Of a stretch of 64,000 bases of DNA, positions 1-64,000 are shown piece by piece. A model generated the notes under the pieces. That model worked only from the letters and a program-made list of their open reading frames with translations. It did no database searches and was not told where the DNA came from. Both the position numbers and the translations under genes were made by a program. Source of the stretch: Bryobacter aggregatus MPL3 (lineage in GTDB: Bacteria; Acidobacteriota; Terriglobia; Bryobacterales; Bryobacteraceae); NCBI RefSeq assembly GCF_000702445.1, contig NZ_JNIF01000003.1, positions 3,348,001 to 3,412,000 of the forward strand. The letters are read 5' to 3'. How positions within the stretch are numbered: position 1 is the stretch's first letter; every line of letters begins with the position of its first letter.

Positions 1-272
1 TGAACGGTGAACTCCAATGGGGTCCCGGCTGGAAAGCTCTTCCCGTCGAGTTGCGAAGTTCGCAGCACATAGGCGCGCGGTGGATCTGCGAGCCCGCTCG
101 GGCCCTCGCTTCGCCGGGGCGGGGCAAACAGGCGCTCAAACAGCGCATACTGCTTCTCAAAGAGAGTGCGTCCAAACTGGCCTCGAATCAGATTTGCTGC
201 TCCAAAGGCTGGAAAACGAATGTCCCGATGGGTCAACAGGCTCATCCGCGCGACAAAGAACTCAAAGTCCAA
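1..272 (-). CDS. Cas6-like RAMP endoribonuclease family protein, N-terminal part (runs off the window)
   Basis: An open frame runs about 90 codons from a TTG start at 272 to the window edge, beginning 4 nt after the stop of the gspF-like gene, which suggests coupling. The visible residues include RFPAFGAANLIRGQFGR, like the 'L(R/P)xYxGSxLRGxFGxALR' segment near the N-terminus of stand-alone Cas6 (PF10040) proteins, and PPRAYVLRTSQLDGKSFPAG, like the 'PRPFVLxPPxDGRxxFxPGE' segment that follows it. These resemblances are from memory of the family; the catalytic region lies outside the window. An internal ATG at 245 is an alternative start. No CRISPR repeats are seen nearby, so if it is Cas6-like it would be an orphan relative to the type II locus at 28-35 kb, which does not use Cas6. 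Confidence 0.4.
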   Translation of the reverse strand, partial: MDFEFFVARMSLLTHRDIRFPAFGAANLIRGQFGRTLFEKQYALFERLFAPPRRSEGPSGLADPPRAYVLRTSQLDGKSFPAGTPLEFTV

Positions 273-276
273 GGTG

Positions 277-1476
277 TTAGCTCAAGCTATCGGCCAAGCT
301 GAAGATGGGCAGGTACAGCGCGATCAGCACGAAGGCGACAAAGGTACCCATGAAGATCATGATTACCGGTTCGATCAGGCTCAGCACGGCGGCCAGCTTG
401 TTCTGCACATCTTCTTCATAGAACTCGGCGACGCTGCCCAGCATGGTCGGCAATGCGCCGGTCGATTCGCCCACTTCCATCATGTCCACGGCGAGATCCG
501 GAAAAATTCCGGTCTTCTTTAGCGAGTGCGACAGCGGCTGTCCTTCGCGCACCAACTGGCTCGCCTGGGCGAGCGCCTTGCGGATCAACACGCTCGACAC
601 TGATTCGCCCGCTGTGTGAATCGCCTGCAACAGTGGAATGCCGCCCACCAGCAAGGTGCTCAGCACGCGAGCCAGCTGGGCCACCTGGAATTTGGTCCAG
701 ATCTCACCGAAGAGCGGAAAGCGCATGGTGACCAGGTCAATGGTCTCCTGGGCGCGCTCGGTGCGGGACCAGAAATAGATGCCTGCCACCAGCCCCACCA
801 GCCCCAGAAAGCCAAACAGAATGTAGCTGCTGGCCGTCGTGCTCACGGAAACGAGGATCTTCGTGGCCATCGGCAATTCTGCGTTCAGAGAACTGTACAG
901 CTCCGAGAACTTCGGGACGACGAAGGTGATCAGGAAGACGATGAGGGCGAGCACCATCGAGAACAACAGCGCCGGGTAGATCAGCGAGGTGATCAGCTTC
1001 TTGCGTACGCTCAGGGCAAGCTTCTGGTAGTTGATGTAGCGGTCCATCACCTCGGCCAGGCTGCCGGCGCGCTCGCCTGCCATGATCGTTGTGATGTACA
1101 TTGGCGGGAACATCCGCTGGCTCTGGAAGGCTGTGGAAAGCAAGGCGCCGGTCCGCACTTCATCGCGGACTGCTGTCAGCGGACCCCGCAGTTTGTCATC
1201 GGTCAGACGTTCGGCAAGCAGGTCCAGTGCTTTCAGGATCGGCAATCCAGCCTTGATCAGCGTGACAAACTGCTGATTCAGGATCAGGAACTTCTCCATA
1301 TCGACGCCTTTGCCGCGTGCCCCTGGAGCCGCTCCGCCATTCTTTGCCGTCACGGAATACACCAGGAAACCGTCGCGCGTGAAGCGTTCGCGTACCTCGG
1401 CCTCATTCCTTGCCACCGCCGAGATCTGATGCACCTGCCCGCGCGCGTCCGCGTACTTGAGAGTAAATTCCGCCAC
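277..1476 (-). CDS. Type II secretion/type IV pilus inner-membrane platform protein (GspF/PilC family)
   Basis: The protein is the polytopic inner-membrane platform that couples the assembly ATPase to pseudopilin or pilin polymerisation. The 399-aa product starts at a GTG (VAEFTLKYAD), matching the usual 'MAEF-Y' beginning of GspF; the frame is open further upstream to 1722 but that extension is unlike the family. Two T2SF domains are visible, about residues 65-190 and 265-392, each with the motif of the type 'MxxAGExxGxLxxxL' (IMAGERAGSL; MMEVGESTGALPTML). Hydrophobic helices lie near 165-187, 212-238 and 370-392. Length is normal for the family. It is the downstream member of a minus-strand run after the PaaK-like gene; no gspE or pilin gene is in the window. 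Confidence 0.88.
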   Translation of the reverse strand: MAEFTLKYADARGQVHQISAVARNEAEVRERFTRDGFLVYSVTAKNGGAAPGARGKGVDMEKFLILNQQFVTLIKAGLPILKALDLLAERLTDDKLRGPLTAVRDEVRTGALLSTAFQSQRMFPPMYITTIMAGERAGSLAEVMDRYINYQKLALSVRKKLITSLIYPALLFSMVLALIVFLITFVVPKFSELYSSLNAELPMATKILVSVSTTASSYILFGFLGLVGLVAGIYFWSRTERAQETIDLVTMRFPLFGEIWTKFQVAQLARVLSTLLVGGIPLLQAIHTAGESVSSVLIRKALAQASQLVREGQPLSHSLKKTGIFPDLAVDMMEVGESTGALPTMLGSVAEFYEEDVQNKLAAVLSLIEPVIMIFMGTFVAFVLIALYLPIFSLADSLS

Positions 1477-1528
1477 TGCTACCCAGTATGACGATCCGCC
1501 CAGGCCATTCGTGCAGCCGCTTGTGAAA

Positions 1529-2359
1529 CTAGGCCGCTCCCGCAGCCATGGCCATCTCCTCGACGGCTGTTCCCCGCAATAGCAATGCGGAGTCCTCTCC
1601 GCAGATACATTTCCCATGCTGGATCGAGCCCCGCCAGCCGGTCGCCATCCGCAGTACCGGTATGCGCAGCGCCTCCCAACTGGTGACCACCCACTCGCCA
1701 CCGACCTCTTCCAACTCGACACTGGAACGATTCAGATGCATTCCTCGATGGCTCTCACATTCCCAGGCCAACAACTCTCCCTCCAACCCGAGCCACTGCT
1801 CGAACACAGGCACGCCCAGGCAGCGCCAGAGCATGTCGCGCTCCCCGGAGAGCATCCCACCCTCGACGACGCTTCCTAGGGCCACTACCGCCTCCGAGAG
1901 GCAGGGCAGGGAGACCGAGCCGTCCTCGACCAGTGCACACAGCCGCCGGAGCATCGGTGGGGGCGCTGCCAGCATTCCGATCCCGCTCCCGTCCAGGGTG
2001 GGGAGATCCTGATTCCGGATCTCGCGTCCTCCGCGCGGGAGGGCGAGTTTTACGCCGCCCACGGCCAGTTCTTTCGATTCGAGGGGCGCATGAAACTCCG
2101 GCCTGCGGCGATGCTTCTTCGGATTCTCGAACTGTGCCGGCGTATCGAGCACATCGCGTAAGGGCGTGATTCCAACTTCGTGCAGCGTTCCGGCCCCGAG
2201 TAGCGCCGCCGCTCGATGGGGCTTCGAATAATAGGGCGTCCCGAGAGCAGCGTTGACCAGCCTACGGAATTTCTCTTCTGGAGAAAGCGCGGGACTGCTG
2301 CGGGGAGAGAGCCGGCCTGCCCAAACTTGCATTGGCCGCACACGGAGTACAACTCGCAT
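1529..2359 (-). CDS. PaaK/CapK-like (phenylacetate-CoA ligase-related) protein, divergent
   Basis: 276 aa. Not a full adenylate-forming enzyme: it lacks the long AMP-binding core and is about 150 residues shorter than PaaK. The N-terminus (SPEEKFRRLVNAALGTPYYS) resembles the 'ARxTPYYR' start of the PaaK/CapK family, and the C-terminal half carries ECESHRGMHLNRSSVELEEV followed by SWEALRIPVLRMATGWRG, like the 'ECEAHxGLHVNxDxxxVEI...MPLIRYxTGDRG' region of those ligases, ending in a cysteine pair (GKCICG). I infer a degenerate relative that may not be catalytic. It sits between the LuxR regulator and the gspF-like gene on the same strand. Confidence 0.5.
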   Translation of the reverse strand: MRVVLRVRPMQVWAGRLSPRSSPALSPEEKFRRLVNAALGTPYYSKPHRAAALLGAGTLHEVGITPLRDVLDTPAQFENPKKHRRRPEFHAPLESKELAVGGVKLALPRGGREIRNQDLPTLDGSGIGMLAAPPPMLRRLCALVEDGSVSLPCLSEAVVALGSVVEGGMLSGERDMLWRCLGVPVFEQWLGLEGELLAWECESHRGMHLNRSSVELEEVGGEWVVTSWEALRIPVLRMATGWRGSIQHGKCICGEDSALLLRGTAVEEMAMAAGAA

Positions 2360-2395
2360 ACGGAACAGAAGTGGAACGCGCGGGGCGAAACTCTC

Positions 2396-3079
2396 CTAGG
2401 ATATTTCGCCGGGTTGCAGAAAAGTCTGCGGCCGCGTCAGCCCGGTTGCCAGCGCCAGTTGCGTCAGTCCTGCAACATTGTTCAGATTTAACTTTTTCAT
2501 CATCGCCTTGCGATAAGACCGGATGGTCTGCACGCTCAAGTCGAGCATGACGGCGATTTCTTTGCTTGTCTTTCCCTCGGCCACCAACCGCAACACCTGG
2601 ATCTCTCGGGGCGACAAATCGGCCAGTGGCGCCGCTTGTGTGCTCTCGTGTACGGTGCCTTTCTGGATGCGATCGAGCAGGCGGTCTGAGACGCGCGGGC
2701 TCAAATAGGACCCGCCCTGGGCCACGGTCCGCAAGGCCTGCACAAGATCCCCGTCGGAGGCCCGCTTCAAGACAAAGCCGCGTGCGCCGGCCTTCACCGC
2801 ACTGATGACCGAATGCTCATCGTCATACATCGAAAGCATCATCACCCGGGTGTCCGGGTTGTAGCGCAACATCTCGATGGTCGCCTCGATGCCGCTCATG
2901 CCCTGGAGATTGATATCCATCAGCACCACATCGGGCCGCAGCTTGCGTACCATCTGCACTGCATCCACGCCCGAATCCGTCTCGCCCACAACCTCAATGT
3001 CCGAGGCGGCCTTCAAGATCGCCTTGATGCCATCTCGCATGATCTTGTGGTCGTCAACGATTAACACCTTGATTGCCAT
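2396..3079 (-). CDS. NarL/FixJ-type response regulator (REC + LuxR HTH)
   Basis: 227-aa two-component regulator. The start is the ATG of MAIKVLIVDDHKIMRDG; a longer frame exists but this ATG gives the canonical receiver start. Receiver (about 1-120): acidic pair DD near residue 9, phospho-acceptor Asp in VVLMDINLQGMSG, and conserved Lys in FVLKRAS. LuxR-type helix-turn-helix (about 150-215): LSPREIQVLRLVAEGKTSKEIA. The start overlaps by 26 nt the end of the kinase-like gene upstream, so the two are probably co-translated partners. Targets are unknown. Confidence 0.9.
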   Translation of the reverse strand: MAIKVLIVDDHKIMRDGIKAILKAASDIEVVGETDSGVDAVQMVRKLRPDVVLMDINLQGMSGIEATIEMLRYNPDTRVMMLSMYDDEHSVISAVKAGARGFVLKRASDGDLVQALRTVAQGGSYLSPRVSDRLLDRIQKGTVHESTQAAPLADLSPREIQVLRLVAEGKTSKEIAVMLDLSVQTIRSYRKAMMKKLNLNNVAGLTQLALATGLTRPQTFLQPGEIS

Positions 3080-3578
3080 GTTTGATCCTGATTGTATTCG
3101 CTTGCACACCTGGGCTCAGCGTCAGGCCAGCTGCTTCCGCCACTGCCGCTGCATAAGGGGAAATATTGCCATCGGCGTCCACGCTATCCCTGTTTACCGT
3201 CACACGTTTGGGCTGCAAGGCCTCGATAATGCGAAACGCAGCCTGGTTGGCCTTCACGGGCCAGGACGGCGCAACAGAGCCGTATACTTCAAGACTCCTG
3301 CTTGTGCGGGCCATTTGGGACAAACCCGCCAGCAATCCTCTCTTCTCCACCACCGCTCCGCCCAACTCCGCCTGGGCCTGCCGGAAACGCTCGAGCAAAT
3401 CCTCCAGTGTTTCCTGCAAAACCCTGACATCCTCAGCGGCGGCACCCTCTAGAACAGACAATTGCAGTGCTATCGAAGTCAACACCTGCCCCGCGTCGTC
3501 ATGCAACAACTGCGCGAAGCGCCGGGTCAACTCCTCATGCCTTGCCAGCAATTCTTCGAATGCCGCCTGCCTCGGCAT
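3054..3578 (-). CDS. Short HisKA_3-type sensor-kinase-like protein with degenerate ATPase part
   Basis: 174 aa, starting at ATG 3578, 2 nt after the transketolase C-terminal gene stop. The dimerisation/phospho-acceptor helix is well preserved: RRFAQLLHDDAGQVLTSIAL carries the H-box His of NarX/DegS-like kinases. After that only about 110 residues follow; a possible N-box remnant is ANQAAFRIIEAL, but the G1/G2 glycine boxes of the HATPase domain are missing. I infer a pseudokinase or phosphotransfer-type partner of the overlapping LuxR regulator rather than a full autokinase. No transmembrane segment is visible, so it is cytosolic. Confidence 0.65.
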   Translation of the reverse strand: MPRQAAFEELLARHEELTRRFAQLLHDDAGQVLTSIALQLSVLEGAAAEDVRVLQETLEDLLERFRQAQAELGGAVVEKRGLLAGLSQMARTSRSLEVYGSVAPSWPVKANQAAFRIIEALQPKRVTVNRDSVDADGNISPYAAAVAEAAGLTLSPGVQANTIRIKHGNQGVNR

Positions 3579-3580
3579 GC

Positions 3581-4546
3581 TTACTTCTTCTTGCGGGCGA
3601 GTGCCTTCTTGGCTGCGGTGACGATCACAGACGCCGTCATGCCGTACTTCTCGAGTACAGCCTCCGGCGTACCGCTCTCGGCATAATTGGTGAGGCCGAC
3701 AAATTCCATGACACAAGGCGCCGTTTCGACAACCACCTGGGCGACACGGGTTCCAATGCCCGTATCCTTCAGGTGCTCTTCGGCGACAACGATCGCGCCG
3801 CACTCCTCGGCTGCCTTGGTGATGGCTTCGCGGTCGATCGGCTTGATGCTGTACAGATCGATGACGCGGGCAGAAATGCCAATCGCATCCAACTGTTCTG
3901 CCGCCTTGATCGCCTCGGCGACTAACAGACCGTTTGCGAAGATCGCGATGTCCTTGCCGTCGATCAACTGGTGGCTGCCGCCGACATGGAACTTGGTGCC
4001 CGGCTCATAGACAATCGCTGCCTTGGCGCGGCCGGCCCGCACAAAGAAAGGCCCGAAGGTCTCCGCGGCCAGGTGAATGCAGGCTGCCATTGAAACTTCG
4101 TCGGCAGGCGCCAGCACCGTGAATCCGGGAAGGTTGCAGGCGAGGCTCAGATCCTCGATCGACATCTGCGACGGGCCGTCTTCGCCAATCGAAATGCCGC
4201 TATGCGTGCCAACCACTTTCAGGTTCACATTCGGGTAGGCGGCGGTGACGCGCAACTGCTCAAAGCCCTTGTTGATCACAAAAGCAGAGAAGCTGGAGAC
4301 AAACGGAATCTTGCCGGCGGCTGCCAGTCCCGATCCAATGGCCACCATGTTCGCTTCAGCAATGCCGCATTCAATGAAGCGGTCCGGGTGTTCCTTCTGG
4401 AAGAACACCGTGTAGGTGGATTTCGAAAGATCCGCGTCGCAAACGACAACGTTCTTGTTCTTGTTGCCTAATTCTGCCAGCGTACGGCCAAACGCTTCGC
4501 GCGTTGCCGCGCCCAGTTTCAATTCGTACTTCGTCGAGATGGCCAT
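3581..4546 (-). CDS. Transketolase, C-terminal subunit (split enzyme)
   Basis: 321 aa: the pyrimidine-binding and C-terminal domains of a transketolase. Together with the 4547-5368 product it transfers two-carbon units between sugar phosphates in the pentose phosphate pathway. Visible motifs include FIECGIAEANMVAIGSGLA (the Glu that activates thiamine diphosphate) and THSGISIGEDGPSQMSIEDL. The gene starts at 4546, directly after the stop of the N-terminal subunit gene, so translational coupling is likely. Two-gene transketolases are common in archaea and several bacterial phyla; this is not a frameshifted single gene because the C-terminal half has its own ATG. Confidence 0.92.
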   Translation of the reverse strand: MAISTKYELKLGAATREAFGRTLAELGNKNKNVVVCDADLSKSTYTVFFQKEHPDRFIECGIAEANMVAIGSGLAAAGKIPFVSSFSAFVINKGFEQLRVTAAYPNVNLKVVGTHSGISIGEDGPSQMSIEDLSLACNLPGFTVLAPADEVSMAACIHLAAETFGPFFVRAGRAKAAIVYEPGTKFHVGGSHQLIDGKDIAIFANGLLVAEAIKAAEQLDAIGISARVIDLYSIKPIDREAITKAAEECGAIVVAEEHLKDTGIGTRVAQVVVETAPCVMEFVGLTNYAESGTPEAVLEKYGMTASVIVTAAKKALARKKK

Positions 4547-5368
4547 TTAGGCAAGCTCCTTCAATGCGAGTGCGGATTCTTCCTTGGACGGCGCGGTGCC
4601 GTGCCACTTCGGATTGTTTTCCATGAACGAGACGCCCTTGCCCTTGATCGTATTGGCCAGGATGACGGAAGGCACGCCCTTGGCGGATTCCGCCTCGGCA
4701 AAAGCCTTCTGCAGCGCTTCGATGTTGTGGCCGTCGATCTCAATGACGTGCCAGCCAAAGCTCTTCCACTTCTCTACCAGCGGTTCGAGCGGCATGATGT
4801 CCTGCACGAAGCCATCGAGCTGGATCTTGTTCCAGTCGACAATGGCGACCAGGTTGTCTGCCTTGTGGAAGGCCGCAGCCATCGCCGCTTCCCAGATCTG
4901 GCCTTCCTGGATCTCGCCATCGCCCAGCACCACAAAGGTGCGCGACGGGGACTTGTCCAGCTTAGCCGCGATCGCCATGCCCAGGCCGACGCTCAGCGCC
5001 TGGCCGAGAGAGCCGGTGGAGGCTTCAAGCGCCGGAATGAACCGGACGTCGGGGTGGCCCTGGTAAATCGATCCCAGGTGGCGGAAAGTATTCAGCTTGT
5101 CTACGGGCGTATAGCCGCATTGTGCCATCACGGAATACAGCACTGGGCAGGCATGGCCCTTTCCCATCAGGAAGCGGTCGCGCTCCGCCCAACTCGGGTT
5201 CTGCGGGTCGTGTTTCATCACGTCGAAGAAGAGAGTGGTCACAATTTCGGTCGCGGAAAGGCTCCCGCCTGGATGCCCGCTCTTGGCCGCGGTGATCATT
5301 TCGATAATGTGCCGGCGCACAGTTTTCGCGATCGCCGCAAGCTCTGCGGGGTTGCTCGTTTTAGTCAT
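4547..5368 (-). CDS. Transketolase, N-terminal subunit (thiamine-diphosphate-binding half)
   Basis: 273 aa covering the diphosphate-binding domain. The ThDP motif is GDGEIQEGQIWEAAMAAAFH, running on to VDWNKIQLDG, with GHPGGSLSATEI near residue 31 and HPD further on. Partner subunit is encoded immediately downstream with no intergenic base. Length matches the N-terminal subunits of split transketolases. The product is cytosolic. Confidence 0.92.
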   Translation of the reverse strand: MTKTSNPAELAAIAKTVRRHIIEMITAAKSGHPGGSLSATEIVTTLFFDVMKHDPQNPSWAERDRFLMGKGHACPVLYSVMAQCGYTPVDKLNTFRHLGSIYQGHPDVRFIPALEASTGSLGQALSVGLGMAIAAKLDKSPSRTFVVLGDGEIQEGQIWEAAMAAAFHKADNLVAIVDWNKIQLDGFVQDIMPLEPLVEKWKSFGWHVIEIDGHNIEALQKAFAEAESAKGVPSVILANTIKGKGVSFMENNPKWHGTAPSKEESALALKELA

Positions 5369-5395
5369 GAGTTCTTTGTATTTTAGCCGAGTATT

Positions 5396-6517
5396 CTATC
5401 GGAGGCTTGCCATGAATAGGGTGCAGTCGTCAAAAAGCGAGATCCCCGAGTGTTGCTGGATCGCTGCCTCGATCGTAGGCAGCGCTTCTCCGGGCGCCAA
5501 ATGAGAGGTGTCTTCAAAGAGTTGGAGCAATCGTGCTTCCCCAAACTCTTCGCCCCAGGCACTCTGGGCCTCGACGGCCCCATCAGAATACACCAACAGG
5601 CGGTCTCCGCTGTCCAGTTGCACCGTATGGGCTTGTGCCTGCCAGTTGGCAAAGGCGCCCAGCACCATCGCACCCGATTCGAGATAGCGTAATTCGCCGT
5701 TCTTTTTCAACAGCCACGCGGCGGGATGCCCGCAATTGACAAAGTGCAGTTGCCGGCTCTCTTCGTCCAGATCGGCGTAGAAGGCGGTAGCAAAGCTCTC
5801 GGGCGTTGTCGATTCATGAAACTGCGCATTGACGGCGCGCAAGACCGGCTCCGGACCACGCTCGTCCCGATACGCATAGCTGCGGAACAGCGCCTGCAGA
5901 TTCGCCATCAGGAGCGCCGCCGGCACGCCCTTGCCGCTCACATCGGCGACAACGAAGCCAAAATGCCCAGCTCGCTTCTCGAAAAAGTCATAGTAGTCGC
6001 CCGACACCTCACGTGCGGGCAGAAAGCGGCAGGCATAGTCGAGCTTTCTCTCCGCTCTCATGCCCCGAGGCAGCAGACTCTCCTGCACCCGGCGCGCACT
6101 GGCCATCTCACGCTGCGCGGCTGGTTGTGAGCTCACCCACTTGGCGACAATCTGCAACAGCCGGTCATTGCTCCAGGGCTTTTCGACAAAATCGCTGGCC
6201 CCGCGTTGCATCGCGTCCACCGCCAGGCTCACATCGCCCCAGGCCGTCATCGCAATCAGCGCGGCGGGCACGCGCAGCTCTCGCAGACGGGCAATCAATT
6301 CGAGCCCTTCGCCCCCGCTGGTGGTGTCGCGGGTGTAATTCATGTCCAGTAGGATGACGGCGGCGGCTTTCTGAGTGGCAGCCTTCTCCAGCGCCTGGGG
6401 CGAGTCGAAGGTCTCCACCAGGTATCCGTTTGACTTCAAGAGCAGGCGTAGCGCCTCGCGAACCTCCATTTGGTCATCACAGATTAAGATTCGCGGCTGA
6501 GTGGGACCTGGGTTCAT
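5396..6517 (-). CDS. Response regulator with PP2C/SpoIIE (RsbU-like) phosphatase output
   Basis: 373 aa. Receiver domain at about 8-125: ILICDDQMEVREALRLLL, phospho-acceptor Asp in VILLDMNYTRD, and Lys in FVEKPW, closest in style to NtrC receivers. After a linker (about 130-165), a PP2C-type Ser/Thr phosphatase domain follows to the end: REVSGDYYDFF, VADVSGKGVPAALLMANLQA and LLVYSDGAVEAQ hold the metal-binding aspartates. Such proteins dephosphorylate anti-anti-sigma factors in partner-switching stress responses; no anti-sigma gene is in the window, so the target is unknown. It lies 27 bp upstream of the transketolase pair on the same strand. Confidence 0.9.
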   Translation of the reverse strand: MNPGPTQPRILICDDQMEVREALRLLLKSNGYLVETFDSPQALEKAATQKAAAVILLDMNYTRDTTSGGEGLELIARLRELRVPAALIAMTAWGDVSLAVDAMQRGASDFVEKPWSNDRLLQIVAKWVSSQPAAQREMASARRVQESLLPRGMRAERKLDYACRFLPAREVSGDYYDFFEKRAGHFGFVVADVSGKGVPAALLMANLQALFRSYAYRDERGPEPVLRAVNAQFHESTTPESFATAFYADLDEESRQLHFVNCGHPAAWLLKKNGELRYLESGAMVLGAFANWQAQAHTVQLDSGDRLLVYSDGAVEAQSAWGEEFGEARLLQLFEDTSHLAPGEALPTIEAAIQQHSGISLFDDCTLFMASLR

Positions 6518-6699
6518 TCTGAACTACTACTTCCATGAAGACGGAAGCAATTCACTTTCCGATCGATCATTCTGCGAATTCCCCCACGTTTCCCGGTTTT
6601 CCAAGCTGCTGGTCCAATTTGCATTGTCCGCTATTGGGATTCCTTCCCCAGACCCGGACAGGCCCAATTGCTCAGGATAGTCCGCTACGCTATCTCTAG

Positions 6700-7431
6700 A
6701 TGCAAATCCGCGTCCTTTTCTTCGGTCAGCTTAAAGACTTCTCGCAGCTCAGCGAAGACACCGTCCACTTTCCCGAAGGCTCCACGGTCGAAACCGTGTT
6801 TTCTCATTATGTGGCGCGCTTTCCCCGCCTCAGCGGTCTGGCGCAATCGATCGCCCTCGCCCGCAACCAGCAGTTTGCCCAGCCGGGCGACTTCCTTGCC
6901 GATGGCGACGAGATTGCCTTTCTGCCGCCGGTGAGCGGCGGCACGGCCTACACCCAACGCCGGGTGACTCCCGAAGGCCATATCTTTGCGCTCACCAGGA
7001 GTGTGATCGATACAGCAGCCATCGGACGGGAGGTGTTACAAGGCATCGATGGAGCGCTGTGCAGCTTTGAAGGCGTCGTGCGCAACAACACCAAAGGCCG
7101 TCCCACTCGCTATCTCGAATATGAGTGCTATGAAGCGATGGCGATCCGTATGATGGAGCAAATCGGAGTTGAGATTGCGAATGCGCACGCGATTTCCCGC
7201 CTGGCGATGGTCCATCGTCTGGGCCGCATGGAGATTGGCGAAGCGAGCGTGCTGATTGTTGCTGCCGCGCCCCATCGCGGTCCCAGTTTTGAGGCGGCCC
7301 GCGACGGCATCAATCGGTTGAAGAAAACGGTGCCCATTTGGAAGAAGGAATTCTTCGCGGATGGGGAGGTCTGGGTTGATGGCGAATGGGATGAATCGAT
7401 TGTCCCCGCTGGCGCGTCCCAACAGCAATGA
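6700..7431 (+). CDS. MoaD-MoaE fusion, molybdopterin synthase (MoaX-like)
   Basis: 243 aa. Residues 1 to about 85 are a MoaD ubiquitin-like domain (MQIRVLFFGQLKDF... FLPPVSGG), the rest a MoaE catalytic domain (ALCSFEGVVRNNTKGRPT, YECYEAMAIRMM, HRLGRMEIGE, VPIWKKEFF). Molybdopterin synthase converts cyclic pyranopterin monophosphate to molybdopterin using a thiocarboxylate on the C-terminal glycine of MoaD. Here that Gly-Gly is internal, so a cleavage after it, as reported for mycobacterial MoaX, would be needed for normal chemistry. The downstream VWFA gene overlaps the stop by 4 nt (ATGA). Confidence 0.92.
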   Translation: MQIRVLFFGQLKDFSQLSEDTVHFPEGSTVETVFSHYVARFPRLSGLAQSIALARNQQFAQPGDFLADGDEIAFLPPVSGGTAYTQRRVTPEGHIFALTRSVIDTAAIGREVLQGIDGALCSFEGVVRNNTKGRPTRYLEYECYEAMAIRMMEQIGVEIANAHAISRLAMVHRLGRMEIGEASVLIVAAAPHRGPSFEAARDGINRLKKTVPIWKKEFFADGEVWVDGEWDESIVPAGASQQQ

Positions 7432-8318
7432 CCCGCCGATCCCTGCTCGCAGTGCCCCTGGCCCTTGGCGCGCAGGATTCGCCCACCATCCGGGTGGAGG
7501 TCCAACTCATCCGCGTTTTGGCCAACGTCAAGGATCAAAGCAATCAACTGGTGGGCGGGCTCAGCAAAGAAGATTTCGAGATTTTCGATAACGGCGTGCC
7601 CCAACAGATCTCGATCTTTGAACGTTCCACCAACCAGCCGCTCAATGTCGCTGTGCTGCTCGACATCAGCGCAAGCGTCGCCAAGGACTTGCGCTACGAG
7701 ACAGAATCTTCGCTTGGCTTTGCCCGCTCGCTGATCAATGAAGGCAACCCCGACGACATCATCGCGCTGATCACCTTCAATCATGCTGTCGACCTGGTTG
7801 CTGGCTTCACCCGCCGCATCCGCCGTCTCGAGAACGCGATGCGCGACGTCCGCACCGGCTCCGGCACTGCGCTCTATGACGCCGTCTATCTGGCCGGTGA
7901 AGAACTGGAGGGCAGGGAAGGCCGTAAGGTCATGATCTGCGTCACCGATGGAGGCGACACGGCGAGCCGCCTCAAATTCAACGACGCGATGCTGGCCGCG
8001 CAGCGGGCGCAGGCCTCTTTGTATGCGATTCTCGTCACGCCAATCCTGAACAATGCCGGGCGCAACCAGGGCGGCGAGAACGCGCTGCAACTGATGGCCG
8101 AGCGCACCGGCGGCCGCGTGCTCCAGCCCACCACTTACGCAAAGCTTGGCGAGAGTTTCGATGCGATTCTGCGCGACCTCCGCACTCAGTATCTGCTTGC
8201 CTATTACCCGCGGAATCTGTCCCCTACGAAGGATAAGTTCCACCGTCTCGAGGTCCGGATGCGTCCTCCCGGTTTGCGGGTCTCCGCACGCACTGGCTAC
8301 TATGAAGAGACCCTCTAG
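7428..8318 (+). CDS. VWFA-related domain protein (acidobacterial type)
   Basis: 296 aa. A short N-terminal beta region (VQLIRVLANVKDQSNQLV-GLSKEDFEIFDNGVPQQIS) is typical of the acidobacterial 'VWFA-related' family, followed by a von Willebrand A domain with the metal-ion-dependent adhesion site DISAS (VLLDISASVAK) near residue 80 and a threonine/aspartate pair in CVTDGGDT. The N-terminus (LLAVPLALGAQ) looks like a short signal peptide, so the product is probably exported. Function in this family is unknown. The start overlaps moaX by 4 nt and the next gene begins 3 nt after its stop, forming one transcription unit. Confidence 0.85.
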   Translation: MTRRSLLAVPLALGAQDSPTIRVEVQLIRVLANVKDQSNQLVGGLSKEDFEIFDNGVPQQISIFERSTNQPLNVAVLLDISASVAKDLRYETESSLGFARSLINEGNPDDIIALITFNHAVDLVAGFTRRIRRLENAMRDVRTGSGTALYDAVYLAGEELEGREGRKVMICVTDGGDTASRLKFNDAMLAAQRAQASLYAILVTPILNNAGRNQGGENALQLMAERTGGRVLQPTTYAKLGESFDAILRDLRTQYLLAYYPRNLSPTKDKFHRLEVRMRPPGLRVSARTGYYEETL

Positions 8319-8321
8319 CTG

Positions 8322-8552
8322 ATGTCCAAACCGAAGACCAAAGCGCCCATCCTCACACTGGCAGAAGACAAGTACCTCCGTCATCTTGCTGCGTCCAAGA
8401 CACCAATTGCGATCAAGCTGCACACGCAGGAAGTGCTCCGGGGAGAGCTGGAGATCTTCGATGCCCAGATGCTCCGCATCTCGCAGCCTGGTTCGCACAG
8501 CCTTTTTCTCTACAAGAAAGACGTCAAGTATCTCTGGGAAGAAAAGCAGTAA
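8322..8552 (+). CDS. Hfq/Sm-like small protein
   Basis: 76 aa. Its central part, KTPIAIKLHTQEVLRGELE then IFDAQMLRISQ and YKKDVKYL, follows the Sm1-Sm2 pattern of Hfq (T-V-x-L-x-N-G-x-x-x-x-G-x-I-x-x-F-D, then the Y/K-H-A-I-S strand), with YKK in place of YKH. Hfq-family hexamers bind small RNAs and mRNAs. Acidobacteria often have such divergent copies, so RNA chaperone activity is inferred only. It sits 3 nt after the VWFA gene and 3 nt before the phosphatase gene. Confidence 0.6.
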   Translation: MSKPKTKAPILTLAEDKYLRHLAASKTPIAIKLHTQEVLRGELEIFDAQMLRISQPGSHSLFLYKKDVKYLWEEKQ

Positions 8553-8555
8553 CGC

Positions 8556-9377
8556 ATGTCATCCTACGTTGAAACCGCCGCCACCATTGCCCGGGAAGCT
8601 TCTGTCATTATCGAAGACCTCCGCCGCGAAGGCATCGGTTATGAACTGAAGGGCGAATCCGATCTGGTCACCCGCGCCGATCGTGCAAGCGAACTCTATA
8701 TCACCGCCCGGCTCCGCAAAGCCTTCCCCACCCACGCCATCATTGCCGAGGAAGGCAACAATACCGAATCGAAATCCGGCTATGTCTGGTATGTCGATCC
8801 GCTCGACGGCACGACGAATTTTGCGCACGGCTTTCCGGTCTACAACACGACGCTTGCCTTAGAGAAAGACGGAAAGCTGATCGCGGGCGTCATCTACGAC
8901 GGCACGCGCGACGAGATGTTCCAGGCCGAGAAATCAAGCGGCGCATATCTGAACGGCGAGCGCATTACGGCCTCGAAGGCGAATCGCCTCGAAGATTCGC
9001 TTTGGGCCACGGGCTTCCCCAGCAAGCGCCGCCACCAGAACATCAACATCCACTTCTATTACCAGCTGGCGATGATCACCCACGGCGTCCGCCGGGCGGG
9101 CGCGGCGGCAATCGATCTCGCCTATGTCGCCTGCGGCCGCCTCGATGGCTTCTGGGAGTTCCAGTTGAACCCTTGGGACATGGCTGCGGGTAAGCTCATT
9201 CTCGAAGAGGCATCGGGCACGGTCACCGACATGAAGGGCGCGCCCCACAAGTTGACCAGCCCTCATCTCCTGGCCACCAACACCCACATCCACCAGCCGA
9301 CGCTGGCGCTCTTTTCCGATATCTTTTCTGACCGCTCCCCTTACGCCATCCCGCAACTGAGCGGCTACGAAGAATAA
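8556..9377 (+). CDS. Inositol-monophosphatase family phosphatase (SuhB/CysQ-like)
   Basis: 273 aa. Mg2+-dependent phosphomonoesterase fold: IIAEEGN (about 65), the signature DPLDGTTNFAHGFPV (about 87), and NPWDMAAGKLILEEASG near residue 207, which supply the metal ligands and the catalytic Thr/Asp. Likely substrate is inositol-1-phosphate or a related phosphate; in SuhB-like members an RNA-polymerase-associated role is also known, but cannot be judged here. It is last in the moaX-VWFA-Hfq-like run and is followed by a bidirectional hairpin. Confidence 0.9.
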   Translation: MSSYVETAATIAREASVIIEDLRREGIGYELKGESDLVTRADRASELYITARLRKAFPTHAIIAEEGNNTESKSGYVWYVDPLDGTTNFAHGFPVYNTTLALEKDGKLIAGVIYDGTRDEMFQAEKSSGAYLNGERITASKANRLEDSLWATGFPSKRRHQNINIHFYYQLAMITHGVRRAGAAAIDLAYVACGRLDGFWEFQLNPWDMAAGKLILEEASGTVTDMKGAPHKLTSPHLLATNTHIHQPTLALFSDIFSDRSPYAIPQLSGYEE

Positions 9378-9379
9378 AA

Positions 9380-9413
9380 AAAGCCCCAGTCCCCATCACA
9401 GGGCCGGGGCTTT
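9380..9413. terminator. Bidirectional intrinsic terminator between convergent genes
   Basis: Stem AAAGCCCC (9380-9387) pairs with GGGGCTTT (9406-9413), with further CCC/GGG pairing inside the loop; A-run on the left and T-run on the right allow function in both directions. It lies between the phosphatase stop (9377) and the oxidoreductase stop (9428). Confidence 0.85.
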
Positions 9414-9427
9414 GGGCTTAGCGGGCG

Positions 9428-10771
9428 CTAGACCACATAAGGCTTGCGATAGTCGCGGGTCAGCAGCTTGCTGGCTTCGGCGTCATTCACAATCTTCGGT
9501 CCATCGAGGTTGATTTTGCGGCCTACGCGATAGCTGATATTGGCTAGATGGCACATGTTTGCGCTGAGCACGGCGTTCTCGAGTCCGTCATGCAAGGACT
9601 TCTGATTGCGTGAGCGGCAGGCTGCCAGGAAGTTCTGCATATGTAGGCTCGTCGTGTCCGGTCCGCGTTCAGGACGCTCTTCCATGATCATTTCGTTGCT
9701 TTCGCCCTTGAAGGCCTGGAAGCCGTTGTCGCTCATCGCGGCCCAGCCTTCGGTGCCGTAGAAGAAGTCGCCCGTCATGACATTCAACGGCGCGCTGGTT
9801 TTCGGTGCGGTTGCGGTGGGTGCCGGGGCATTCGGGCCCGGGTTGCGCTTGGGCGGCGTTGCAGCGCTCTCTGCATTCGTGAGCAGGCCACGGACTTCAA
9901 ACACAAGCTCCCGCCCGCCAAAGTCGAAGCTCGACAGCAGCGTGTTCGGCGTTTCCTGATCGTCGTCGTAGGCGTACTTGCCGCCTTGCGAGAAGGCAGA
10001 CTTCGGATATCCCGGATCTCCCATGCCCCAGCGCGCGATGCCGAGTTCGTGGACTCCCTGGTTGCCGATGTCGCCATTGCCGGTGTCCCAGAACCAGTGC
10101 CAGTTGTAGCGGAAGCGAAGCTCATTATAAGGACGCATCGGCGCGGGCCCGAGGAACATGTCCCAATCGAGACCCGGAGGCGTCGGCTCGTCTGCCTTGT
10201 GCCCGATCGAGGCGCGGCGCTTGTAGCAAAGGCCCTTGGCGGCATACACCTTGCCAATCAAGCCGCCCTGGATGGCCTCAATTGCCTTCATCTTGAACGG
10301 CGTGCTGCGATGCTGCGAACCCACCTGCATGATGCGCTTGGTGCTGTGCAGCGTATCAATCATCTTCAGGCCTTCATAGACGTTGTAGCAGGCAGGCTTT
10401 TCGCCATAGACGTCCTTACCGGCCTTCATTGCCCAGATGGCAGACAGCGCATGCCAGTGGTTTGGGGTGGCGATGGAGACGGCTTCGATGCTCTTATCGG
10501 CAAAAACTTCGCGCATATCGGCGAACTCTTTTGCCTTCTCCCCGGTATTCCGCAGCAGAGTGGCCTGCGACCGCTCACGAGCCGCCTGGTTCACGTCGCA
10601 CAGGCCGGCTACCCGCGCCTCGGGAAGCTTGGAATAGATATTGAGATGCGCACTGCCGCGTCCACCCAGCCCAACAATGGCGACATTGATCCTGTCATTG
10701 GCGCCCCACACTTGCGTTGCCGAAAGTGCGGCGGCGGCGCCCATAAAAAATGTTCTACGATCCTGGGACAT
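9428..10771 (-). CDS. Gfo/Idh/MocA-family oxidoreductase with Tat signal
   Basis: 447 aa from the ATG of MSQDRRTFFMGAAAALSATQVWG, which has a twin-arginine pattern (RRTFF) and hydrophobic core; an AAAGGAG ribosome site lies just upstream. The Rossmann motif is VAIVGLGGRGSAH, followed by VAGLCDV; GEKPACYNVYEG holds the EKP motif of the family. These NAD(P)-dependent enzymes act on sugars or cyclitols, and Tat-exported forms are common in Acidobacteria, Planctomycetes and Verrucomicrobia, probably in glycan breakdown. An internal Pro/Ala-rich stretch (about 300-330) is low complexity. The gene is transcribed alone. Confidence 0.9.
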   Translation of the reverse strand: MSQDRRTFFMGAAAALSATQVWGANDRINVAIVGLGGRGSAHLNIYSKLPEARVAGLCDVNQAARERSQATLLRNTGEKAKEFADMREVFADKSIEAVSIATPNHWHALSAIWAMKAGKDVYGEKPACYNVYEGLKMIDTLHSTKRIMQVGSQHRSTPFKMKAIEAIQGGLIGKVYAAKGLCYKRRASIGHKADEPTPPGLDWDMFLGPAPMRPYNELRFRYNWHWFWDTGNGDIGNQGVHELGIARWGMGDPGYPKSAFSQGGKYAYDDDQETPNTLLSSFDFGGRELVFEVRGLLTNAESAATPPKRNPGPNAPAPTATAPKTSAPLNVMTGDFFYGTEGWAAMSDNGFQAFKGESNEMIMEERPERGPDTTSLHMQNFLAACRSRNQKSLHDGLENAVLSANMCHLANISYRVGRKINLDGPKIVNDAEASKLLTRDYRKPYVV

Positions 10772-10968
10772 TGTTAAATTTCGCTCCTTTTCCAGATGCA
10801 AATGATATCAGGAAGTGGGATGAACTGCCGCAAGCGGGCAGCCGCCCCGCCTCGGACACTGTGAATCTTTCGCACAGTGTGGAGGCTCTCTCGAGGTAAG
10901 CGGTCTGTGGCAAATTGACTCGTACCTGTGTCGTCCTGACTCACTCGAAACTCAGTTAAAATGGTGCT

Positions 10969-11190
10969 TTGGAGCCCACTACCCTCACCAAGATTCGTGT
11001 CCTGCGCCAGCGGGCTTGTAACGAAAAAAACGACAAAGGCAAGATCTGCGCCGGGCATCTCAAGCGTTGGTTTGGTTATGACAAAAGTGTTTTTGGGGAG
11101 AGTGCTGAAGTGTATCGGTGTGAAAAATGCAAAACTGTCTATCTTCCGAACCCGGAAGAGGCACCCCGCACAGCGACTCTGGCGTGGTAA
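10969..11190 (+). CDS. Small zinc-ribbon-like protein (hypothetical)
   Basis: 73 aa starting at TTG 10969 (EPTTLTKIRVLRQRACNEKN). Cysteines in ACNEKNDKGKICAGHLKRW and YRCEKCKTVY could form one Cys4 metal site. The ending NPEEAPRTATLAW looks like a conserved acidobacterial small-protein tail, from memory. Function unknown. It is divergent from the oxidoreductase gene, with 197 bp between them. Confidence 0.6.
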   Translation: MEPTTLTKIRVLRQRACNEKNDKGKICAGHLKRWFGYDKSVFGESAEVYRCEKCKTVYLPNPEEAPRTATLAW

Positions 11191-11257
11191 GCTATTGTGT
11201 TGATTCAGTTTGCCGAATTTCTTCGGCATCAGGTACCGTTGGGCGGATCGTTAGATA

Positions 11258-11310
11258 GACTGCATCGGATTCGGGTGGGTGGGTTTCGCAAGACCTCCTC
11301 CGATGCAGTC
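11258..11310. repeat. 12-bp perfect inverted repeat with flanking 7-bp complement
   Basis: GACTGCATCGGA (11258-11269) and TCCGATGCAGTC (11299-11310) are exact reverse complements around a 29-nt loop. Outside them GGGCGGA (11241-11247) can pair with TCCGCCC (11309-11315), extending the hairpin across a bulge. There is no T-run, so it is not a simple terminator. Role unknown. Confidence 0.6.
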
Positions 11311-11583
11311 CGCCCTCGGTTCTGCTGGGGCAACAATCGGTGCGCCTGCTGCAGGTAGCGTAACGGTTCCCGCCATCTTGCCGAACAAAGGCCCGCGTCC
11401 TAATTCATTCCTTCGTCCGACAGCTTCCTGCGCTGCTGGTACTCCGACTGTAGAGAAAACGTAGTTAGAAAGATCCTGAAACGGCCGACTCGTTTCGTGA
11501 TTTCTGCTCGGCTTAACTTTTACTTAAGCAATCAAACGGCCAAATAAATTGATGCTTCTGAACTGCCCCCAAAAATAAAAATC

Positions 11584-11707
11584 CCCTCTGTCGTAACCGT
11601 CAAACGGATGAGTGAGCGGTTTTTTGATTCCCGATCCCGACTCCCGCAAGCACGCAAGCCTTTTCGGATGCGCTCGCTTCTTCCACTTGGAAAGTTGCAA
11701 CAGAGGG
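11584..11707. ncRNA. Candidate structured RNA, rod-like (6S-like shape), strand unknown
   Basis: CCCTCTGTCGTAAC (11584-11597) pairs with GTTGCAACAGAGGG (11694-11707) at 12 Watson-Crick pairs plus one wobble out of 14. Inside, GAGTGAGCG pairs with CGCTCGCTTC, and AUCC/GGAU with CCGA/UCGG further in. A closing stem, large central bulge and terminal hairpin over about 125 nt recall 6S RNA, but no conserved 6S sequence was recognised. T-runs follow on both strands (TTTTT at 11712 on plus; a T-rich tract left of 11583 on minus), so direction is open. Confidence 0.3.
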
Positions 11708-11870
11708 CAGGTTTTTAAGGGTACTCCATCAATTCACTGACTAAGATAGCAAATCTCATGCCACCCGCGCACAAAAAGATTCTGTTGCAAACAAAGCACT
11801 TCCTGCCGTCTTGGCCCCCTTCTGATCCCCATTGCGACACACTTGCGTATCACCGTGACACACTGTTAGC

Positions 11871-13229
11871 ATGCTGCGGATTGCCTGGGTTCTCCTCCTC
11901 TCCCTTCCTGTCTTGGCCCAAAGCAATTCCGAAGAAAATTTTAAGCCTTATACCGATTCTCCGCGGCTCCTTTTGCGCCCAGCGCGCCTTCGTTTATTAA
12001 CGCGAGAACGGGAACGGCAGTCGATTCGATTCCAGCAGTTCGACGGCTACATCGCCAATGGCGCCACCTTCCCCGAAGCGGCTTTCGCCCTCGCACTGGC
12101 CAGCCGCATCTCCAATAACCCGCTGCATTGTACAAACGCCTATGCCTGGTTGCTGAAAACCAACAGCACCGATGCCCGCCAGCGCGCGCTTGTCTATGAT
12201 TGGTGCGCGGCTGCGCTCACGGCGCCGCAACTCACCGTCCTCGGCCAGGCAATTGCCAAGTCCATTCCGCCGGTCACCGATTTCAAGTCTCTGCGAGACC
12301 GTGCCTTTCTGGCGCTGGCCATTGCCGATATCGAACCCACTCTCGCGGAATCGACTCTCAAAGCCTCTGTTGCCCACTGGCGCACGCGGATCGGACCCGG
12401 GCTTCGCAACCACACGATTTCCATTCCCCAGAGCCAGCTCTATGCCCTTCTCGAGTTTCTGCACGTGATCCGGGACAATCTGGAAATCGATCTTCGCCAG
12501 GAAGCGCCACAGTTTTTTCTCGACTTGCCATTGACGCAAATGCTCGGCTATTACCCGGCGCCTTATCCGGGCAATGAGAATGACTTTCGCGTTGCCTTCT
12601 TTGAAGGAGATGGGGATCCGGATCTGAAGCTGGCAACGATGCTGCGTTCTGCGGAACTGTCCATTGTTGCGCTGGACAACAACGCGGAACTCGCGCAGTC
12701 CCTACAGGGCTGGCTGATGCAGGATCGCTATCTGATGCGGTCTGCGCTGGGGATTCCTTACGAATTCCTGTGGGCGAATCCCTATCAGCCCGGTCTCACC
12801 TACCATCACTTACCGAACTCCTTTCACGACACCGCGAATGGCCGGCTCTTCATTCGAAACTCCTGGGAGGAGGACGCGAGGTATCTTTGCTACTCCGGCG
12901 GCAAGCTCCAGCTCTTTGAAGATGGCAAGCGCAAGATCCTGAAGCTTGCCTCCAACACCGCACCGATCGAGATGGGCGATGCCACAATTCTGGTGGGCGG
13001 AGACCCCTTGCTGAAGCCAATCCGATTCGAGCTACGTGGCTTGGCGCGCGAAGCCTGGTATCTGATCGGACTCAAGCCAAGCACTCTTTTTGATATCGAG
13101 GTCGATGATGAACAGCTCGATGAAGCGCGTACGGACTCTGGTGGCATCCTCGGCCTCGACTATACGAAGGCCACTCCCAAGACTCTGGTTCGAGTCTCGC
13201 CCGCCCGTTTTTTCAAGGGCACGGAATAG
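11871..13229 (+). CDS. Secreted heparinase II/III-like (alpha-toroid) protein
   Basis: 452 aa. Signal peptide MLRIAWVLLLSLPVLAQ. The mature start, SPRLLLRPARLRLLTRERE, resembles the 'PRLxxxxxxLxxLR' lead of heparinase II/III-type polysaccharide lyases, then a helical region (about 60-300) and a C-terminal beta-rich part beginning near HHLPNSFHDTANGRLFIRNSW. I could not identify catalytic Tyr/His residues with confidence, so the substrate and activity are open. It sits 3 nt before the PhzF-frame start. Confidence 0.55.
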   Translation: MLRIAWVLLLSLPVLAQSNSEENFKPYTDSPRLLLRPARLRLLTRERERQSIRFQQFDGYIANGATFPEAAFALALASRISNNPLHCTNAYAWLLKTNSTDARQRALVYDWCAAALTAPQLTVLGQAIAKSIPPVTDFKSLRDRAFLALAIADIEPTLAESTLKASVAHWRTRIGPGLRNHTISIPQSQLYALLEFLHVIRDNLEIDLRQEAPQFFLDLPLTQMLGYYPAPYPGNENDFRVAFFEGDGDPDLKLATMLRSAELSIVALDNNAELAQSLQGWLMQDRYLMRSALGIPYEFLWANPYQPGLTYHHLPNSFHDTANGRLFIRNSWEEDARYLCYSGGKLQLFEDGKRKILKLASNTAPIEMGDATILVGGDPLLKPIRFELRGLAREAWYLIGLKPSTLFDIEVDDEQLDEARTDSGGILGLDYTKATPKTLVRVSPARFFKGTE

Positions 13230-13265
13230 CCAGTGCTGTCGCGCCGCACACTGATCGAAGCTGCC

Positions 13266-14111
13266 ATGCAAATCCAATCGAAGCCACTTCGCTATGAAGT
13301 CTGGGACGTCTTTACCGCAAAGCAATTCGGCGGCAATCCTCTCGCTGTCTTCTTTGATACCGATCGCCTCACCGACGCGCAGCGCTTTGGGTTGACTCGT
13401 GAGATGAATCATTCCGAGACAACCTTTGTCACGAGCGATTTGAAGGTCCGGATCTTTACTGCGACGCAGGAGTTGCCCTTCGCCGGACACCCGGTTCTGG
13501 GGACTGCCTTTGCCTTGCAGCGCCACAAGCCCGCGAAGACCATTCATGTCGTGGTTCCTCAGGGCTCCATCCCGGTCACTTTTGATGGCAATCGCGCCAT
13601 GATGCTGCAACAGAAACCGGAATTCCGGGAGCACCATGAGGCGTCGATCCTTGCTCCCCTGCTTGGTCTCAAGCCTGAAGACCTGATGCCAAACTTGCCC
13701 ATTCAGAATGTCTCGACCGGACGTCCCAATCTCATCGTTGTACTCAAGTCGATGGAGTCGATCCAGGCGGCGAAGTGCAATTGGCCGGCACTGCAGGAGT
13801 ATCTGGCAAAGGGAGATGTCCAGCGGGGAATCTATCTGCTCACTCCGCAGACGATTGATCCGTCGTCTCAGCTCCATGCCCGGAAATTCACCCCCCACCT
13901 GGAGGATCCGGCCACAGGCTCTGCGGCGGGTTGTGCCGCTGCCTATGCGGTGAAGTATGGCTTAGTCGCGGCAGAGAAAATAGCTCGGATCGAGCAAGGA
14001 CATTTTATGAATCGTCCGAGCGAGATTTTGATTGCCGCGAGTAGCAATCTGGAGCATGTGCAAGTCGGTGGGAGCAGCGTTCTGGTTCTTTCTGGAGAAG
14101 CCAGAATTTAG
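13266..14111 (+). CDS. PhzF-family isomerase
   Basis: 281 aa from ATG 13266 (MQIQSKPLRYEVWDVFTAKQFGGNPLAV); the frame is open to 13233 but the family begins here. DapF-like two-domain fold: N-terminal GGNPLAVF, catalytic Glu in NHSETTFV, RIFTATQELPFAGHPVLGTA, and C-terminal EDPATGSAAGCAAAY. PhzF proteins isomerise trans-2,3-dihydro-3-hydroxyanthranilate in phenazine synthesis, but most genomic members have unknown substrates, and no other phenazine gene is present. Confidence 0.9.
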   Translation: MQIQSKPLRYEVWDVFTAKQFGGNPLAVFFDTDRLTDAQRFGLTREMNHSETTFVTSDLKVRIFTATQELPFAGHPVLGTAFALQRHKPAKTIHVVVPQGSIPVTFDGNRAMMLQQKPEFREHHEASILAPLLGLKPEDLMPNLPIQNVSTGRPNLIVVLKSMESIQAAKCNWPALQEYLAKGDVQRGIYLLTPQTIDPSSQLHARKFTPHLEDPATGSAAGCAAAYAVKYGLVAAEKIARIEQGHFMNRPSEILIAASSNLEHVQVGGSSVLVLSGEARI

Positions 14112-14155
14112 TTGGCCGTCTTCCGGGAATCAGTTATCATCGGTGCTACCTCGCG

Positions 14156-17100
14156 ATGAAGCATCTTACTCTCTTGTTCATCCTTTCCTGCTGCGCCGGT
14201 TGGGCTCAGCTTCCTGACGCTCCCGGGATCTATCTGGCCAAGGAGTATCAAAGTGCGCATAACGGTGTCACTCATCGCGTGTATCAACAACGATTCCAGG
14301 GCATCGAAGTGTATGGTGCAGCCTGGGTTGTGAATCTGGATTCGAATGGCGAAATCCTAAACTCGGCAGGCACCTTCTACCCTGATCCTGGGTCTGTTGC
14401 TTTGCCGAGCCAGGCAACTGCTTTTGAGTCAGTGCGCTCCGCGATTCGAGCGGTCAATCCTAAGCTGGCAGAACGTTACGCGCCACTGCTGAGTGCAAAA
14501 GCGAGCGCCAAAGGCTTGCGCTTTGCTGCCGCCTCGCTGGGCGAAGATATCGATGCCGAACTGGTCTGGTATCCCATCCGGGGTGCGCTCCAACCCGCAT
14601 GGAAGTTTTTGATTACCGATGAAGACGGCGTCAACTCCTTTACGACCATTGTCGAGAGTGCGACGAAGATGCTGCTTCACAATCTGCCCAACACGGATTT
14701 CTTTCAGGCGAAGGGATTGGTTTTTGAACGGGAGAGCCCGCAGCCCAATCCGACGCCGGGCATTCGTCTCACCGCGGCTCCGCCTTATGTCAACCGGAGT
14801 GTGCAGCCTTTCCCCTCCAGTTGGGTCGCCACCAATCAGACGGTTGGAAACAATACAATCACGGGCCAGAATCTTCTTGGCCAGAGTTTCATCACAAACC
14901 CGCGAGTAACAAGCTCCACTGGCCTTGATTTCAGCTTTCCTCTCGAACTGGGGTCTGGCGCCGGTGCGGGAACGCTCTATCCGGACGCGAGCAATACAAA
15001 CCTCTTCTATTGGGTGAACCGGGCCCATGACCTGCACTATGAGAACGGTTTTGACGAGGCGGCTGGCAATTTCCAACAGGATAATTTCGGCAAAGGCGGT
15101 ACCGGTGGAGATCCTGTCCTGGCCTACACGCATTACGGCGCTCAGTCAGTCGATCGGGCCGTCTATAACAACGCGTTCTTTAGCAGCCGCGGCAGTCAGG
15201 ATGGTGGGGCGGCGATGCTGGCGATGTACCTGGGCAGTTCGGGACGTGGAGGGTATCTCACCGATGGAGCTTTGGACGCTGGGGTGATCATCCATGAATA
15301 CACCCATGGTGTTTCTCGGCGGTTGGCCAATAATGTGTACAGCACCTTCCAGGGCGCGGCGATGGGCGAGGCCTGGAGCGACTTCTTCGGTCTCGAGTAC
15401 ACACTTCCCCAAGGCTCGCCGGCAAACGGAACTTACTTGGTTGCGGAGTACTTCGATCAGACCTGGGGGACCGGCGACTTCCGCACCCGTCCCTACTCCA
15501 CCGATCCCACAGTGAACTCGCTGACTTTTGCGAATCTCGGCCAGGTGATTGCCTATCCGGAAGTGCACGCCGATGGCGAGATCTGGATGGAGGCCCTTTG
15601 GGAGGCGCGCGCGAATCTGATTGCGCAGCTTGGCGAGGCCGAAGGCCGCCGCCGCATTCGCTTGCTGGTGCTCGATGGCATGAAGTTGATGCCACCGCAG
15701 GGTACGATGATCGACGCCCGGGACGCCATTCTTCTGGCCGATCGCGTGGACTTCAAGGGCGAAAGCCAGTCTCAGTTGTGGGCCGCGTTTGCCAAGCGTG
15801 GCTTGGGCGCTCTTGCCTATACCTCGGGAGGCAATACGGTTCATGTCCATCCCTCGTTTGCTATTCCCTCTGCTGCCGCCCAGTTCGCCTTCTACGACGA
15901 GAAGCTCACGATTGGGGAGACGGTACGAATTCTCCTCTCCGATCTCAATAACAACAAGAAGTCGACGCTGGTGCAGGTGTTAAGCGACTCCGGAGATTTG
16001 GAGGATCTGCTCCTGACCAGAACCGGCACGGTATTTAGTGGTGTGCTGCCCTCTTCCGGCAATGCACTGCTGTCTCAGAACGGAACGATCAATTTGATGC
16101 CGGGCGATGGCGTCACTGCTTACTATGTGGACGCAGACGATGGCACCGGGAAGGCGAAACTGGTTACCACCTCGGCGACCTTCACTCCGCCCTATGCCCT
16201 CACGGCACTGGCGCCGAACTTCAGCTTCTCCGGCGAGCGCGACATCAGCTTCTTTGCAGGGTCTACGGTTCGTCTCGATATCCCCTTCGAATTTCCTTTC
16301 TATGACAAGAAGCTCCGATCGATGTACGTCCATTTGAATGGCCTGATCTCTTTCGGCCTCCCAGGCGCGTACACAGTTTCGAGTTGTACCGATGGGCTCT
16401 CTCTGGCCAACTACAGTGGCATCGCTCCGTTATGGGCGCAGCTCAACTATCCTCGTACCGCGAGCCAGGGAATTTTCGTAAGTTATCCCACTCCGAAGTC
16501 GATGACCATCCGCTGGTCTCTCGAGACCTATACCGCGTTCGCCGTCGGGCGGCCGGTGAACTTTGCAGTGACTCTGACGGATGAAGGGCTGATTCAAGTC
16601 CAGTACGGTCCCGGGAATGTGGATGTGGGCCTGGCCTTGACCGGCACGGGTTGCGGCGCCGCTCCGGTAGCCGGCATTTCGCCTGGACGCGATTCTTACT
16701 CCCAGCGCGTCGTGTTCGCGGGCTATGAGAATACTGCGGTGAAGTATGAGCCTCCCTTCAACTCCCCCAGCCTTCCTGTGGTTGAAGTAGAGTCGCCGAA
16801 AGCAAATGACAAGGTGAAGAGCCTCCTGACGATCACCGGAATCGTGTATGACGAAAAGACAGCTCTGTCACGCGTGGATGTGTTGATCGATAGAGTCAAT
16901 CGTGGACGCGCGACGCTCTCCGTATCGCGTCCTGACTATTGCCGGGCGAACAACGTCCCCGGTTGTCCGCGCGTTGGATTCACGGCGACCATCGACCTGA
17001 AGTCGCTCGGCCTCACTCCCGGTCCGCACACGCTGGCTCTGCGCGCAACCAACATTCGTGGCGCTTTTGAACAGTATCCGGCCACCCCGATTCCCTTTGA

Positions 17101-17833
17101 GATGGAAGCTGGCGATGTGAGGCTGCCTTACGGCAAACTGGAAAGCCCCGCTGCTGGAGCAGAGCTGTCAGGCTCGATCACAGTGAGCGGCTACGCGTTT
17201 GCCGATGACCTGCGCATCGTGGGCGTGGATACCCTGATTGATGGTGTTACTTATGGTCCCACCAGCTACGGTATGCCTCGCGCGGACATTTGCGCTGGTC
17301 TCTCGCCGCTGCCTGTGAACTGCCCGCTGCCTGGTTTCCGCTTCGTGTTCAATAGCCAGACGGTCGCCCCTGCGTTGCCGAATGGCAAGCATCAGATCCA
17401 GATCCGGGTTCGCGACGAATTGGGCCGTTCGACTCTGATTCCAGACACACCTGTAGAGTTCACCGTCAAAAACGACGCACTGGAAAAGCCGGTGGGCGTG
17501 CTCCTGACGCCGGGCGCGAATGAAGTCTTGTCTGGCATCGTGAAGATCTCCGGCTATGGCTATACGGCAACGGGCCGTATCACGGCGATGACGCTGCTTG
17601 TCGATGGGGCGGGTTGGAGCTCGATTCCCTTCAACCAGCCGCTGCCCGAAGTCTGCGCCACCCTCGAAGGCGTTTCTGCTTGTCCTAATATCGGTTTCTC
17701 GGTGAACTTCGATACCCGGAAGATTCCGAATGGCCCGCACATCCTTGGTGTTCAGATTGTGAACGACAAGGGCGGCTTCATCAACATTCCAACGGCCAAC
17801 AGCTACGGAACAAACGTGCTAATCCAGAATTAG
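14156..17833 (+). CDS. Secreted M36 (fungalysin-type) metallopeptidase with Ig-like C-terminal repeats
   Basis: 1225 aa. Signal peptide MKHLTLLFILSCCAGWAQ, an FTP-type propeptide (about 25-190), and a zinc peptidase domain with HEYTH at residues 380-384 (VIIHEYTHGVSRRL) and the third ligand Glu about residue 405 in GEAWSDFFG. After about residue 570 come beta-rich domains and three related units of about 100 residues (starting near VEVESPKANDKVK, GKLESPAAGAELSG and VLLTPGANEVLSG), each with a VDxLIDG-type strand and a CxxxxxxxxCP pair. They probably are cell-surface or substrate-binding Ig-like modules. The role is extracellular proteolysis. RNase T2 gene follows after 5 nt. Confidence 0.88.
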   Translation: MKHLTLLFILSCCAGWAQLPDAPGIYLAKEYQSAHNGVTHRVYQQRFQGIEVYGAAWVVNLDSNGEILNSAGTFYPDPGSVALPSQATAFESVRSAIRAVNPKLAERYAPLLSAKASAKGLRFAAASLGEDIDAELVWYPIRGALQPAWKFLITDEDGVNSFTTIVESATKMLLHNLPNTDFFQAKGLVFERESPQPNPTPGIRLTAAPPYVNRSVQPFPSSWVATNQTVGNNTITGQNLLGQSFITNPRVTSSTGLDFSFPLELGSGAGAGTLYPDASNTNLFYWVNRAHDLHYENGFDEAAGNFQQDNFGKGGTGGDPVLAYTHYGAQSVDRAVYNNAFFSSRGSQDGGAAMLAMYLGSSGRGGYLTDGALDAGVIIHEYTHGVSRRLANNVYSTFQGAAMGEAWSDFFGLEYTLPQGSPANGTYLVAEYFDQTWGTGDFRTRPYSTDPTVNSLTFANLGQVIAYPEVHADGEIWMEALWEARANLIAQLGEAEGRRRIRLLVLDGMKLMPPQGTMIDARDAILLADRVDFKGESQSQLWAAFAKRGLGALAYTSGGNTVHVHPSFAIPSAAAQFAFYDEKLTIGETVRILLSDLNNNKKSTLVQVLSDSGDLEDLLLTRTGTVFSGVLPSSGNALLSQNGTINLMPGDGVTAYYVDADDGTGKAKLVTTSATFTPPYALTALAPNFSFSGERDISFFAGSTVRLDIPFEFPFYDKKLRSMYVHLNGLISFGLPGAYTVSSCTDGLSLANYSGIAPLWAQLNYPRTASQGIFVSYPTPKSMTIRWSLETYTAFAVGRPVNFAVTLTDEGLIQVQYGPGNVDVGLALTGTGCGAAPVAGISPGRDSYSQRVVFAGYENTAVKYEPPFNSPSLPVVEVESPKANDKVKSLLTITGIVYDEKTALSRVDVLIDRVNRGRATLSVSRPDYCRANNVPGCPRVGFTATIDLKSLGLTPGPHTLALRATNIRGAFEQYPATPIPFEMEAGDVRLPYGKLESPAAGAELSGSITVSGYAFADDLRIVGVDTLIDGVTYGPTSYGMPRADICAGLSPLPVNCPLPGFRFVFNSQTVAPALPNGKHQIQIRVRDELGRSTLIPDTPVEFTVKNDALEKPVGVLLTPGANEVLSGIVKISGYGYTATGRITAMTLLVDGAGWSSIPFNQPLPEVCATLEGVSACPNIGFSVNFDTRKIPNGPHILGVQIVNDKGGFINIPTANSYGTNVLIQN

Positions 17834-17838
17834 TACTT

Positions 17839-18537
17839 ATGAGAACACTTCAACTCGCGGCGCTGGCCCTCGTCCTGGCTGCGCCGCCCGCCGTGTCGCA
17901 ACAATGCACAATTCCGGCCAATGTGCCGCGAACCAGACCCACTCGCATTGACTACGTCAACAAGGACATTGCAGTCGATTCCTATGGGCTCTCTATCAGT
18001 TGGTCGCCGCAGTTCTGCAACTCGCCCGCAGGCAAGAGCCCTGCGAACGAATGGCAATGTGCTGACCATAGCTTTGGCTTTGTTGTCCATGGTCTCTGGC
18101 CACAGTCCTCGGCCGCCACACGGAATAGCGAACATCCTCGCTTCTGCCAGGCGCCGCAGATGCTGCCGGCGAATGTGATCAAGCCGCACCTGTGTACGAT
18201 GGCCGGCGCACAGTTGATCCAGGATGAATGGAACAAGCACGGCTCCTGCGCCTGGCCGAATGCGACCGCTTATCTCGATCAGGTGGAGAAGCTTTACAAG
18301 AACCTCGTGCTCCCGGACTTGAAGCCAGGCCGGACAACCGCAGGCGCCGTGCGCAAGGCGATTGTCGATGCGAATCGAAGCAAGGGACTGCGGCCGGAGC
18401 ATACGGAAGTCCGCGTGATTTCTGGAAATCGCTTCTCGGAGTTCATGGTCTGCTATGACAAGGACTTCAAGTTTGCAGCATGTGCGAGTTCCGGGACGCC
18501 AGACTCGATCGAGATCAGCGTCGCGGCGAAGAAGTAG
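17839..18537 (+). CDS. Secreted ribonuclease T2 family protein
   Basis: 232 aa with signal peptide (MRTLQLAALALVLAAPPAVSQ). Both conserved active-site segments are present: CAS I FVVHGLWPQ with His about 84, and CAS II DEWNKHGSC with Glu about 130, Lys 133 and His 134. The enzyme cleaves single-stranded RNA through a 2',3'-cyclic phosphate. It is 5 nt after the M36 peptidase gene, so the two likely form a secreted scavenging pair. Confidence 0.92.
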   Translation: MRTLQLAALALVLAAPPAVSQQCTIPANVPRTRPTRIDYVNKDIAVDSYGLSISWSPQFCNSPAGKSPANEWQCADHSFGFVVHGLWPQSSAATRNSEHPRFCQAPQMLPANVIKPHLCTMAGAQLIQDEWNKHGSCAWPNATAYLDQVEKLYKNLVLPDLKPGRTTAGAVRKAIVDANRSKGLRPEHTEVRVISGNRFSEFMVCYDKDFKFAACASSGTPDSIEISVAAKK

Positions 18538-18682
18538 AAGTCATCTCATCCACCCAAACGGCGATATCCGATGATGTTTTGGCGAGATGAGTGCTGCACG
18601 GGACCTCAGCGATGCCCAGTCGGCGTCGCTGGATCCTTGGATGCTGAAGCCATTTCGGTGAAAGGATGTCTTGCGCAACGAA

Positions 18683-19108
18683 TCAAGCCGGTGGCGCGGG
18701 GAATACACCCAACTGCATCATCAATCCAAGCATGTCCATGATGATGCGCGTGTCTTTGATGCGCCCTTCTTCAATCCGATCGATGACGATGCCCCAAACC
18801 CGGACTTGACGGCCCGTTGCAGGCACTCCGAGGAACTCGTGCTGATGCGTGCCCACCCACTCAAAGCGGCTCACCACTTTGTCACCTTGCGCAATTTGTT
18901 CCTCGATCGCAAAGTTCAAATCCGGGAAGGAAGATCGCATGCCGCGAAGAATGTCCTTCAGCCCTTCCAGCCCGGGGCCCTGACCCGGAAACGGAACCAA
19001 CTCGACCACATCCTCCCACACAAAGCGCGACGCCGAGTCGATATTGCCCTGTGTGATTACTTCTTCCGCGAAGCGCCGAACCACTGCAGCATTTTCCTGT
19101 GTGCTCAA
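18683..19108 (-). CDS. SnoaL/NTF2-like protein
   Basis: 141 aa. Cone-shaped NTF2-like fold pattern: NAAVVRRFAEEVITQGNIDSA, a GPGLEGLKDILRGMRSSFPDL segment, then KVVSRFEWVGTHQHEFLGVPATGRQVRVWG and the final helix IMDMLGLMMQLG. It belongs to the SnoaL-like polyketide-cyclase/ester-cyclase group, most of whose members are uncharacterised. It is convergent with the RNase T2 gene; the 145 bp between them holds nothing recognised. Confidence 0.8.
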   Translation of the reverse strand: MSTQENAAVVRRFAEEVITQGNIDSASRFVWEDVVELVPFPGQGPGLEGLKDILRGMRSSFPDLNFAIEEQIAQGDKVVSRFEWVGTHQHEFLGVPATGRQVRVWGIVIDRIEEGRIKDTRIIMDMLGLMMQLGVFPAPPA

Positions 19109-19265
19109 TTCGATCTCCTCGATAGCAGGGGCAATTCTATCACTCGGTTTCCGTCATTTCGAGTGCGATGGTTTCTGCCGGGCGACGGATATGAGCGGAC
19201 GCAAGCCGGCTTCTCGATTTTCCATTTCAGGAGGTGTTCATGGGCCTGGCGTCGCAGAGCCCATG

Positions 19266-20900
19266 CTACTGGTAATTCACGAGAGTGGTGGAGCCGCTGA
19301 AGTAGCCGGTGATGCCCAGGTCCAGTCCTGTCGCACTGAAGCGGCTGAGACGGTTGTAATTTGTGATCTGCAGGTTGCCTGTGGGGATCGTCGAACCTGG
19401 ATTGACGAAGCTTGGCACCATTGCCGAGAGGACCGCCTGCGGAATGGTGAAGTGTCCAGCGCTCACCAGTTCCGTGCAGTTGAAGATGGTGACCACCGGG
19501 TCGGTGACCGCGGAGAGGATGGAGCTTCCTGTGATGACCACAAAGCCTCCTGTTGCGCCACCGGTCCAGGTGAGATCGAGGCTCTGGCTACGACTGACAT
19601 TTGCGATGCTGTCGCGGTTGGTCCAGTTGAGAGCAGGTGAACCATTCAGCGCGACGGCAAAGGGGCCCACATCGGTTCCGCCTGTCGCACTGATCCGGTA
19701 GCTTCCGCCTCCCTCCGCAAGGAAGAGGGTGTTCTCGGCCTTCGATCCATTCAGGAAGTAGGAGTTCGTTCCTTTGGTGAACGCTTTGGTTGTCCCGTCC
19801 GGAACTTGGAGGCTCACTGCCCCAGCGTCCAGATATTTCAGGATGGTGGGGCCGGCGATCGCGGAAGGCCGGTAGCTGCTCACAATGCAACTTCCAACCG
19901 AGCTTGTTCCAATGCCCCCATAGTTGGAATAGTCGAAGGGCGAGTAGCGCAGAAGGCTGACAACAGCGTTGTCCGTTAACGTCGTGCTCGCGGCGATGGG
20001 CGTGCCGGCGACGGTTGCGGCTGGAATTCTGCCATCGTAACGTCCCAGATAGAGTGTGGCGCTATTGATGCTGCCGCTTGTCGGAAGCTTGTCGATTTCA
20101 TCAGCTCCAAAGCCAGTGACATCGGAACAGGTTCTCCCGTTCTGCGCAACCGGGATCGTCACAAAATTGCTGACCGTGGTGCCGGTTCTGACAAATGCGG
20201 AGACATAGCAGCCCGACACCCCGTCCGGGATGACGACGTTGAACTGATCGAGCCCAGGATAGCTGGAGCGGCCATGATAGGCGACTGTCGCGAGTTTGTT
20301 CCCAATGTAGAACTCGAAGTTCCCGGTGGCGCTGCTCTTGGGTAATGTGATGAGGCGAGTCTCATCGTTTGCATCGGGTCCGTTGCCGGTGCCCCAGAAG
20401 ATCACGGTCTGGCCTGGGTTGGCCGCGTTTCGAATGCCGATGTATTGATAGTTTGCGTCATAGACGGCGGCAGCTCCATTGCCGGCGCCATTGAGGGTCA
20501 GCAGTCCAACGGCGCTTTGGGTGACGGTGAGCGCGAAGGGCGCGCTCGTGGCTCCGTTGTAGCTGACCGTCATCGTCGCATTGCCAACCGGCGTGGCGGA
20601 TGGCAGGATCGCGGCGATCTGCGTGGGAGAGACATAGTAAGGAATCGCCTCCGTGGTTGTCGGGCCCGCAGTGATTTTGATCGAGACGCCGCCCAGGTTC
20701 CTGTTCAGCGCAGGGTCGAAGCTCTGCGAGAGGACTCCGGCGGGAGCCATCCCCGATCCGTAGATCACGAGAATGGCTCCTTGCGCCACGGCATAGGATG
20801 GCGTGCCGGGAAGGTTGAAGCTGTAGTTGTTCTGCCAGCCGGTGATGACGGGTGCGGCAGTGGCACCAAGCGTTGTGATCAGGAGCAGGAAGGGCAACAT
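19266..20900 (-). CDS. Secreted protein with Solibacter-type (TIGR03437-like) domain
   Basis: 544 aa with signal peptide MLPFLLLITTLGATAAP. The N-terminal 250 residues contain the recurring pattern of this group: ILVIYGSGM, NLGGVSIKI, IPYYVSPTQIAAILPS, VIFWGTGNG, and DQFNVVIPDGVSGCYV with TVSNFVTIPV. The C-terminal half is beta-rich with two cysteines (CIVSSY, FNCTE). Probably cell-surface; function unknown. The ATG directly abuts the stop of the NHL-repeat gene (20901), so they are one unit. Confidence 0.8.
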   Translation of the reverse strand: MLPFLLLITTLGATAAPVITGWQNNYSFNLPGTPSYAVAQGAILVIYGSGMAPAGVLSQSFDPALNRNLGGVSIKITAGPTTTEAIPYYVSPTQIAAILPSATPVGNATMTVSYNGATSAPFALTVTQSAVGLLTLNGAGNGAAAVYDANYQYIGIRNAANPGQTVIFWGTGNGPDANDETRLITLPKSSATGNFEFYIGNKLATVAYHGRSSYPGLDQFNVVIPDGVSGCYVSAFVRTGTTVSNFVTIPVAQNGRTCSDVTGFGADEIDKLPTSGSINSATLYLGRYDGRIPAATVAGTPIAASTTLTDNAVVSLLRYSPFDYSNYGGIGTSSVGSCIVSSYRPSAIAGPTILKYLDAGAVSLQVPDGTTKAFTKGTNSYFLNGSKAENTLFLAEGGGSYRISATGGTDVGPFAVALNGSPALNWTNRDSIANVSRSQSLDLTWTGGATGGFVVITGSSILSAVTDPVVTIFNCTELVSAGHFTIPQAVLSAMVPSFVNPGSTIPTGNLQITNYNRLSRFSATGLDLGITGYFSGSTTLVNYQ

Positions 20901-22685
20901 TTAAGGACGTCCTATGACGATGTTCAGGTTTTGGCGATTGGAGATTCCATCGACCGTCAACTCGATGGGCTGATCTCCGGCGCTCACACTCGGGATGATC
21001 ACATTGAACTGATAGAGCCCAATGGTGCCGCCGACAATTCCTGCAAAGGATATTTCAGCCGGAACTCCTCCAATTTTCAATTGGTAGGGCAAGGTGAGCG
21101 AGGAGCCCTGTGCGGCGACCACTCCTGCGAGCGTGGGCGGACTGGTGGGGCCGCAACCGAGAGCGTAGATGGAAACGGTGGAGCCGGGTTTTGCTTCGAC
21201 AAAGGGGACACCGGCGATCATGTTTGGCCTGCCGATATAGGTCGTGAAATCCGGGGTCAGCGCAACGACGTACTGCTTGCCGTCGACGTTGAATAATGGG
21301 ACCGTTTGGAGCGTAGGCGAGAGGCGGCTGCGATTGATCGAAACGGGAGCGCTGGTGCCTAGCGGAGTTTTGACTTGCAAGGTGACGGCTCCGGTGGCCG
21401 TATCGTCCGGCGTGTTGATGTTGATCTGGGTTGGACTGATGTAGTAAATGAACGCAGGCTTGCCGTTGACGGTCACGCTGACGCCATCGAGCGCAGTGGG
21501 CGCATTGGCGCCATTGAAGTCCGTGCCGGTCCAGAGGCGTGTGGTGGTGCTGAGGTTTGCTCCATAGATCTCAAGATAGGTGTTGGAGGAGAATCCCGCA
21601 TTGCCGCTGAAGGAGGTGTAGACCGGGCCGTCGGCGCGAATCGTGGGGAAGGGAGGCGGGCTGATCTTGCGGACCTTGATGTTACCGTAATCGGTGATGT
21701 AGAGATTGCCGGAGCTATCGGTGGCGAGACCATAGTTGCTGCGCAACTGCGCTTTAGTGGCATCGCCGCCGTCACCTGACGCGCCTGCGGAACCCGTTCC
21801 TACATAGGTGCTGATCTTTCCACTGGCATCCACCTTGCGGACGCGGTTGTCGTTGGTGTCGGAGATGTAGATGTTGCCGTTGCGATCGACGGCAACACCA
21901 CCCGCCGAGCGGATCTGCGCGCTGGTGGCGGGACCGCCGTCTCCCGAGAATCCGGAGACGCCAGTGCCGGCGATTGTGGTGACTGTGCCATTCGGCAAAA
22001 TTTGACGGACGCGGGGATTGCCGTTGAGCCGTCCGTCGCTGTCGTCTGTGTAGTAGACCGTGTTGTCAGGACCGATGGCGACCCAGCCGGGTGCACCGTC
22101 GGCAGCGGTGGCCAATCCGCCGTTGCCGGACAGGGAGAGCTTTCCAGTTCCTGCAACGGTATGGATGAGGCCTGCAGTGTTGATCCGCCGCAGGCGAAGG
22201 TTGCCCGTGTCTGTGAAGTAGAGGTTTCCGATACTGTCCAAGGCCAAGCTGACAGGCGCGTTGAGTTTTGCCGAGGCGGCGGGGCCCCCGTCGCCGCTGA
22301 AGCCGGCTGTCGATCCCGCAATCGTCGTGATCGTGCCGTTCGGTGCGATCTTGCGGATGCGGTCGTTGCCTGAGTCCGCAATGTACACGGTGCCATCGGG
22401 CGCAACGGCTGTGCCTGCAGGGGAGTTGACCTGGGCACTACTGGCGGGGCCACCGTCACCGGTGTTTCCTGCCTTTCCAGTGCCGGCGAGGATCGTAACC
22501 ACACCGAAGGGATCCGTCTTATAGACATAGTGTTTTGTATAGTCGGCGTTATAGATGTTTCCGGCGGTATCAACGCTCACGTTATAGATGCGGCCCCAAC
22601 TGGTGTTGCCAGCCACCGTGGTGATGGTTTGGGCCGTCGAGACGAGACAAAGGGAAAGTGCCAGTACGATTCGGTTTAAGAGCAT
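20901..22685 (-). CDS. Secreted NHL-repeat beta-propeller with C-terminal Solibacter-type domain
   Basis: 594 aa with signal peptide MLLNRIVLALSLCLVSTAQ. At least six NHL repeats (about 20-345) recur with GDGGPA-x-SAQ-x-x-x-P-x-G and DSxGNLYxxDTGNxRxRK units, forming a beta-propeller. The C-terminal 230 residues are a TIGR03437-like domain (AYLEIYGANLS-like, YISPTQININTPD, YQFNVIIPSVSAGDQPIEL). Such proteins are abundant in Solibacter and presumed extracellular, possibly carbohydrate-binding. First gene of a two-gene unit, divergent from the sigma factor. Confidence 0.88.
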   Translation of the reverse strand: MLLNRIVLALSLCLVSTAQTITTVAGNTSWGRIYNVSVDTAGNIYNADYTKHYVYKTDPFGVVTILAGTGKAGNTGDGGPASSAQVNSPAGTAVAPDGTVYIADSGNDRIRKIAPNGTITTIAGSTAGFSGDGGPAASAKLNAPVSLALDSIGNLYFTDTGNLRLRRINTAGLIHTVAGTGKLSLSGNGGLATAADGAPGWVAIGPDNTVYYTDDSDGRLNGNPRVRQILPNGTVTTIAGTGVSGFSGDGGPATSAQIRSAGGVAVDRNGNIYISDTNDNRVRKVDASGKISTYVGTGSAGASGDGGDATKAQLRSNYGLATDSSGNLYITDYGNIKVRKISPPPFPTIRADGPVYTSFSGNAGFSSNTYLEIYGANLSTTTRLWTGTDFNGANAPTALDGVSVTVNGKPAFIYYISPTQININTPDDTATGAVTLQVKTPLGTSAPVSINRSRLSPTLQTVPLFNVDGKQYVVALTPDFTTYIGRPNMIAGVPFVEAKPGSTVSIYALGCGPTSPPTLAGVVAAQGSSLTLPYQLKIGGVPAEISFAGIVGGTIGLYQFNVIIPSVSAGDQPIELTVDGISNRQNLNIVIGRP

Positions 22686-22757
22686 GCGATATTCCTCTTC
22701 TCTAGCGAGAATGGTCTTTTATACTTGGCATTAAGCGAAACAAGGGTCGAACCCGTC

Positions 22758-23345
22758 ATGGCTCTCGAAATTTCTTTTACGCCCGAGGAATTGGCTCTCA
22801 GTGGCTTTGCTTCGTTCGCCACGGATCGAGCCGCCTTGGACCATCTGTTCAGCGTGACCTATGAAGAACTGCGCCGGCTTGCTTCGTTGGTGCGGCGGCG
22901 CGACCCGGGCGCGACACTGAGTCCAACGACCTTGGTGAATGAGGCGTGGATCAAACTGGCTCGCACTCCTGCTGTCGCACAGTTGAGTGACCTGCATTTC
23001 AAACGCATTGCAGCCCGGGCCATGCGGCAGGTACTGATTGCCGCAGCCCGCAAGCGCAATGCCGGGAAGCGAAGTGCAGGGCCCGGGATGAGTGTGACCT
23101 TTCATGAGAATCTCTCTGCCGGGGTGACTTGCGATGAAGAGTTGCTCGCGCTCGATGTGGCGCTGGAAGAGCTGGCGAAGATGAATCCGCGGCAAGCGCT
23201 GCTGGTGGAGGGACGCTTCTTCGGGGGCTTGGAAGTTGCGGAAATCACGCGCTTGCTGGGTGTGTCCGAGGCGACGGTGCTGCGAGACTGGCGTGTCGCG
23301 CGGGCCTGGCTCGCACAGCAGCTCGATCGGCAACTCCGTGGATAG
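22758..23345 (+). CDS. ECF-type RNA polymerase sigma factor (acidobacterial kinase-linked type)
   Basis: 195 aa from ATG 22758. Region 2 is SVTYEELRRLASLVRRRDPGATLSPTTLVNEAWIKL, and region 4 ALLVEGRFFGGLEVAEITRLLGVSEATVLRDWRVARAWL. The family (TIGR02999-like) usually precedes a Ser/Thr kinase with TPRs, as here; the kinase GTG overlaps the sigma stop by 8 nt. I infer that the kinase controls the sigma factor. The divergent secreted-protein pair shares the upstream region and might be a target. Confidence 0.88.
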   Translation: MALEISFTPEELALSGFASFATDRAALDHLFSVTYEELRRLASLVRRRDPGATLSPTTLVNEAWIKLARTPAVAQLSDLHFKRIAARAMRQVLIAAARKRNAGKRSAGPGMSVTFHENLSAGVTCDEELLALDVALEELAKMNPRQALLVEGRFFGGLEVAEITRLLGVSEATVLRDWRVARAWLAQQLDRQLRG

Positions 23346-25796
23346 CAGCCGTTGGGAGCAGGTACAGCAACTGTTCCATGCGGTGTCGGACTTGGAGGAG
23401 GAGCAGCAACTGGCTGCGCTGCGCGCACTGTGTCCAGAGGAAGGGCTGGTGGCAGAGGTGCTCGCGATGATCGGGCAAGACCGCAAGGCATCGGTACTGG
23501 ATGCGCCGCTCGAAGTGATTGCTGAGACGGTCTTCGAGGAAGAGGCCAGGCAGCAGATTGGCCCTTATACGGTTGAGCATCTGATCGGCGAGGGCGGCAT
23601 GGGCCGGGTGTTTCTCGCGCACCGAGCTGATCTCAATGTCCGCGCGGCGATCAAGATCCTGCGTGATGCCTGGATCTCTCCAGCTCGCCGCGAGCGCTTT
23701 TTGCAGGAGCAACGGACGCTGGCCCAACTGAACCATCCCAACATCGCGCGCCTGCTCGATGCGGATACCTTGACCGACGGCACGCCGTACTTTGTCATGG
23801 AGTATGTCGAGGGCCTCGACCTAATTCACTATGGTGCGGCGCTGGGAGTACGGGAACGTTTGGCACTCTTCCGGCAGCTTTGCCTCGCGGTTCAGTTTGC
23901 ACACCAGCAGGCGATTCTGCATCGGGATATCAAGCCCTCGAACGTCCTTGTGACGGCAGAGGGTACGGTCAAGCTGCTGGACTTTGGCATCGCCAAACAA
24001 CTCGATGTGCTCGATGTAACGCGAACAGGATTGAGCCTGATGACTCCGGCCTATGCCTCGCCGGAACAGATCCGAGGGGAGAGCCTTGGCGTGCGGAGTG
24101 ATCTGTACTCGCTCGGTGTGGTGCTCTCCGAACTGTTGCAGGGCTGTGAGATGACTGAGGACCTGCAGGTGCTTGTTGCGAAGGCGCAGCATTCCGACCC
24201 GGAGCAGCGTTATGCATCGGCTGAGGCGTTGCTGCGCGACATCGATCATTATCTGCGCGGAGAGCCGCTTGAGGCGCGCCCGGATTCCTTGGTCTATCGA
24301 ACGCGGATGTTGATCCGGCGGAATCGGACTGCGGTCCTGGCCAGTGCGGTGATGCTGGCAGGGTTAGTCTCCTTGGTGAGTTTTTTCTTGATGCGCCTAC
24401 AGACGGAACGGAACTCTGCGCTGGCAGAAGCGGCACGAGCGCAACGCATCCAACGCTTTATGTTGAATCTGTTTGAGGGTGGGGATCAGGAGTCTGGGCC
24501 AGCGAAGGATCTGAGTGTGGCGACTCTGATGGAACGAGGCCGGCAGCAGGCCAAGGTGCTGGACCAGGATCCCCAGATTCAAGCTGAACTCTACGAGACC
24601 TTGGGCGATATCCAACTGAAGCTGGGGCAGTGGAAGCAGGCGGAAGAGTTGTTCTCGGCGGCTGACGCGAAGATCCCGAATCGTTCGACGAATCTGGTCT
24701 CGCGAGGACTGTTGCGGGTCGATCAGGCTCGATTGGATGAGGCGGAAGGACTGATTCGTAGGGGGCTTGCAGAGGCGCAGCGAACGTTGCCGCCGGGGCA
24801 TCCGCAGATTGCAGAAGCGATGGAGGCGCTCGGCCGGGCGTTGGAGGAGAAGGGTAAGTACGACGAGGCGATTCGAGTGTTGGATGAGGCGGTCCGATTG
24901 CGTGCTGCGGGTTCGGGAGCGGACTTGGCGGGAAGCTTGTATGAACTGGCGAATGTTCATTTCTATGCAGGCCACTATGACGAATCCCAGGCGTTGAATC
25001 TACGCGTGTTGGCAATGCGGCGGAAGCTCTATGGGGAACGGCATCCGAGCTTGGCTGAGGCCTTGGTGAATCTAGGCGCCATCGAGCAGGAGAAGGGGAA
25101 CTACCAGAAAGCGGAAGACTACCAGCGTCAGGCTCTAGCTTTGACTCGTGCGTTTTATGGAGAAACGCATTACCGCACGGGGCCGGTTTGACGATGGTGG
25201 CGCGAGCGCTCGTGTTTCAGAAACGGAGTGATGAGGCGGCTGTGTTGCTGGGGCAGGCGCTTGCGGTGCAGGAACAGGTGTTTGGGCCTGTTCACCCACG
25301 TGTTGCGTCTGCGTTGAATGAAGTCGGAAATGTGGCAATGACACGGAATCGCCATGAAGAGGCGAGGACGGCATTCCGGCGGATGGCTTCGATTTATGAG
25401 GAAGTCCATGCGGGCAAGCACTACCTGATTGGGATTGCGAAAGCAAATCTGGCAAGTGCTTACATGGCGGACAAAGAGTATGTGAGGGCGGTGGCTTTGT
25501 TTCGCGAGGCGCTGGCGATGTATGCGCAGACGCTACCGCCGGGTCATCTGAATGTAGGAATTACGAGCATCAAGCTCGGCCGGGCGCTACTGCGGCAGAA
25601 GAAGTATGAGGAAGCGGAGACGGCGACCTTGACGGGCTACGAGATTCTAAAGAAGCTAACCTCGCCCTCGCTGAACTTTTTGCAGAACTCACGGTCGGAC
25701 TTAGGGGAGATCTATACGGCACTGGGGCAGCCGGAGAAGGCCGCGCGATACCGCGAAGAGCTTGCGGCGGTCGCGGCAAAAAGTCAGAAGCCATAG
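23338..25796 (+). CDS. Ser/Thr protein kinase with TPR repeats, interrupted by a frameshift at about 25175-25191
   Basis: The kinase frame starts at GTG 23338 and stops at 25191; the C-terminal TPR part continues in another frame to 25796. Kinase domain (about 75-335): GEGGMGRVFLAH, AAIKIL, HRDIKPSNVLV, LLDFGIAKQLD, and SPEQIRGE. One transmembrane helix lies near 345-365 (VLASAVMLAGLVSLVSFFL). The rest is a TPR array (EALGRALEEKGKYDEAIR; RALVFQKRSDEAAVLL). Reading CGCACGGGGCC with one extra G gives ...YRTGAGLTMVARALVFQ without a stop, so a single missing G explains the break. This may be a sequencing error or a real lesion. Likely partner of the overlapping sigma factor. Confidence 0.85.
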
Positions 25797-26166
25797 ATCT
25801 GAGTCTGCTTGACGCAGATCTGGCCTGTTTTTGCCCATTTCCGTGCATTCCAACTATCTGAAAGTAATAGAGATCAGTGCTCCGTAGGTTCGTTCCTTCA
25901 TTTTTGGGGTAGAAGTCTTGGCTCTTGCTTTCAAACGGAAGTGGAATGCGCGGAGACAGGTGTGGTGTCCAACGTTCTGGTAAGGATTCAGTTGTCAAAG
26001 AACCGAGGGCTGGGTTTGCACCCACCCGCACATAGTTTGCGCTGTGTGTGAAAGAATTCGGAAAGTGTGGAGGCTAAGTGGCGGGAAAGGCGGGAGAAAT
26101 AAAGTTTAGAAATCGGTGACCGGGGTAGTAAACATCTCGAGCTAAGGACGCGCGAACATGTTTATG
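25797..26166. other. 370-bp gap after the kinase; nothing recognised
   Basis: No family resemblance, RNA gene or clear hairpin terminator was recognised between the kinase stop and the start of the IS remnant at 26167. Confidence 0.5.
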
Positions 26167-26275
26167 TGTATTTAGCTGAAGATCTCCGGACACGAGGGCT
26201 TGTGGGCCTCGGTTGAGATTTGGTGAGTTCATGCTGCCATAGGTTGCGACTCGGCCAGTTTTTCATGAAGCACTC
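26167..26275 (-). mobile_element. Remnant of a related IS481-family element (right end, inverted)
   Basis: Begins tgtatttagctgaagatc and matches, with scattered substitutions, the right terminus of the intact IS copies. Read on the minus strand it contains the last codons of a related transposase (LHEKLAESQPMAA then stop, against LDGKIAQAQPMAA in the intact copies) and the terminal region. The divergence shows that an older element preceded the recent copy at 26317. The rightward limit is uncertain by about 10 bp. Confidence 0.75.
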
Positions 26276-26309
26276 CCGCTGAAGGAAAAACTCGAACGTG
26301 CACGTCTCG

Positions 26310-26316
26310 AGTTACT
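26310..26316. repeat. 7-bp target-site duplication of IS copy 1 (left)
   Basis: AGTTACT at 26310-26316 is repeated directly at 27588-27594, immediately outside the element. The leading A could belong to the element, giving 6 bp. Confidence 0.85.
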
Positions 26317-27587
26317 TGAAATTAGCGGAAGATCAGCGGACACAATGATGGGAAACGGCGCTTAGGGGAAGAGGCGAAGGGAGGGCGTAGCCCGACTGGA
26401 GCCGAAGCCCCTAAGCGCCCCGAGCGGGTCCTTACGGTGATAGATTTGGAATCTTCCAAAACACCAAAATCACCCCGAAAGGACACACTCATGAGCGACA
26501 ACCAGAAGCTTATCAAAGCGCGCATTGGACTGCTCCAACTCGCCCAGGAACTGGGCAACATCAAGGCCGCTTGCCAGCGAGCCGGCATCAGCCGCAGCCA
26601 CTTCTACGAGATCAAGGAAGCCTACGAGAAGCACGGAGCCGACGGGCTTGAGCCGAGGCAACGCCGGACGCCTCGGATGCCGAATCAGACTCCGCCCGAG
26701 CTTGAAAAGCAGATCCTCGAGATGACGGCGCAGTATCCGACCTACAGTTACATCCGCATTGCCGACCAGCTTCGTTTGGTCGGCATCGGTGTCTCTGCCC
26801 CCGCCGTCCGAGGGGTCTGGGTACGGCACGGCATCACTCTCCGGCTCCAGCGCCTGCTCTGGCTGGACAAGAAGACCGCCACCGAAGGCGGCGTGCTGAC
26901 GGAGCAAGCCAAGCGGCTCCTGCAGAAGCATCAGGGCCGAAACGTTGACCCGGAACAACATATCGCTGCACCGCATTCTGGCTATCTGCTTTGCCAGGAC
27001 ACTTACTTTGTAGGCACGATCAAAGGCGTCGGCAAGGTCTACATGCAGACGGTCATTGACGCACACTGCTCGCAAGCCTTCGCCAAGGTCTATCTCAGCA
27101 AGATGCCGATCACTGCGGCAGACACACTGAATGATCGAGTCATCCCCTTCTATGACGATGAGAAGGTGGGGATCGAGCGGTTGCTCACCGACAATGGCCG
27201 CGAGTACTGTGGACTCGAAGCTCGTCATCCCTTCGAGATCTATCTGGCGATTAACCAGATCCGCCACAAGAGAACGCAGATCGCTTCCCCTCAATCCAAC
27301 GGCTTCTGTGAGCGCTTCCATCGCACGATCAAGGAGGAGTTTTACAGCATCAAGTTCCGGCAAAAGATCTATCAGTCTGTGGCTGAATTACAAGATGATC
27401 TGGACGCCTATCTGAGCTTCTACAATCGCCAGCGACCCCATCACGGATATCGGACTCAAGGCCGAACGCCATACCAGGCTTTCCTCGATGGGAAAATCGC
27501 CCAGGCGCAACCTATGGCAGCATGAAGTAACCGAATCTCAACCGAGGCCCGTAAGCCCTCGTGTCCGGAGATCTTCAGCTAAATACA
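26317..27587 (+). mobile_element. IS481-family insertion sequence, copy 1 (1271 bp)
   Basis: Ends TGAAATTAGC ... GCTAAATACA form imperfect terminal inverted repeats of about 27 bp, sharing ATTAGC-GAAGATC-CGGACAC. One transposase gene fills most of it. It is flanked by the AGTTACT duplication. Copy 2 at 33398-34668 has exactly the same length and, as far as I compared, differs by one synonymous base (T at 26571 against C on the same strand of copy 2), so both moved recently. Confidence 0.93.
26491..27525 (+). CDS. IS481-family DDE transposase, copy 1
   Basis: 344 aa from ATG 26491, preceded by GAAAGGA; the frame is open to 26437 but this start has the ribosome site. N-terminal helix-turn-helix (LAQELGNIKAACQRAGISRSHFYEIKEAY), then an integrase-like catalytic core: CQDTYFVGTIKGVGK (first Asp), LTDNGREYCG (second Asp), and SPQSNGFCERFHRTIKEEF (Glu). 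Ends in the rve_3-type segment YNRQRPHHGYRTQGRTPYQ. It appears intact, so the element can be active. Confidence 0.93.
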   Translation: MSDNQKLIKARIGLLQLAQELGNIKAACQRAGISRSHFYEIKEAYEKHGADGLEPRQRRTPRMPNQTPPELEKQILEMTAQYPTYSYIRIADQLRLVGIGVSAPAVRGVWVRHGITLRLQRLLWLDKKTATEGGVLTEQAKRLLQKHQGRNVDPEQHIAAPHSGYLLCQDTYFVGTIKGVGKVYMQTVIDAHCSQAFAKVYLSKMPITAADTLNDRVIPFYDDEKVGIERLLTDNGREYCGLEARHPFEIYLAINQIRHKRTQIASPQSNGFCERFHRTIKEEFYSIKFRQKIYQSVAELQDDLDAYLSFYNRQRPHHGYRTQGRTPYQAFLDGKIAQAQPMAA

Positions 27588-27968
27588 AGTTACTTGATCT
27601 CTCTGCACGAAACAGGCTCCTCAATATCCCTCGGGCCGCGCGCAGTGTTCGGATGATCGAAGTGGTCGATGATCTTCAGCTAATTTCACATCAATGTCAG
27701 GCAGGGCACTGGAAACGCTCGCTCTTTATCACTTCGGTCGGTCTGGTATCGCTTTCGAATGTCGGGGAAGACGAGCCCTTCAGAATCTCAAAAGTTAGTG
27801 ACAGCCTATAGATCAAAAGGCCATCGGGCGATGGAAGCGGTCGTAGACAAACGATCTATTGACGCTTGCTGAATATTGCGGATGCAGCTACATCTCCGCA
27901 GGCCCGGATTTGTTCGCGATGAAGATTCCTGGGCATCCTCTATATTCAGCGGACCTCAATAGAAATAG
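27588..27968. other. Interval between IS copy 1 and the tracrRNA terminator
   Basis: Holds the right target copy (27588-27594), the second half of the DUF4011 remnant (to about 27670), and a 27-bp inverted IS left end (27662-27688, ending GCTAATTTCA). The remaining 280 bp carries no recognised gene; a short frame giving LAEYCGCSYISAGPDLFAM could be another gene relic but has no assignment. Confidence 0.6.
27662..27688 (-). mobile_element. Isolated IS481-type left terminus (relic)
   Basis: About 23 of 27 bases match the inverted left end of the intact IS (gtgtccgctgatcttccgc then taatttca). No transposase sequence is attached. With the relic at 26167 it suggests an older, rearranged element in the minus orientation; their outer flanks show no matching target duplication. 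Confidence 0.6.
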
Positions 27969-28084
27969 AAAACGCCCCACGTTCGGGGCGTTTTGCAAAG
28001 GATGCTATTGCTAGCGTAGCCTTGCGTCGGACAAAGTCCGCTTACTAAAACAAGTTGGACAATGACCGCTTCGATATACTTGAA
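27963..28084 (-). ncRNA. Predicted tracrRNA of the type II-C CRISPR system
   Basis: Transcribed leftwards, divergent from cas9. The anti-repeat is 28044-28080: read on minus it begins agtatatcgaagcggtcatt, identical to the first 20 bases of the plus-strand repeat, then has a small bulge (GU for one G) and continues to pair across the rest of the 36-nt crRNA repeat with G-U wobbles and two mismatches. Downstream come the hairpin CGGAC-TTT-GTCCG (28028-28040), the hairpin GCTA-CGC-TAGC (28010-28020), and an intrinsic terminator (27969-27994). It guides crRNA maturation by RNase III and anchors the crRNA in Cas9. Ends are predictions. Confidence 0.85.
27969..27994 (-). terminator. Intrinsic terminator of the tracrRNA
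   Basis: Perfect 10-bp stem AAAACGCCCC (27969-27978) and GGGGCGTTTT (27985-27994) with loop ACGTTC. On minus it is followed by TTTTCTATTTCT, a good U-tract; on plus only TTTT follows. Confidence 0.85.
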
Positions 28085-28090
28085 AGTTAA

Positions 28091-28117
28091 TTTATACTAG
28101 ATTATTGGAAAAGTCAA
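28091..28117 (-). promoter_or_regulatory. Predicted tracrRNA promoter
   Basis: On the minus strand TTGACT (28117-28112) is followed after 15 bp by TATAAA (28096-28091), or after 17 bp by TAAATT. This places the start at about 28080-28085, just before the anti-repeat. The same 58-bp AT-rich gap must also hold the cas9 promoter on plus, where TATACT occurs at 28093-28098. Confidence 0.65.
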
Positions 28118-28138
28118 GCATAAGATATCAATCATATT

Positions 28139-31100
28139 ATGAGCCTGCCCATGTTCATCCGGAAGCCCGAAGGCTACTATGTCCTCGGCATTGATTTAGG
28201 TGTTGCCTCTGTCGGCCTTGCATTGATCGAAACACGATTTGGGGAAATCTGCCATTCCAGTGTTCGTATCTTTTCAGAAGGGATGACGGGAAGCGAAAAA
28301 GACTGGGAGAACGGAAAGGAAGTCTCCAATGCCACTGTACGCCGCGAAGCTCGCGGGCAACGTAGGCAGACCGAGCGCCGGAAGCGCCGAATCAAGAAGG
28401 TCTTCCATCTACTTCGCTCGTACGATTGGCTTCCTGACGTTTCCGGTCCCAACATTCAGGACGCGCTCAATGCACTTGATCTCGAACTGGCGAATCGGTA
28501 CGGACAACATCACAACCTCCCTTATTTCCTTCGGGCTCGTGGTCTGGACGAGAAGCTGAGTCTCACGGAACTTGGACGCGCCATTTATCATCTCGCCCAA
28601 CGACGCGGCTTTCTTTCTAATCGAAAACTGGCACCGAAGAAAGATGACGATATGGGCAAAGTCTATGCCGGCATTGATTCTCTCCGTGAGGAAGTTTCCA
28701 GTTCTGGCAAGAGGACGCTTGGTGAATACTTTGCCTCCCTTGATCCGGAAGAGCAGAAAATCCGTGGACGCTACACATACCGTGACATGTACGTCCAGGA
28801 GTTTCAGCATTTGTGGGCAGCTCAGCAGAACCACCATCCTGAAGAGCTAACGGCAGTTCGACAGGCCACTCTCTTCCGGGCACTCTTCTTTCAACGCCCG
28901 CTCAAAGATCAATCCCATTTGATTGGCCATTGTGACCTTGAGGAAAAAGAGCAACGAGCCCCGATGTATCTGCTCTCGGTTCAGCGCTATCGATTTCTGA
29001 CGGCCTTGAATAATCTTCGACTGGCAGGGCCCGGAGCGGTTTCAAGGGAGATCTCAGCTGATGAGCGGCAGGCGATTATTGAAAAGCTAGGCCAGTGTGC
29101 AAAGCTCAGTTTTACTGAGATTCGAAAGATGCTCGGAGTTCCCAAAACTTTTAAATTCTCCATCGAAGAGGGCGGCGAAACAAAGATTCCTGGGAATCTC
29201 ACCGCATCGCTTATTTATGGAGTCTGCCCTGCTCTTTGGACCGGATTGGACCAGGCCTCAAGGGATCGCCTTGTGGATGTCCTCAAGCGGCTCGAAAGTG
29301 TGGAGTCCCTTGATGATCGGGCCTTAGCTCTCAGGAACCATTGGGATGTCAGCGACGACGAGATCGACAAGCTTTTGAGTTTGAAACTGCCTTCCGAGTA
29401 CGCCTCAATCTCGTTACGAGCCATCAATCGCCTCTTGCCGCTTCTGGAAGAAGGGCTCACCTTTGCTGCTGCCAAGCATCAGCTCTACCCGGAAACCGAC
29501 AATTGTCAGGTGGAATCGTTCTTACCTCAGGTCAAGGATGTCTTCCGGGAGATTCGCAACCCAGCTGTCTTGCGCAGCCTCTCTGAGATGCGCAAGTGTG
29601 TGAATGCCTATATCCGTCACTTCGGAAAGCCGGACGAGATTCACATTGAACTTGCCCGGGACCTGCGTCGATCGAAGGGGGACCGGGCTGCGATGACAAA
29701 AGAGATTAGACAGAATGAACTGGCACGAAAGAAGGCGTACGCCGCACTCATAGAGAATGGAATTCCAAACCCATCGCGATGGGAGGTGGAGAAGTTTCTG
29801 CTCTGGGAAGAATGCCGACGTGAATGTCCGTACTCAGGTAAGGCAATTTCCTTCCACTCGCTCTTTGTGGAGCAGCAGTTTGAAGTGGAGCACATCATTC
29901 CATACTCTCGATGTCTCGACGATAGTCGCGCAAATCGGACCCTTGCGCATGTGGAGTACAACCGAATCAAAGGAAACCGGACTCCAGTAGAGGCGTTTTG
30001 CGGGCGAGAGGATTGGCCCGAAATGAAAGGGCGCTTCGCCCGATTTGCTCGGACTGCAAAGCTGAGGCGCTTCCTGATGACGGAGACGGACGCCGCAGAG
30101 TTGCTCAAAGATTTTACGGAGCGGCAATTGAACGACACCAAGTACGCCTCAAAACTGGCGGCGAAATATCTGGCCCGCCTCTATGGCGGCAAGAGTGATG
30201 AGACTGGAATGCGAGTGCTCTCCTGCGCTGGGAAAGTGACATCCGCTCTCCGCCGCGTGTGGGATATGAATCGGGTTCTGAATGTCGTTCCTGAGAAGTC
30301 ACGCGACGATCATCGCCATCATGCGGTGGATGCGGTCGCGATCGCGCTTTGTAGTTCGAAATGGATCAAGGCTCTGAGTGATGCGAGTGCAAAGACACTG
30401 CATCGTCGACCGCTGAGAAGTGCCTTGCTGGCGGATCCGTGGCCGGGATTCCGAGACGACCTAAATCAGAAGATCCACGAGCAAACACCCGTTAGTCATC
30501 GGCCGAAGCGGAAGCTTAGTGCGGCACTCCACGGAGACACGATCTATAGCCGGCCGCAAATCCATAACGGCAAAGCCGTGTTTCATCTGCGCAAGCCAGT
30601 CTTCAACCTTGAGTCGGAAGCTGACATCGGAAAAATCGTGGATCCGGTGATTCGGGAGTGTGTGCGGGAAAAGTTCCTTGAAGTCGGGAGAGATGCCAAG
30701 CGCTTAGAGCACGATGTCCCTCGAATGAGGAGTGGCGTGCCCATTCGAACTGTACGTGTGCGGCAGACCTCAGTTTCCGCTGTGGCCCTGGGAACAGGTG
30801 CGGCCAAGCGTTATGTGAATCTGGGAGGCAATCATCATATGGAGATGATTGCGATTCTCGATGATGATTGCAAAGAGACCGGCTATGAGGCGTCAGTAGT
30901 TTCGTATCTGGAGGCGAATCAGAGGAAGCGACGAGCCGAGCCCATTGTGAAAAGAGATCACGGACTGAATCGCCGCTTCTTGTTTTCACTGAGTGCGGGG
31001 GATATCGTTCAATACGGTAGAAATGGGCAAACGCTGGGATTCTGGTTGGTTCGTGGCGTCACCACGGATCAGAAAGGGCGCCTCGATTTGTGCCGGCTTA

Positions 31101-31222
31101 CTGATGCACGAATCAAGTCCGAACAAGAGCGAGAGAGACCCACCGCGGCGGCCTTCCTGAAGGCTAAGGGGCGCAAGGTCAATATTGCACCCATCGGAAC
31201 CTGGACCTATGCGAATGACTAA
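28139..31222 (+). CDS. cas9: Cas9 nuclease, type II-C (1027 aa)
   Basis: RNA-guided double-strand DNA endonuclease. RuvC-I is YVLGIDLGVASVGLALIE with Asp19; the arginine-rich bridge helix follows (RREARGQRRQTERRKRRIKK, about 68-87). RuvC-II is DEIHIELARDLRR with Glu504. The HNH domain has FEVEHIIPYSRCLDD with His585 and YNRIKGNRTP with Asn608. RuvC-III is HHAVDAVAIAL with His728 and Asp731. All catalytic residues are present, so it should be active. The length lies in the compact II-C range. The C-terminal PAM-interacting part (about 800-1027) does not tell the PAM. The region upstream has no strong ribosome site. cas1 overlaps its 3' end and the predicted tracrRNA is divergent at the 5' end. 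No csn2 or cas4 is present. Confidence 0.97.
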   Translation: MSLPMFIRKPEGYYVLGIDLGVASVGLALIETRFGEICHSSVRIFSEGMTGSEKDWENGKEVSNATVRREARGQRRQTERRKRRIKKVFHLLRSYDWLPDVSGPNIQDALNALDLELANRYGQHHNLPYFLRARGLDEKLSLTELGRAIYHLAQRRGFLSNRKLAPKKDDDMGKVYAGIDSLREEVSSSGKRTLGEYFASLDPEEQKIRGRYTYRDMYVQEFQHLWAAQQNHHPEELTAVRQATLFRALFFQRPLKDQSHLIGHCDLEEKEQRAPMYLLSVQRYRFLTALNNLRLAGPGAVSREISADERQAIIEKLGQCAKLSFTEIRKMLGVPKTFKFSIEEGGETKIPGNLTASLIYGVCPALWTGLDQASRDRLVDVLKRLESVESLDDRALALRNHWDVSDDEIDKLLSLKLPSEYASISLRAINRLLPLLEEGLTFAAAKHQLYPETDNCQVESFLPQVKDVFREIRNPAVLRSLSEMRKCVNAYIRHFGKPDEIHIELARDLRRSKGDRAAMTKEIRQNELARKKAYAALIENGIPNPSRWEVEKFLLWEECRRECPYSGKAISFHSLFVEQQFEVEHIIPYSRCLDDSRANRTLAHVEYNRIKGNRTPVEAFCGREDWPEMKGRFARFARTAKLRRFLMTETDAAELLKDFTERQLNDTKYASKLAAKYLARLYGGKSDETGMRVLSCAGKVTSALRRVWDMNRVLNVVPEKSRDDHRHHAVDAVAIALCSSKWIKALSDASAKTLHRRPLRSALLADPWPGFRDDLNQKIHEQTPVSHRPKRKLSAALHGDTIYSRPQIHNGKAVFHLRKPVFNLESEADIGKIVDPVIRECVREKFLEVGRDAKRLEHDVPRMRSGVPIRTVRVRQTSVSAVALGTGAAKRYVNLGGNHHMEMIAILDDDCKETGYEASVVSYLEANQRKRRAEPIVKRDHGLNRRFLFSLSAGDIVQYGRNGQTLGFWLVRGVTTDQKGRLDLCRLTDARIKSEQERERPTAAAFLKAKGRKVNIAPIGTWTYAND

Positions 31223-32132
31223 TCGAATTCTCGACTTCTCAAATTCCGCAGCCTATCTTCATGCACGAGGAGCAACGCTCGAGGTGGAACTGAATGGTAA
31301 AGCTTGCCATTCAGTTCCCTTTGAGGAAATTGCTGCTTTGGTGGTAGCGCATTCTCAAGTGACCTTTTCTCAGTCCGCAATCGCACGTCTTGCAGAGGCT
31401 GGAGGGATCCTTGTGGTCTGCAATGACAGGTTTATGCCTGTTGCCATGACGATGCCAATCGAAAGTCACTGGTATCAGGCGGAACGATTCGTAAAACAGG
31501 CTGCTTTCACAGTTCCAAAGAAGAAACGTTTATGGCAGCAAATCGTCCGCAAGAAGATCGAGCACCAGTCGACTGTGTTGGCCGGAGCGACTGGAAAAGA
31601 CCATGGCTTGAGTGCAATGGTTCCCCGGGTTTTGAGCGGTGATCCTGGAAACGTAGAAGCTCAGGCCTCCCGGCGATACTGGTCAAAGCTCTTCAGCGAC
31701 AAGCAATTTGTGCGAGCGAACCCTGAAGACCCGCGTAACGCGCTTTTAAACTACGGCTATGCCGTACTTCGGGCCTCTACTGCCCGAGCCATTGCTGCGG
31801 CTGGTTTACACCCCACCTTTGGACTGCATCATGCGAACAAACTAAATGCCTATCCACTTGCCGACGACCTGATGGAGCCCTTTCGTCCCATCATTGATGC
31901 GCAAGTGCTTCGCATTCTATCGAACAGTGATCTTTCGCTCCAACTCGTGCCGAAGACAAAGCATGAGTTGCTTTCGATCCTGACGGATCGATTCTACTCT
32001 GAGGGAGAGGGGCGAACGCTGTTTGACATCCTTGCGAGGATGGCTCAAAGCCTAGCTCGAGTCATCCTGGCAAGGGAATCGAAGTTCGTAATTGGGCTTG
32101 ATTCGCCTCTCTCGACGGATGAGGAGCCTTGA
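31215..32132 (+). CDS. cas1: Cas1 integrase (type II)
   Basis: 305 aa from ATG 31215 (MTNRILDFS), overlapping cas9 by 8 nt; ATG 31209 is equally possible. Metal-binding residues are Glu148 (GDPGNVEAQASRRYW), His205/206 (TFGLHHANKLNAYPL) and Asp218 (ADDLMEPFRP). With Cas2 it forms the complex that captures and inserts new spacers at the repeat. Length is normal. Overlap with cas9 and the 3-nt gap to cas2 indicate one operon. Confidence 0.97.
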   Translation: MTNRILDFSNSAAYLHARGATLEVELNGKACHSVPFEEIAALVVAHSQVTFSQSAIARLAEAGGILVVCNDRFMPVAMTMPIESHWYQAERFVKQAAFTVPKKKRLWQQIVRKKIEHQSTVLAGATGKDHGLSAMVPRVLSGDPGNVEAQASRRYWSKLFSDKQFVRANPEDPRNALLNYGYAVLRASTARAIAAAGLHPTFGLHHANKLNAYPLADDLMEPFRPIIDAQVLRILSNSDLSLQLVPKTKHELLSILTDRFYSEGEGRTLFDILARMAQSLARVILARESKFVIGLDSPLSTDEEP

Positions 32133-32135
32133 GCA

Positions 32136-32465
32136 GTGCCGCTCTCGGCCTATAAATCCATGTGGCTCTTTGCTCTCTTCGACTTGCCTGTGGAATCGAA
32201 AGAGCATCGTCGTCACTACGCACAGTTTCGGAAGAAACTTTTGGATAAGGGATTTACGATGTTACAGTTCTCTGTTTATGCGAAGCACTTGGCTAGTGAG
32301 GAGGCTGCTGCCTCGCTGCGCACCACGATTGTTTCGGCCCTTCCGCCCAAAGGACAAGTGAGGATTCTTGGAATCACAGACCATCAGTTCGGAAAAATGG
32401 AAATTTATAGCGGTCGTCAGCGCGAGAAACGAGAAGACCCACCGATGCAAATCTCCTTATTTTGA
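32136..32465 (+). CDS. cas2: Cas2 (type II-C)
   Basis: 109 aa starting at GTG 32136, 3 nt after the cas1 stop. Ferredoxin-like fold with the N-terminal strand MWLFALFDLPVESKEHRRHY carrying the conserved Asp, and a final GRQREKREDPPMQISLF. It acts structurally in the Cas1-Cas2 integration complex. Last gene of the operon; the array begins 92 bp downstream. Confidence 0.95.
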   Translation: MPLSAYKSMWLFALFDLPVESKEHRRHYAQFRKKLLDKGFTMLQFSVYAKHLASEEAAASLRTTIVSALPPKGQVRILGITDHQFGKMEIYSGRQREKREDPPMQISLF

Positions 32466-32525
32466 GCCGGCCGATCGCCGCACTCATGCCTCAGCAGCTC
32501 CAAAATTGGGTTCCGGGACGGGAAA

Positions 32526-32553
32526 GCCCTGCAAAATGAATCATTTGCAGGGC
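32526..32553. terminator. Perfect hairpin between cas2 and the array
   Basis: GCCCTGCAAA (32526-32535) and TTTGCAGGGC (32544-32553) form a 10-bp stem around ATGAATCA, ending 4 bp before the first repeat. It could end cas-operon transcripts (plus) or pre-crRNA transcribed leftwards (minus, followed by GGCTTTCCC, a weak U-tract). It could also be part of the leader used for spacer integration. The sequence does not decide. Confidence 0.55.
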
Positions 32554-32557
32554 ACCT

Positions 32558-33381
32558 AGTATATCGAAGCGGTCATTCCCAACTAGCCATAGCTCACCGG
32601 AGAAGGTTCTCCACAAAGGGAGAAGTATATCGAAGCGGTCATTCCCAACTAGCCATAGCATGAGTACGCGGATATCGCGCCGTGGGCGTAGTATATCGAA
32701 GCGGTCATTCCCAACTAGCCATAGCGTATCGCGCGAAGATGGCGAACTGTCATGCAGTATATCGAAGCGGTCATTCCCAACTAGCCATAGCGCGGGGAGA
32801 CGTTACCCTGTTCTCCTCGGTAGTATATCGAAGCGGTCATTCCCAACTAGCCATAGCCGTAGCCAGAAGACCCATCGCTTCGGACCAGTATATCGAAGCG
32901 GTCATTCCCAACTAGCCATAGCGCCAATGGCTCGTTCTGCATCATCCCTGAAGTATATCGAAGCGGTCATTCCCAACTAGCCATAGCTTCGAGTTCTCTG
33001 TTGATTGGTGTTCTAAGAGTATATCGAAGCGGTCATTCCCAACTAGCCATAGCTTTCTGGCGGGGAGGTAGTACGAACAAATGAGTATATCGAAGCGGTC
33101 ATTCCCAACTAGCCATAGCAGCTTTGACGCTGATAGTAAGATTGCAACAGTATATCGAAGCGGTCATTCCCAACTAGCCATAGCCAAGGAGATCTAGTTC
33201 CTATCGACGACGTAAGTATATCGAAGCGGTCATTCCCAACTAGCCATAGCTGCATACGTCATTTCTCGCCCTTCGACGAAGTATATCGAAGCGGTCATTC
33301 CCAACTAGCCATAGCATAGAAGAGTTCGCCTCGAACGTCAGCTTCAGTATATCGAAGCGGTCATTCCCAACTAGCCATAGC
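32558..33381 (-). CRISPR. CRISPR array, left segment: 13 repeats
   Basis: 36-nt repeats on plus start agtatatcgaagcggtcatt and end cccaactagccatagc. Starts are 32558, 32624, 32690, 32756, 32822, 32887, 32952, 33018, 33084, 33149, 33215, 33280 and 33346, all identical by eye. Spacers are 29 or 30 nt. The strand is given as minus because the anti-repeat pairs with the minus-strand transcript and each repeat then ends in GATATACT, a -10-like hexamer. The 13th spacer is split by IS copy 2. Confidence 0.97.
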
Positions 33382-33397
33382 CGTTGTAGCCGGTATT

Positions 33398-34668
33398 TGT
33401 ATTTAGCTGAAGATCTCCGGACACGAGGGCTTACGGGCCTCGGTTGAGATTCGGTTACTTCATGCTGCCATAGGTTGCGCCTGGGCGATTTTCCCATCGA
33501 GGAAAGCCTGGTATGGCGTTCGGCCTTGAGTCCGATATCCATGATGGGGTCGCTGGCGATTGTAGAAGCTCAGATAGGCGTCCAGATCATCTTGTAATTC
33601 AGCCACAGACTGATAGATCTTTTGCCGGAACTTGATGCTGTAAAACTCCTCCTTGATCGTGCGATGGAAGCGCTCACAGAAGCCGTTGGATTGAGGGGAA
33701 GCGATCTGCGTTCTCTTGTGGCGGATCTGGTTAATCGCCAGATAGATCTCGAAGGGATGACGAGCTTCGAGTCCACAGTACTCGCGGCCATTGTCGGTGA
33801 GCAACCGCTCGATCCCCACCTTCTCATCGTCATAGAAGGGGATGACTCGATCATTCAGTGTGTCTGCCGCAGTGATCGGCATCTTGCTGAGATAGACCTT
33901 GGCGAAGGCTTGCGAGCAGTGTGCGTCAATGACCGTCTGCATGTAGACCTTGCCGACGCCTTTGATCGTGCCTACAAAGTAAGTGTCCTGGCAAAGCAGA
34001 TAGCCAGAATGCGGTGCAGCGATATGTTGTTCCGGGTCAACGTTTCGGCCCTGATGCTTCTGCAGGAGCCGCTTGGCTTGCTCCGTCAGCACGCCGCCTT
34101 CGGTGGCGGTCTTCTTGTCCAGCCAGAGCAGGCGCTGGAGCCGGAGAGTGATGCCGTGCCGTACCCAGACCCCTCGGACGGCGGGGGCAGAGACACCGAT
34201 GCCGACCAAACGAAGCTGGTCGGCAATGCGGATGTAACTGTAGGTCGGATACTGCGCCGTCATCTCGAGGATCTGCTTTTCAAGCTCGGGCGGAGTCTGA
34301 TTCGGCATCCGAGGCGTCCGGCGTTGCCTCGGCTCAAGCCCGTCGGCTCCGTGCTTCTCGTAGGCTTCCTTGATCTCGTAGAAGTGGCTGCGGCTGATGC
34401 CGGCTCGCTGGCAGGCGGCCTTGATGTTGCCCAGTTCCTGGGCGAGTTGGAGCAGTCCAATGCGCGCTTTGATAAGCTTCTGGTTGTCGCTCATGAGTGT
34501 GTCCTTTCGGGGTGATTTTGGTGTTTTGGAAGATTCCAAATCTATCACCGTAAGGACCCGCTCGGGGCGCTTAGGGGCTTCGGCTCCAGTCGGGCTACGC
34601 CCTCCCTTCGCCTCTTCCCCTAAGCGCCGTTTCCCATCATTGTGTCCGCTGATCTTCCGCTAATTTCA
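33398..34668 (-). mobile_element. IS481-family insertion sequence, copy 2, inside the CRISPR array
   Basis: Same 1271 bp as copy 1 in opposite orientation, flanked by the 7-bp duplication CGGTATT (33391-33397 and 34669-34675). Its target duplication differs from that of copy 1, so the two copies inserted independently. Confidence 0.95.
33460..34494 (-). CDS. IS481-family DDE transposase, copy 2
   Basis: 344 aa, identical in protein sequence to the product of copy 1, with the same catalytic segments (CQDTYFVG, LTDNGREYCG, NGFCERFHRT) and the same ATG preceded by GAAAGGA. It reads in the same direction as the predicted array transcription, so read-through from the right array half could enter it. 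Confidence 0.93.
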   Translation of the reverse strand: MSDNQKLIKARIGLLQLAQELGNIKAACQRAGISRSHFYEIKEAYEKHGADGLEPRQRRTPRMPNQTPPELEKQILEMTAQYPTYSYIRIADQLRLVGIGVSAPAVRGVWVRHGITLRLQRLLWLDKKTATEGGVLTEQAKRLLQKHQGRNVDPEQHIAAPHSGYLLCQDTYFVGTIKGVGKVYMQTVIDAHCSQAFAKVYLSKMPITAADTLNDRVIPFYDDEKVGIERLLTDNGREYCGLEARHPFEIYLAINQIRHKRTQIASPQSNGFCERFHRTIKEEFYSIKFRQKIYQSVAELQDDLDAYLSFYNRQRPHHGYRTQGRTPYQAFLDGKIAQAQPMAA

Positions 34669-34688
34669 CGGTATTGTTGGTGTGTTTG

Positions 34689-35381
34689 AGTATATCGAAG
34701 CGGTCATTCCCAACTAGCCATAGCCGATTGAGGGCTAAGTGTTGCTCGGTTGCAAGTATATCGAAGCGGTCATTCCCAACTAGCCATAGCACTCTGACAT
34801 TGGCACCATTCGCAGCATTAGTATATCGAAGCGGTCATTCCCAACTAGCCATAGCCGGACGCGTGGACTCCTCGCCCAGTCGCGAGTATATCGAAGCGGT
34901 CATTCCCAACTAGCCATAGCGCTTTTCGCCAACCGCTTTACGGCATTCCAAGTATATCGAAGCGGTCATTCCCAACTAGCCATAGCCAGATTTGATCCTG
35001 GTAATCACAACCCTCTAGTATATCGAAGCGGTCATTCCCAACTAGCCATAGCATGCCGAACACAGAAGTATTGGGAACATAAAGTATATCGAAGCGGTCA
35101 TTCCCAACTAGCCATAGCCAGATGGAGCAGGCGCAGTCTGCTCGGCATAGTATATCGAAGCGGTCATTCCCAACTAGCCATAGCAGGGTGACACCGGCAG
35201 AAGCGGGCGAAGGGAGTATATCGAAGCGGTCATTCCCAACTAGCCATAGCCGCTCACGTGCTGGCATGGAGTTGTCCAAAAGTATATCGAAGCGGTCATT
35301 CCCAACTAGCCATAGCGAAGCCGCTGGGGGTCCCGAACCTTGCGAAGTATATCAAAGCGGTCATTCCCAACTAGCCATAGC
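34689..35381 (-). CRISPR. CRISPR array, right segment: 11 repeats, last one variant
   Basis: Repeats start at 34689, 34755, 34820, 34885, 34951, 35017, 35083, 35149, 35215, 35281 and 35346, with spacers of 29-30 nt. Ten are identical to the left segment. The last one (35346-35381) has A for G at repeat position 9 (atatcaaag). On minus this changes CGATATACT to TGATATACT, an extended -10. The whole array therefore has 24 repeats and 23 spacers. Confidence 0.97.
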
Positions 35382-35587
35382 CGCGGAGGCCGAAGGGGGC
35401 GCCCTAGCGTTGATAGATATCGCGGCCCAGAAAGCGCCTAAGCCGGGTATTTTTTTCAAGCGTTCTTCCGCGGTCGTACAACTTACTGTGTGGCACATCC
35501 GAGCCTTGCTGCTCTTCTTATTCTGCAGTCGGTTTCGTAGCGTGAATGGTGAGGCGCTCTCCCTGGTGCTTACTACTCCACGCCCCT
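35382..35587. other. Right flank of the array; no gene
   Basis: 206 bp between the last repeat and the stop of the RibD-C-like gene. For minus-strand array transcription this is the upstream side. No clear -35/-10 pair was recognised here; a T7 run on plus (about 35450) stands out. Confidence 0.5.
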
Positions 35588-36232
35588 CTATCTTCTCGTA
35601 AGCACAACATGCGTCGCGTGTTCCGTGGCTTGGTGCTCGGTGACAGAGAACCCCAGTGCCGGCAGGTCAATTCCGGGGAACAGTGCCTCCCCTTGACCGA
35701 GGGCGACCGGGGCCAGTGCAAAGTGGAGCGAATCAATCAGTCCAGCCTGCAGATACTGCCGCACGGTGGAAACACCGCCTCCGATTTTGACGTCCTTGTC
35801 TCCTGCTGCTTGCTTCGCGAGCCGCAACGCCTCTTCAATTCCGCCAGTGACAAAGTAGAAGGTTGTCCCGCCCTCCATTACGAGCGGCTCACGCTCGTAG
35901 TGTGTCAGCACAAAAGTCGGTGCATGGTAGGGCGGATTGGCGCCCCACCATCCCTTCCACGAATTGTCCTGCCATGGGCCACGGACCGGACCAAACATGT
36001 TGCGGCCAAGGATGAAAGCGCCAAAGTTTTCCATGGCCTGCTGTGCGAATATCTCGTCCCCATCGACCGATCCGCCTTCCTGCCCATGCATGGCGCGGAA
36101 TGACCGGGTATGAAAATACCACTGAAAGATCTCTGGACCACGCTTGCCCAGCGGATCCTCCAGGCTCTGCTCCATCCCTGAGCTGAACCCGTCCAAAGAA
36201 ACACTAAATCCCGCGACGCGAACCTTTGCCAT
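35588..36232 (-). CDS. Dihydrofolate-reductase/RibD C-terminal-domain family protein
   Basis: 214 aa. Fold pattern of the RibD_C/DHFR-like reductase family: VRVAGFSVSLDGFSSG at the N-terminus, GAFILGRNMFGPVRG, THYEREPL, and KDVKIGGGVSTVRQYLQAGLIDSLHFALAPVALGQGE. Members bind NADPH but few have a known substrate; this stand-alone soil-bacterium type is often found next to YCII and ECF42-type sigma genes, as here. The start is 10 nt downstream of the YCII gene stop. Confidence 0.88.
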   Translation of the reverse strand: MAKVRVAGFSVSLDGFSSGMEQSLEDPLGKRGPEIFQWYFHTRSFRAMHGQEGGSVDGDEIFAQQAMENFGAFILGRNMFGPVRGPWQDNSWKGWWGANPPYHAPTFVLTHYEREPLVMEGGTTFYFVTGGIEEALRLAKQAAGDKDVKIGGGVSTVRQYLQAGLIDSLHFALAPVALGQGEALFPGIDLPALGFSVTEHQATEHATHVVLTRR

Positions 36233-36242
36233 GGATATCGCC

Positions 36243-36641
36243 CTACTGTGGCGTGTCCTGACGCCGGCGCTGCTCGCTTGCCTGAATCATCTCGTTCAGA
36301 TCCGCCGCGGGACGGATTTCAAACGGTCCACACTTCACTCCCGGATGTTGGGAAATGAGCTGAATGGCGTGATTCAGATCTCGTGCCTCAATCACTAGAA
36401 TCCCACCCAATTGCTCCTTTGTTTCCGCGTACGGACCGTCTGTCACAGCAACCTTGCCGTTCTTCCAATACACGGTCATCGCCGTGCTGGGGGGCTGAAG
36501 CGCTTCGCCAGCGGCAAAGTGTCCCTTCTTCCGCAGTTCGTCGTCGTAGGTAAAACACTCGTCCATCGCGGCGTTGCGCTCGCTCTCCGACATGCTCTCG
36601 AGCTTGCCCGGCTCGATATACCCCAAACAGATGTATTTCAT
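36243..36641 (-). CDS. YCII-related (DGPF-type) protein
   Basis: 132 aa. [17 protein letters not shown], then [39 protein letters not shown] carries the DGPF/Y-E-T-KE signature, and [27 protein letters not shown] the dimeric barrel end. Proteins with this signature are the standard neighbours of ECF42 sigma factors; the sigma gene is just upstream at 36725. Biochemical function unknown. Confidence 0.9.
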
Positions 36642-36724
36642 ATCTGGATTCCCTCTCCCTCAATCGTTCTGCTATCAGATAGTCGTTCGGGAGACCGAGA
36701 ATCGACAGCGACTCTATTATTTTT

Positions 36725-37984
36725 TTAGTACAACTGCCGAAGCCGCTCTTCGAGGAAGGTCCGCTCTGGTTTCTGTTGGGTGAGCGCGAGTGCCTTCTGA
36801 TAAGAGGACCGGGCCTCCGTTGTGCTGCCGAGCCTGCGGCACACATCGGCACGCGCTGCATGCGCCAGATAATAATCTGCCAATTCGCCACGTGCCAACA
36901 CTGCGTCGATCAGCGCCAGACCGGCCGCTGGGCCATCCCGCATTGTAATGGCTACGGCGCGATTGAGTTCGACAACCGGCGAAGGTTGAATTTGTAACAG
37001 CCGGTTGTAAAGCGCAACAATCTGCCGCCAATCGGTCCCCGCGGCCGATTCCGCCTCTGCATGAACAGCGGCAATTGCAGCCTGCAGTGTGTAGGCGCCG
37101 AAGTGGTGGGACACCAGAGCTCTCTCCACCAGTGCCACTCCTTCGGCGATCTGTTCCTGGTTCCAGAGCGAGCGATCCTGGTTCTCCAGCAAAATCAGCT
37201 TTCCGTCCGGCGATGTTCTCGCGGCGCGACGGGAGTCCTGGAGCAACATCAGGGAAAGCAGCCCAAGGACTTCGGGCTCGGGCAGAAGTGTGCTCAGCAA
37301 GCGCCCCAGCCGAATCGCCTCCCTGCTGAGTTCGGCTCGCGTGAGCTCCGTCCCCGCCGCCGCTGAATAACCCTCGTTAAAGACGAGATAGATAACTTGA
37401 AGGACCGCGTCCAGCCGTTGTGGCAATTCCTGCGGTGACGGCACCTCGTAGCGAATCGGCGTGTCTCGAATCTTTGCTTTGGCGCGGACAATGCGCTGAG
37501 CCAGCGTACGCGGCGTGATGAGGAAGGCCTTCGCAATCTCCTCAGTTGTCAGCCCGCATACCTCACGTAAAGTGAGCGCAACATGCGCTTCTGGCGGTAG
37601 AGAGGGATGACAGCAGGTAAAGATCAGGCGGAGCCGATCATCCGCAATGCTGCTCTCTTCCTTGGACTCTTCCGCCGCACTCCATTGCGCTTCGAGATGC
37701 CGCACGAACTCGTCTTGAGACGCCACAAGACGAGCCCGTCGACGCAATGTATCAATGGCTTTGAAGCGGGCTGTTGAAATCAGCCAGGGCCGTGGGTGAT
37801 CGGGGACTCCATCCCTCGGCCACTGGCACAACGCAGCCGCAAAGGCTTCGTGCATCGCTTCCTCGGCAAGATCAAAATCACCGAGCAAACGGATCAGAGT
37901 GGCCAGGATGCATCCCGAATCCGTGCGATAAAGAGAATCGAGCGATTCGCGTACCTGCTCCGTAGAACGCTCCGCCATGACCAC
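36725..37984 (-). CDS. ECF42-like RNA polymerase sigma factor with C-terminal extension
   Basis: 419 aa. Sigma region 2: [45 protein letters not shown]; region 4: [36 protein letters not shown]. The roughly 200-residue C-terminal extension (from [20 protein letters not shown] to the TPR-like [20 protein letters not shown]) is typical of ECF42 (DUF6596), which is thought to control activity without a separate anti-sigma factor. Adjacent YCII gene supports the assignment; the YCII, reductase and DUF1801 genes are likely co-regulated. Confidence 0.9.
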
Positions 37985-38010
37985 AACTTTAGCAAGTCAA
38001 CTATCATGAC

Positions 38011-38427
38011 TCAGTCGGCCCGCTTGCGACTCGCTCGCTTTGGCTGACTCTTGAGATTGAGCGCCACCGCTGCGCGGATGAGATCCTGCAAGGCCGCCTC
38101 ATGGATCTGGCCGTTTTCGTGGACGTCAATGGCGCGCCTGACATTGCCTTCAAGGCTGGAGTTGAATAGGCCGGAAGGGTCCTCCAATGCGGCTCCCTTG
38201 GCAAATGTCAGCTTGACCACCTTCTTGTAAGTCTCTCCCGTGCAGACGATGCCGCCGTGAGACCAGACGGGAGTTCCCATCCACTTCCACTCTTCGACGA
38301 TCTCAGGGTCTGCCTTGTGTATGATTGCGCGTACTTTTGCGAGCGTCTTCCCACGCCAGTCCCCAAGCTGCTTGATCTTCTCGTCGATGCATGCGGAGGC
38401 AGATTCCATCGGGATGGAGCTTTTCAT
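38011..38427 (-). CDS. DUF1801 (YdhG/YdeI-like) protein
   Basis: 138 aa from ATG 38427. CIDEKIKQLGDWRGKTLAKVRAIIHKADPEIVEEWKWMGTPVWSHGGIVCTGETYK is the DUF1801 core with its conserved W-x-G-x-P; a basic tail (KRASRKRAD) follows. The related YdhG domain is small and of unknown biochemical function. It lies 26 bp upstream of the sigma gene on the same strand. A GTG at 38448 would add seven residues. Confidence 0.85.
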   Translation of the reverse strand: MKSSIPMESASACIDEKIKQLGDWRGKTLAKVRAIIHKADPEIVEEWKWMGTPVWSHGGIVCTGETYKKVVKLTFAKGAALEDPSGLFNSSLEGNVRRAIDVHENGQIHEAALQDLIRAAVALNLKSQPKRASRKRAD

Positions 38428-38920
38428 ATGGAGGTCGAACTTTCGCACTTATTCTAGCTGCTCTTTGCGACCAGGAGCGCATCTCATTCATGGCGCACGC
38501 AAGATGAGAGATGGGCGTGAGGAGGTGGCGGAAACGCTGAAGTCAGGTCATGATCCGATGGACCTTCGCGCGGCGTAAGCATCTAGTTCGCCGCAGCGGC
38601 ACAAACAAATGTCCGCGGAAGCCATCTTTCTATCTGATGGATTCAGTGGCGTCTCTCACGATCTGATCGGGGGCAGTGCGCAACAGATCTTTCAGAGTGC
38701 TGATGAATCTGCGACAGCTACTGATGCTCGGAACAGCCGTGCTGTTGCTCTCTGTGCTGCATCGTTGCCAGGACTCGTACGCGGTATCGGTGCAGGGCAA
38801 TCCCTCACCGAGAAGAGAGTCAAGTCTCTAAAGCTGATTGAGACGGAACCTATCCTTCTCGGTGAAAGATCAGATCATGATGCGGAACCCAATCACTTGG
38901 GAGTCGGTTCCCGCGCGTTT
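38428..38920. other. 490-bp gap; one possible tiny membrane or secreted peptide gene
   Basis: The only item of note is a 42-codon frame at 38703-38831 (plus), starting MNLRQLLMLGTAVLLLSVLH, which resembles a signal peptide or single transmembrane helix followed by a polar tail. No ribosome site is evident. The rest looks non-coding. Confidence 0.4.
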
Positions 38921-40021
38921 TTAGAACTGCACCTGATTCATAAAGTCCGTCAGATAGCGCCGCCACACGAGCCAGGTATGCGCTCCTTCCGTCTCCACAT
39001 ACTTGTTGGTGATGTTCTTTGTCTTCAGCCATTCGACGAAAGCCTGATTGTTCTTCAGCAACCCGTCGCTGGTGCCGCAGGCGATCCAGAGGAGCTTGAT
39101 CCGGGCGTTGTCCTTGTCACTTAGAGTCGGGAAGGCCTCCTCCGGCTTGCCGAAAAGCTGCGGGGCGCTGCTCATGGCGCCGATCCAGGCGAAGCGGTCA
39201 ATGTGGCGCAGGCCCACAAATAAAGTCTCCGCACCGCCCATCGAAAGGCCGGCAATTGCCCGTTCATTCGCCTTGTCACTGACCTTGTACTGCTTCTCCG
39301 CGATGGGCAGCACTTCATTCATGAGGCTCGTCTCGAAACCTTGCGTATTTTTGACGAAGTTGCCGCCGCTGCGGACTGCGCCAGCTTTTAGCTCCTTCAC
39401 CGACATTCCATAGCCGAGCGGCATTACCGCGATGAAAGGCTTCTTGCCATTCGAAATGAGACGGTCAAAGATGAGATTCGCCTTGCCCACCGTCGTCCAG
39501 CCGTCGGCCAGATCGCTATAGCCATGGAGCAGGACGAGCAGCGGATAGCGTTTGGAGGCGTCGTAGTTGGGGGGCGTGTAGACGAAGAAGTCGCGATTTT
39601 CTGCTGCCACCTTGGAGTTGAAGAAGTGATGATGGACGGTGCCGTGTGGGATGTCGGTGAGTTCCCAGGGTTCCGGCGTATCGCCAGGGATGAGGAACAT
39701 GTTTGAAGGGTTCAGCGCGTTCGATTTCATGTCGCCATTGATTGGATCGACGGTGGAGATGCCGTCGACCCGAAAGCTATAGCCATAGATATCCGGACGA
39801 AGAGTGTCGCTGGTTGCCGACCAGATGCCCTTCTCATCCTTGGTCATGGAGATGGGCTTGTTGCCTTCGAGGGCAACGTCAACTTTGGTTGCGTTGGGGG
39901 CGCGGAGATTGAAGGTGACGGTCTTGTTCGCGTGGACGACAGGCGAGAAAATCGGCTGCGGCTGGGGCTGCGCGAGGAGGAAGCTGGCGGTCAGGGCCAA
40001 CAGGGTTGCGAGGCGGTGCAT
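38921..40021 (-). CDS. Secreted esterase, enterochelin-esterase/putative esterase family
   Basis: 366 aa from ATG 40021 with signal peptide MHRLATLLALTASFLLAQ; a longer frame is not needed. Residues about 25-105 form an early-set (CBM48-like) beta domain (VTFNLRAPNATKVDVALEG, IYGYSFRVDG). The alpha/beta hydrolase part has YPLLVLLHGYSD, nucleophile elbow AGLSMGGAETL, and the C-terminal EGAHTWLVWRRYL with the catalytic His. This architecture is common in carbohydrate (acetyl/feruloyl) esterases of soil bacteria. Confidence 0.9.
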   Translation of the reverse strand: MHRLATLLALTASFLLAQPQPQPIFSPVVHANKTVTFNLRAPNATKVDVALEGNKPISMTKDEKGIWSATSDTLRPDIYGYSFRVDGISTVDPINGDMKSNALNPSNMFLIPGDTPEPWELTDIPHGTVHHHFFNSKVAAENRDFFVYTPPNYDASKRYPLLVLLHGYSDLADGWTTVGKANLIFDRLISNGKKPFIAVMPLGYGMSVKELKAGAVRSGGNFVKNTQGFETSLMNEVLPIAEKQYKVSDKANERAIAGLSMGGAETLFVGLRHIDRFAWIGAMSSAPQLFGKPEEAFPTLSDKDNARIKLLWIACGTSDGLLKNNQAFVEWLKTKNITNKYVETEGAHTWLVWRRYLTDFMNQVQF

Positions 40022-40077
40022 GGTGCGTAGGATATCGAAAAGCGCAGACGTTAGGGAGCGGCTGAGAATACAAGGGA

Positions 40078-41024
40078 TGACAGAGCGCAAAAGGCCATTG
40101 GATTCTGGATCTCTGCTGGCCCATCGGAAGCGCCGCTTGGAGCGGCAAATGCCGGGTGTCGGCCGCTTCATCCCATGGTCGGATGCGATTGCTGTGGTAG
40201 ATGCGGGACGGGGGACATTTCTTGCTGAAGCCGGAGTCTTGTCTGGGTTGGAGCGCCTTTGGTGGACAGCCGAGGGTATTCCTGCAACGAGTCCCGTACC
40301 TTGCTGCTCCGGTAGCCGATGCGATTTGACGGCCTTTCATACGATACAGTCGCTGCGGAGCGGCAACCTCTCCGGCGAAGGTTTTGTTCCTCACTACCTG
40401 CCGCAGACGTGCAGCATCTCGGCGCGGGTGGCCAAGAATCCTGTACTCGTCGGTTCCCGGAAATTTGTTGCAAGCGGTGCCGCCGAGCAGGATGCCTTGC
40501 GGGACTCAAGCGGCAGGACGCGAAATTCTCCCGGGTGCCCCCCCACCCTCCTGCGATCCATTCATTCTCGAAATGCCAGTGCATTGGGGAACGCGGCAGA
40601 CCGCTTTTGAGTTTGCGGTTCTCGACTCGATTCGCACTGCGATCGAGGCCGCGCTCGCAAAAGGGCGCATGGGCAGCAGAGCTCGAGCCCGGGCATCGCC
40701 TACCAGCAGTTGCTCAATTCTGCTGATGATCCCGCGGCGGCGCTGGTGTTGATTGTCAACAGCATGGCGTGCGAGAACTCCGGCACTTGTCTGGCCATCG
40801 TCACAGCGATTGCGGATTCGCTCGAGCGGCCGGCGCTCTGGAAGGGAATTTATGATGGATTTCGAGAAGGCCGGCCGACGAAGACGGGAGAGCTCCTCAT
40901 TACTGGAATCGGCCGTGTGCTACAGGAATTGCAGTTTCTGAAAGCTCCGGGGCTCGCGATTTCGCAATGGATCGGAAATGAGATCCGGCAGCATGCGGGA
41001 GAAGCGCAGTCTGCCGAGGAGTAG
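40078..41024 (+). pseudogene. Hypothetical gene region with broken frames
   Basis: Three frames carry protein-like pieces in order: RFIPWSDAIAVVDAGRGTF ... SGLERLWWTAEG (about 40160-40275), FILEMPVHWGTRQTAFEFAV, DSIRTAIEAALAKG (40560-40665), and GIAYQQLLNSADDPAAALVL ... QELQFLKAPGLAISQWIGNE (40694-41024). The last two join in one frame if one G is added to the GGG at about 40667, giving AKGAHGQQSSSPGIAYQQ. Whether the first piece belongs to the same gene is unclear. Family not recognised. Confidence 0.4.
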
Positions 41025-41169
41025 GGCGAGATGCTTTTTTTTGCTGCAAGCGTGGTTGCGATCAAGCCGGGGTCAGCATCATGAAGCGGCTTCATGTACG
41101 GCGCATTTTAGCTGACTGCGATCGAGACGCGGCGCGGCTGCCAGAAGCGATCTGTTACGCTGACTGCGG

Positions 41170-41616
41170 ATGCTAAATGTTACAGTTGGCCCCTGGACGT
41201 TGGAAGTTGACGCCGAGGCCACGAAGCTGGTTTACGAGCAGATTGAGCAAGGTGCGGCCGCTGGCTGTGACTGCGATTTCTGCTATAACTTCGGTCTCGT
41301 GCGGCCCCAGGCCTATCCTGCTGAGGCTCGAACGCTGCTCGAGAGCCTTGGTGTGGACCTGCGGAAAGAGTGCGAGAGCTTCTATGCCAAGAAGTTGCCC
41401 TCCGGGAAGCACCTCTATGGAGGGTGGTTCTATGTGGTGGGAACTATCGAGAGGGGAGATCCGGATTCCGATGAGATGTTCGAATTGGTGCCGGGCTTTC
41501 AGGTGCGAGTGGCAGAAGCGGATGAGGATGGAACCGATCGCTTTGGCACCCGCTGTGTGCAAGTGGACTTCCTGACGGAAGTGCCGTGGTTGTCGGATCG
41601 TCCCGAACCAGAGTAA
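41170..41616 (+). CDS. Hypothetical protein with CDCDFC cysteine motif
   Basis: 148 aa, start ATG 41170. An N-terminal beta-alpha part (VTVGPWTLEVDAEATKLVYEQ) leads to AGCDCDFCYNFGLVRPQAYP, a cysteine-rich turn seen in uncharacterised soil-bacterial proteins (C-x-C-x-x-C plus N-F). The rest is mixed alpha/beta with acidic C-terminus. No function known. Stands alone on plus. Confidence 0.7.
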   Translation: MLNVTVGPWTLEVDAEATKLVYEQIEQGAAAGCDCDFCYNFGLVRPQAYPAEARTLLESLGVDLRKECESFYAKKLPSGKHLYGGWFYVVGTIERGDPDSDEMFELVPGFQVRVAEADEDGTDRFGTRCVQVDFLTEVPWLSDRPEPE

Positions 41617-41661
41617 ATAGACAGGCTCGCGAAGCTTCGTCGATTTGGCTAGAATCACGCC

Positions 41662-43476
41662 ATGAACAGGTGTCGCTTCTTGTTTTTCGTGCTGCCGCTG
41701 GTGGTACAGCTCAGTTGCGCGCGTGAGGAGGCTCAGACTCCTGCATCTGCTCGCGTGGTTGTTCCCGAGTATTCTGCTGCGAACATCGCGCCCAGCGGCG
41801 CTGCTCCCTTTTCTCCCGGACGAATTGTTTCGCTTTATGGAAAGGCGCTGGGGCCTGCGCAACCGTGTCAAGGGAGTGCCGCCCCGGATCGGCGAGAGAC
41901 GGCGAGTCCGCTCCGTCCGAAGCAGACGGAGATCGAACGTTCGGTGTTTCCACAGACACTCTGCGATACCGAAGTCCGGGTTGGTAGGGTTGCTGCGGGC
42001 TTATTGTATGTATCGAGCGGGCAGATCAACTTCAAGGTTCCCCAATCGGCGCTGACGAGCGGCGATACGACGGTGCAGGTGATTCGCGCGGGCGTGTCCG
42101 GACCAATCGTGCGAGTTGCCTTAGGAGTAGAGGCGACATCGGAACAGGCTCAGGAAATCGCAGATGCGATGTGGTCTGCGCTGCAAAAAGTGGACTGGGA
42201 TAAAGCTTACTCCTCACAGTGTGCTGTCCTCTCCTCCAGAGAATTGGTGGGTGAAGAAGCCGCGTCACCCACTCGCAATTGCAAACAGATCCAGCCGCAC
42301 ACGACGACAGAAACTCTCTACTATCCGGTCGGTGCTGAGAACCCGAAGGAGTTTTTGTTACGCGCTGATATCCGTCCGCTTCGGGAGTATCCGGAGTTGA
42401 GTGCGGAGGTGGAGCAGATCCTTCTCCGGCGTCTCGGGACAGGAGTGAAACCGGGACAGGTGCCGGGAGTGAGTTTGGGTGCACCGCGGGAGGTAGTGGG
42501 GAGCTGGCGACACGGAAACCTGACCCTATACGTGCATCGCAATCCGGCCTATCTTGCCCCTCTGGGAGTCAGACGGGGAGTCGTGCTGGTTGCTCTTCGT
42601 GAAGAACTGGTGCAAGAGCAGACGCGCCGGGCTCTGGCACAAGCTGCATTGCAGACTCAATCCCAGTTGTCTCCGGAAATGATTGGTCAGGACCTCTCGC
42701 AGTCATTAGGCGGTGCCTACCGGTATGAGCCCGTTTCCCTGCGATGGAATGCGATGACCGAACTGGAGCGGGTTGCCGCAGAGCAGAAGACGCGCCGCGA
42801 ACTGGTGCGCATGCTGCGCTGGCCCAAGGACGACCGGGAACAGAAGGCAGCGTCCTATGTGGCAGCGGATGAGCTGACCCGGCGGCTGGGCAGCTTCCTG
42901 GTGCGCTCCTTGGACGGACGAACGGAGGAGGCAGGAAACTTCGGACAAGTGAAGTTGCAACTGGCTGCTTACGGAGTGAAGTATTCCGGTATCGGCCATT
43001 ACAGCGATGTGATGGAGTATGACTACAGTCTGCTGAAGCGGGCATGGACAGAGTATCCCGATACGAAGGAAGGGCAGCGGGCGTTCTTGCTCCTGCAACG
43101 TCTGGAATGCGCCGCCACCGACTTTCTGGTCAAGACGGGCGCAGATTGTTACCGCGAAGTGATTCAAAAGGGCGAGGCGTTTTTAGCGCAGTATCCGGAC
43201 ACAGTCTTCAGGAAGGAAGAGCTTGCTCTGCTTGCAACCGCCTATGAGACGGAATGGTCTCTGTGGCGTGGTGCCGGCTCTGTCGATTATGGGATTCATG
43301 CGAAGCCCAGTGCGGCGGCGGCTGAAGCGGCAAGGCTGAAAGCGATTGCTCTCTATGAAGAACTCCTTCGGTTGGCGCCGGGAAGTCCGGAAGCGGAACG
43401 GGGCGTGCTCTTGATTCCGCGTCTCAAGTTGAAGCTCGACACCGGCCAGCGCCGTTTTCTTGCCAGCGAATGCTAA
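41662..43476 (+). CDS. Lipoprotein-like secreted protein with Solibacter-type domain and helical repeats
   Basis: 604 aa. Signal sequence MNRCRFLFFVLPLVVQLSCA ends in a plausible lipobox (QLSC). Residues about 30-155 follow the TIGR03437-like pattern (AAPFSPGRIVSLYGKALGP, LCDTEVRVGRVAAGLLYVSS, GQINFKVPQSALTSGDTTVQV). The remainder is helical, with TPR-like stretches near the end (YPDTKEGQRAFLLLQRLE; YPDTVFRKEELALLATAYE). Function unknown, presumably anchored at the cell surface. Confidence 0.75.
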   Translation: MNRCRFLFFVLPLVVQLSCAREEAQTPASARVVVPEYSAANIAPSGAAPFSPGRIVSLYGKALGPAQPCQGSAAPDRRETASPLRPKQTEIERSVFPQTLCDTEVRVGRVAAGLLYVSSGQINFKVPQSALTSGDTTVQVIRAGVSGPIVRVALGVEATSEQAQEIADAMWSALQKVDWDKAYSSQCAVLSSRELVGEEAASPTRNCKQIQPHTTTETLYYPVGAENPKEFLLRADIRPLREYPELSAEVEQILLRRLGTGVKPGQVPGVSLGAPREVVGSWRHGNLTLYVHRNPAYLAPLGVRRGVVLVALREELVQEQTRRALAQAALQTQSQLSPEMIGQDLSQSLGGAYRYEPVSLRWNAMTELERVAAEQKTRRELVRMLRWPKDDREQKAASYVAADELTRRLGSFLVRSLDGRTEEAGNFGQVKLQLAAYGVKYSGIGHYSDVMEYDYSLLKRAWTEYPDTKEGQRAFLLLQRLECAATDFLVKTGADCYREVIQKGEAFLAQYPDTVFRKEELALLATAYETEWSLWRGAGSVDYGIHAKPSAAAAEAARLKAIALYEELLRLAPGSPEAERGVLLIPRLKLKLDTGQRRFLASEC

Positions 43477-43481
43477 TCGCT

Positions 43482-43967
43482 CTACGCGATAGGATTGGCC
43501 AGCTTATCGAGAGCATCACCACTAAGACGGTAGCCGGTCCAGTCCTCGAGCGGCTGGGCGCCAAGGCTTTTGTAGAACTCGATGCTGGGCGTGTTCCAAT
43601 TGAGCACGCTCCATTCGACCCGTCCGCAGCCCCGGATTTTTGCCAGCCGCGCCAGATAGATCAGTAAGCTCTTTCCAATGCCTTTGCTCCGGAACTCCGG
43701 CCGGACATAAAGATCTTCGAGATAGATGCCTGGCTTGGCCAGAAACGTAGAGAAGGTGTGGAAGAACAGCGCGAAGCCAACCGCCTCTTCTTCCCACTCC
43801 GCAATGATCACTTCTGCTTTGGGGTGATGTCCAAAGAGGTGCTGCTGCAACCCTTCCTGGGTCGCGACGCACTCGTCAGTCAATTTCTCGTACGCAGCCA
43901 GTTCCCGGATGAACCCAAGAATCAAGCCAACATCTTCATTCATTGCGGGACGTAGGTGCAGGCTCAT
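43482..43967 (-). CDS. GNAT-family N-acetyltransferase (SAT1/diamine-acetyltransferase-like)
   Basis: 161 aa from ATG 43967 (MSLHLRPAMNEDVGLI). Acetyl-CoA-binding motif: YLEDLYVRPEFRSKGIGKSLLIYLA, followed by GCGRVEWSVLNWNTPSIEFYKSLGA, a combination close to diamine N-acetyltransferases. Substrate unknown. Last gene on the minus strand after ugd, with a gap of 23 bp. Confidence 0.85.
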   Translation of the reverse strand: MSLHLRPAMNEDVGLILGFIRELAAYEKLTDECVATQEGLQQHLFGHHPKAEVIIAEWEEEAVGFALFFHTFSTFLAKPGIYLEDLYVRPEFRSKGIGKSLLIYLARLAKIRGCGRVEWSVLNWNTPSIEFYKSLGAQPLEDWTGYRLSGDALDKLANPIA

Positions 43968-43990
43968 GACACTGATCTTGTAGATGGATG

Positions 43991-45343
43991 CTAGGGTAGT
44001 TTGGTAACAGTCCAGCCGCAGTTTTCCAGTGCTTCTGCATTCATCGCCAAGCGTGCGTCGAGGAAATTTTTCTGGCGGACGGTGCGGGCGAGTTCGGCCC
44101 AGTCGAGGTCGCGGTACAGATTCCACTCGGTAGCTAAGACGACCGCGTCGCTTTCGGCAACCGCAGCCTCTGGTGTCGCGGTGAGGATGCTGGCCAGGTC
44201 GGGATGTTCTTTGCGGAAGCGATCCATGGCGATAGGATCGTGGGCCTTGACGATGGCTCCACGTTGCTGCAGGCGTCGAATGATGTCGATGGCGGGTGCG
44301 TCGCGGAGATCATCAGTGTGCGGCTTAAAGGCCAAACCAAGAATGGTGATGGTGCGGCCTTTGAGAATCTTGAGAGTCTCGAGCAGCCGTTCGATGACGC
44401 GCACCCGCATCTGCGCATTCACCTGGCGTGCGGCGGCGACGATGGGCATGGTGAGGCCGTACTCTCCGGCTGTCGAAACCAGTGCCGCGGTGTCTTTGGC
44501 AAAGCAACTGCCGCCCCAGCCCAAGCCCGCATTGAGGAAGCGATTGCCAATCCGGGCATCCAGTCCAATGCCGCGAGCGACATGCTGGATATCAGCCCCT
44601 ACGCGGCTGGCCAGCACTCCGACCTCGTTGATGAAGCTGATCTTGGTCGCGAGAAAGGCGTTGGCGGCGTACTTGATAAGTTCTGCGCTGGCGAGGTCTG
44701 TCGAAACCAGCGGAACCGCAGAGAAGCCCTCGCGGCGCAGCTCAAAGGCTGGGGCAGGGAAGCTCTGATCGATCACCGGACGATAGAGGCGGTACAGATG
44801 TTCGAGGGCGAGCGAGGAGTCTGCGCCAATGACGATCCGGTCGGGGTAGAGGGAATCGAAAATCGCAGAACCTTCGCGAAGAAACTCCGGGTTCGAGGCG
44901 ACAGCAAACTCGGCGCTTTTGCCGCAGGCCTTCTGCGACTCGCGGATCAGCGCTCCCACCCAGTTGCCGCTCCCGATCGGTACCGTCGACTTATTGACGA
45001 CGACCGTAAAGGGGCTGGCCAGGTGTTGTCCAATACTTTGGCTCGCGCTGCCGAGATACTGCAGGTCGGGCTGCCCATCGGGAAGGCTCGGCGTCCCAAC
45101 GGCAATGAACACCACTTCGGCCTCGGGAATGGCATCTTCGTAGCGGCTGGTGAAGCGCATGCGGGAACGTGCGGCTTCGAGTAGATGGTCCAGATTGGGT
45201 TCGTAGATCGGGAGGTGCCCGGCGCTCAGCGCATCCACCTTGGCCTGATCGACGTCGAGACAACTGACTTCATGGCCGATATAGGCAAGACAGACGCCGG
45301 TGGTGAGCCCGACGTAGCCGGTTCCAATGACAGCGACTTTCAC
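43991..45343 (-). CDS. ugd: UDP-glucose 6-dehydrogenase
   Basis: 450 aa. Oxidises UDP-glucose to UDP-glucuronate with two NAD+. Rossmann motif VAVIGTGYVGLTTGVCLA; IAVGTPSLPDGQPDLQYL; the active-site Cys lies in LGWGGSCFAKDTAALV (about residue 270), with ELIKYAANAFLATKISFINE before it. The C-terminal domain has ILGLAFKPHTDDLRDAPAIDII. Normal length. It directly follows the BON-domain gene (stop 45344, start 45343). Provides precursors for surface polysaccharide. Confidence 0.95.
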   Translation of the reverse strand: MKVAVIGTGYVGLTTGVCLAYIGHEVSCLDVDQAKVDALSAGHLPIYEPNLDHLLEAARSRMRFTSRYEDAIPEAEVVFIAVGTPSLPDGQPDLQYLGSASQSIGQHLASPFTVVVNKSTVPIGSGNWVGALIRESQKACGKSAEFAVASNPEFLREGSAIFDSLYPDRIVIGADSSLALEHLYRLYRPVIDQSFPAPAFELRREGFSAVPLVSTDLASAELIKYAANAFLATKISFINEVGVLASRVGADIQHVARGIGLDARIGNRFLNAGLGWGGSCFAKDTAALVSTAGEYGLTMPIVAAARQVNAQMRVRVIERLLETLKILKGRTITILGLAFKPHTDDLRDAPAIDIIRRLQQRGAIVKAHDPIAMDRFRKEHPDLASILTATPEAAVAESDAVVLATEWNLYRDLDWAELARTVRQKNFLDARLAMNAEALENCGWTVTKLP

Positions 45344-45643
45344 TTACTTGGCGACCTGAACCTGATTGACGACCTTGGTGACGCCTTTAACCTTCTTGCA
45401 GAGCTTTTCGATCTTGCCACGGCCGCGCTCCTGATCGACACGTCCCTTGACCGTGACGACGCCGTCCTTGACTTCTACATCAAGCGCGCCGCCCTTGACG
45501 TCGGCATCATTCGAAAGACGGAGCCGGACCTGATCGTAAATCGTCGCGTCAGTCGTATTTTTCGTATCGCCGATGGCCTTTTGGGCGCTCGCTGGCAGAA
45601 GAAGAGAGACGAGCAGGGCAGTGACCGCCAATAAAGTTTTCAT
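45344..45643 (-). CDS. Exported BON-domain protein
   Basis: 99 aa with signal peptide MKTLLAVTALLVSLLLPASAQ and a single BON domain (IYDQVRLRLSNDADVKGGAL, then VEVKDGVVTVKGRVD and VVNQVQVAK). BON domains bind membrane or peptidoglycan surfaces; this resembles small osmotically induced periplasmic proteins. The start overlaps the era stop by 4 nt. Confidence 0.88.
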   Translation of the reverse strand: MKTLLAVTALLVSLLLPASAQKAIGDTKNTTDATIYDQVRLRLSNDADVKGGALDVEVKDGVVTVKGRVDQERGRGKIEKLCKKVKGVTKVVNQVQVAK

Positions 45644-46641
45644 TTGACCTCACTAGTATTTTGCCATCCCAACTCGTTCAAGAACGACTCGTTCTCACGC
45701 CATTTCGGCTTCACTTTGACGAAGAGTTCGAGGAAGAACTTGCGGCCGAGCATTTCTTCGAGTTCCTTGCGCGCATCGGTGCCGATTCGCTTGATCATCG
45801 TGCCACCGGCTCCGACGAGGATGGGCTTTTGTCCGGGCCGCTCCACCACGATGCTGGCAGAGACTACCACCACATTGGGTTTCTCTTCCCACTTCTCCAC
45901 CAGGACCGCGACGCTGTGGGGCACTTCTTCGCCGGTGAGGCGAAGGATCTTCTCGCGGATCACTTCCGCGGCGATATTGCGTTCGGGCATATCGGTGAAG
46001 TAGTCCGCTTCAAAACGGGGCTTGCCGAGAGGCAGCCGGGCAAGAATTGCTTTCTTGAGCGCGGCAATGCCTTCCCCTTTGCTTGCCGAGATGGGGAAGA
46101 GCTCGTCAAAGGGCATGAGCTGCGAGAAGGCTTCGAGGATGGGCAGCAGGTGGCGCTTGTCTTCGACACGATCCACCTTATTGAGAATCAGGAAGGCCGG
46201 CACTTTCTTGCGGTCCGCGTCTGCAACGCCGTCCTCTTCAATGCCTGCTTCACGGGCTTTGCGCAGCGTGTCGAGGGCCTGCTTCTCTTCTTCGGGAATC
46301 TCACCGCTCGGCGGCAGCGCGGTGACGTCGACAACATAGAGCAGCAGGTCCTTGCCTTCGAGAGAGGCACGGACGCTCTGCATCATGCGCCGGTTGATCA
46401 GCGTATCGCCGCGGTGGATGCCGGGGGTATCGAAGAACACGATCTGGCCCTCGTCTTCGGTGGCGACGCCCATGATCGAGGAGCGGGTGGTTTGGGGCTT
46501 GGCGGAAACAATCGCGAGTTTCGAGCCGAGCATGGCATTGAGTAAGGTACTTTTACCGGCGTTAGGACGACCGGCGATGGCGACGTGTCCGAAATGAGTC
46601 TGGACGCGACTATTCGATTTCGCCTTTGGCTTCTTCAGCAT
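45640..46641 (-). CDS. era: GTPase Era
   Basis: 333 aa from ATG 46641 (MLKKPKAKSNSRV), overlapping the preceding gene by 32 nt; the frame is open further upstream but lacks homology. G1 GRPNAGKSTLLNAML, G3 DTPGIH, G4 NKVD, then a KH domain in the last 90 residues (GAGGTMIKRIGTDARKELEE). Era binds the 3' end of 16S rRNA during 30S assembly. It carries an insertion between G3 and G4 (EREAGIEEDGVADADRKK-like) longer than in E. coli. Confidence 0.95.
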   Translation of the reverse strand: MLKKPKAKSNSRVQTHFGHVAIAGRPNAGKSTLLNAMLGSKLAIVSAKPQTTRSSIMGVATEDEGQIVFFDTPGIHRGDTLINRRMMQSVRASLEGKDLLLYVVDVTALPPSGEIPEEEKQALDTLRKAREAGIEEDGVADADRKKVPAFLILNKVDRVEDKRHLLPILEAFSQLMPFDELFPISASKGEGIAALKKAILARLPLGKPRFEADYFTDMPERNIAAEVIREKILRLTGEEVPHSVAVLVEKWEEKPNVVVVSASIVVERPGQKPILVGAGGTMIKRIGTDARKELEEMLGRKFFLELFVKVKPKWRENESFLNELGWQNTSEVK

Positions 46642-47902
46642 CGGGATCCTCCGTGGGGATTGGGGCACGGGACAGGCGCAGGCGTTCAACGCGGCGTTCG
46701 TCACTGGCAAGAATTTCGAGACGGAGACCGTCTCTCTCCATTGTTTCACCCGGGAGGGGTACTCGGCCAAACCATTCTGTGGCAAGGCCACCTGCCGTAG
46801 TGGCCTCGGTTTGCGAAGAAGGGGAAAACTCGACAAGATCCCGCAGATGATCGACGTCGAAACTGCCGGAAACGACGATCGCCCCGTCTGCTTCAGTGAT
46901 CAGGTCGTGGCCGGGTTCATGTTCGTCGCGGATTTCACCAAAGACCTCTTCCATCAGATCTTCCATGGTGGCCAGACCGGCGGTGGCGCCGTATTCATCC
47001 ACAACGATCGTCATGTGATTGCCGTCCTTCTGCATCTCCTTGAGGAGATCGGTGACGAGCTTGGTTTCGGGGACGAAGGCAATGGGGCGCTTGAGATCGG
47101 CAGCCTTGAGGCCGGCGCGGTTCTGGTCTTCCACCTCAAAGAGATCTTTGACATGGACAAAGCCGCTGATGTGGTCGATATCGCCCTCGTAAATAGGGAC
47201 GCGGGAGAACTGTTCGTTGATCAGCAGGCGGCGCAGTTCTTCGACAGAACGGGAGCCTTCAATGGCGACAATATTCGGGCGGGCGGTCATCACCTCGCGC
47301 ACGCGCTTGTCGCCAAAGGCGACAACGGACTGGATCAGTTTCTTGTCGCCTTCCTCAATGAGCCCTTCCTCTTCGCCTGCGGCGATGAGGGCATCGATTT
47401 CTTCCTGCGGACTGGCGCCTTCTTCCAGATGTTCCGGGGGCTGGGAGATCTCCGCGAGCGTTTCGGCAAAATTCAGGACGGCGGCAAAGGGGCGCATGAG
47501 CAATGCAGCCAGCCGGAGCAGCGGCACCATCGGACGCAGGAAATGGCCACTGGCACGGCGGTACATCAGTTGCGGGAGCAGGTAAGAGAAAACCGCCATC
47601 GAGAGCAATGCCACCAGAATGCCTTCGAGCAGATCGAGCACCGGGGCGGCTCCCCCGATGTTCAGCAACAGCGAGAGGATGCCAATCAGGACTAGCAGCC
47701 CATGCTTATAAAGGCTGAAGACCAGCGCGCCATGGTCGGTCTCCATATCGAGATCGGGCGCGATCGTCGACTTGAAGTAGTCGAGCGCGGCGGAATCGCG
47801 GGAGCGCAGGCGCAGACTCTCGAGATACAGCAGTTGGATAAACGAGAAGGCGGTCAGGGCGATCAGCGCCAGGACATAGAGTCCTCCCCAAAGGAGCGTC
47901 AT
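46610..47902 (-). CDS. CorC/HlyC-type DUF21-CBS membrane protein (CNNM-like)
   Basis: 430 aa. N-terminal DUF21 region with helices at about 1-25, 65-90 and 95-115 (LLWGGLYVLALIALTAFSF; LVLIGILSLLLNIGG). Two CBS domains at about 200-320 (RVREVMTARPNIVAIEGSRS; PIAFVPETKLVTDLLKEM), then the CorC_HlyC transporter-associated domain (GAIVVSGSFDVDHLRDLV). Members are linked to Mg2+/Co2+ efflux. The gene is a common neighbour of ybeY and phoH, as here, with a 4-nt overlap to ybeY. Confidence 0.9.
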   Translation of the reverse strand: MTLLWGGLYVLALIALTAFSFIQLLYLESLRLRSRDSAALDYFKSTIAPDLDMETDHGALVFSLYKHGLLVLIGILSLLLNIGGAAPVLDLLEGILVALLSMAVFSYLLPQLMYRRASGHFLRPMVPLLRLAALLMRPFAAVLNFAETLAEISQPPEHLEEGASPQEEIDALIAAGEEEGLIEEGDKKLIQSVVAFGDKRVREVMTARPNIVAIEGSRSVEELRRLLINEQFSRVPIYEGDIDHISGFVHVKDLFEVEDQNRAGLKAADLKRPIAFVPETKLVTDLLKEMQKDGNHMTIVVDEYGATAGLATMEDLMEEVFGEIRDEHEPGHDLITEADGAIVVSGSFDVDHLRDLVEFSPSSQTEATTAGGLATEWFGRVPLPGETMERDGLRLEILASDERRVERLRLSRAPIPTEDPDAEEAKGEIE

Positions 47903-48339
47903 TTGCGGGACCTCTCAATGAGCCCGCCGGGCAGCCCCAGGCTCTTGCGCCATTTGGTTTCGATCCGGCGCATTTGCCCCTTGTCGGTTTCATGATCGAG
48001 ACCGGAAAGGTGGAGGACCCCATGGAGCATGAGAACCTTCAACTCCTCAAGAGTCGTGTGTTGATGCTCTGCGGCCTGGGCGGTGGCGCGATCAAGCGAG
48101 ATCGCCAGTTCTCCAAGGTCTTCGGGATCGCCGGACGGGAAGCTGAGGACGTCGGTGGGGTAGTCGTGCTGGAGGAAGTCGCGGTTGAGCTCCTGGAGTT
48201 GCTTGTCGCCAGTGATCAGGCACGTGAAGTTGCGGTCTTCGAGTACTTCGGTGACCAGACTTTGCGCAAACGCACGCAAGCTCGCCTTCTCTTCTTTGGG
48301 AAGGGGCTTGCGAAAGAGGATGGTAGCGCGTTTGCCCAT
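47899..48339 (-). CDS. ybeY: Endoribonuclease YbeY (rRNA maturation factor)
   Basis: 146 aa. Zinc motif LMLHGVLHLSGLDHETDKG (H-G-x-L-H-L-x-G-x-D-H) and TDVLSFPSGDPEDLGELAIS. Acts in 16S rRNA 3'-end maturation and ribosome quality control. The start overlaps the phoH stop by one base. Confidence 0.95.
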   Translation of the reverse strand: MGKRATILFRKPLPKEEKASLRAFAQSLVTEVLEDRNFTCLITGDKQLQELNRDFLQHDYPTDVLSFPSGDPEDLGELAISLDRATAQAAEHQHTTLEELKVLMLHGVLHLSGLDHETDKGQMRRIETKWRKSLGLPGGLIERSRK

Positions 48340-49385
48340 CAGGCTTCAGGGAGTTCGGGCGTGCCAGGTGTGGAACTGGCGACGGCGGCTGAAACGGGGA
48401 CTGGCTCATCCAGGCGCAGCAGCATCTGACGGCCGATGCCGGTTTTCTCGGAGTAGGATTCGTAGGCGCGAACAATGCGCTGCACGAGACTGTGGCGGAC
48501 CACGTCCTGATCGTCAAAGTGGATGAAGGCAACGCCTTCGACGCCTTTCAGGATCTCGGTCACCTCCACTAATCCGCTGCGTTTCCCTCCAGGCAGGTCA
48601 ATTTGCGTGATGTCGCCTGTGACAACCATTTTGGAATTGAATCCGAGCCGGGTGAGGATCATCTTCATCTGGTCCGGAGTACAGTTCTGACTTTCGTCTA
48701 CGATGATATACGCGTCATTGAGCGTGCGGCCGCGCATGAAGGCGATGGGCGCCACTTCGATGGTGTTCTTTTCGAGCAGCTTTTCCACCTTATCGGCTTC
48801 CACCATGTCGTAGAGGGCGTCATAAAGCGGGCGCAGATAGGGATCGATCTTATCCTGGAGCGTACCGGGCAGAAAGCCAAGGCGCTCGCCCGCCTCCACC
48901 GCCGGACGCGTCAGCATGATGCGTGAAACCTGTTTGTTGAGCAGCGCCGAGACAGCCAGGGCCACGGCCAGATAGGTTTTTCCGGTTCCAGCCGGTCCAA
49001 TGCCAAAGGTCAGATCGTGTTTCTCAATGGCCTCCACGTAGCGGCGTTGGTTAATTGTTTTGGGGGCGAGAATCTTCTTCCCAAAGCTGCGCTGGCGGCC
49101 GCTCAAGTATAGATTTCTGAGAGTGGTGGATTCTTCGGTGGTGACGACGCGCAGGAAGTTATTTAAGTCACCGCTCGCGATGGCGTGTCCTTCCTTAAGC
49201 AGGGAAAGGTAATCTTCGAGGATGAGGCGGGTGCGTTCAACAGAACGATCTTCGCCATCAATATCGAGGTTGCCGTTATGCAGGAGGGTGCGAACGCCCA
49301 AGTTTCGCTCGACGAGACGGATATTCTCGTCGCGGGTGCCGAAAAAAGATTCGATGCCTTTACTGACAGGAACGCTGATTCTCAA
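48339..49385 (-). CDS. PhoH-like ATPase
   Basis: 348 aa. An N-terminal KH-like part (about 1-90) precedes the P-loop ATPase: FGIGPAGTGKTYLAVALAVS (Walker A), LTRPAVEAGERLGFLPG, and AYIIVDESQNCTPDQMKMIL (Walker B), with SKMVVTGDITQIDLPGGKRSGL. PhoH2/YbeZ-type proteins act with YbeY in RNA metabolism, which the order phoH-ybeY supports. First gene of the minus-strand operon; the upstream 121 bp is shared with a divergent gene. Confidence 0.93.
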   Translation of the reverse strand: MRISVPVSKGIESFFGTRDENIRLVERNLGVRTLLHNGNLDIDGEDRSVERTRLILEDYLSLLKEGHAIASGDLNNFLRVVTTEESTTLRNLYLSGRQRSFGKKILAPKTINQRRYVEAIEKHDLTFGIGPAGTGKTYLAVALAVSALLNKQVSRIMLTRPAVEAGERLGFLPGTLQDKIDPYLRPLYDALYDMVEADKVEKLLEKNTIEVAPIAFMRGRTLNDAYIIVDESQNCTPDQMKMILTRLGFNSKMVVTGDITQIDLPGGKRSGLVEVTEILKGVEGVAFIHFDDQDVVRHSLVQRIVRAYESYSEKTGIGRQMLLRLDEPVPVSAAVASSTPGTPELPEA

Positions 49386-49506
49386 CTCCTGTCAGTATAA
49401 AACAAGCTCAAGGGCACTGCCGGATTGCTGTAACCTTCACAAAACTTTACGTAGTTTTTCGAACGGGGCTCTAACTTTCCCGTCTTCCTTGTCGTCAAGC
49501 TAACGG

Positions 49507-50769
49507 ATGGCAATGAAAATGCAAATTACGAGACTCAGGGTGAGGGGACTCGCGGTGAGCAGAATCTGGATCGCGGGAGCCATGTTGTTGTGTGGCTCCA
49601 CGGTTGGATTGTTCGCGCAGGCAAGTCCGGCCCCAAAACCAGTTGTAGGCACGGTGACGGCGGCAGACGCCGCAAATCGTACGTTAACGCTGAAGGCGGA
49701 TGACGGCACGGAAACCAAGGTGAAAGTTGCCGGGACGGCGAAAGTATCGCAGATTCCCGTCGGCGAGACGACGATGACCAATGCGAAGCCAACGGAGCTG
49801 AGCGCGGTGAGTACGGGCGATCGAGTCGTCGCGCGCGGGCCGAGCGCGGATGGTGTGCTGAATGCAACTTTGATTGTCGTCATGAGCAAGTCGGATATTG
49901 CCAAGAAGCAACAGGCCGATCAGGCCCTCTGGGCCACAAAGGGTGTCTCGGGCATCGTAACAGCGGTGGATAAGGGCAGTAATACGGTCACGATCAATTC
50001 GCGTGGACCGGAAGGTGTGAAACCGCTGAAGATTGTGGTGGCCGAGAAAGCAACGGTGAAGCGCTATGCCGAAGGCAGCGTCAAGTATGCCGATGCGGTG
50101 GCGAGTTCGGTTGCTGACATTGAAGTCAACGATCAGGTTCGGGCCCTCGGCGCCAAGAGCGAAGATGGCGCTTCCTACACCGCTGAGCAGGTGATCAGCG
50201 GTGCCTTTCGAAACATCGCGGCAACGATCAAGAGCGTGGACGCGGCAAACGGCATTCTGGTCGTGACGGACCTCGATACCAAGAAGCCGGTCAACGTTCT
50301 GGTCGGAAAAGACGTCAATCTGAAGAAGCTGGCTGAAATGGCGGCAAACATGATGGCGGCACAGATCAATGGTGGTGCCCGAGGCGGTGCAGGAGCCGCT
50401 GGAATGGGCATGCGTCCAAATGGAGGAGCGCCCGGCGCGGGTGGCCCGCCAGCCGGTGGTTTTCCGGGCGGCGGCGCTGCGATGGGTGGCCCAGGCGGCG
50501 GAATGCGCCGTGGTGGCGACATGATGGGGATGGCAATTGATCGCTCGCCCGCCATTACGTTGTCAGAACTCAAAAAAGATGAAGCCCTCATCTTGTCTGT
50601 GAGCCGTACCAAGGATCCAAGCAAGGTGGTTGCCATCACCATTCTTGCGGGGGTTGAGCCGATTCTGGCGACCCCGGCAAATGGCAGCCGTGCCTCGCAA
50701 CTCGGAACCTGGAACCTCGATGGCGGTGCCGGCATGATGGGTGGCGGGGGTGGCGGCGGACCCCAGTAG
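49507..50769 (+). CDS. Exported DUF5666-like protein with Gly/Met-rich tail
   Basis: 420 aa. Signal peptide around WIAGAMLLCGSTVGLFAQ. Repeated small beta-barrel units: VVGTVTAADAANRTLTLKAD, GVSGIVTAVDKGSNTVTINS, and AATIKSVDAANGILVVTDLD, each like DUF5666. The 285-355 region is rich in Gly, Pro and Met (e.g. GGPPAGGFPGGGAAMGG), and the C-terminus ends GGAGMMGGGGGGGPQ. Function unknown. The next gene, an Oar-like receptor, carries a similar Gly-rich tract. Confidence 0.8.
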   Translation: MAMKMQITRLRVRGLAVSRIWIAGAMLLCGSTVGLFAQASPAPKPVVGTVTAADAANRTLTLKADDGTETKVKVAGTAKVSQIPVGETTMTNAKPTELSAVSTGDRVVARGPSADGVLNATLIVVMSKSDIAKKQQADQALWATKGVSGIVTAVDKGSNTVTINSRGPEGVKPLKIVVAEKATVKRYAEGSVKYADAVASSVADIEVNDQVRALGAKSEDGASYTAEQVISGAFRNIAATIKSVDAANGILVVTDLDTKKPVNVLVGKDVNLKKLAEMAANMMAAQINGGARGGAGAAGMGMRPNGGAPGAGGPPAGGFPGGGAAMGGPGGGMRRGGDMMGMAIDRSPAITLSELKKDEALILSVSRTKDPSKVVAITILAGVEPILATPANGSRASQLGTWNLDGGAGMMGGGGGGGPQ

Positions 50770-50835
50770 GTCTGCTCGCTCCACTCTTACTCCGCAGTTA
50801 AAAAACAAAAACGAATTCTTGCATTAGGAGCAACC

Positions 50836-53756
50836 ATGACCTCCCACGGTCGATTTCTGTCTATCATTCTCAGTCTCTTCGCTCTGGTGGCGTTGGGTAT
50901 GGCACAGACGCCTACGGGCTCGATTCTCAGAGGGATCGTGACCGACCCGTCGGGTGCCGCAATCCCTGGTGCCTCGGTCACTGTTTCCGGTGAGGGTGGC
51001 TTTATCAAACTCGCCTCCACAGACGCCGACGGTAAATTTGTGATCCAGCAGATTCCCGGTGGCAAGTATACGATCCGGGTTTCTTCGGCAGGCTTCAACC
51101 TGTTTGAACAGGCCAACTTCGAGATTGCGGCTGGCAAACAGGTGTCAATCAACGCGAAGCTGAACATCGAAAGTGCAAAGCAGGAAATCACGGTCACCGA
51201 CACAATCTCGATCGATCTCGATGCCGCCAGCAATGTCGGCGCCCTGACGCTGAAGGGCGAAGATCTGGAGATGTTATCCGACAATCCGGACGACCTCACC
51301 AACGAGCTGTCAGCGCTGGCAGGGCCTGCGGCCGGGCCGAACGGCGCGCAGATGTTCATCGATGGCTTCTCCGGGGCAAGCTGCCGCCGAAGTCCTCGAT
51401 TCGCGAAATTCGCGTGAACTCCAATCCGTTCTCGGCCGAGTACGACCGCATCGGTTTTGGCCGCATCGAGATTTTCACCAAGCCGGGTGCGGACAAGTTC
51501 CGCGGGCAGATTTTCTACAATGCGGGCAACAACATCTTCAACTCGCGAAACACCTTTGCCAACACAAAGCCAGACGCGAATCAGAACATGATCAGTGGCA
51601 GCTTCAGCGGCCCGGTCACCAAAAAGTCGAGCTTCTCCTTCGACATGGATACCCGCATCAACGATGAGGCGAGCCTGATCAATGCGAAGTATCTCGACAG
51701 CGGCTATCAGCCGGTTCCGTTTGTGCAGAACCTCTCGAACCCGACGCGTTTCTTCAACATCACACCGCGTTTTGATGTGCAGTTAAGCCCGAAGCACACG
51801 CTGACTTCCCGCTACACCTTTAACCGGAATACCAGCGACAACGGTGGCATCACCACCTTTACGCTGCCCGATCAAGCAATCAATTCTTCGGGCTATACCA
51901 ACCAGGTGCAGTTGACTCATACCTGGCTGGCCAGCGCGAAACTGATCAATGAAGATCGCTTCCAGTTTGTGGATTCCCACACCGACTCTTCCGGCAAGTC
52001 GGGGATCCCCACCATCCAGGTGGCCGATGCTTTCACCGGTGGTGGCGCGCGCTTCAGCACAAACTTCACGAACGAGAAGCGCTTCGAGTATTCGAATATC
52101 ACTTCGTACATCGCAAAGTCGCACATGCTGAAGTTTGGCGGCAGAATCCGTGGGGTTCTGCAGAACGATCAGAGTACGAGCGGCTACAACGGCAGCTTCA
52201 CCTTCCTCACGCTCAACGCCTATGCGATCACGCAGCAGGGGCTGGCAAACGGTTTGACGATTGCGCAAATTCGGGCGCTCGGTGGCGGGCCGCAGCAGTT
52301 CACTCTGTCGGCGGGGATGCCACTCCAGGATGTCAGCCAGGTGGATGCCGGGCTCTTCTTTCAAGACGACTGGCGCGTCAAGCCGAACCTGAGCGTGAAC
52401 CTCGGTTTGCGCTATGAGACGCAGAACAACATCAACAACAAAATGAACTGGGCGCCTCGCGTGGGCTTGGCCTGGGGCGTGGGCAAGCCGTCGGCCAATG
52501 GCGTGCGTAAGACCATTCTGCGCGCTGGCGCCGGCATCTTCTACGATCGCTTTAGCGAAGATCTGGTCCTCAACGCACGGCGCTTGAATGGGGTCAATCA
52601 GGTGCAGTACATCGTGAACCTGCCGGATTTTTATCCCAACTTCCCGGCGGCCACTGATCTGAAGGAATACGCTCGTCAAGGCACCACCCGCATCCTCGAC
52701 AAGAATCTGCACAATCCCTATCTGGTGCAGACCAATATCGGTCTCGAGCGCGCCTTGCCGAAGAACATCACGCTGGGCATCAACTACAACCATACGATCG
52801 GAATCCATCAGTTGCGCAGCCGTAACATCAACACGCCGCTACTGGGTACCTACGATCCACTCAATCCCGCAACGGCTGTTTATCCGTACGGCGCAGCCGC
52901 GGGCAACCTGTACAACTATGAATCCACGGGACGCTTCGTCCAGGATCAGCTGATCACCAATCTGAATGCGCGCATCAACCGGCGCGTTTCGATGTTCGGC
53001 TTCTACATGCTGGGCAAGGCCCGTGGCAATACGGACGGCGCGAACTCTTTCCCCAACAACACCTATGACCTGTCGCAGGAGTGGGGCCGTTCCTCCTATG
53101 ACATCCGTCATCGGAGCGTCGTCGGCGGATCGATCAATGCTCCTTACGGCATTAGCTTCAGCCCTTTCCTGTCCGCTCAATCGGGTGGCGCGTACAACAT
53201 TACGACGGGCCGCGATCTGTACGGGGATAATCAATTGCAGGTGCACCGTCCCGGCATCGCCAGTGGGCCGGGTGCAGGGATTGTCTACTACGATGGTCTT
53301 TATCTCGATACGAACCCAAAGGTGGGCCAGAAACTGCTTCCGCGGAACTTTGGCAGCGGGCCAAGCCAGTTTAATCTCAATCTGCGCATTGCGCGCACCT
53401 GGGGTTTTGGTGGCGAAACCGGCGCCGGCGCGAATGCGGATCCGATGCAGCAGATGATGCGCGGCCCGATGGGCGGCGGTGGTGGCGGTCCTCGTGGTGG
53501 TGGCGGAGGTGGTCCTCGTGGCGGCGGAATGGGCGGTCCGGGCGGTGGGATGGGGGGCGGAGGTGGTACGCATAAGTACAACATCACGCTCAGCCTGCAG
53601 GCTCAGAACATTCTGAATCACGTGAACTATGCCAATCCGGTCGGAGCGCTGAACTCACCGAATTTCGGACTCTATACCGCGACTGCGGGTGGCTTCTTTG
53701 GGGCAGGCAATTCCTCGAATCGCCGTCTCCAGATGAGTCTCCGCTTTAGCTTTTAA
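50836..53756 (+). CDS. Oar-like TonB-dependent receptor, frameshifted near 51375
   Basis: First frame 50836-51417, second 51414-53756; together about 970 aa. Ribosome site AGGAG before ATG 50836. Signal peptide, then a carboxypeptidase-regulatory-like domain (RGIVTDPSGAAIPGASVTV, GGKYTIRVSSAGF), a plug-like region (ITVTDTISIDLDAAS) and a long beta-barrel ending SLRFSF. At TCCGGGGCAAGC one missing G breaks the frame; with it, FIDGFSGGKLPPKSSIREIR reads through. A Gly-rich tract (53457-53570) sits near the end of the barrel. Such receptors are abundant in Acidobacteria and may import glycans or peptides. Confidence 0.85.
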
Positions 53757-53807
53757 CCAGATCGTTCGCCCGATCTAACGAAACCCCCTTTTCGTTCGGG
53801 CTGCGGT

Positions 53808-53847
53808 AACGCGCCGGCTCTCACCCCGTGGCCGGCGCGTTTTCTAT
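53808..53847 (+). terminator. Strong intrinsic terminator after the Oar-like receptor
   Basis: Perfect 11-bp stem AACGCGCCGGC (53808-53818) and GCCGGCGCGTT (53831-53841), then TTCTATT. Confidence 0.9.
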
Positions 53848-53958
53848 TAGAACGGCTCCTGGGACATAAGGCGCGCGCACAGGGACTGGATTGACTGTGG
53901 TGTGCCGGGCGTCTATGATCTAGGTAGCGCGGGAGTCAGTTGGAGTAAGGGAAAAAGT

Positions 53959-55677
53959 ATGAAAGCAAAGCGCTTCGTTCAAGTTTTCGGCGGATCTGCA
54001 CTGGCTTTGTCGCTGGTTGCAGTGCCGGCGGATGCCCAAAAGGTAAAGAAAAAAGACGCCGAGCAGGGGGATCGTGAAACCATTGCGAAGCCTTTGTCCG
54101 ACAGAGAGAAGAAGCGCCGCGAAGACAAACTGCGCAAGGAACTCGAAACGCCATTCCGCAAATGGCTGAACGAGGATGTCTTCTACATCATTACCGACGA
54201 AGAGAAAACTTCGTTCAAGCGCCTGAACACTGACGAAGAACGCGAACAGTTCATCGAGCAGTTCTGGCTGCGCCGCGACCCCACTCCGGACACCCAGGAA
54301 AACGAATATAAGGAAGAGCATTATCGCCGCATCGCCTATGCGAACGAGCGTTATGCGAGCGGCATTCCCGGTTGGAAGAGCGACCGCGGCCGGATCTACA
54401 TCACCTTCGGACCGGCCGATGAAGTCGAAGACCACCCGAGTGGCGGTACCTACGAACGTCCGATTGAAGAAGGCGGCGGCACCACCTCCACCTATCCCTT
54501 CCAGAAGTGGCGCTACCGCTACATTGAAGGCATCGGCAATGACGTGATCATCGAATTCGTGGACACGACGATGACCGGTGAGTTCCGCATGACGATGGAC
54601 CCGTCGGAGAAGGACGCCCTCCTCTACGTCCCCAACGCCGGTCTGACCATGTACGAGCAGATGGGCATGTCGAGCAAGACAGACCGATTCTCGCGCACTG
54701 ACGGCACCCGCCTCGGCACCGGCACGCAAGCCCTGCCGCAGCGTATGAACCAGTTTGAGCGCCTGAACCAATTCGCGATGCTGCAGAAGCCGCCCAAGGT
54801 GAAGTTCAAGGACCTCGAGGCCAGCGTCAATTCGAAGGTCATCTTCAATGTGCTGCCCATCCAGGTGCGCACCGACTTTGTCCGCCTGACCAACTCCACC
54901 GTGATGACCTACATCACGATCCAGATGAACAAGGGCGACCTGCAGTTCAAGAGCACCGATAACATCTCAAAGGCGCTGGTCAACATCTATGCCCGCATCA
55001 CCTCGATGACGCGCCGCGTGGTCAACGTCTGGGAAACGCCGGTTGTGATCGAGACGCCGTCCGTGATGCTCGCCGAAGCCTCCAAGGGCAAGGCCATCTA
55101 TCAGAACGCCGTGCCGCTGCCCCCGGGCACCTACCGCGTCAATGTCGTTGCCAAGGACATCGTTGGCGGCAACATGAACAACTACGAAGTGGCGATTACA
55201 GTGCCGCGCTTTGAAGACGAGCGTCTCGGCGCCTCGAGCCTCATTCTTGCGGATACGATCGAGAAGGTTCCCACCAAGAGCATTGGTGCGGGCCAGTTCG
55301 TCATCGGCACCTCAAAGGTGCGCCCCCGCATGAACGATACCTTCGCTCAGAACGAAAAGATGGGCATCTACCAGGCGCTCTACAACTTCACGCCCGACGA
55401 GAAGACGCAGAAGCCCGCGGGCACCATCGCCTATGAGATCGCCAAGGTAGATGGCGGTGAAAAGGTGCTGGAGTTTACGGAATCAGTCTCCGACATCCCG
55501 AATGCTTCCGCCACGCAGATCACGATTGAGAAGCTGTTGCCGCTTCAGAATTTCGCTCCCGGAAAGTATACTCTCAAGCTGAAGGTGACCGACCAGAACA
55601 ATAGTCAGTCGCTTCTGCAAACCGCGAACTTTACCGTCGTGGCCGACACCAACACCAGAGCCAGCCTGAAGGAGTAG
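53959..55677 (+). CDS. Exported GWxTD-domain protein
   Basis: 572 aa from ATG 53959. Signal peptide around VFGGSALALSLVAVPADAQ. The domain, named after its motif, is at about 50-170: FRKWLNEDVFYIITDEEKTS, FIEQFWLRRDPTPDTQENEY, YANERYASGIPGWKSDRGRIYITFGPAD. The C-terminal part is beta-rich (about 290-560). The family is widespread in Acidobacteria and in Bacteroidetes-Chlorobi relatives, function unknown, presumably envelope. Followed 13 nt later by a receptor-like gene. Confidence 0.88.
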   Translation: MKAKRFVQVFGGSALALSLVAVPADAQKVKKKDAEQGDRETIAKPLSDREKKRREDKLRKELETPFRKWLNEDVFYIITDEEKTSFKRLNTDEEREQFIEQFWLRRDPTPDTQENEYKEEHYRRIAYANERYASGIPGWKSDRGRIYITFGPADEVEDHPSGGTYERPIEEGGGTTSTYPFQKWRYRYIEGIGNDVIIEFVDTTMTGEFRMTMDPSEKDALLYVPNAGLTMYEQMGMSSKTDRFSRTDGTRLGTGTQALPQRMNQFERLNQFAMLQKPPKVKFKDLEASVNSKVIFNVLPIQVRTDFVRLTNSTVMTYITIQMNKGDLQFKSTDNISKALVNIYARITSMTRRVVNVWETPVVIETPSVMLAEASKGKAIYQNAVPLPPGTYRVNVVAKDIVGGNMNNYEVAITVPRFEDERLGASSLILADTIEKVPTKSIGAGQFVIGTSKVRPRMNDTFAQNEKMGIYQALYNFTPDEKTQKPAGTIAYEIAKVDGGEKVLEFTESVSDIPNASATQITIEKLLPLQNFAPGKYTLKLKVTDQNNSQSLLQTANFTVVADTNTRASLKE

Positions 55678-55690
55678 CGACTGCTCAGCC

Positions 55691-57532
55691 ATGCGGCTTC
55701 GAAAGTCCCTTCGTAGCGCGACCGATGCACCCATCATTCTGTTGGGATTGCTGGCCTTGTGCGCTCCGATGGAGGCTGCTTCTGCCGCCCGATTTACAGG
55801 CAAGATCGCCGGGCTCGTCAAGAGTCCCGGCGGTGTTGTGCAAATGGGCGCAACCGTCCAGTTGCTCAATCGTTTTGAGAAGCCTGTGATGCGCGCGATC
55901 ACCGATGAGCATGGCGCCTTCCTCTTTGATCTGTTGAGTCCGGAAAGTTATACCGTTCGTGTGAGTCTGGCCAGTTTTGTGCCCGCGATGCGGACCAATA
56001 TCCAGATCGGCCCAGGCGCGGAACGTTTTCTTGCCATCCAACTCGCCAGCTTATTTAGCAGCATCGAAATTTTTTACGCCCCACCTCCTGGCAGCTTTCT
56101 CATGAGTGAGGACTGGCGCTCGGCCCTGCGTGGGTCGCTTGCGACCCGGCCCATTCTGCGCGCCTTGCCGAGTTGGGATCCCAATCCTCCGGGCCGCGGA
56201 CCACAGGCCGCAAAGATTTTCTCCGACATGCGTGGCATGGTGACCTTGTCGTCTGGCGATACAGCGACGAACTTCTCCTGGGGCACGCAGACGGATCTGG
56301 GCACCGCATTCGCTGTGGGAACTTCGGTGATGAAACGAAGCCAACTCCAGTTCTCCGGGAATCTCGGGTATGGCTTGGCCAGCGGCATTCCGGCGGCAGG
56401 GTTTCGCACCACCTACCAGCGAACAATCGATTCCGTCCCCGGTTTCGATGCCCCCAATCCCCAGTTGAGCTTGACCGTGCGCCAGCTCTTTTTCCCCATG
56501 CGGGCCGGGCAAAATGTGCCCGAGGCCAGCAGTGGAGCTCCGCTGCTGCGTACCATCAGCGCAACCTTCGCCGACCGCTGGCAGTTGAACGATCGTCTGC
56601 TTCTCGAATACGGCGCTTCCATGGATAGCGTGCAGTTTTTTGAGCGTCTGAACTACATCAGTCCTTTTGCTCGGGCCACTTGGGATGGGAAGTCGATTGG
56701 GAAGGTGCAAATGGCATTTTCCAGCGGGTTTCCGCCAGTGGATCTATTGATTCGCGGCCAGGGTGAAGATGCCGATATGCAAAGGCAGGTTTCTGGACTG
56801 GCGTTGTTCCCGAAAATTACCCGGGTCAACGGGACCACGCGGGCGCAGCGGGTTGAAAATTTCGAACTGGGCTATACAAAGAAACTGGGGAGCGGGGAAG
56901 TCTTTGCGGCCGGGTATCGCGAAGGCGTTTCAAACGCCGGGCTCGCGGTTGTCGGCGCGCCGATGAATCTCCTGGGCTCCGAACTGGTGCCCGATCTCGC
57001 CTCGAACGCCAGTATCTTCAATATCGGTGGCTATTACCGCAATGGTTATCTCGTGGGGTGGACGCAGTATCTTCCGGGAGATTGGCGTCTCTCCACCGGC
57101 TTTGGAACCGGCGGCGTGTTGCGGACAGACCAGCGTGCTCTCGAGCTGAGCGACAACACAAAAGCCGACGCCGATGCCATTCGCAAGGGCGTCTACCAGC
57201 AAGCGAAGAACTTCGCTTCCATCCGGCTGAGCGGCGTTTTGCCGCGAGTCGGGACACGGCTGTATAGCAGCTATCTCTGGACCGACTATCGCGCGCTGAC
57301 GCCTTTCCACACTTCGCTGACCAGCCAGGGACTGGCGGAAGCCGGCCTGAACATCGGCATCAAGCAACCGATCCCGGGTTTCCTCGGGCTCCCAGGACGT
57401 CTGGAGATCAACGCCGAAATGCGCAACATGCTCGCCCAGGGCTATGTGCCGGTCACCACTTCCACCGGGCAGACCATGTGGCTCATTCCGACGCCAAAGC
57501 AAGTGCGCGGCGGCCTCAGCTTTATTTTCTAG
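55691..57532 (+). CDS. Outer-membrane beta-barrel protein with N-terminal carboxypeptidase-regulatory domain
   Basis: 613 aa. Signal peptide ILLGLLALCAPMEAASA; regulatory-like domain at about 38-115 (GLVKSPGGVVQMGATVQLLN, LLSPESYTVRVSLASF); then alternating beta segments to the end (VRGGLSFIF). Shorter than the usual Oar-like receptors and without an obvious plug, so transport is uncertain. It lies 13 nt after the GWxTD gene, implying a joint role. Confidence 0.75.
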   Translation: MRLRKSLRSATDAPIILLGLLALCAPMEAASAARFTGKIAGLVKSPGGVVQMGATVQLLNRFEKPVMRAITDEHGAFLFDLLSPESYTVRVSLASFVPAMRTNIQIGPGAERFLAIQLASLFSSIEIFYAPPPGSFLMSEDWRSALRGSLATRPILRALPSWDPNPPGRGPQAAKIFSDMRGMVTLSSGDTATNFSWGTQTDLGTAFAVGTSVMKRSQLQFSGNLGYGLASGIPAAGFRTTYQRTIDSVPGFDAPNPQLSLTVRQLFFPMRAGQNVPEASSGAPLLRTISATFADRWQLNDRLLLEYGASMDSVQFFERLNYISPFARATWDGKSIGKVQMAFSSGFPPVDLLIRGQGEDADMQRQVSGLALFPKITRVNGTTRAQRVENFELGYTKKLGSGEVFAAGYREGVSNAGLAVVGAPMNLLGSELVPDLASNASIFNIGGYYRNGYLVGWTQYLPGDWRLSTGFGTGGVLRTDQRALELSDNTKADADAIRKGVYQQAKNFASIRLSGVLPRVGTRLYSSYLWTDYRALTPFHTSLTSQGLAEAGLNIGIKQPIPGFLGLPGRLEINAEMRNMLAQGYVPVTTSTGQTMWLIPTPKQVRGGLSFIF

Positions 57533-57986
57533 TCACAGCTTTGTTCATCAGCCGGCGCTGGTGGGTGCGGAATCCCAGCCGCTCATAGAGCGCTGCCGCT
57601 TGCGGATTTTCAACATCCACTTCAAGTAAGAGCGTGCCGATGCCGCGCTGGATGCATTGGATTTCTGCGTCGGCAATCGCCAGGCTCCCCCAGCCTTTCC
57701 CACGAAACTCCTCTTTAAGAAAGAGTTCGTCGAGCAACGCAAAGCGTCCTGCAAACTCCAGGCTGAATCCAAAAGTGAGCACGAAGTACCCGGCGCAAGT
57801 CGTTTCTGATTCGATCAGATAGATGGCTCCGGCGTCAGGCTGCGAATCCAGCAATTCGCGGATCGTATGGTGAGACTGTTGCGCATCGAACGGAATCCCC
57901 TCATGCGCATAGAATTCTTCCATCATTGCGAGGAGCCGCTGCAGGTCAGCGGCGGTAGTTGGAATCCGGAACTTCGGGGGCATCAC
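57522..57986 (-). CDS. GNAT-family N-acetyltransferase
   Basis: 154 aa. Core motif: ALLDELFLKEEFRGKGWGSLAIADAE, then LLLEVDVENPQAAALYERLGFRTHQR. The N-terminus RIPTTAADLQRLLAMMEEFYAHE is typical of the family. Substrate unknown. Its stop overlaps the convergent barrel gene by 11 nt and its start is 2 nt after the sensor kinase stop, so it belongs to that operon. Confidence 0.88.
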   Translation of the reverse strand: MMPPKFRIPTTAADLQRLLAMMEEFYAHEGIPFDAQQSHHTIRELLDSQPDAGAIYLIESETTCAGYFVLTFGFSLEFAGRFALLDELFLKEEFRGKGWGSLAIADAEIQCIQRGIGTLLLEVDVENPQAAALYERLGFRTHQRRLMNKAVTRK

Positions 57987-57988
57987 GT

Positions 57989-59293
57989 TCAGGCCACGAG
58001 TGGCAGCTCCATCCGCACGCGAAGCCCCGGCGCGGCGTTCTCGGCGAGGAGCTGGCCGTGATGCAGGGTGATGGCCCGGCGGGCAATGGCTAGCCCGAGG
58101 CCGATGCCTCCGGTGGCATTGTCGCGGCTGGCATCGACCCGGAAGAAGGGTTGGAAGATGCGCTCGAGCATCTCTTCGGGCACGCCAGGGCCAAAATCAC
58201 GCACGTCGATCTCGACAGACTTCTCGTGCTGTTCAAGATCGAGTTGGATGGTTGAGTTGGCGGGGGCGTAGCGGATGGCGTTGCGCAGAACATTTTCGAG
58301 CGCGCGGCGCAGGAGTTCCCGGTCTGCCATCAGGCGGAGCCCGGATCTACTGTGTAAGGCGATGGTGCAGTTCTTCGCTTCCGCTTCGATGCGGCAATCG
58401 TCGGCAATCTCGGTGGCGAGCGCGGAGAGATCGAGGGATTCGCGTGTCCGGGCGCCTGGGTCGCCTTCTGCCCGTGTGACTTCAACCAGATGTCCCACGA
58501 GAGTGGACAGGCGATCGATCTCGCGCTTCATGCGGGCGACGGCCACCTCCTGGTCCGGAGCGGTGCGGACGAGTTCAAGCGCGAACTGGAGCCGGGCCAG
58601 CGGGCTTCGCAACTCGTGGCTGACGTCTTCCAGCAACCGCCGCTCTGCGGTGAGGAGCGTTTCGATGCGGCCTGCCATTTCGTTGAAGCGATTGGCGAGT
58701 GCGCCGAACTCGTCGCCACGGCGAATGTCGACGCGAGCTGTCAGGTCTCCATGGCCAAAGCGCTCCACCGTTGTCGTTAACCGGCGAAGCGGGCTCGCGA
58801 GATAGCGGAAGAGCACATAGCTAAACAGCGCAATCGCGGCGAGAATAATGGCGAAGTATGGGAGCAGATTCGAGGAGTTCGACGGCAGATCCATGTGGGC
58901 GATGAACTTAAACTGCCCATCTGCCGAGGGCCGGACCACCACCAACCTCCCGCTTGGGCCAAAGAAAGGAAAGCGGGGGCCCTCTGCGGCGAGGGAGGTG
59001 AGCGAGGTGAGATCTTCGCCGGTCAGGAGATCGCGGCCGTTTCCATCGGTGAGGTAGTGATCGTTTGGAAAGTGCTCACGCAGCTCTCTCATGTAGGTGG
59101 AGAGGGCGGGGCGCCCCCCTTGTTCGAATGCCTTGCGGGCCATGCCGAGTTGCCAACCGAGAGTACGGCTGTAGGGATCGCCGCGGCGGCCGACGTTGCG
59201 ATTCAGCATGGAGGCGACAAAGAAAAAGGCGAAGATGCAGAAGACTAGCGTCGCCAGAGACCAGAGGCTGAGCTTGAAATAGAGACTTCTCAT
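57989..59293 (-). CDS. Sensor histidine kinase (CpxA/EnvZ type)
   Basis: 434 aa. Transmembrane helices at about 8-30 and 147-167 flank a periplasmic sensor of about 115 residues; HAMP (LRRLTTTVERFGHGDLTARVD) follows, then H-box DVSHELRSPLARLQFALELV, N-box ENVLRNAIRYAP, DFGPGVPEEM and GGIGLGLAIARRAI. Complete kinase. Start overlaps the regulator stop by 4 nt (ATGA). Confidence 0.93.
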   Translation of the reverse strand: MRSLYFKLSLWSLATLVFCIFAFFFVASMLNRNVGRRGDPYSRTLGWQLGMARKAFEQGGRPALSTYMRELREHFPNDHYLTDGNGRDLLTGEDLTSLTSLAAEGPRFPFFGPSGRLVVVRPSADGQFKFIAHMDLPSNSSNLLPYFAIILAAIALFSYVLFRYLASPLRRLTTTVERFGHGDLTARVDIRRGDEFGALANRFNEMAGRIETLLTAERRLLEDVSHELRSPLARLQFALELVRTAPDQEVAVARMKREIDRLSTLVGHLVEVTRAEGDPGARTRESLDLSALATEIADDCRIEAEAKNCTIALHSRSGLRLMADRELLRRALENVLRNAIRYAPANSTIQLDLEQHEKSVEIDVRDFGPGVPEEMLERIFQPFFRVDASRDNATGGIGLGLAIARRAITLHHGQLLAENAAPGLRVRMELPLVA

Positions 59294-59979
59294 TGCTGGG
59301 GTCCGGAAGGAGGCGAGAACATGTAGCCGATGCCGCGAACGGTGTGGATACGCACTTGTCCATCGCCTTCGATCTTCTTGCGCAACTGGCTGATGTGGAC
59401 ATCGAGCCAGCGTTCAAACGGGGTGGCTTCACGCTGGTGGAGAATGCTGGTGAGTTCGTCGCGTGAGACGGCCCGGCCGGAGTGGCGCATCAGGTACTCG
59501 ACGATCTCAAACTGGAGGTTGGTGAGGCCGCAGGGCTTTTCGTTGAGCCAGGCCTCGCGCTGGCTCGGGTCAATGCGGAGCGCACCCGCGGCGAGGACCT
59601 CAGACTTCTGGATCACATTGCTGTTGGTGCGGCGGAGCACGGCGCGGATGCGAGCCAGTAATTCGTCGGGTGCGAAGGGCTTTGCCAGATAGTCGTCGGC
59701 GCCAAGATCCAGGCCGCTGATGCGGTCCTGCTGGGAGCCGCGGGCGGTGAGCATGATGACAGGGACACTCGACCTGCGGCGGAGCTGCCGGAGCAGCTCG
59801 AGCCCATCAATGCCGGGGAGCATGCCGTCGAGGAGTATCAGGTCGAAGCCCGGCAGGAGCGCTTTCGCCAGCCCCTGAGTGCCGTCATGGATCGGTTCGA
59901 CCGAAATATCTTGCTGCCCAAGGTATTCGCCGATCAGTTGGCTTAACTCAACGTCATCGTCGATTAACAGCAGTTGCAT
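59290..59979 (-). CDS. OmpR/CpxR-type response regulator
   Basis: 229 aa from ATG 59979 (MQLLLIDDDVELSQLIGEYL); ATG 59997 would add six residues. Receiver: DDD, phospho-acceptor in DLILLDGMLPGIDG, Lys in DYLAKPFAPDELLARI. Winged-helix DNA-binding domain: LTNLQFEIVEYLMRHSGRAVSRDELT, RWLDVHISQLRKKIEGDGQVRIHTVRGIGYMF. Partner of the overlapping kinase; envelope-stress control is the usual role of the CpxR-like type. Confidence 0.93.
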   Translation of the reverse strand: MQLLLIDDDVELSQLIGEYLGQQDISVEPIHDGTQGLAKALLPGFDLILLDGMLPGIDGLELLRQLRRRSSVPVIMLTARGSQQDRISGLDLGADDYLAKPFAPDELLARIRAVLRRTNSNVIQKSEVLAAGALRIDPSQREAWLNEKPCGLTNLQFEIVEYLMRHSGRAVSRDELTSILHQREATPFERWLDVHISQLRKKIEGDGQVRIHTVRGIGYMFSPPSGPQQ

Positions 59980-60168
59980 GATAAGGTTCTCTTTCATGAT
60001 ATTCTCCGGCTCCGCAGTCTGCACAGCGCTTCCCCATGCGGCCACGCGGGACGGCGGCTGGAGGATATTTTTCGAACAAACTAAGTCTCTCCTTGGCGGA
60101 AAGTAATGGTTGGGCTAGGAATGGTCACCCTGGCGTTGCGTTTCTAGCTCATGTTATGCTTCGGCCAA

Positions 60169-60726
60169 ATGAATCTACTCGATCTCATCAACAACGCCAA
60201 CGGCGGGCAAAGCGTTCAGGCACTCGCAGAGCGATTCGGGATTTCCGGGGACCAGGCACAGGGAGTGCTGAGTCAACTGGTGCCCGCTCTCGCGCACGGA
60301 GTGAATAACAATGTGTCGCAAGAGGGTGGGCTGCAAAGCTTGCTCGGCGCCTTAGCCGGCGGGAATCATGCACAGTATGTTGATGACCCGAATGCGATTG
60401 CGCAGCCCGAGGCTGTAGACGAGGGGAATGGGATTCTCAGCCATGTTTTAGGAAGTAAAGACGCAAGTACCGCACTTGCACAGCATGTGGCGGGGAATAC
60501 GGGCGTCAGCGATTCGGTGATCAAGCAGATGTTGCCGCTGGTGGCCTCCATGGCAATGGGTGTGATGGCAAAACGAATGATGAGCGGAGGGGCGAGCAGT
60601 GGAACGGACGGCCAGGCTGCGGCGGCCACTCCGGAAAGCGGGCTTGCGGGGATGCTCAATTTCAATCAAGGTGGCGGTGCGGTGAGCGAGGTCATCGGCT
60701 TGGTGGGCAAGTTCTTCTCTCACTGA
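60169..60726 (+). CDS. DUF937-family protein
   Basis: 185 aa from ATG 60169 (MNLLDLINNANGGQSVQALA). DUF937 features: LAERFGISGDQAQGVLSQLVPALAHGV, GILSHVLGSKDASTALAQHVA, GVSDSVIKQMLPLVASMAMGVMAK. Related to E. coli YidB; function unknown. Divergent from the CpxR-like operon and convergent with the hydroxylase gene. Confidence 0.88.
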   Translation: MNLLDLINNANGGQSVQALAERFGISGDQAQGVLSQLVPALAHGVNNNVSQEGGLQSLLGALAGGNHAQYVDDPNAIAQPEAVDEGNGILSHVLGSKDASTALAQHVAGNTGVSDSVIKQMLPLVASMAMGVMAKRMMSGGASSGTDGQAAAATPESGLAGMLNFNQGGGAVSEVIGLVGKFFSH

Positions 60727-60747
60727 AGCAGGAGCACGAAAATCATC

Positions 60748-60797
60748 CGGCGGCTTCGTACTGCTCTCAACCCCTTGAGACAGATCGAAAGCCGCCG
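60748..60797. terminator. Bidirectional hairpin between convergent genes
   Basis: CGGCGGCTT (60748-60756) pairs with AAGCCGCCG (60789-60797); an inner hairpin TCTCAA-CCCC-TTGAGA (60765-60780) stacks within it. Only short T-runs follow, so it may be a weak terminator for the DUF937 gene (plus) and the hydroxylase gene (minus). Confidence 0.6.
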
Positions 60798-60816
60798 TTT
60801 CCGTTTGGAGCGGCCG

Positions 60817-61497
60817 TTAAACGTCAGCCCACATGCGGATGAGGTTGTGATACACGCCTGTGAGTTGGACCGCCGAAGGGTGATCGGGGGCCTCTCCAGC
60901 CAGGCGTTGGATCGCGACATCAAGATCAAAGAGCAAGGCCCGGCGCGCATCGTCGCGCACCATGCTTTGGATCCAGAAGAAGGATGAGATGCGCGCGCCG
61001 CGGGTTACCGGCAATACGTGGTGCAGGCTGGTGGCGGGGTAGAGAATCATATCGCCTGCAGGCAGCTTCACGGACTGGGTGCCATAGGTGTCTTCAATGA
61101 TGAGTTCGCCGCCCTCATAGTCGCTCGGCTCGGTGAGGAAGAGTGTTGCTGAGAGGTCGGTACGCAGGCGATGAGGCGTGCCCTTCACCTGACGGATCGC
61201 ATTGTCCACATGCGTGCCAAAAGAATGCCCGCCCTCATAGCGATTGAAGAGGGGCGGGAAGACTTTTAGCGGCAACGCCGCTCCCATGAACAGGGGATGG
61301 CGCTCCAGCCGCTGCACAATCTGATCGCTCAACTCCATGGCAAGAGGATGATCCTCTGCCAGTTGGAGATTGTGCTTCGTGCGGCTGGATTGGTAGCCGG
61401 CGGTCACCCGGCCATCAACCCAATCGGCTGCCACCAGAGCTCTTCGATATTGTGCCGCCTCTTCAGGGGTGAGGACAGCTTGGATGTGCATCAACAT
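60817..61497 (-). CDS. PKHD-type Fe(II)/2-oxoglutarate hydroxylase (PiuC/YbiX-like)
   Basis: 226 aa. Fold and metal site of the PiuC family: [19 protein letters not shown] (His, Asp), [40 protein letters not shown] (His and the oxoglutarate-binding Arg). These genes nearly always neighbour a TonB siderophore receptor, as here (17-bp gap). The probable role is in modifying or processing siderophores or their iron. Cytosolic. Confidence 0.93.
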
Positions 61498-61514
61498 GAA
61501 TGTGTTTGTGAGTC

Positions 61515-63929
61515 CTAGAAGTGGAAGTTCGTGGTGAACTGGACAAAGCGGGAAGCTCCCGGAATCAGGTGGCCGCCCCCTAAGCGCTCAAAGTAGTAAG
61601 CGTTGTTCAGATTACTCAGATTCAGACGCAGATCGAGGAAGTTGTTGACACGGTAAGAGCCCATGGCGTCTACGGTGGCATAGGAGTCAACCACGCGGGT
61701 GTTGGTGTTATTGCCAAAGCGGCGTCCCATGAATCGAGGGCCAACGCCAACCGTAAAGCGCTGTGCCGTGTAAGTCGCCCAGACACTGACCGAATTGCGG
61801 GGCGTGTTCTGGAAGAAGCGGCCCACCTCGGCCGGTGTGTTTGAGGAACTGATGCGTGCGTCGATGAGGGAGTAGGAGGCGAGCACTCGCAACGATCGGG
61901 TGATCCCGCCGGAAGCGGACAATTCCAGACCTTGCGAGGTTTGACGGCCGGCCAGCACCTGTGGCGGATCGGTCGGAAGCAGACCCGGCGTGCGGGCATT
62001 GTCTTTCTTCACCTGGAAGAGCGCGCCAGAGAGCAGCAGGCGTGCTCCCGCAACCTCCCATTTGGAACCCACTTCTGTGGTGTACGTTTTCTCCGGAGGA
62101 ATCGCGGTATTGGCGGTGTTGTAGGAAAGGCCTTCGAGCGACGGGCTGACAGAGCTTCCGTAAGAGCCATAGATACTGCTGGCCTGTGTTGGCTTGTAGA
62201 TTAGCGCTCCGCGCAGGCTGGCAAAGTTAACTTCCTGGGCCACCGGGGCCGGTGTGGTGCTGACTCCCTTCGCGTTGAAGTGCTCAAAGCGAACGCCGCC
62301 ATTGGCTTCCAGGTGATTGCCGAATTTCGCGGTATCAAAGAACCAGGCAGATTGCGTATTGCCGGTGATGATGCCGACATAAGGGCTGGTGACGATGTCG
62401 CCGGTGTAGACGTCATTCGGATTCGGATCAAAGAGCGTCGTGGTTGCGTTTGCCGCGGTGCGATTGATGCGGCGGTTTCGTTCCCCGGTGAAGGCGGCGC
62501 CTGTCACGATGGAGTGCCGGATGCCGAAGGTCTTCGCCTCCGCTTTGAGGTCGGTCTGGCTATCGAGGATACGATCCTGTGCGACCCAGGAACGCATTTC
62601 CCGATTGATGACGGTGCTCTCGGTGCTGGCGAAGCGAGGAGGCGTGGCGTAGGAATTCCGGCCGGATTTGCCAAAGCGGAACTGGCTGCGCAACTGCATC
62701 GAATCCTTGAAGTCATGCTCGAACTTGAGGGTGCCGGTGTCCTGATTGAGCACTTCCCGGTCGCGATTGGCGAACCCGTAGAAGGTGTCACGGGCGACGG
62801 GCGCTGGCTTGTCCCGATAAGCAACCAGAACGTTGTTGGTCGCGGGAACCCAGGGGATCCCGTAATCGGAGATGTTGTCCTGCTTCAGCTTGTAATAGCC
62901 GACGGTGATGCGGGTGGGCGTGCCGAGTCCGAAGGCGAGCGAAGGCGCCAGCCCCCAGCGATCGTTCTTGACCACTTTCCGTCCAGGGACATTCGCATCA
63001 TGGATGAGCGCATTCATGCGGAAAGCCGTGCGCTCCCCCAGGCCCAGTCGCTTGAGCGGCGTATTGATGTCAATGTTGGCGCGGCGCATGTCCGCATTGC
63101 CGAGAGAGAAGGAGCCGCCGATCATCCGGCCCACATTCGGGGTCTTGCTGATGAGGTTGATCGCTCCACCCGCAGATCCGCGTCCTGTGATGGCGGAGGT
63201 GGGGCCCTTCGTGACTTCTACCTGCTCCAGATTGAAGGGGTCGCGGGATTGCGGACTCAGATCGCGAACGCCGTCGACAAAGATGTCATTGCGGGCGCTG
63301 TTCCCCCGCAGGGTCAGGTTGTCGCCCGCCGGGGCGCCGCCCTCTCCGGCGGTAATGGTCATGCCAGGGACATTGCGCAGGACTTCCGCCAGGCTTGTGG
63401 CGCCCTGCTGCTGGATGATTTCCTTCGGGATGACGGTAATGGTTTGCGGGATATCGCGGAGCGGCTCTGTATAGCGAGGCGAGAGCGGGGTAGGCTGATC
63501 CACGACATCGATCGAACTACGGACCTCTTCAAAGGTGAGCGTGGCCTTCTGCGCTGCCGTGATCCGGAAGTGGAGGCCGGTCCCCGTCAACAGTTCGGCG
63601 AGTGCCTGCCGCGCTGGCATCAGGCCGCTGACTCCCTTTGACTGCAAACCCTTCATGTTCTCGTCGGGAATTTCAACTTTCCATCCCGATGACTTTTCAA
63701 ATGCAGCGATTGCTTCGGCCAGTGACCCGCTGGCGACAGAAAAGCGAATCAGGGGGAGCGTTTGCTCAGAACGCTTCAGATCGGCAACAGGCGCCGGGCG
63801 CTGTTGAGCGGCTAGAGAGATCCCGCCCGTGATGGTATAAGAAGCAATAGTACTTGCCGCAATCCACTTGCGGGTGTTGTCGTTCTTGGATTTTTTGTGT
63901 TTTTTCTTGAGCCTGATCCGAACGCGCAT
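61515..63929 (-). CDS. TonB-dependent siderophore receptor with secretin/TonB N-terminal (STN) domain
   Basis: 804 aa. Basic N-terminus and hydrophobic stretch ([20 protein letters not shown]), then an STN domain at about 55-125 ([39 protein letters not shown]), a TonB box region, a plug ([40 protein letters not shown]) and a 22-strand-type barrel ending VQFTTNFHF. The STN domain suggests surface signalling as in FpvA/FecA, but no FecR/FecI pair lies within the window. Ferric-siderophore uptake, co-transcribed with the hydroxylase gene. Confidence 0.93.
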
Positions 63930-64000
63930 ATTTGTGTAGTCTCCGTGTATAAATCCAGATGATCTGGAAGGCTTCCGCTGGCGAGTCGCGTCCCACGGTT

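Follow-up and report, generated by a model that had tools for sequence, protein, structure and literature searches.

A type II-C locus with a divided array

The window, which is the whole 64-kb stretch of DNA analyzed here, carries cas9, cas1, and cas2 on the plus strand, and, beyond cas2, an array in which 24 repeats, each 36 bp long, alternate with 23 spacers (32558-35381; Table 1). The cas1 open reading frame begins with a TTG at 31185, and its real start may lie slightly downstream. No fourth cas gene was found before the array (28139-32558), where the other listed open reading frames overlap these three. The assignment to type II-C made in the original prediction is borne out by the cas9-cas1-cas2 order on the plus strand, the lack of any further cas gene in the interval up to the array, and a predicted tracrRNA with an anti-repeat. 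The window gave no Rfam match at gathering scores and no hit in a tRNA search. Cas9 relatives were collected from genome contigs with an alignment search, the best 80 of at least 475 being kept; searching these contigs with the single protein returned none.

Table 1. Features of the locus, in window coordinates
Feature	Position	Strand	Basis or remark
Predicted tracrRNA	27969..28085	-	anti-repeat core ~28051-28080; terminator-like hairpin 27994-27969
cas9, 1027 aa	28139..31222	+	TIGR01865, 657.8 bits (cut-off 100); PADLOC Cas9; Pfam HNH_4, RuvC_III, Cas9_a
cas1	31185..32132	+	TIGR03639 type II Cas1, 246.9 bits; TTG-started ORF
cas2	32136..32465	+	TIGR01573; PADLOC Cas2_II
Hairpin immediately after the transcription-3' end (probable leader side) of the array	32526..32553	-	sequence and fold
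cas2-proximal (probably newer) array part, 13 identical repeats	32558..33381	-	
IS481-family element, 1271 bp	33398..34668	-	NF033577, 255.9 bits (cut-off 224)
Transposase ORF of the IS481-family element	33460-34548	-	
Leader-distal (probably older) array part, 11 repeats	34689..35381	-	interval of the original prediction
Spacer next to the outermost repeat (probably oldest), 29 nt	35317..35345	-	spacing
Outermost "extra" repeat, C28T, CGATATACT to TGATATACT	35346..35381	-	

Twenty-three of the repeats are identical and one, at 35346-35381, has a single mismatch; a search of the whole genome allowing up to 3 mismatches returned only these 24 copies. The original prediction was confined to 34689-35381, which does hold 11 repeats, but the array extends over 32558-35381 and is split by an insertion sequence. 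This IS481-family element lies in a 29-nt spacer that separates repeat 13 from repeat 14 (numbering from the cas2 side) and is flanked by a 7-bp target duplication (33391-33397 and 34669-34675). Over its whole length it is matched at 9 places in the genome with 96 to 100% identity, 2 of them in the window, where the second copy (26317-27588) is inverted and upstream of the tracrRNA. The repeat at 34689 faces the transposase and could drive its transcription.

Predicted transcribed strand, probable leader side, and age of the repeats

The anti-repeat agrees with the final 22 nt of the repeat at 20 positions and, since it reads on the plus strand like the minus-strand repeat, the tracrRNA is predicted on the minus strand, with a promoter-like site upstream of it on that strand (TTGACT, beginning at 28117). 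The computed duplex of the minus-strand repeat with the tracrRNA has an energy of -48.7 kcal/mol. Together, the minus-strand anti-repeat, terminator-like hairpin, and promoter-like site and the duplex point to crRNAs made from the minus strand, running from 35381 toward cas2, and this prediction agrees with the strand proposed originally. Of the 18 loci examined, 16 have their tracrRNA anti-repeat ahead of cas9 and oriented like it, with the repeat end reproduced down to its -10-like hexamer; this end could double as a cas9 promoter. On the other side of the array, a minus-strand gene encoding a RibD_C domain ends at 35588, 207 nt ahead of the array, and its transcription could also enter the array, as a scan found no minus-strand terminator-like site between the two.

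To place the leader, we used 131 transcription-3' flanks (the window and 130 among loci L010-L241) and 99 far-side flanks for comparison. The transcription-3' flank is the cas2 side in L026-L105 except in L099, which was oriented partly by its TANANT end and in which, unlike the rest of these loci, the transcription-3' end is the one facing away from the cas genes. Positions +12 and +13 from the last repeat are A in 73% and 95% of the 131 flanks, and positions +55, +56, and +57 in 78%, 91%, and 86%; [AG]AAAA occurs between +43 and +64 in 78 of these flanks, compared to 7 of the 99 far-side ones. The corresponding flank of the window (32468-32557, minus strand) keeps A12 and A13 and has AATTTT in place of the A-tract of its relatives. 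The A at +12/+13 and the A-tract near +55 are fixed features of II-C leaders across phyla. Of the 131 flanks, 87 have a stem of at least 8 pairs, as in the hairpin of the window, in the 60 nt that follow the array (12% in shuffles), compared to 23 of 100 on the far side by the same criterion (7% in shuffles). These leader-side hairpins differ in sequence among relatives while the pairing is kept, and a T-run follows in only 40 of the 81 flanks where this could be tested; the hairpin may therefore be more than a terminator.

Among 99 arrays, the repeat at the leader-distal end (the extra repeat) is mutated in 53 and the leader-end repeat in 2. A similar imbalance, 60% against 5% in 357 II-C systems, was reported previously, with mutation described as the rule in the leader-distal extra repeat and most changes within its first 15 nt (PMC12080349). 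Arrays of this type are also described as expressed toward the variable end, from promoters encoded in the repeats (PMC8092290). Because the leader signature of its relatives lies at the opposite end and changes concentrate in extra repeats, the variant repeat of the window is most likely the oldest, leader-distal one. Upstream of it we found no further degenerate repeat (best match, 9/20). The original prediction had also assigned the variant to the 5'-most repeat of the transcript; under the predicted minus-strand transcription this is the position, at the 35381 end, of the one repeat in 24 that differs.

Promoter-like repeat ends

On the minus strand, 23 of the 24 repeats end in CGATATACT and one in TGATATACT, so that TATACT, which matches 5 of 6 positions of TATAAT, closes every repeat, as proposed. 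The 23 minus-strand copies of CGATATACT all lie within the array and the single plus-strand copy lies outside it, in the tracrRNA anti-repeat, while TGATATACT occurs once in the 64 kb with both strands counted. The C-to-T change thus does create a TGn, in the register of an extended -10, and does so only in the outermost repeat; the other 23 lack it. The match to TGnTATAAT rises from 6/8 to 7/8. Of the 108 single-base changes that the repeat could undergo, only 2 raise this score, and of the 36 transitions only 1, which makes the gain unusual, though it was spotted after the fact. The changed C sits in a CpG at position 28 of 36, outside the first 15 nt. A scan of 32450-35700 for two-hexamer sigma-70 matches gave none (mean of 3.0 in shuffles).

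We next consider the repeat end across relatives. In 47 distinct untrimmed consensus repeats, taken from the window and L026-L105 with boundaries set by conservation alone and the cas9 strand as the orientation guide, a TANANT end is found on the cas9-opposite strand in 44 and on the cas9 strand in none. A larger set of 112 distinct repeats was oriented and trimmed partly by this very end, and its TANANT count of 101/112 is biased. In that set, TG stands at -15/-14 in 39 repeats against 0 to 10 at six neighboring offsets, and it is the majority state in 11 of 27 repeat clusters against 0 to 3 at ten neighboring offsets. Among the closer relatives of the 47-repeat set, it is found in 8 of 43, compared to 7 of 43 two places upstream, and the TG signal therefore comes mainly from other groups. 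A possible division into two kinds of promoter, one with TTG near repeat position 9 and the other with TGn, was also considered. TG was present in 16 of 62 repeats with a TTG at repeat position 8 or 9 and in 23 of 50 without (P = 0.03, uncorrected for relatedness); with position 9 only, the counts were 15 of 51 and 24 of 61. In the third repeat of L045, counted from the transcription-5' end, a T31A change replaces the T that opens the -10, so that this repeat offers a natural test of a repeat promoter.

In the minimal II-C array of Campylobacter jejuni, every repeat contains a -10 box promoter from which crRNAs start, and a comparable arrangement in Neisseria meningitidis is cited as a personal communication (both in PMC3656092). 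The window shares with C. jejuni the -10 box in the 3' part of the repeat, the three cas genes, and a tracrRNA, and differs in that 23 of its 24 repeats lack the extended -10 TG, its array is split by the insertion sequence, and its promoters are putative. Given the precedent in Campylobacter and the conserved TANANT end, promoters at the repeat ends of the window are likely.

Further likenesses are found in the G705 family of II-C arrays (L152, L212-L238), which we take to be from Neisseriaceae on the strength of the meningococcal repeat. They share the crRNA strand opposite cas9 and the -10 at the repeat end, and the extra repeat of L152 has a strengthened -10. They differ from the window in that the standard repeats carry TGn in 22 of the 23 arrays retained for analysis (all but L234). 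The repeat-end motif and the architecture are already known for II-C arrays, and the variant looks ordinary.

Probable origin and possible consequences of the variant base

The reading that we consider probable as a whole is that of a minus-strand array with a promoter in each repeat, whose oldest repeat has by chance acquired a C-to-T change that completes TGn. The -10 of each repeat would start the crRNA of the next downstream spacer some 6 to 8 nt into that spacer, as judged from the usual distance between a -10 and the start, and tracrRNA and RNase III would complete the crRNA, as reported for C. jejuni (PMC3656092). Spacers would be acquired at the cas2 side, leaving the repeat at 35346-35381 as the oldest, without a useful crRNA of its own and never copied; there, one C-to-T change in a CpG would happen to complete the extended -10. 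Its transcript would start inside the spacer at 35317-35345, and the variant, if active, would boost that oldest spacer and, by read-through, the next ones as far as the insertion sequence; it may in this way raise the oldest crRNA. That a stronger outermost promoter would read the entire array, as first suggested, is unlikely because the 1271-bp element between repeats 13 and 14 separates the distal 11 repeats from the other 13 and, with its transposase pointing the same way on the minus strand, stands in the path ahead of the newer 13.

For the origin of the T, we looked at relatives of the window. The consensus repeat has T at the variant position in L125, L128, L131, L132, L028, and L241 and C in L026, L036, and L240. 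A Cas9 tree with 23 rows joins the window to L026 and L106 in a single clade (100/100), nested in a 12-row group that includes these T-bearing relatives. The contig of L106 (genome G582), the closest relative, ends before the array, and L026 is the nearest relative with an array. Both the window and L026 have C in the repeat and in the anti-repeat, and the -15 base of the anti-repeat equals that of the repeat in all 16 loci where an anti-repeat was found (18 examined). Since C is present in both places in both loci, it probably predates their split, and the T of the window is, judging from these comparisons, probably a secondary mutation.

We also counted changes at the eight TGnTATAAT sites in 99 extra repeats, drawn from 102 arrays compiled out of 235 scanned loci. 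The 102 were reduced to 99 by leaving out the half of the window array next to cas2, the L173 half with 10 repeats, and the 37-nt array of L155, and 53 arrays had been excluded earlier (45 with a transcription-5' end less than 60 nt from the end of the stretch, 5 duplicates, and 3 for length or score); in L098, L213, L228, and L238, a fixed rule made a weaker upstream partial repeat the extra one. We counted 3 gains against 10 losses, with 2 changes neutral. Chance would give 1.06 gains (P = 0.08) and 12.3 losses (P = 0.11). The gains are the window, L029 (TACACT to TATACT), and L152 (TACAAT to TATAAT, in an extra repeat that carries 13 changes altogether). The idea that extra repeats generally acquire strengthening mutations was rejected, as the gains across the 99 arrays are nonsignificant; a weak up-bias is possible since gains lie above and losses below the chance mean. 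Promoter-specific constraint likewise found no support, with 1.67 changes per site at six key sites against 2.0 at ten neighbors (P = 0.71). Extra repeats show a strong 5'-to-3' gradient of change, and terminal repeats may erode at their outer end for reasons other than promoter constraint.

These data bear on several other explanations, whose likelihoods overlap with each other and with that of the chance change and are not meant to sum to one. Recognition by the integrase at the leader junction is a possible reason for conservation of the repeat end. The end might be kept mainly for this recognition of the leader-repeat junction by Cas1-Cas2 and for pairing with the anti-repeat, with crRNAs arising largely by read-through from the upstream gene: TATACT lies on the side of the repeat that faces the leader, the -15 base is shared with the anti-repeat wherever the latter was found, and the RibD_C-domain gene lies close by with no terminator-like site detected in the scan. 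We nevertheless find this rather unlikely, as the invariance tracks the weighting of a sigma-70 -10 (T31 in 111/112, A32 in 112/112, and T36 in 109/112, in repeats with boundaries trimmed partly by this end) and crRNAs of C. jejuni begin from each repeat (PMC3656092). It is improbable, too, that the family originally had T and that the oldest repeat retained it while newer repeats became C. The six T-bearing consensus repeats would fit, as would L235, in which the oldest repeat has the commoner TACAAT and the consensus TATAAT, but C in the repeats and anti-repeats of both L026 and the window would require parallel changes in both lineages.

Selection for the T, with an extra repeat relieved of crRNA and acquisition duties becoming a stronger dedicated promoter, would agree with the improved match of the variant over the other 23 repeats and with the shift toward consensus in two more of the 99 extra repeats. 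Losses outnumber gains, however, the key promoter sites are mutated no less than their neighbors, and the insertion sequence limits the part of the array that could be read, all of which makes this explanation very unlikely. The broader proposition that the oldest II-C repeat, freed from crRNA production and copying, can turn into a stronger promoter dedicated to the oldest memories strikes us as highly doubtful; were it so, the TGn of the window, the TATACT of L029, and the perfect TATAAT of L152 would be three independent cases. Finally, the change might disarm an extraneous crRNA, as has been proposed for II-C extra repeats, and the computed tracrRNA duplex is indeed weakened, from -48.7 to -46.6 kcal/mol. 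Yet the change merely turns a G-C pair into a G-U pair, and position 28 is beyond the initial 15 nt of the repeat, which hold most such mutations (PMC12080349); disarming is thus barely credible. With the extra repeats described in PMC12080349 the window shares a mutated oldest, transcription-first repeat, and it differs in having one change, in the promoter part of the repeat and not in the first 15 nt.

Good evidence for selection of the variant is absent, and it looks like ordinary ageing: a conspicuous promoter-up end repeat can be explained simply, since II-C end repeats mutate freely and promoter gains are rare among them. If the stronger-promoter reading were true, spacer age and crRNA dose would be coupled through one base.

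The 5' ends of extra repeats are often changed as a block (approximately the first 4 to 16 nt) with the remainder intact, a pattern that resembles replacement and not point drift; it was seen in L036, L037, L052, L068, L072, L083, L084, L085, and L103 and in several of L152-L238.
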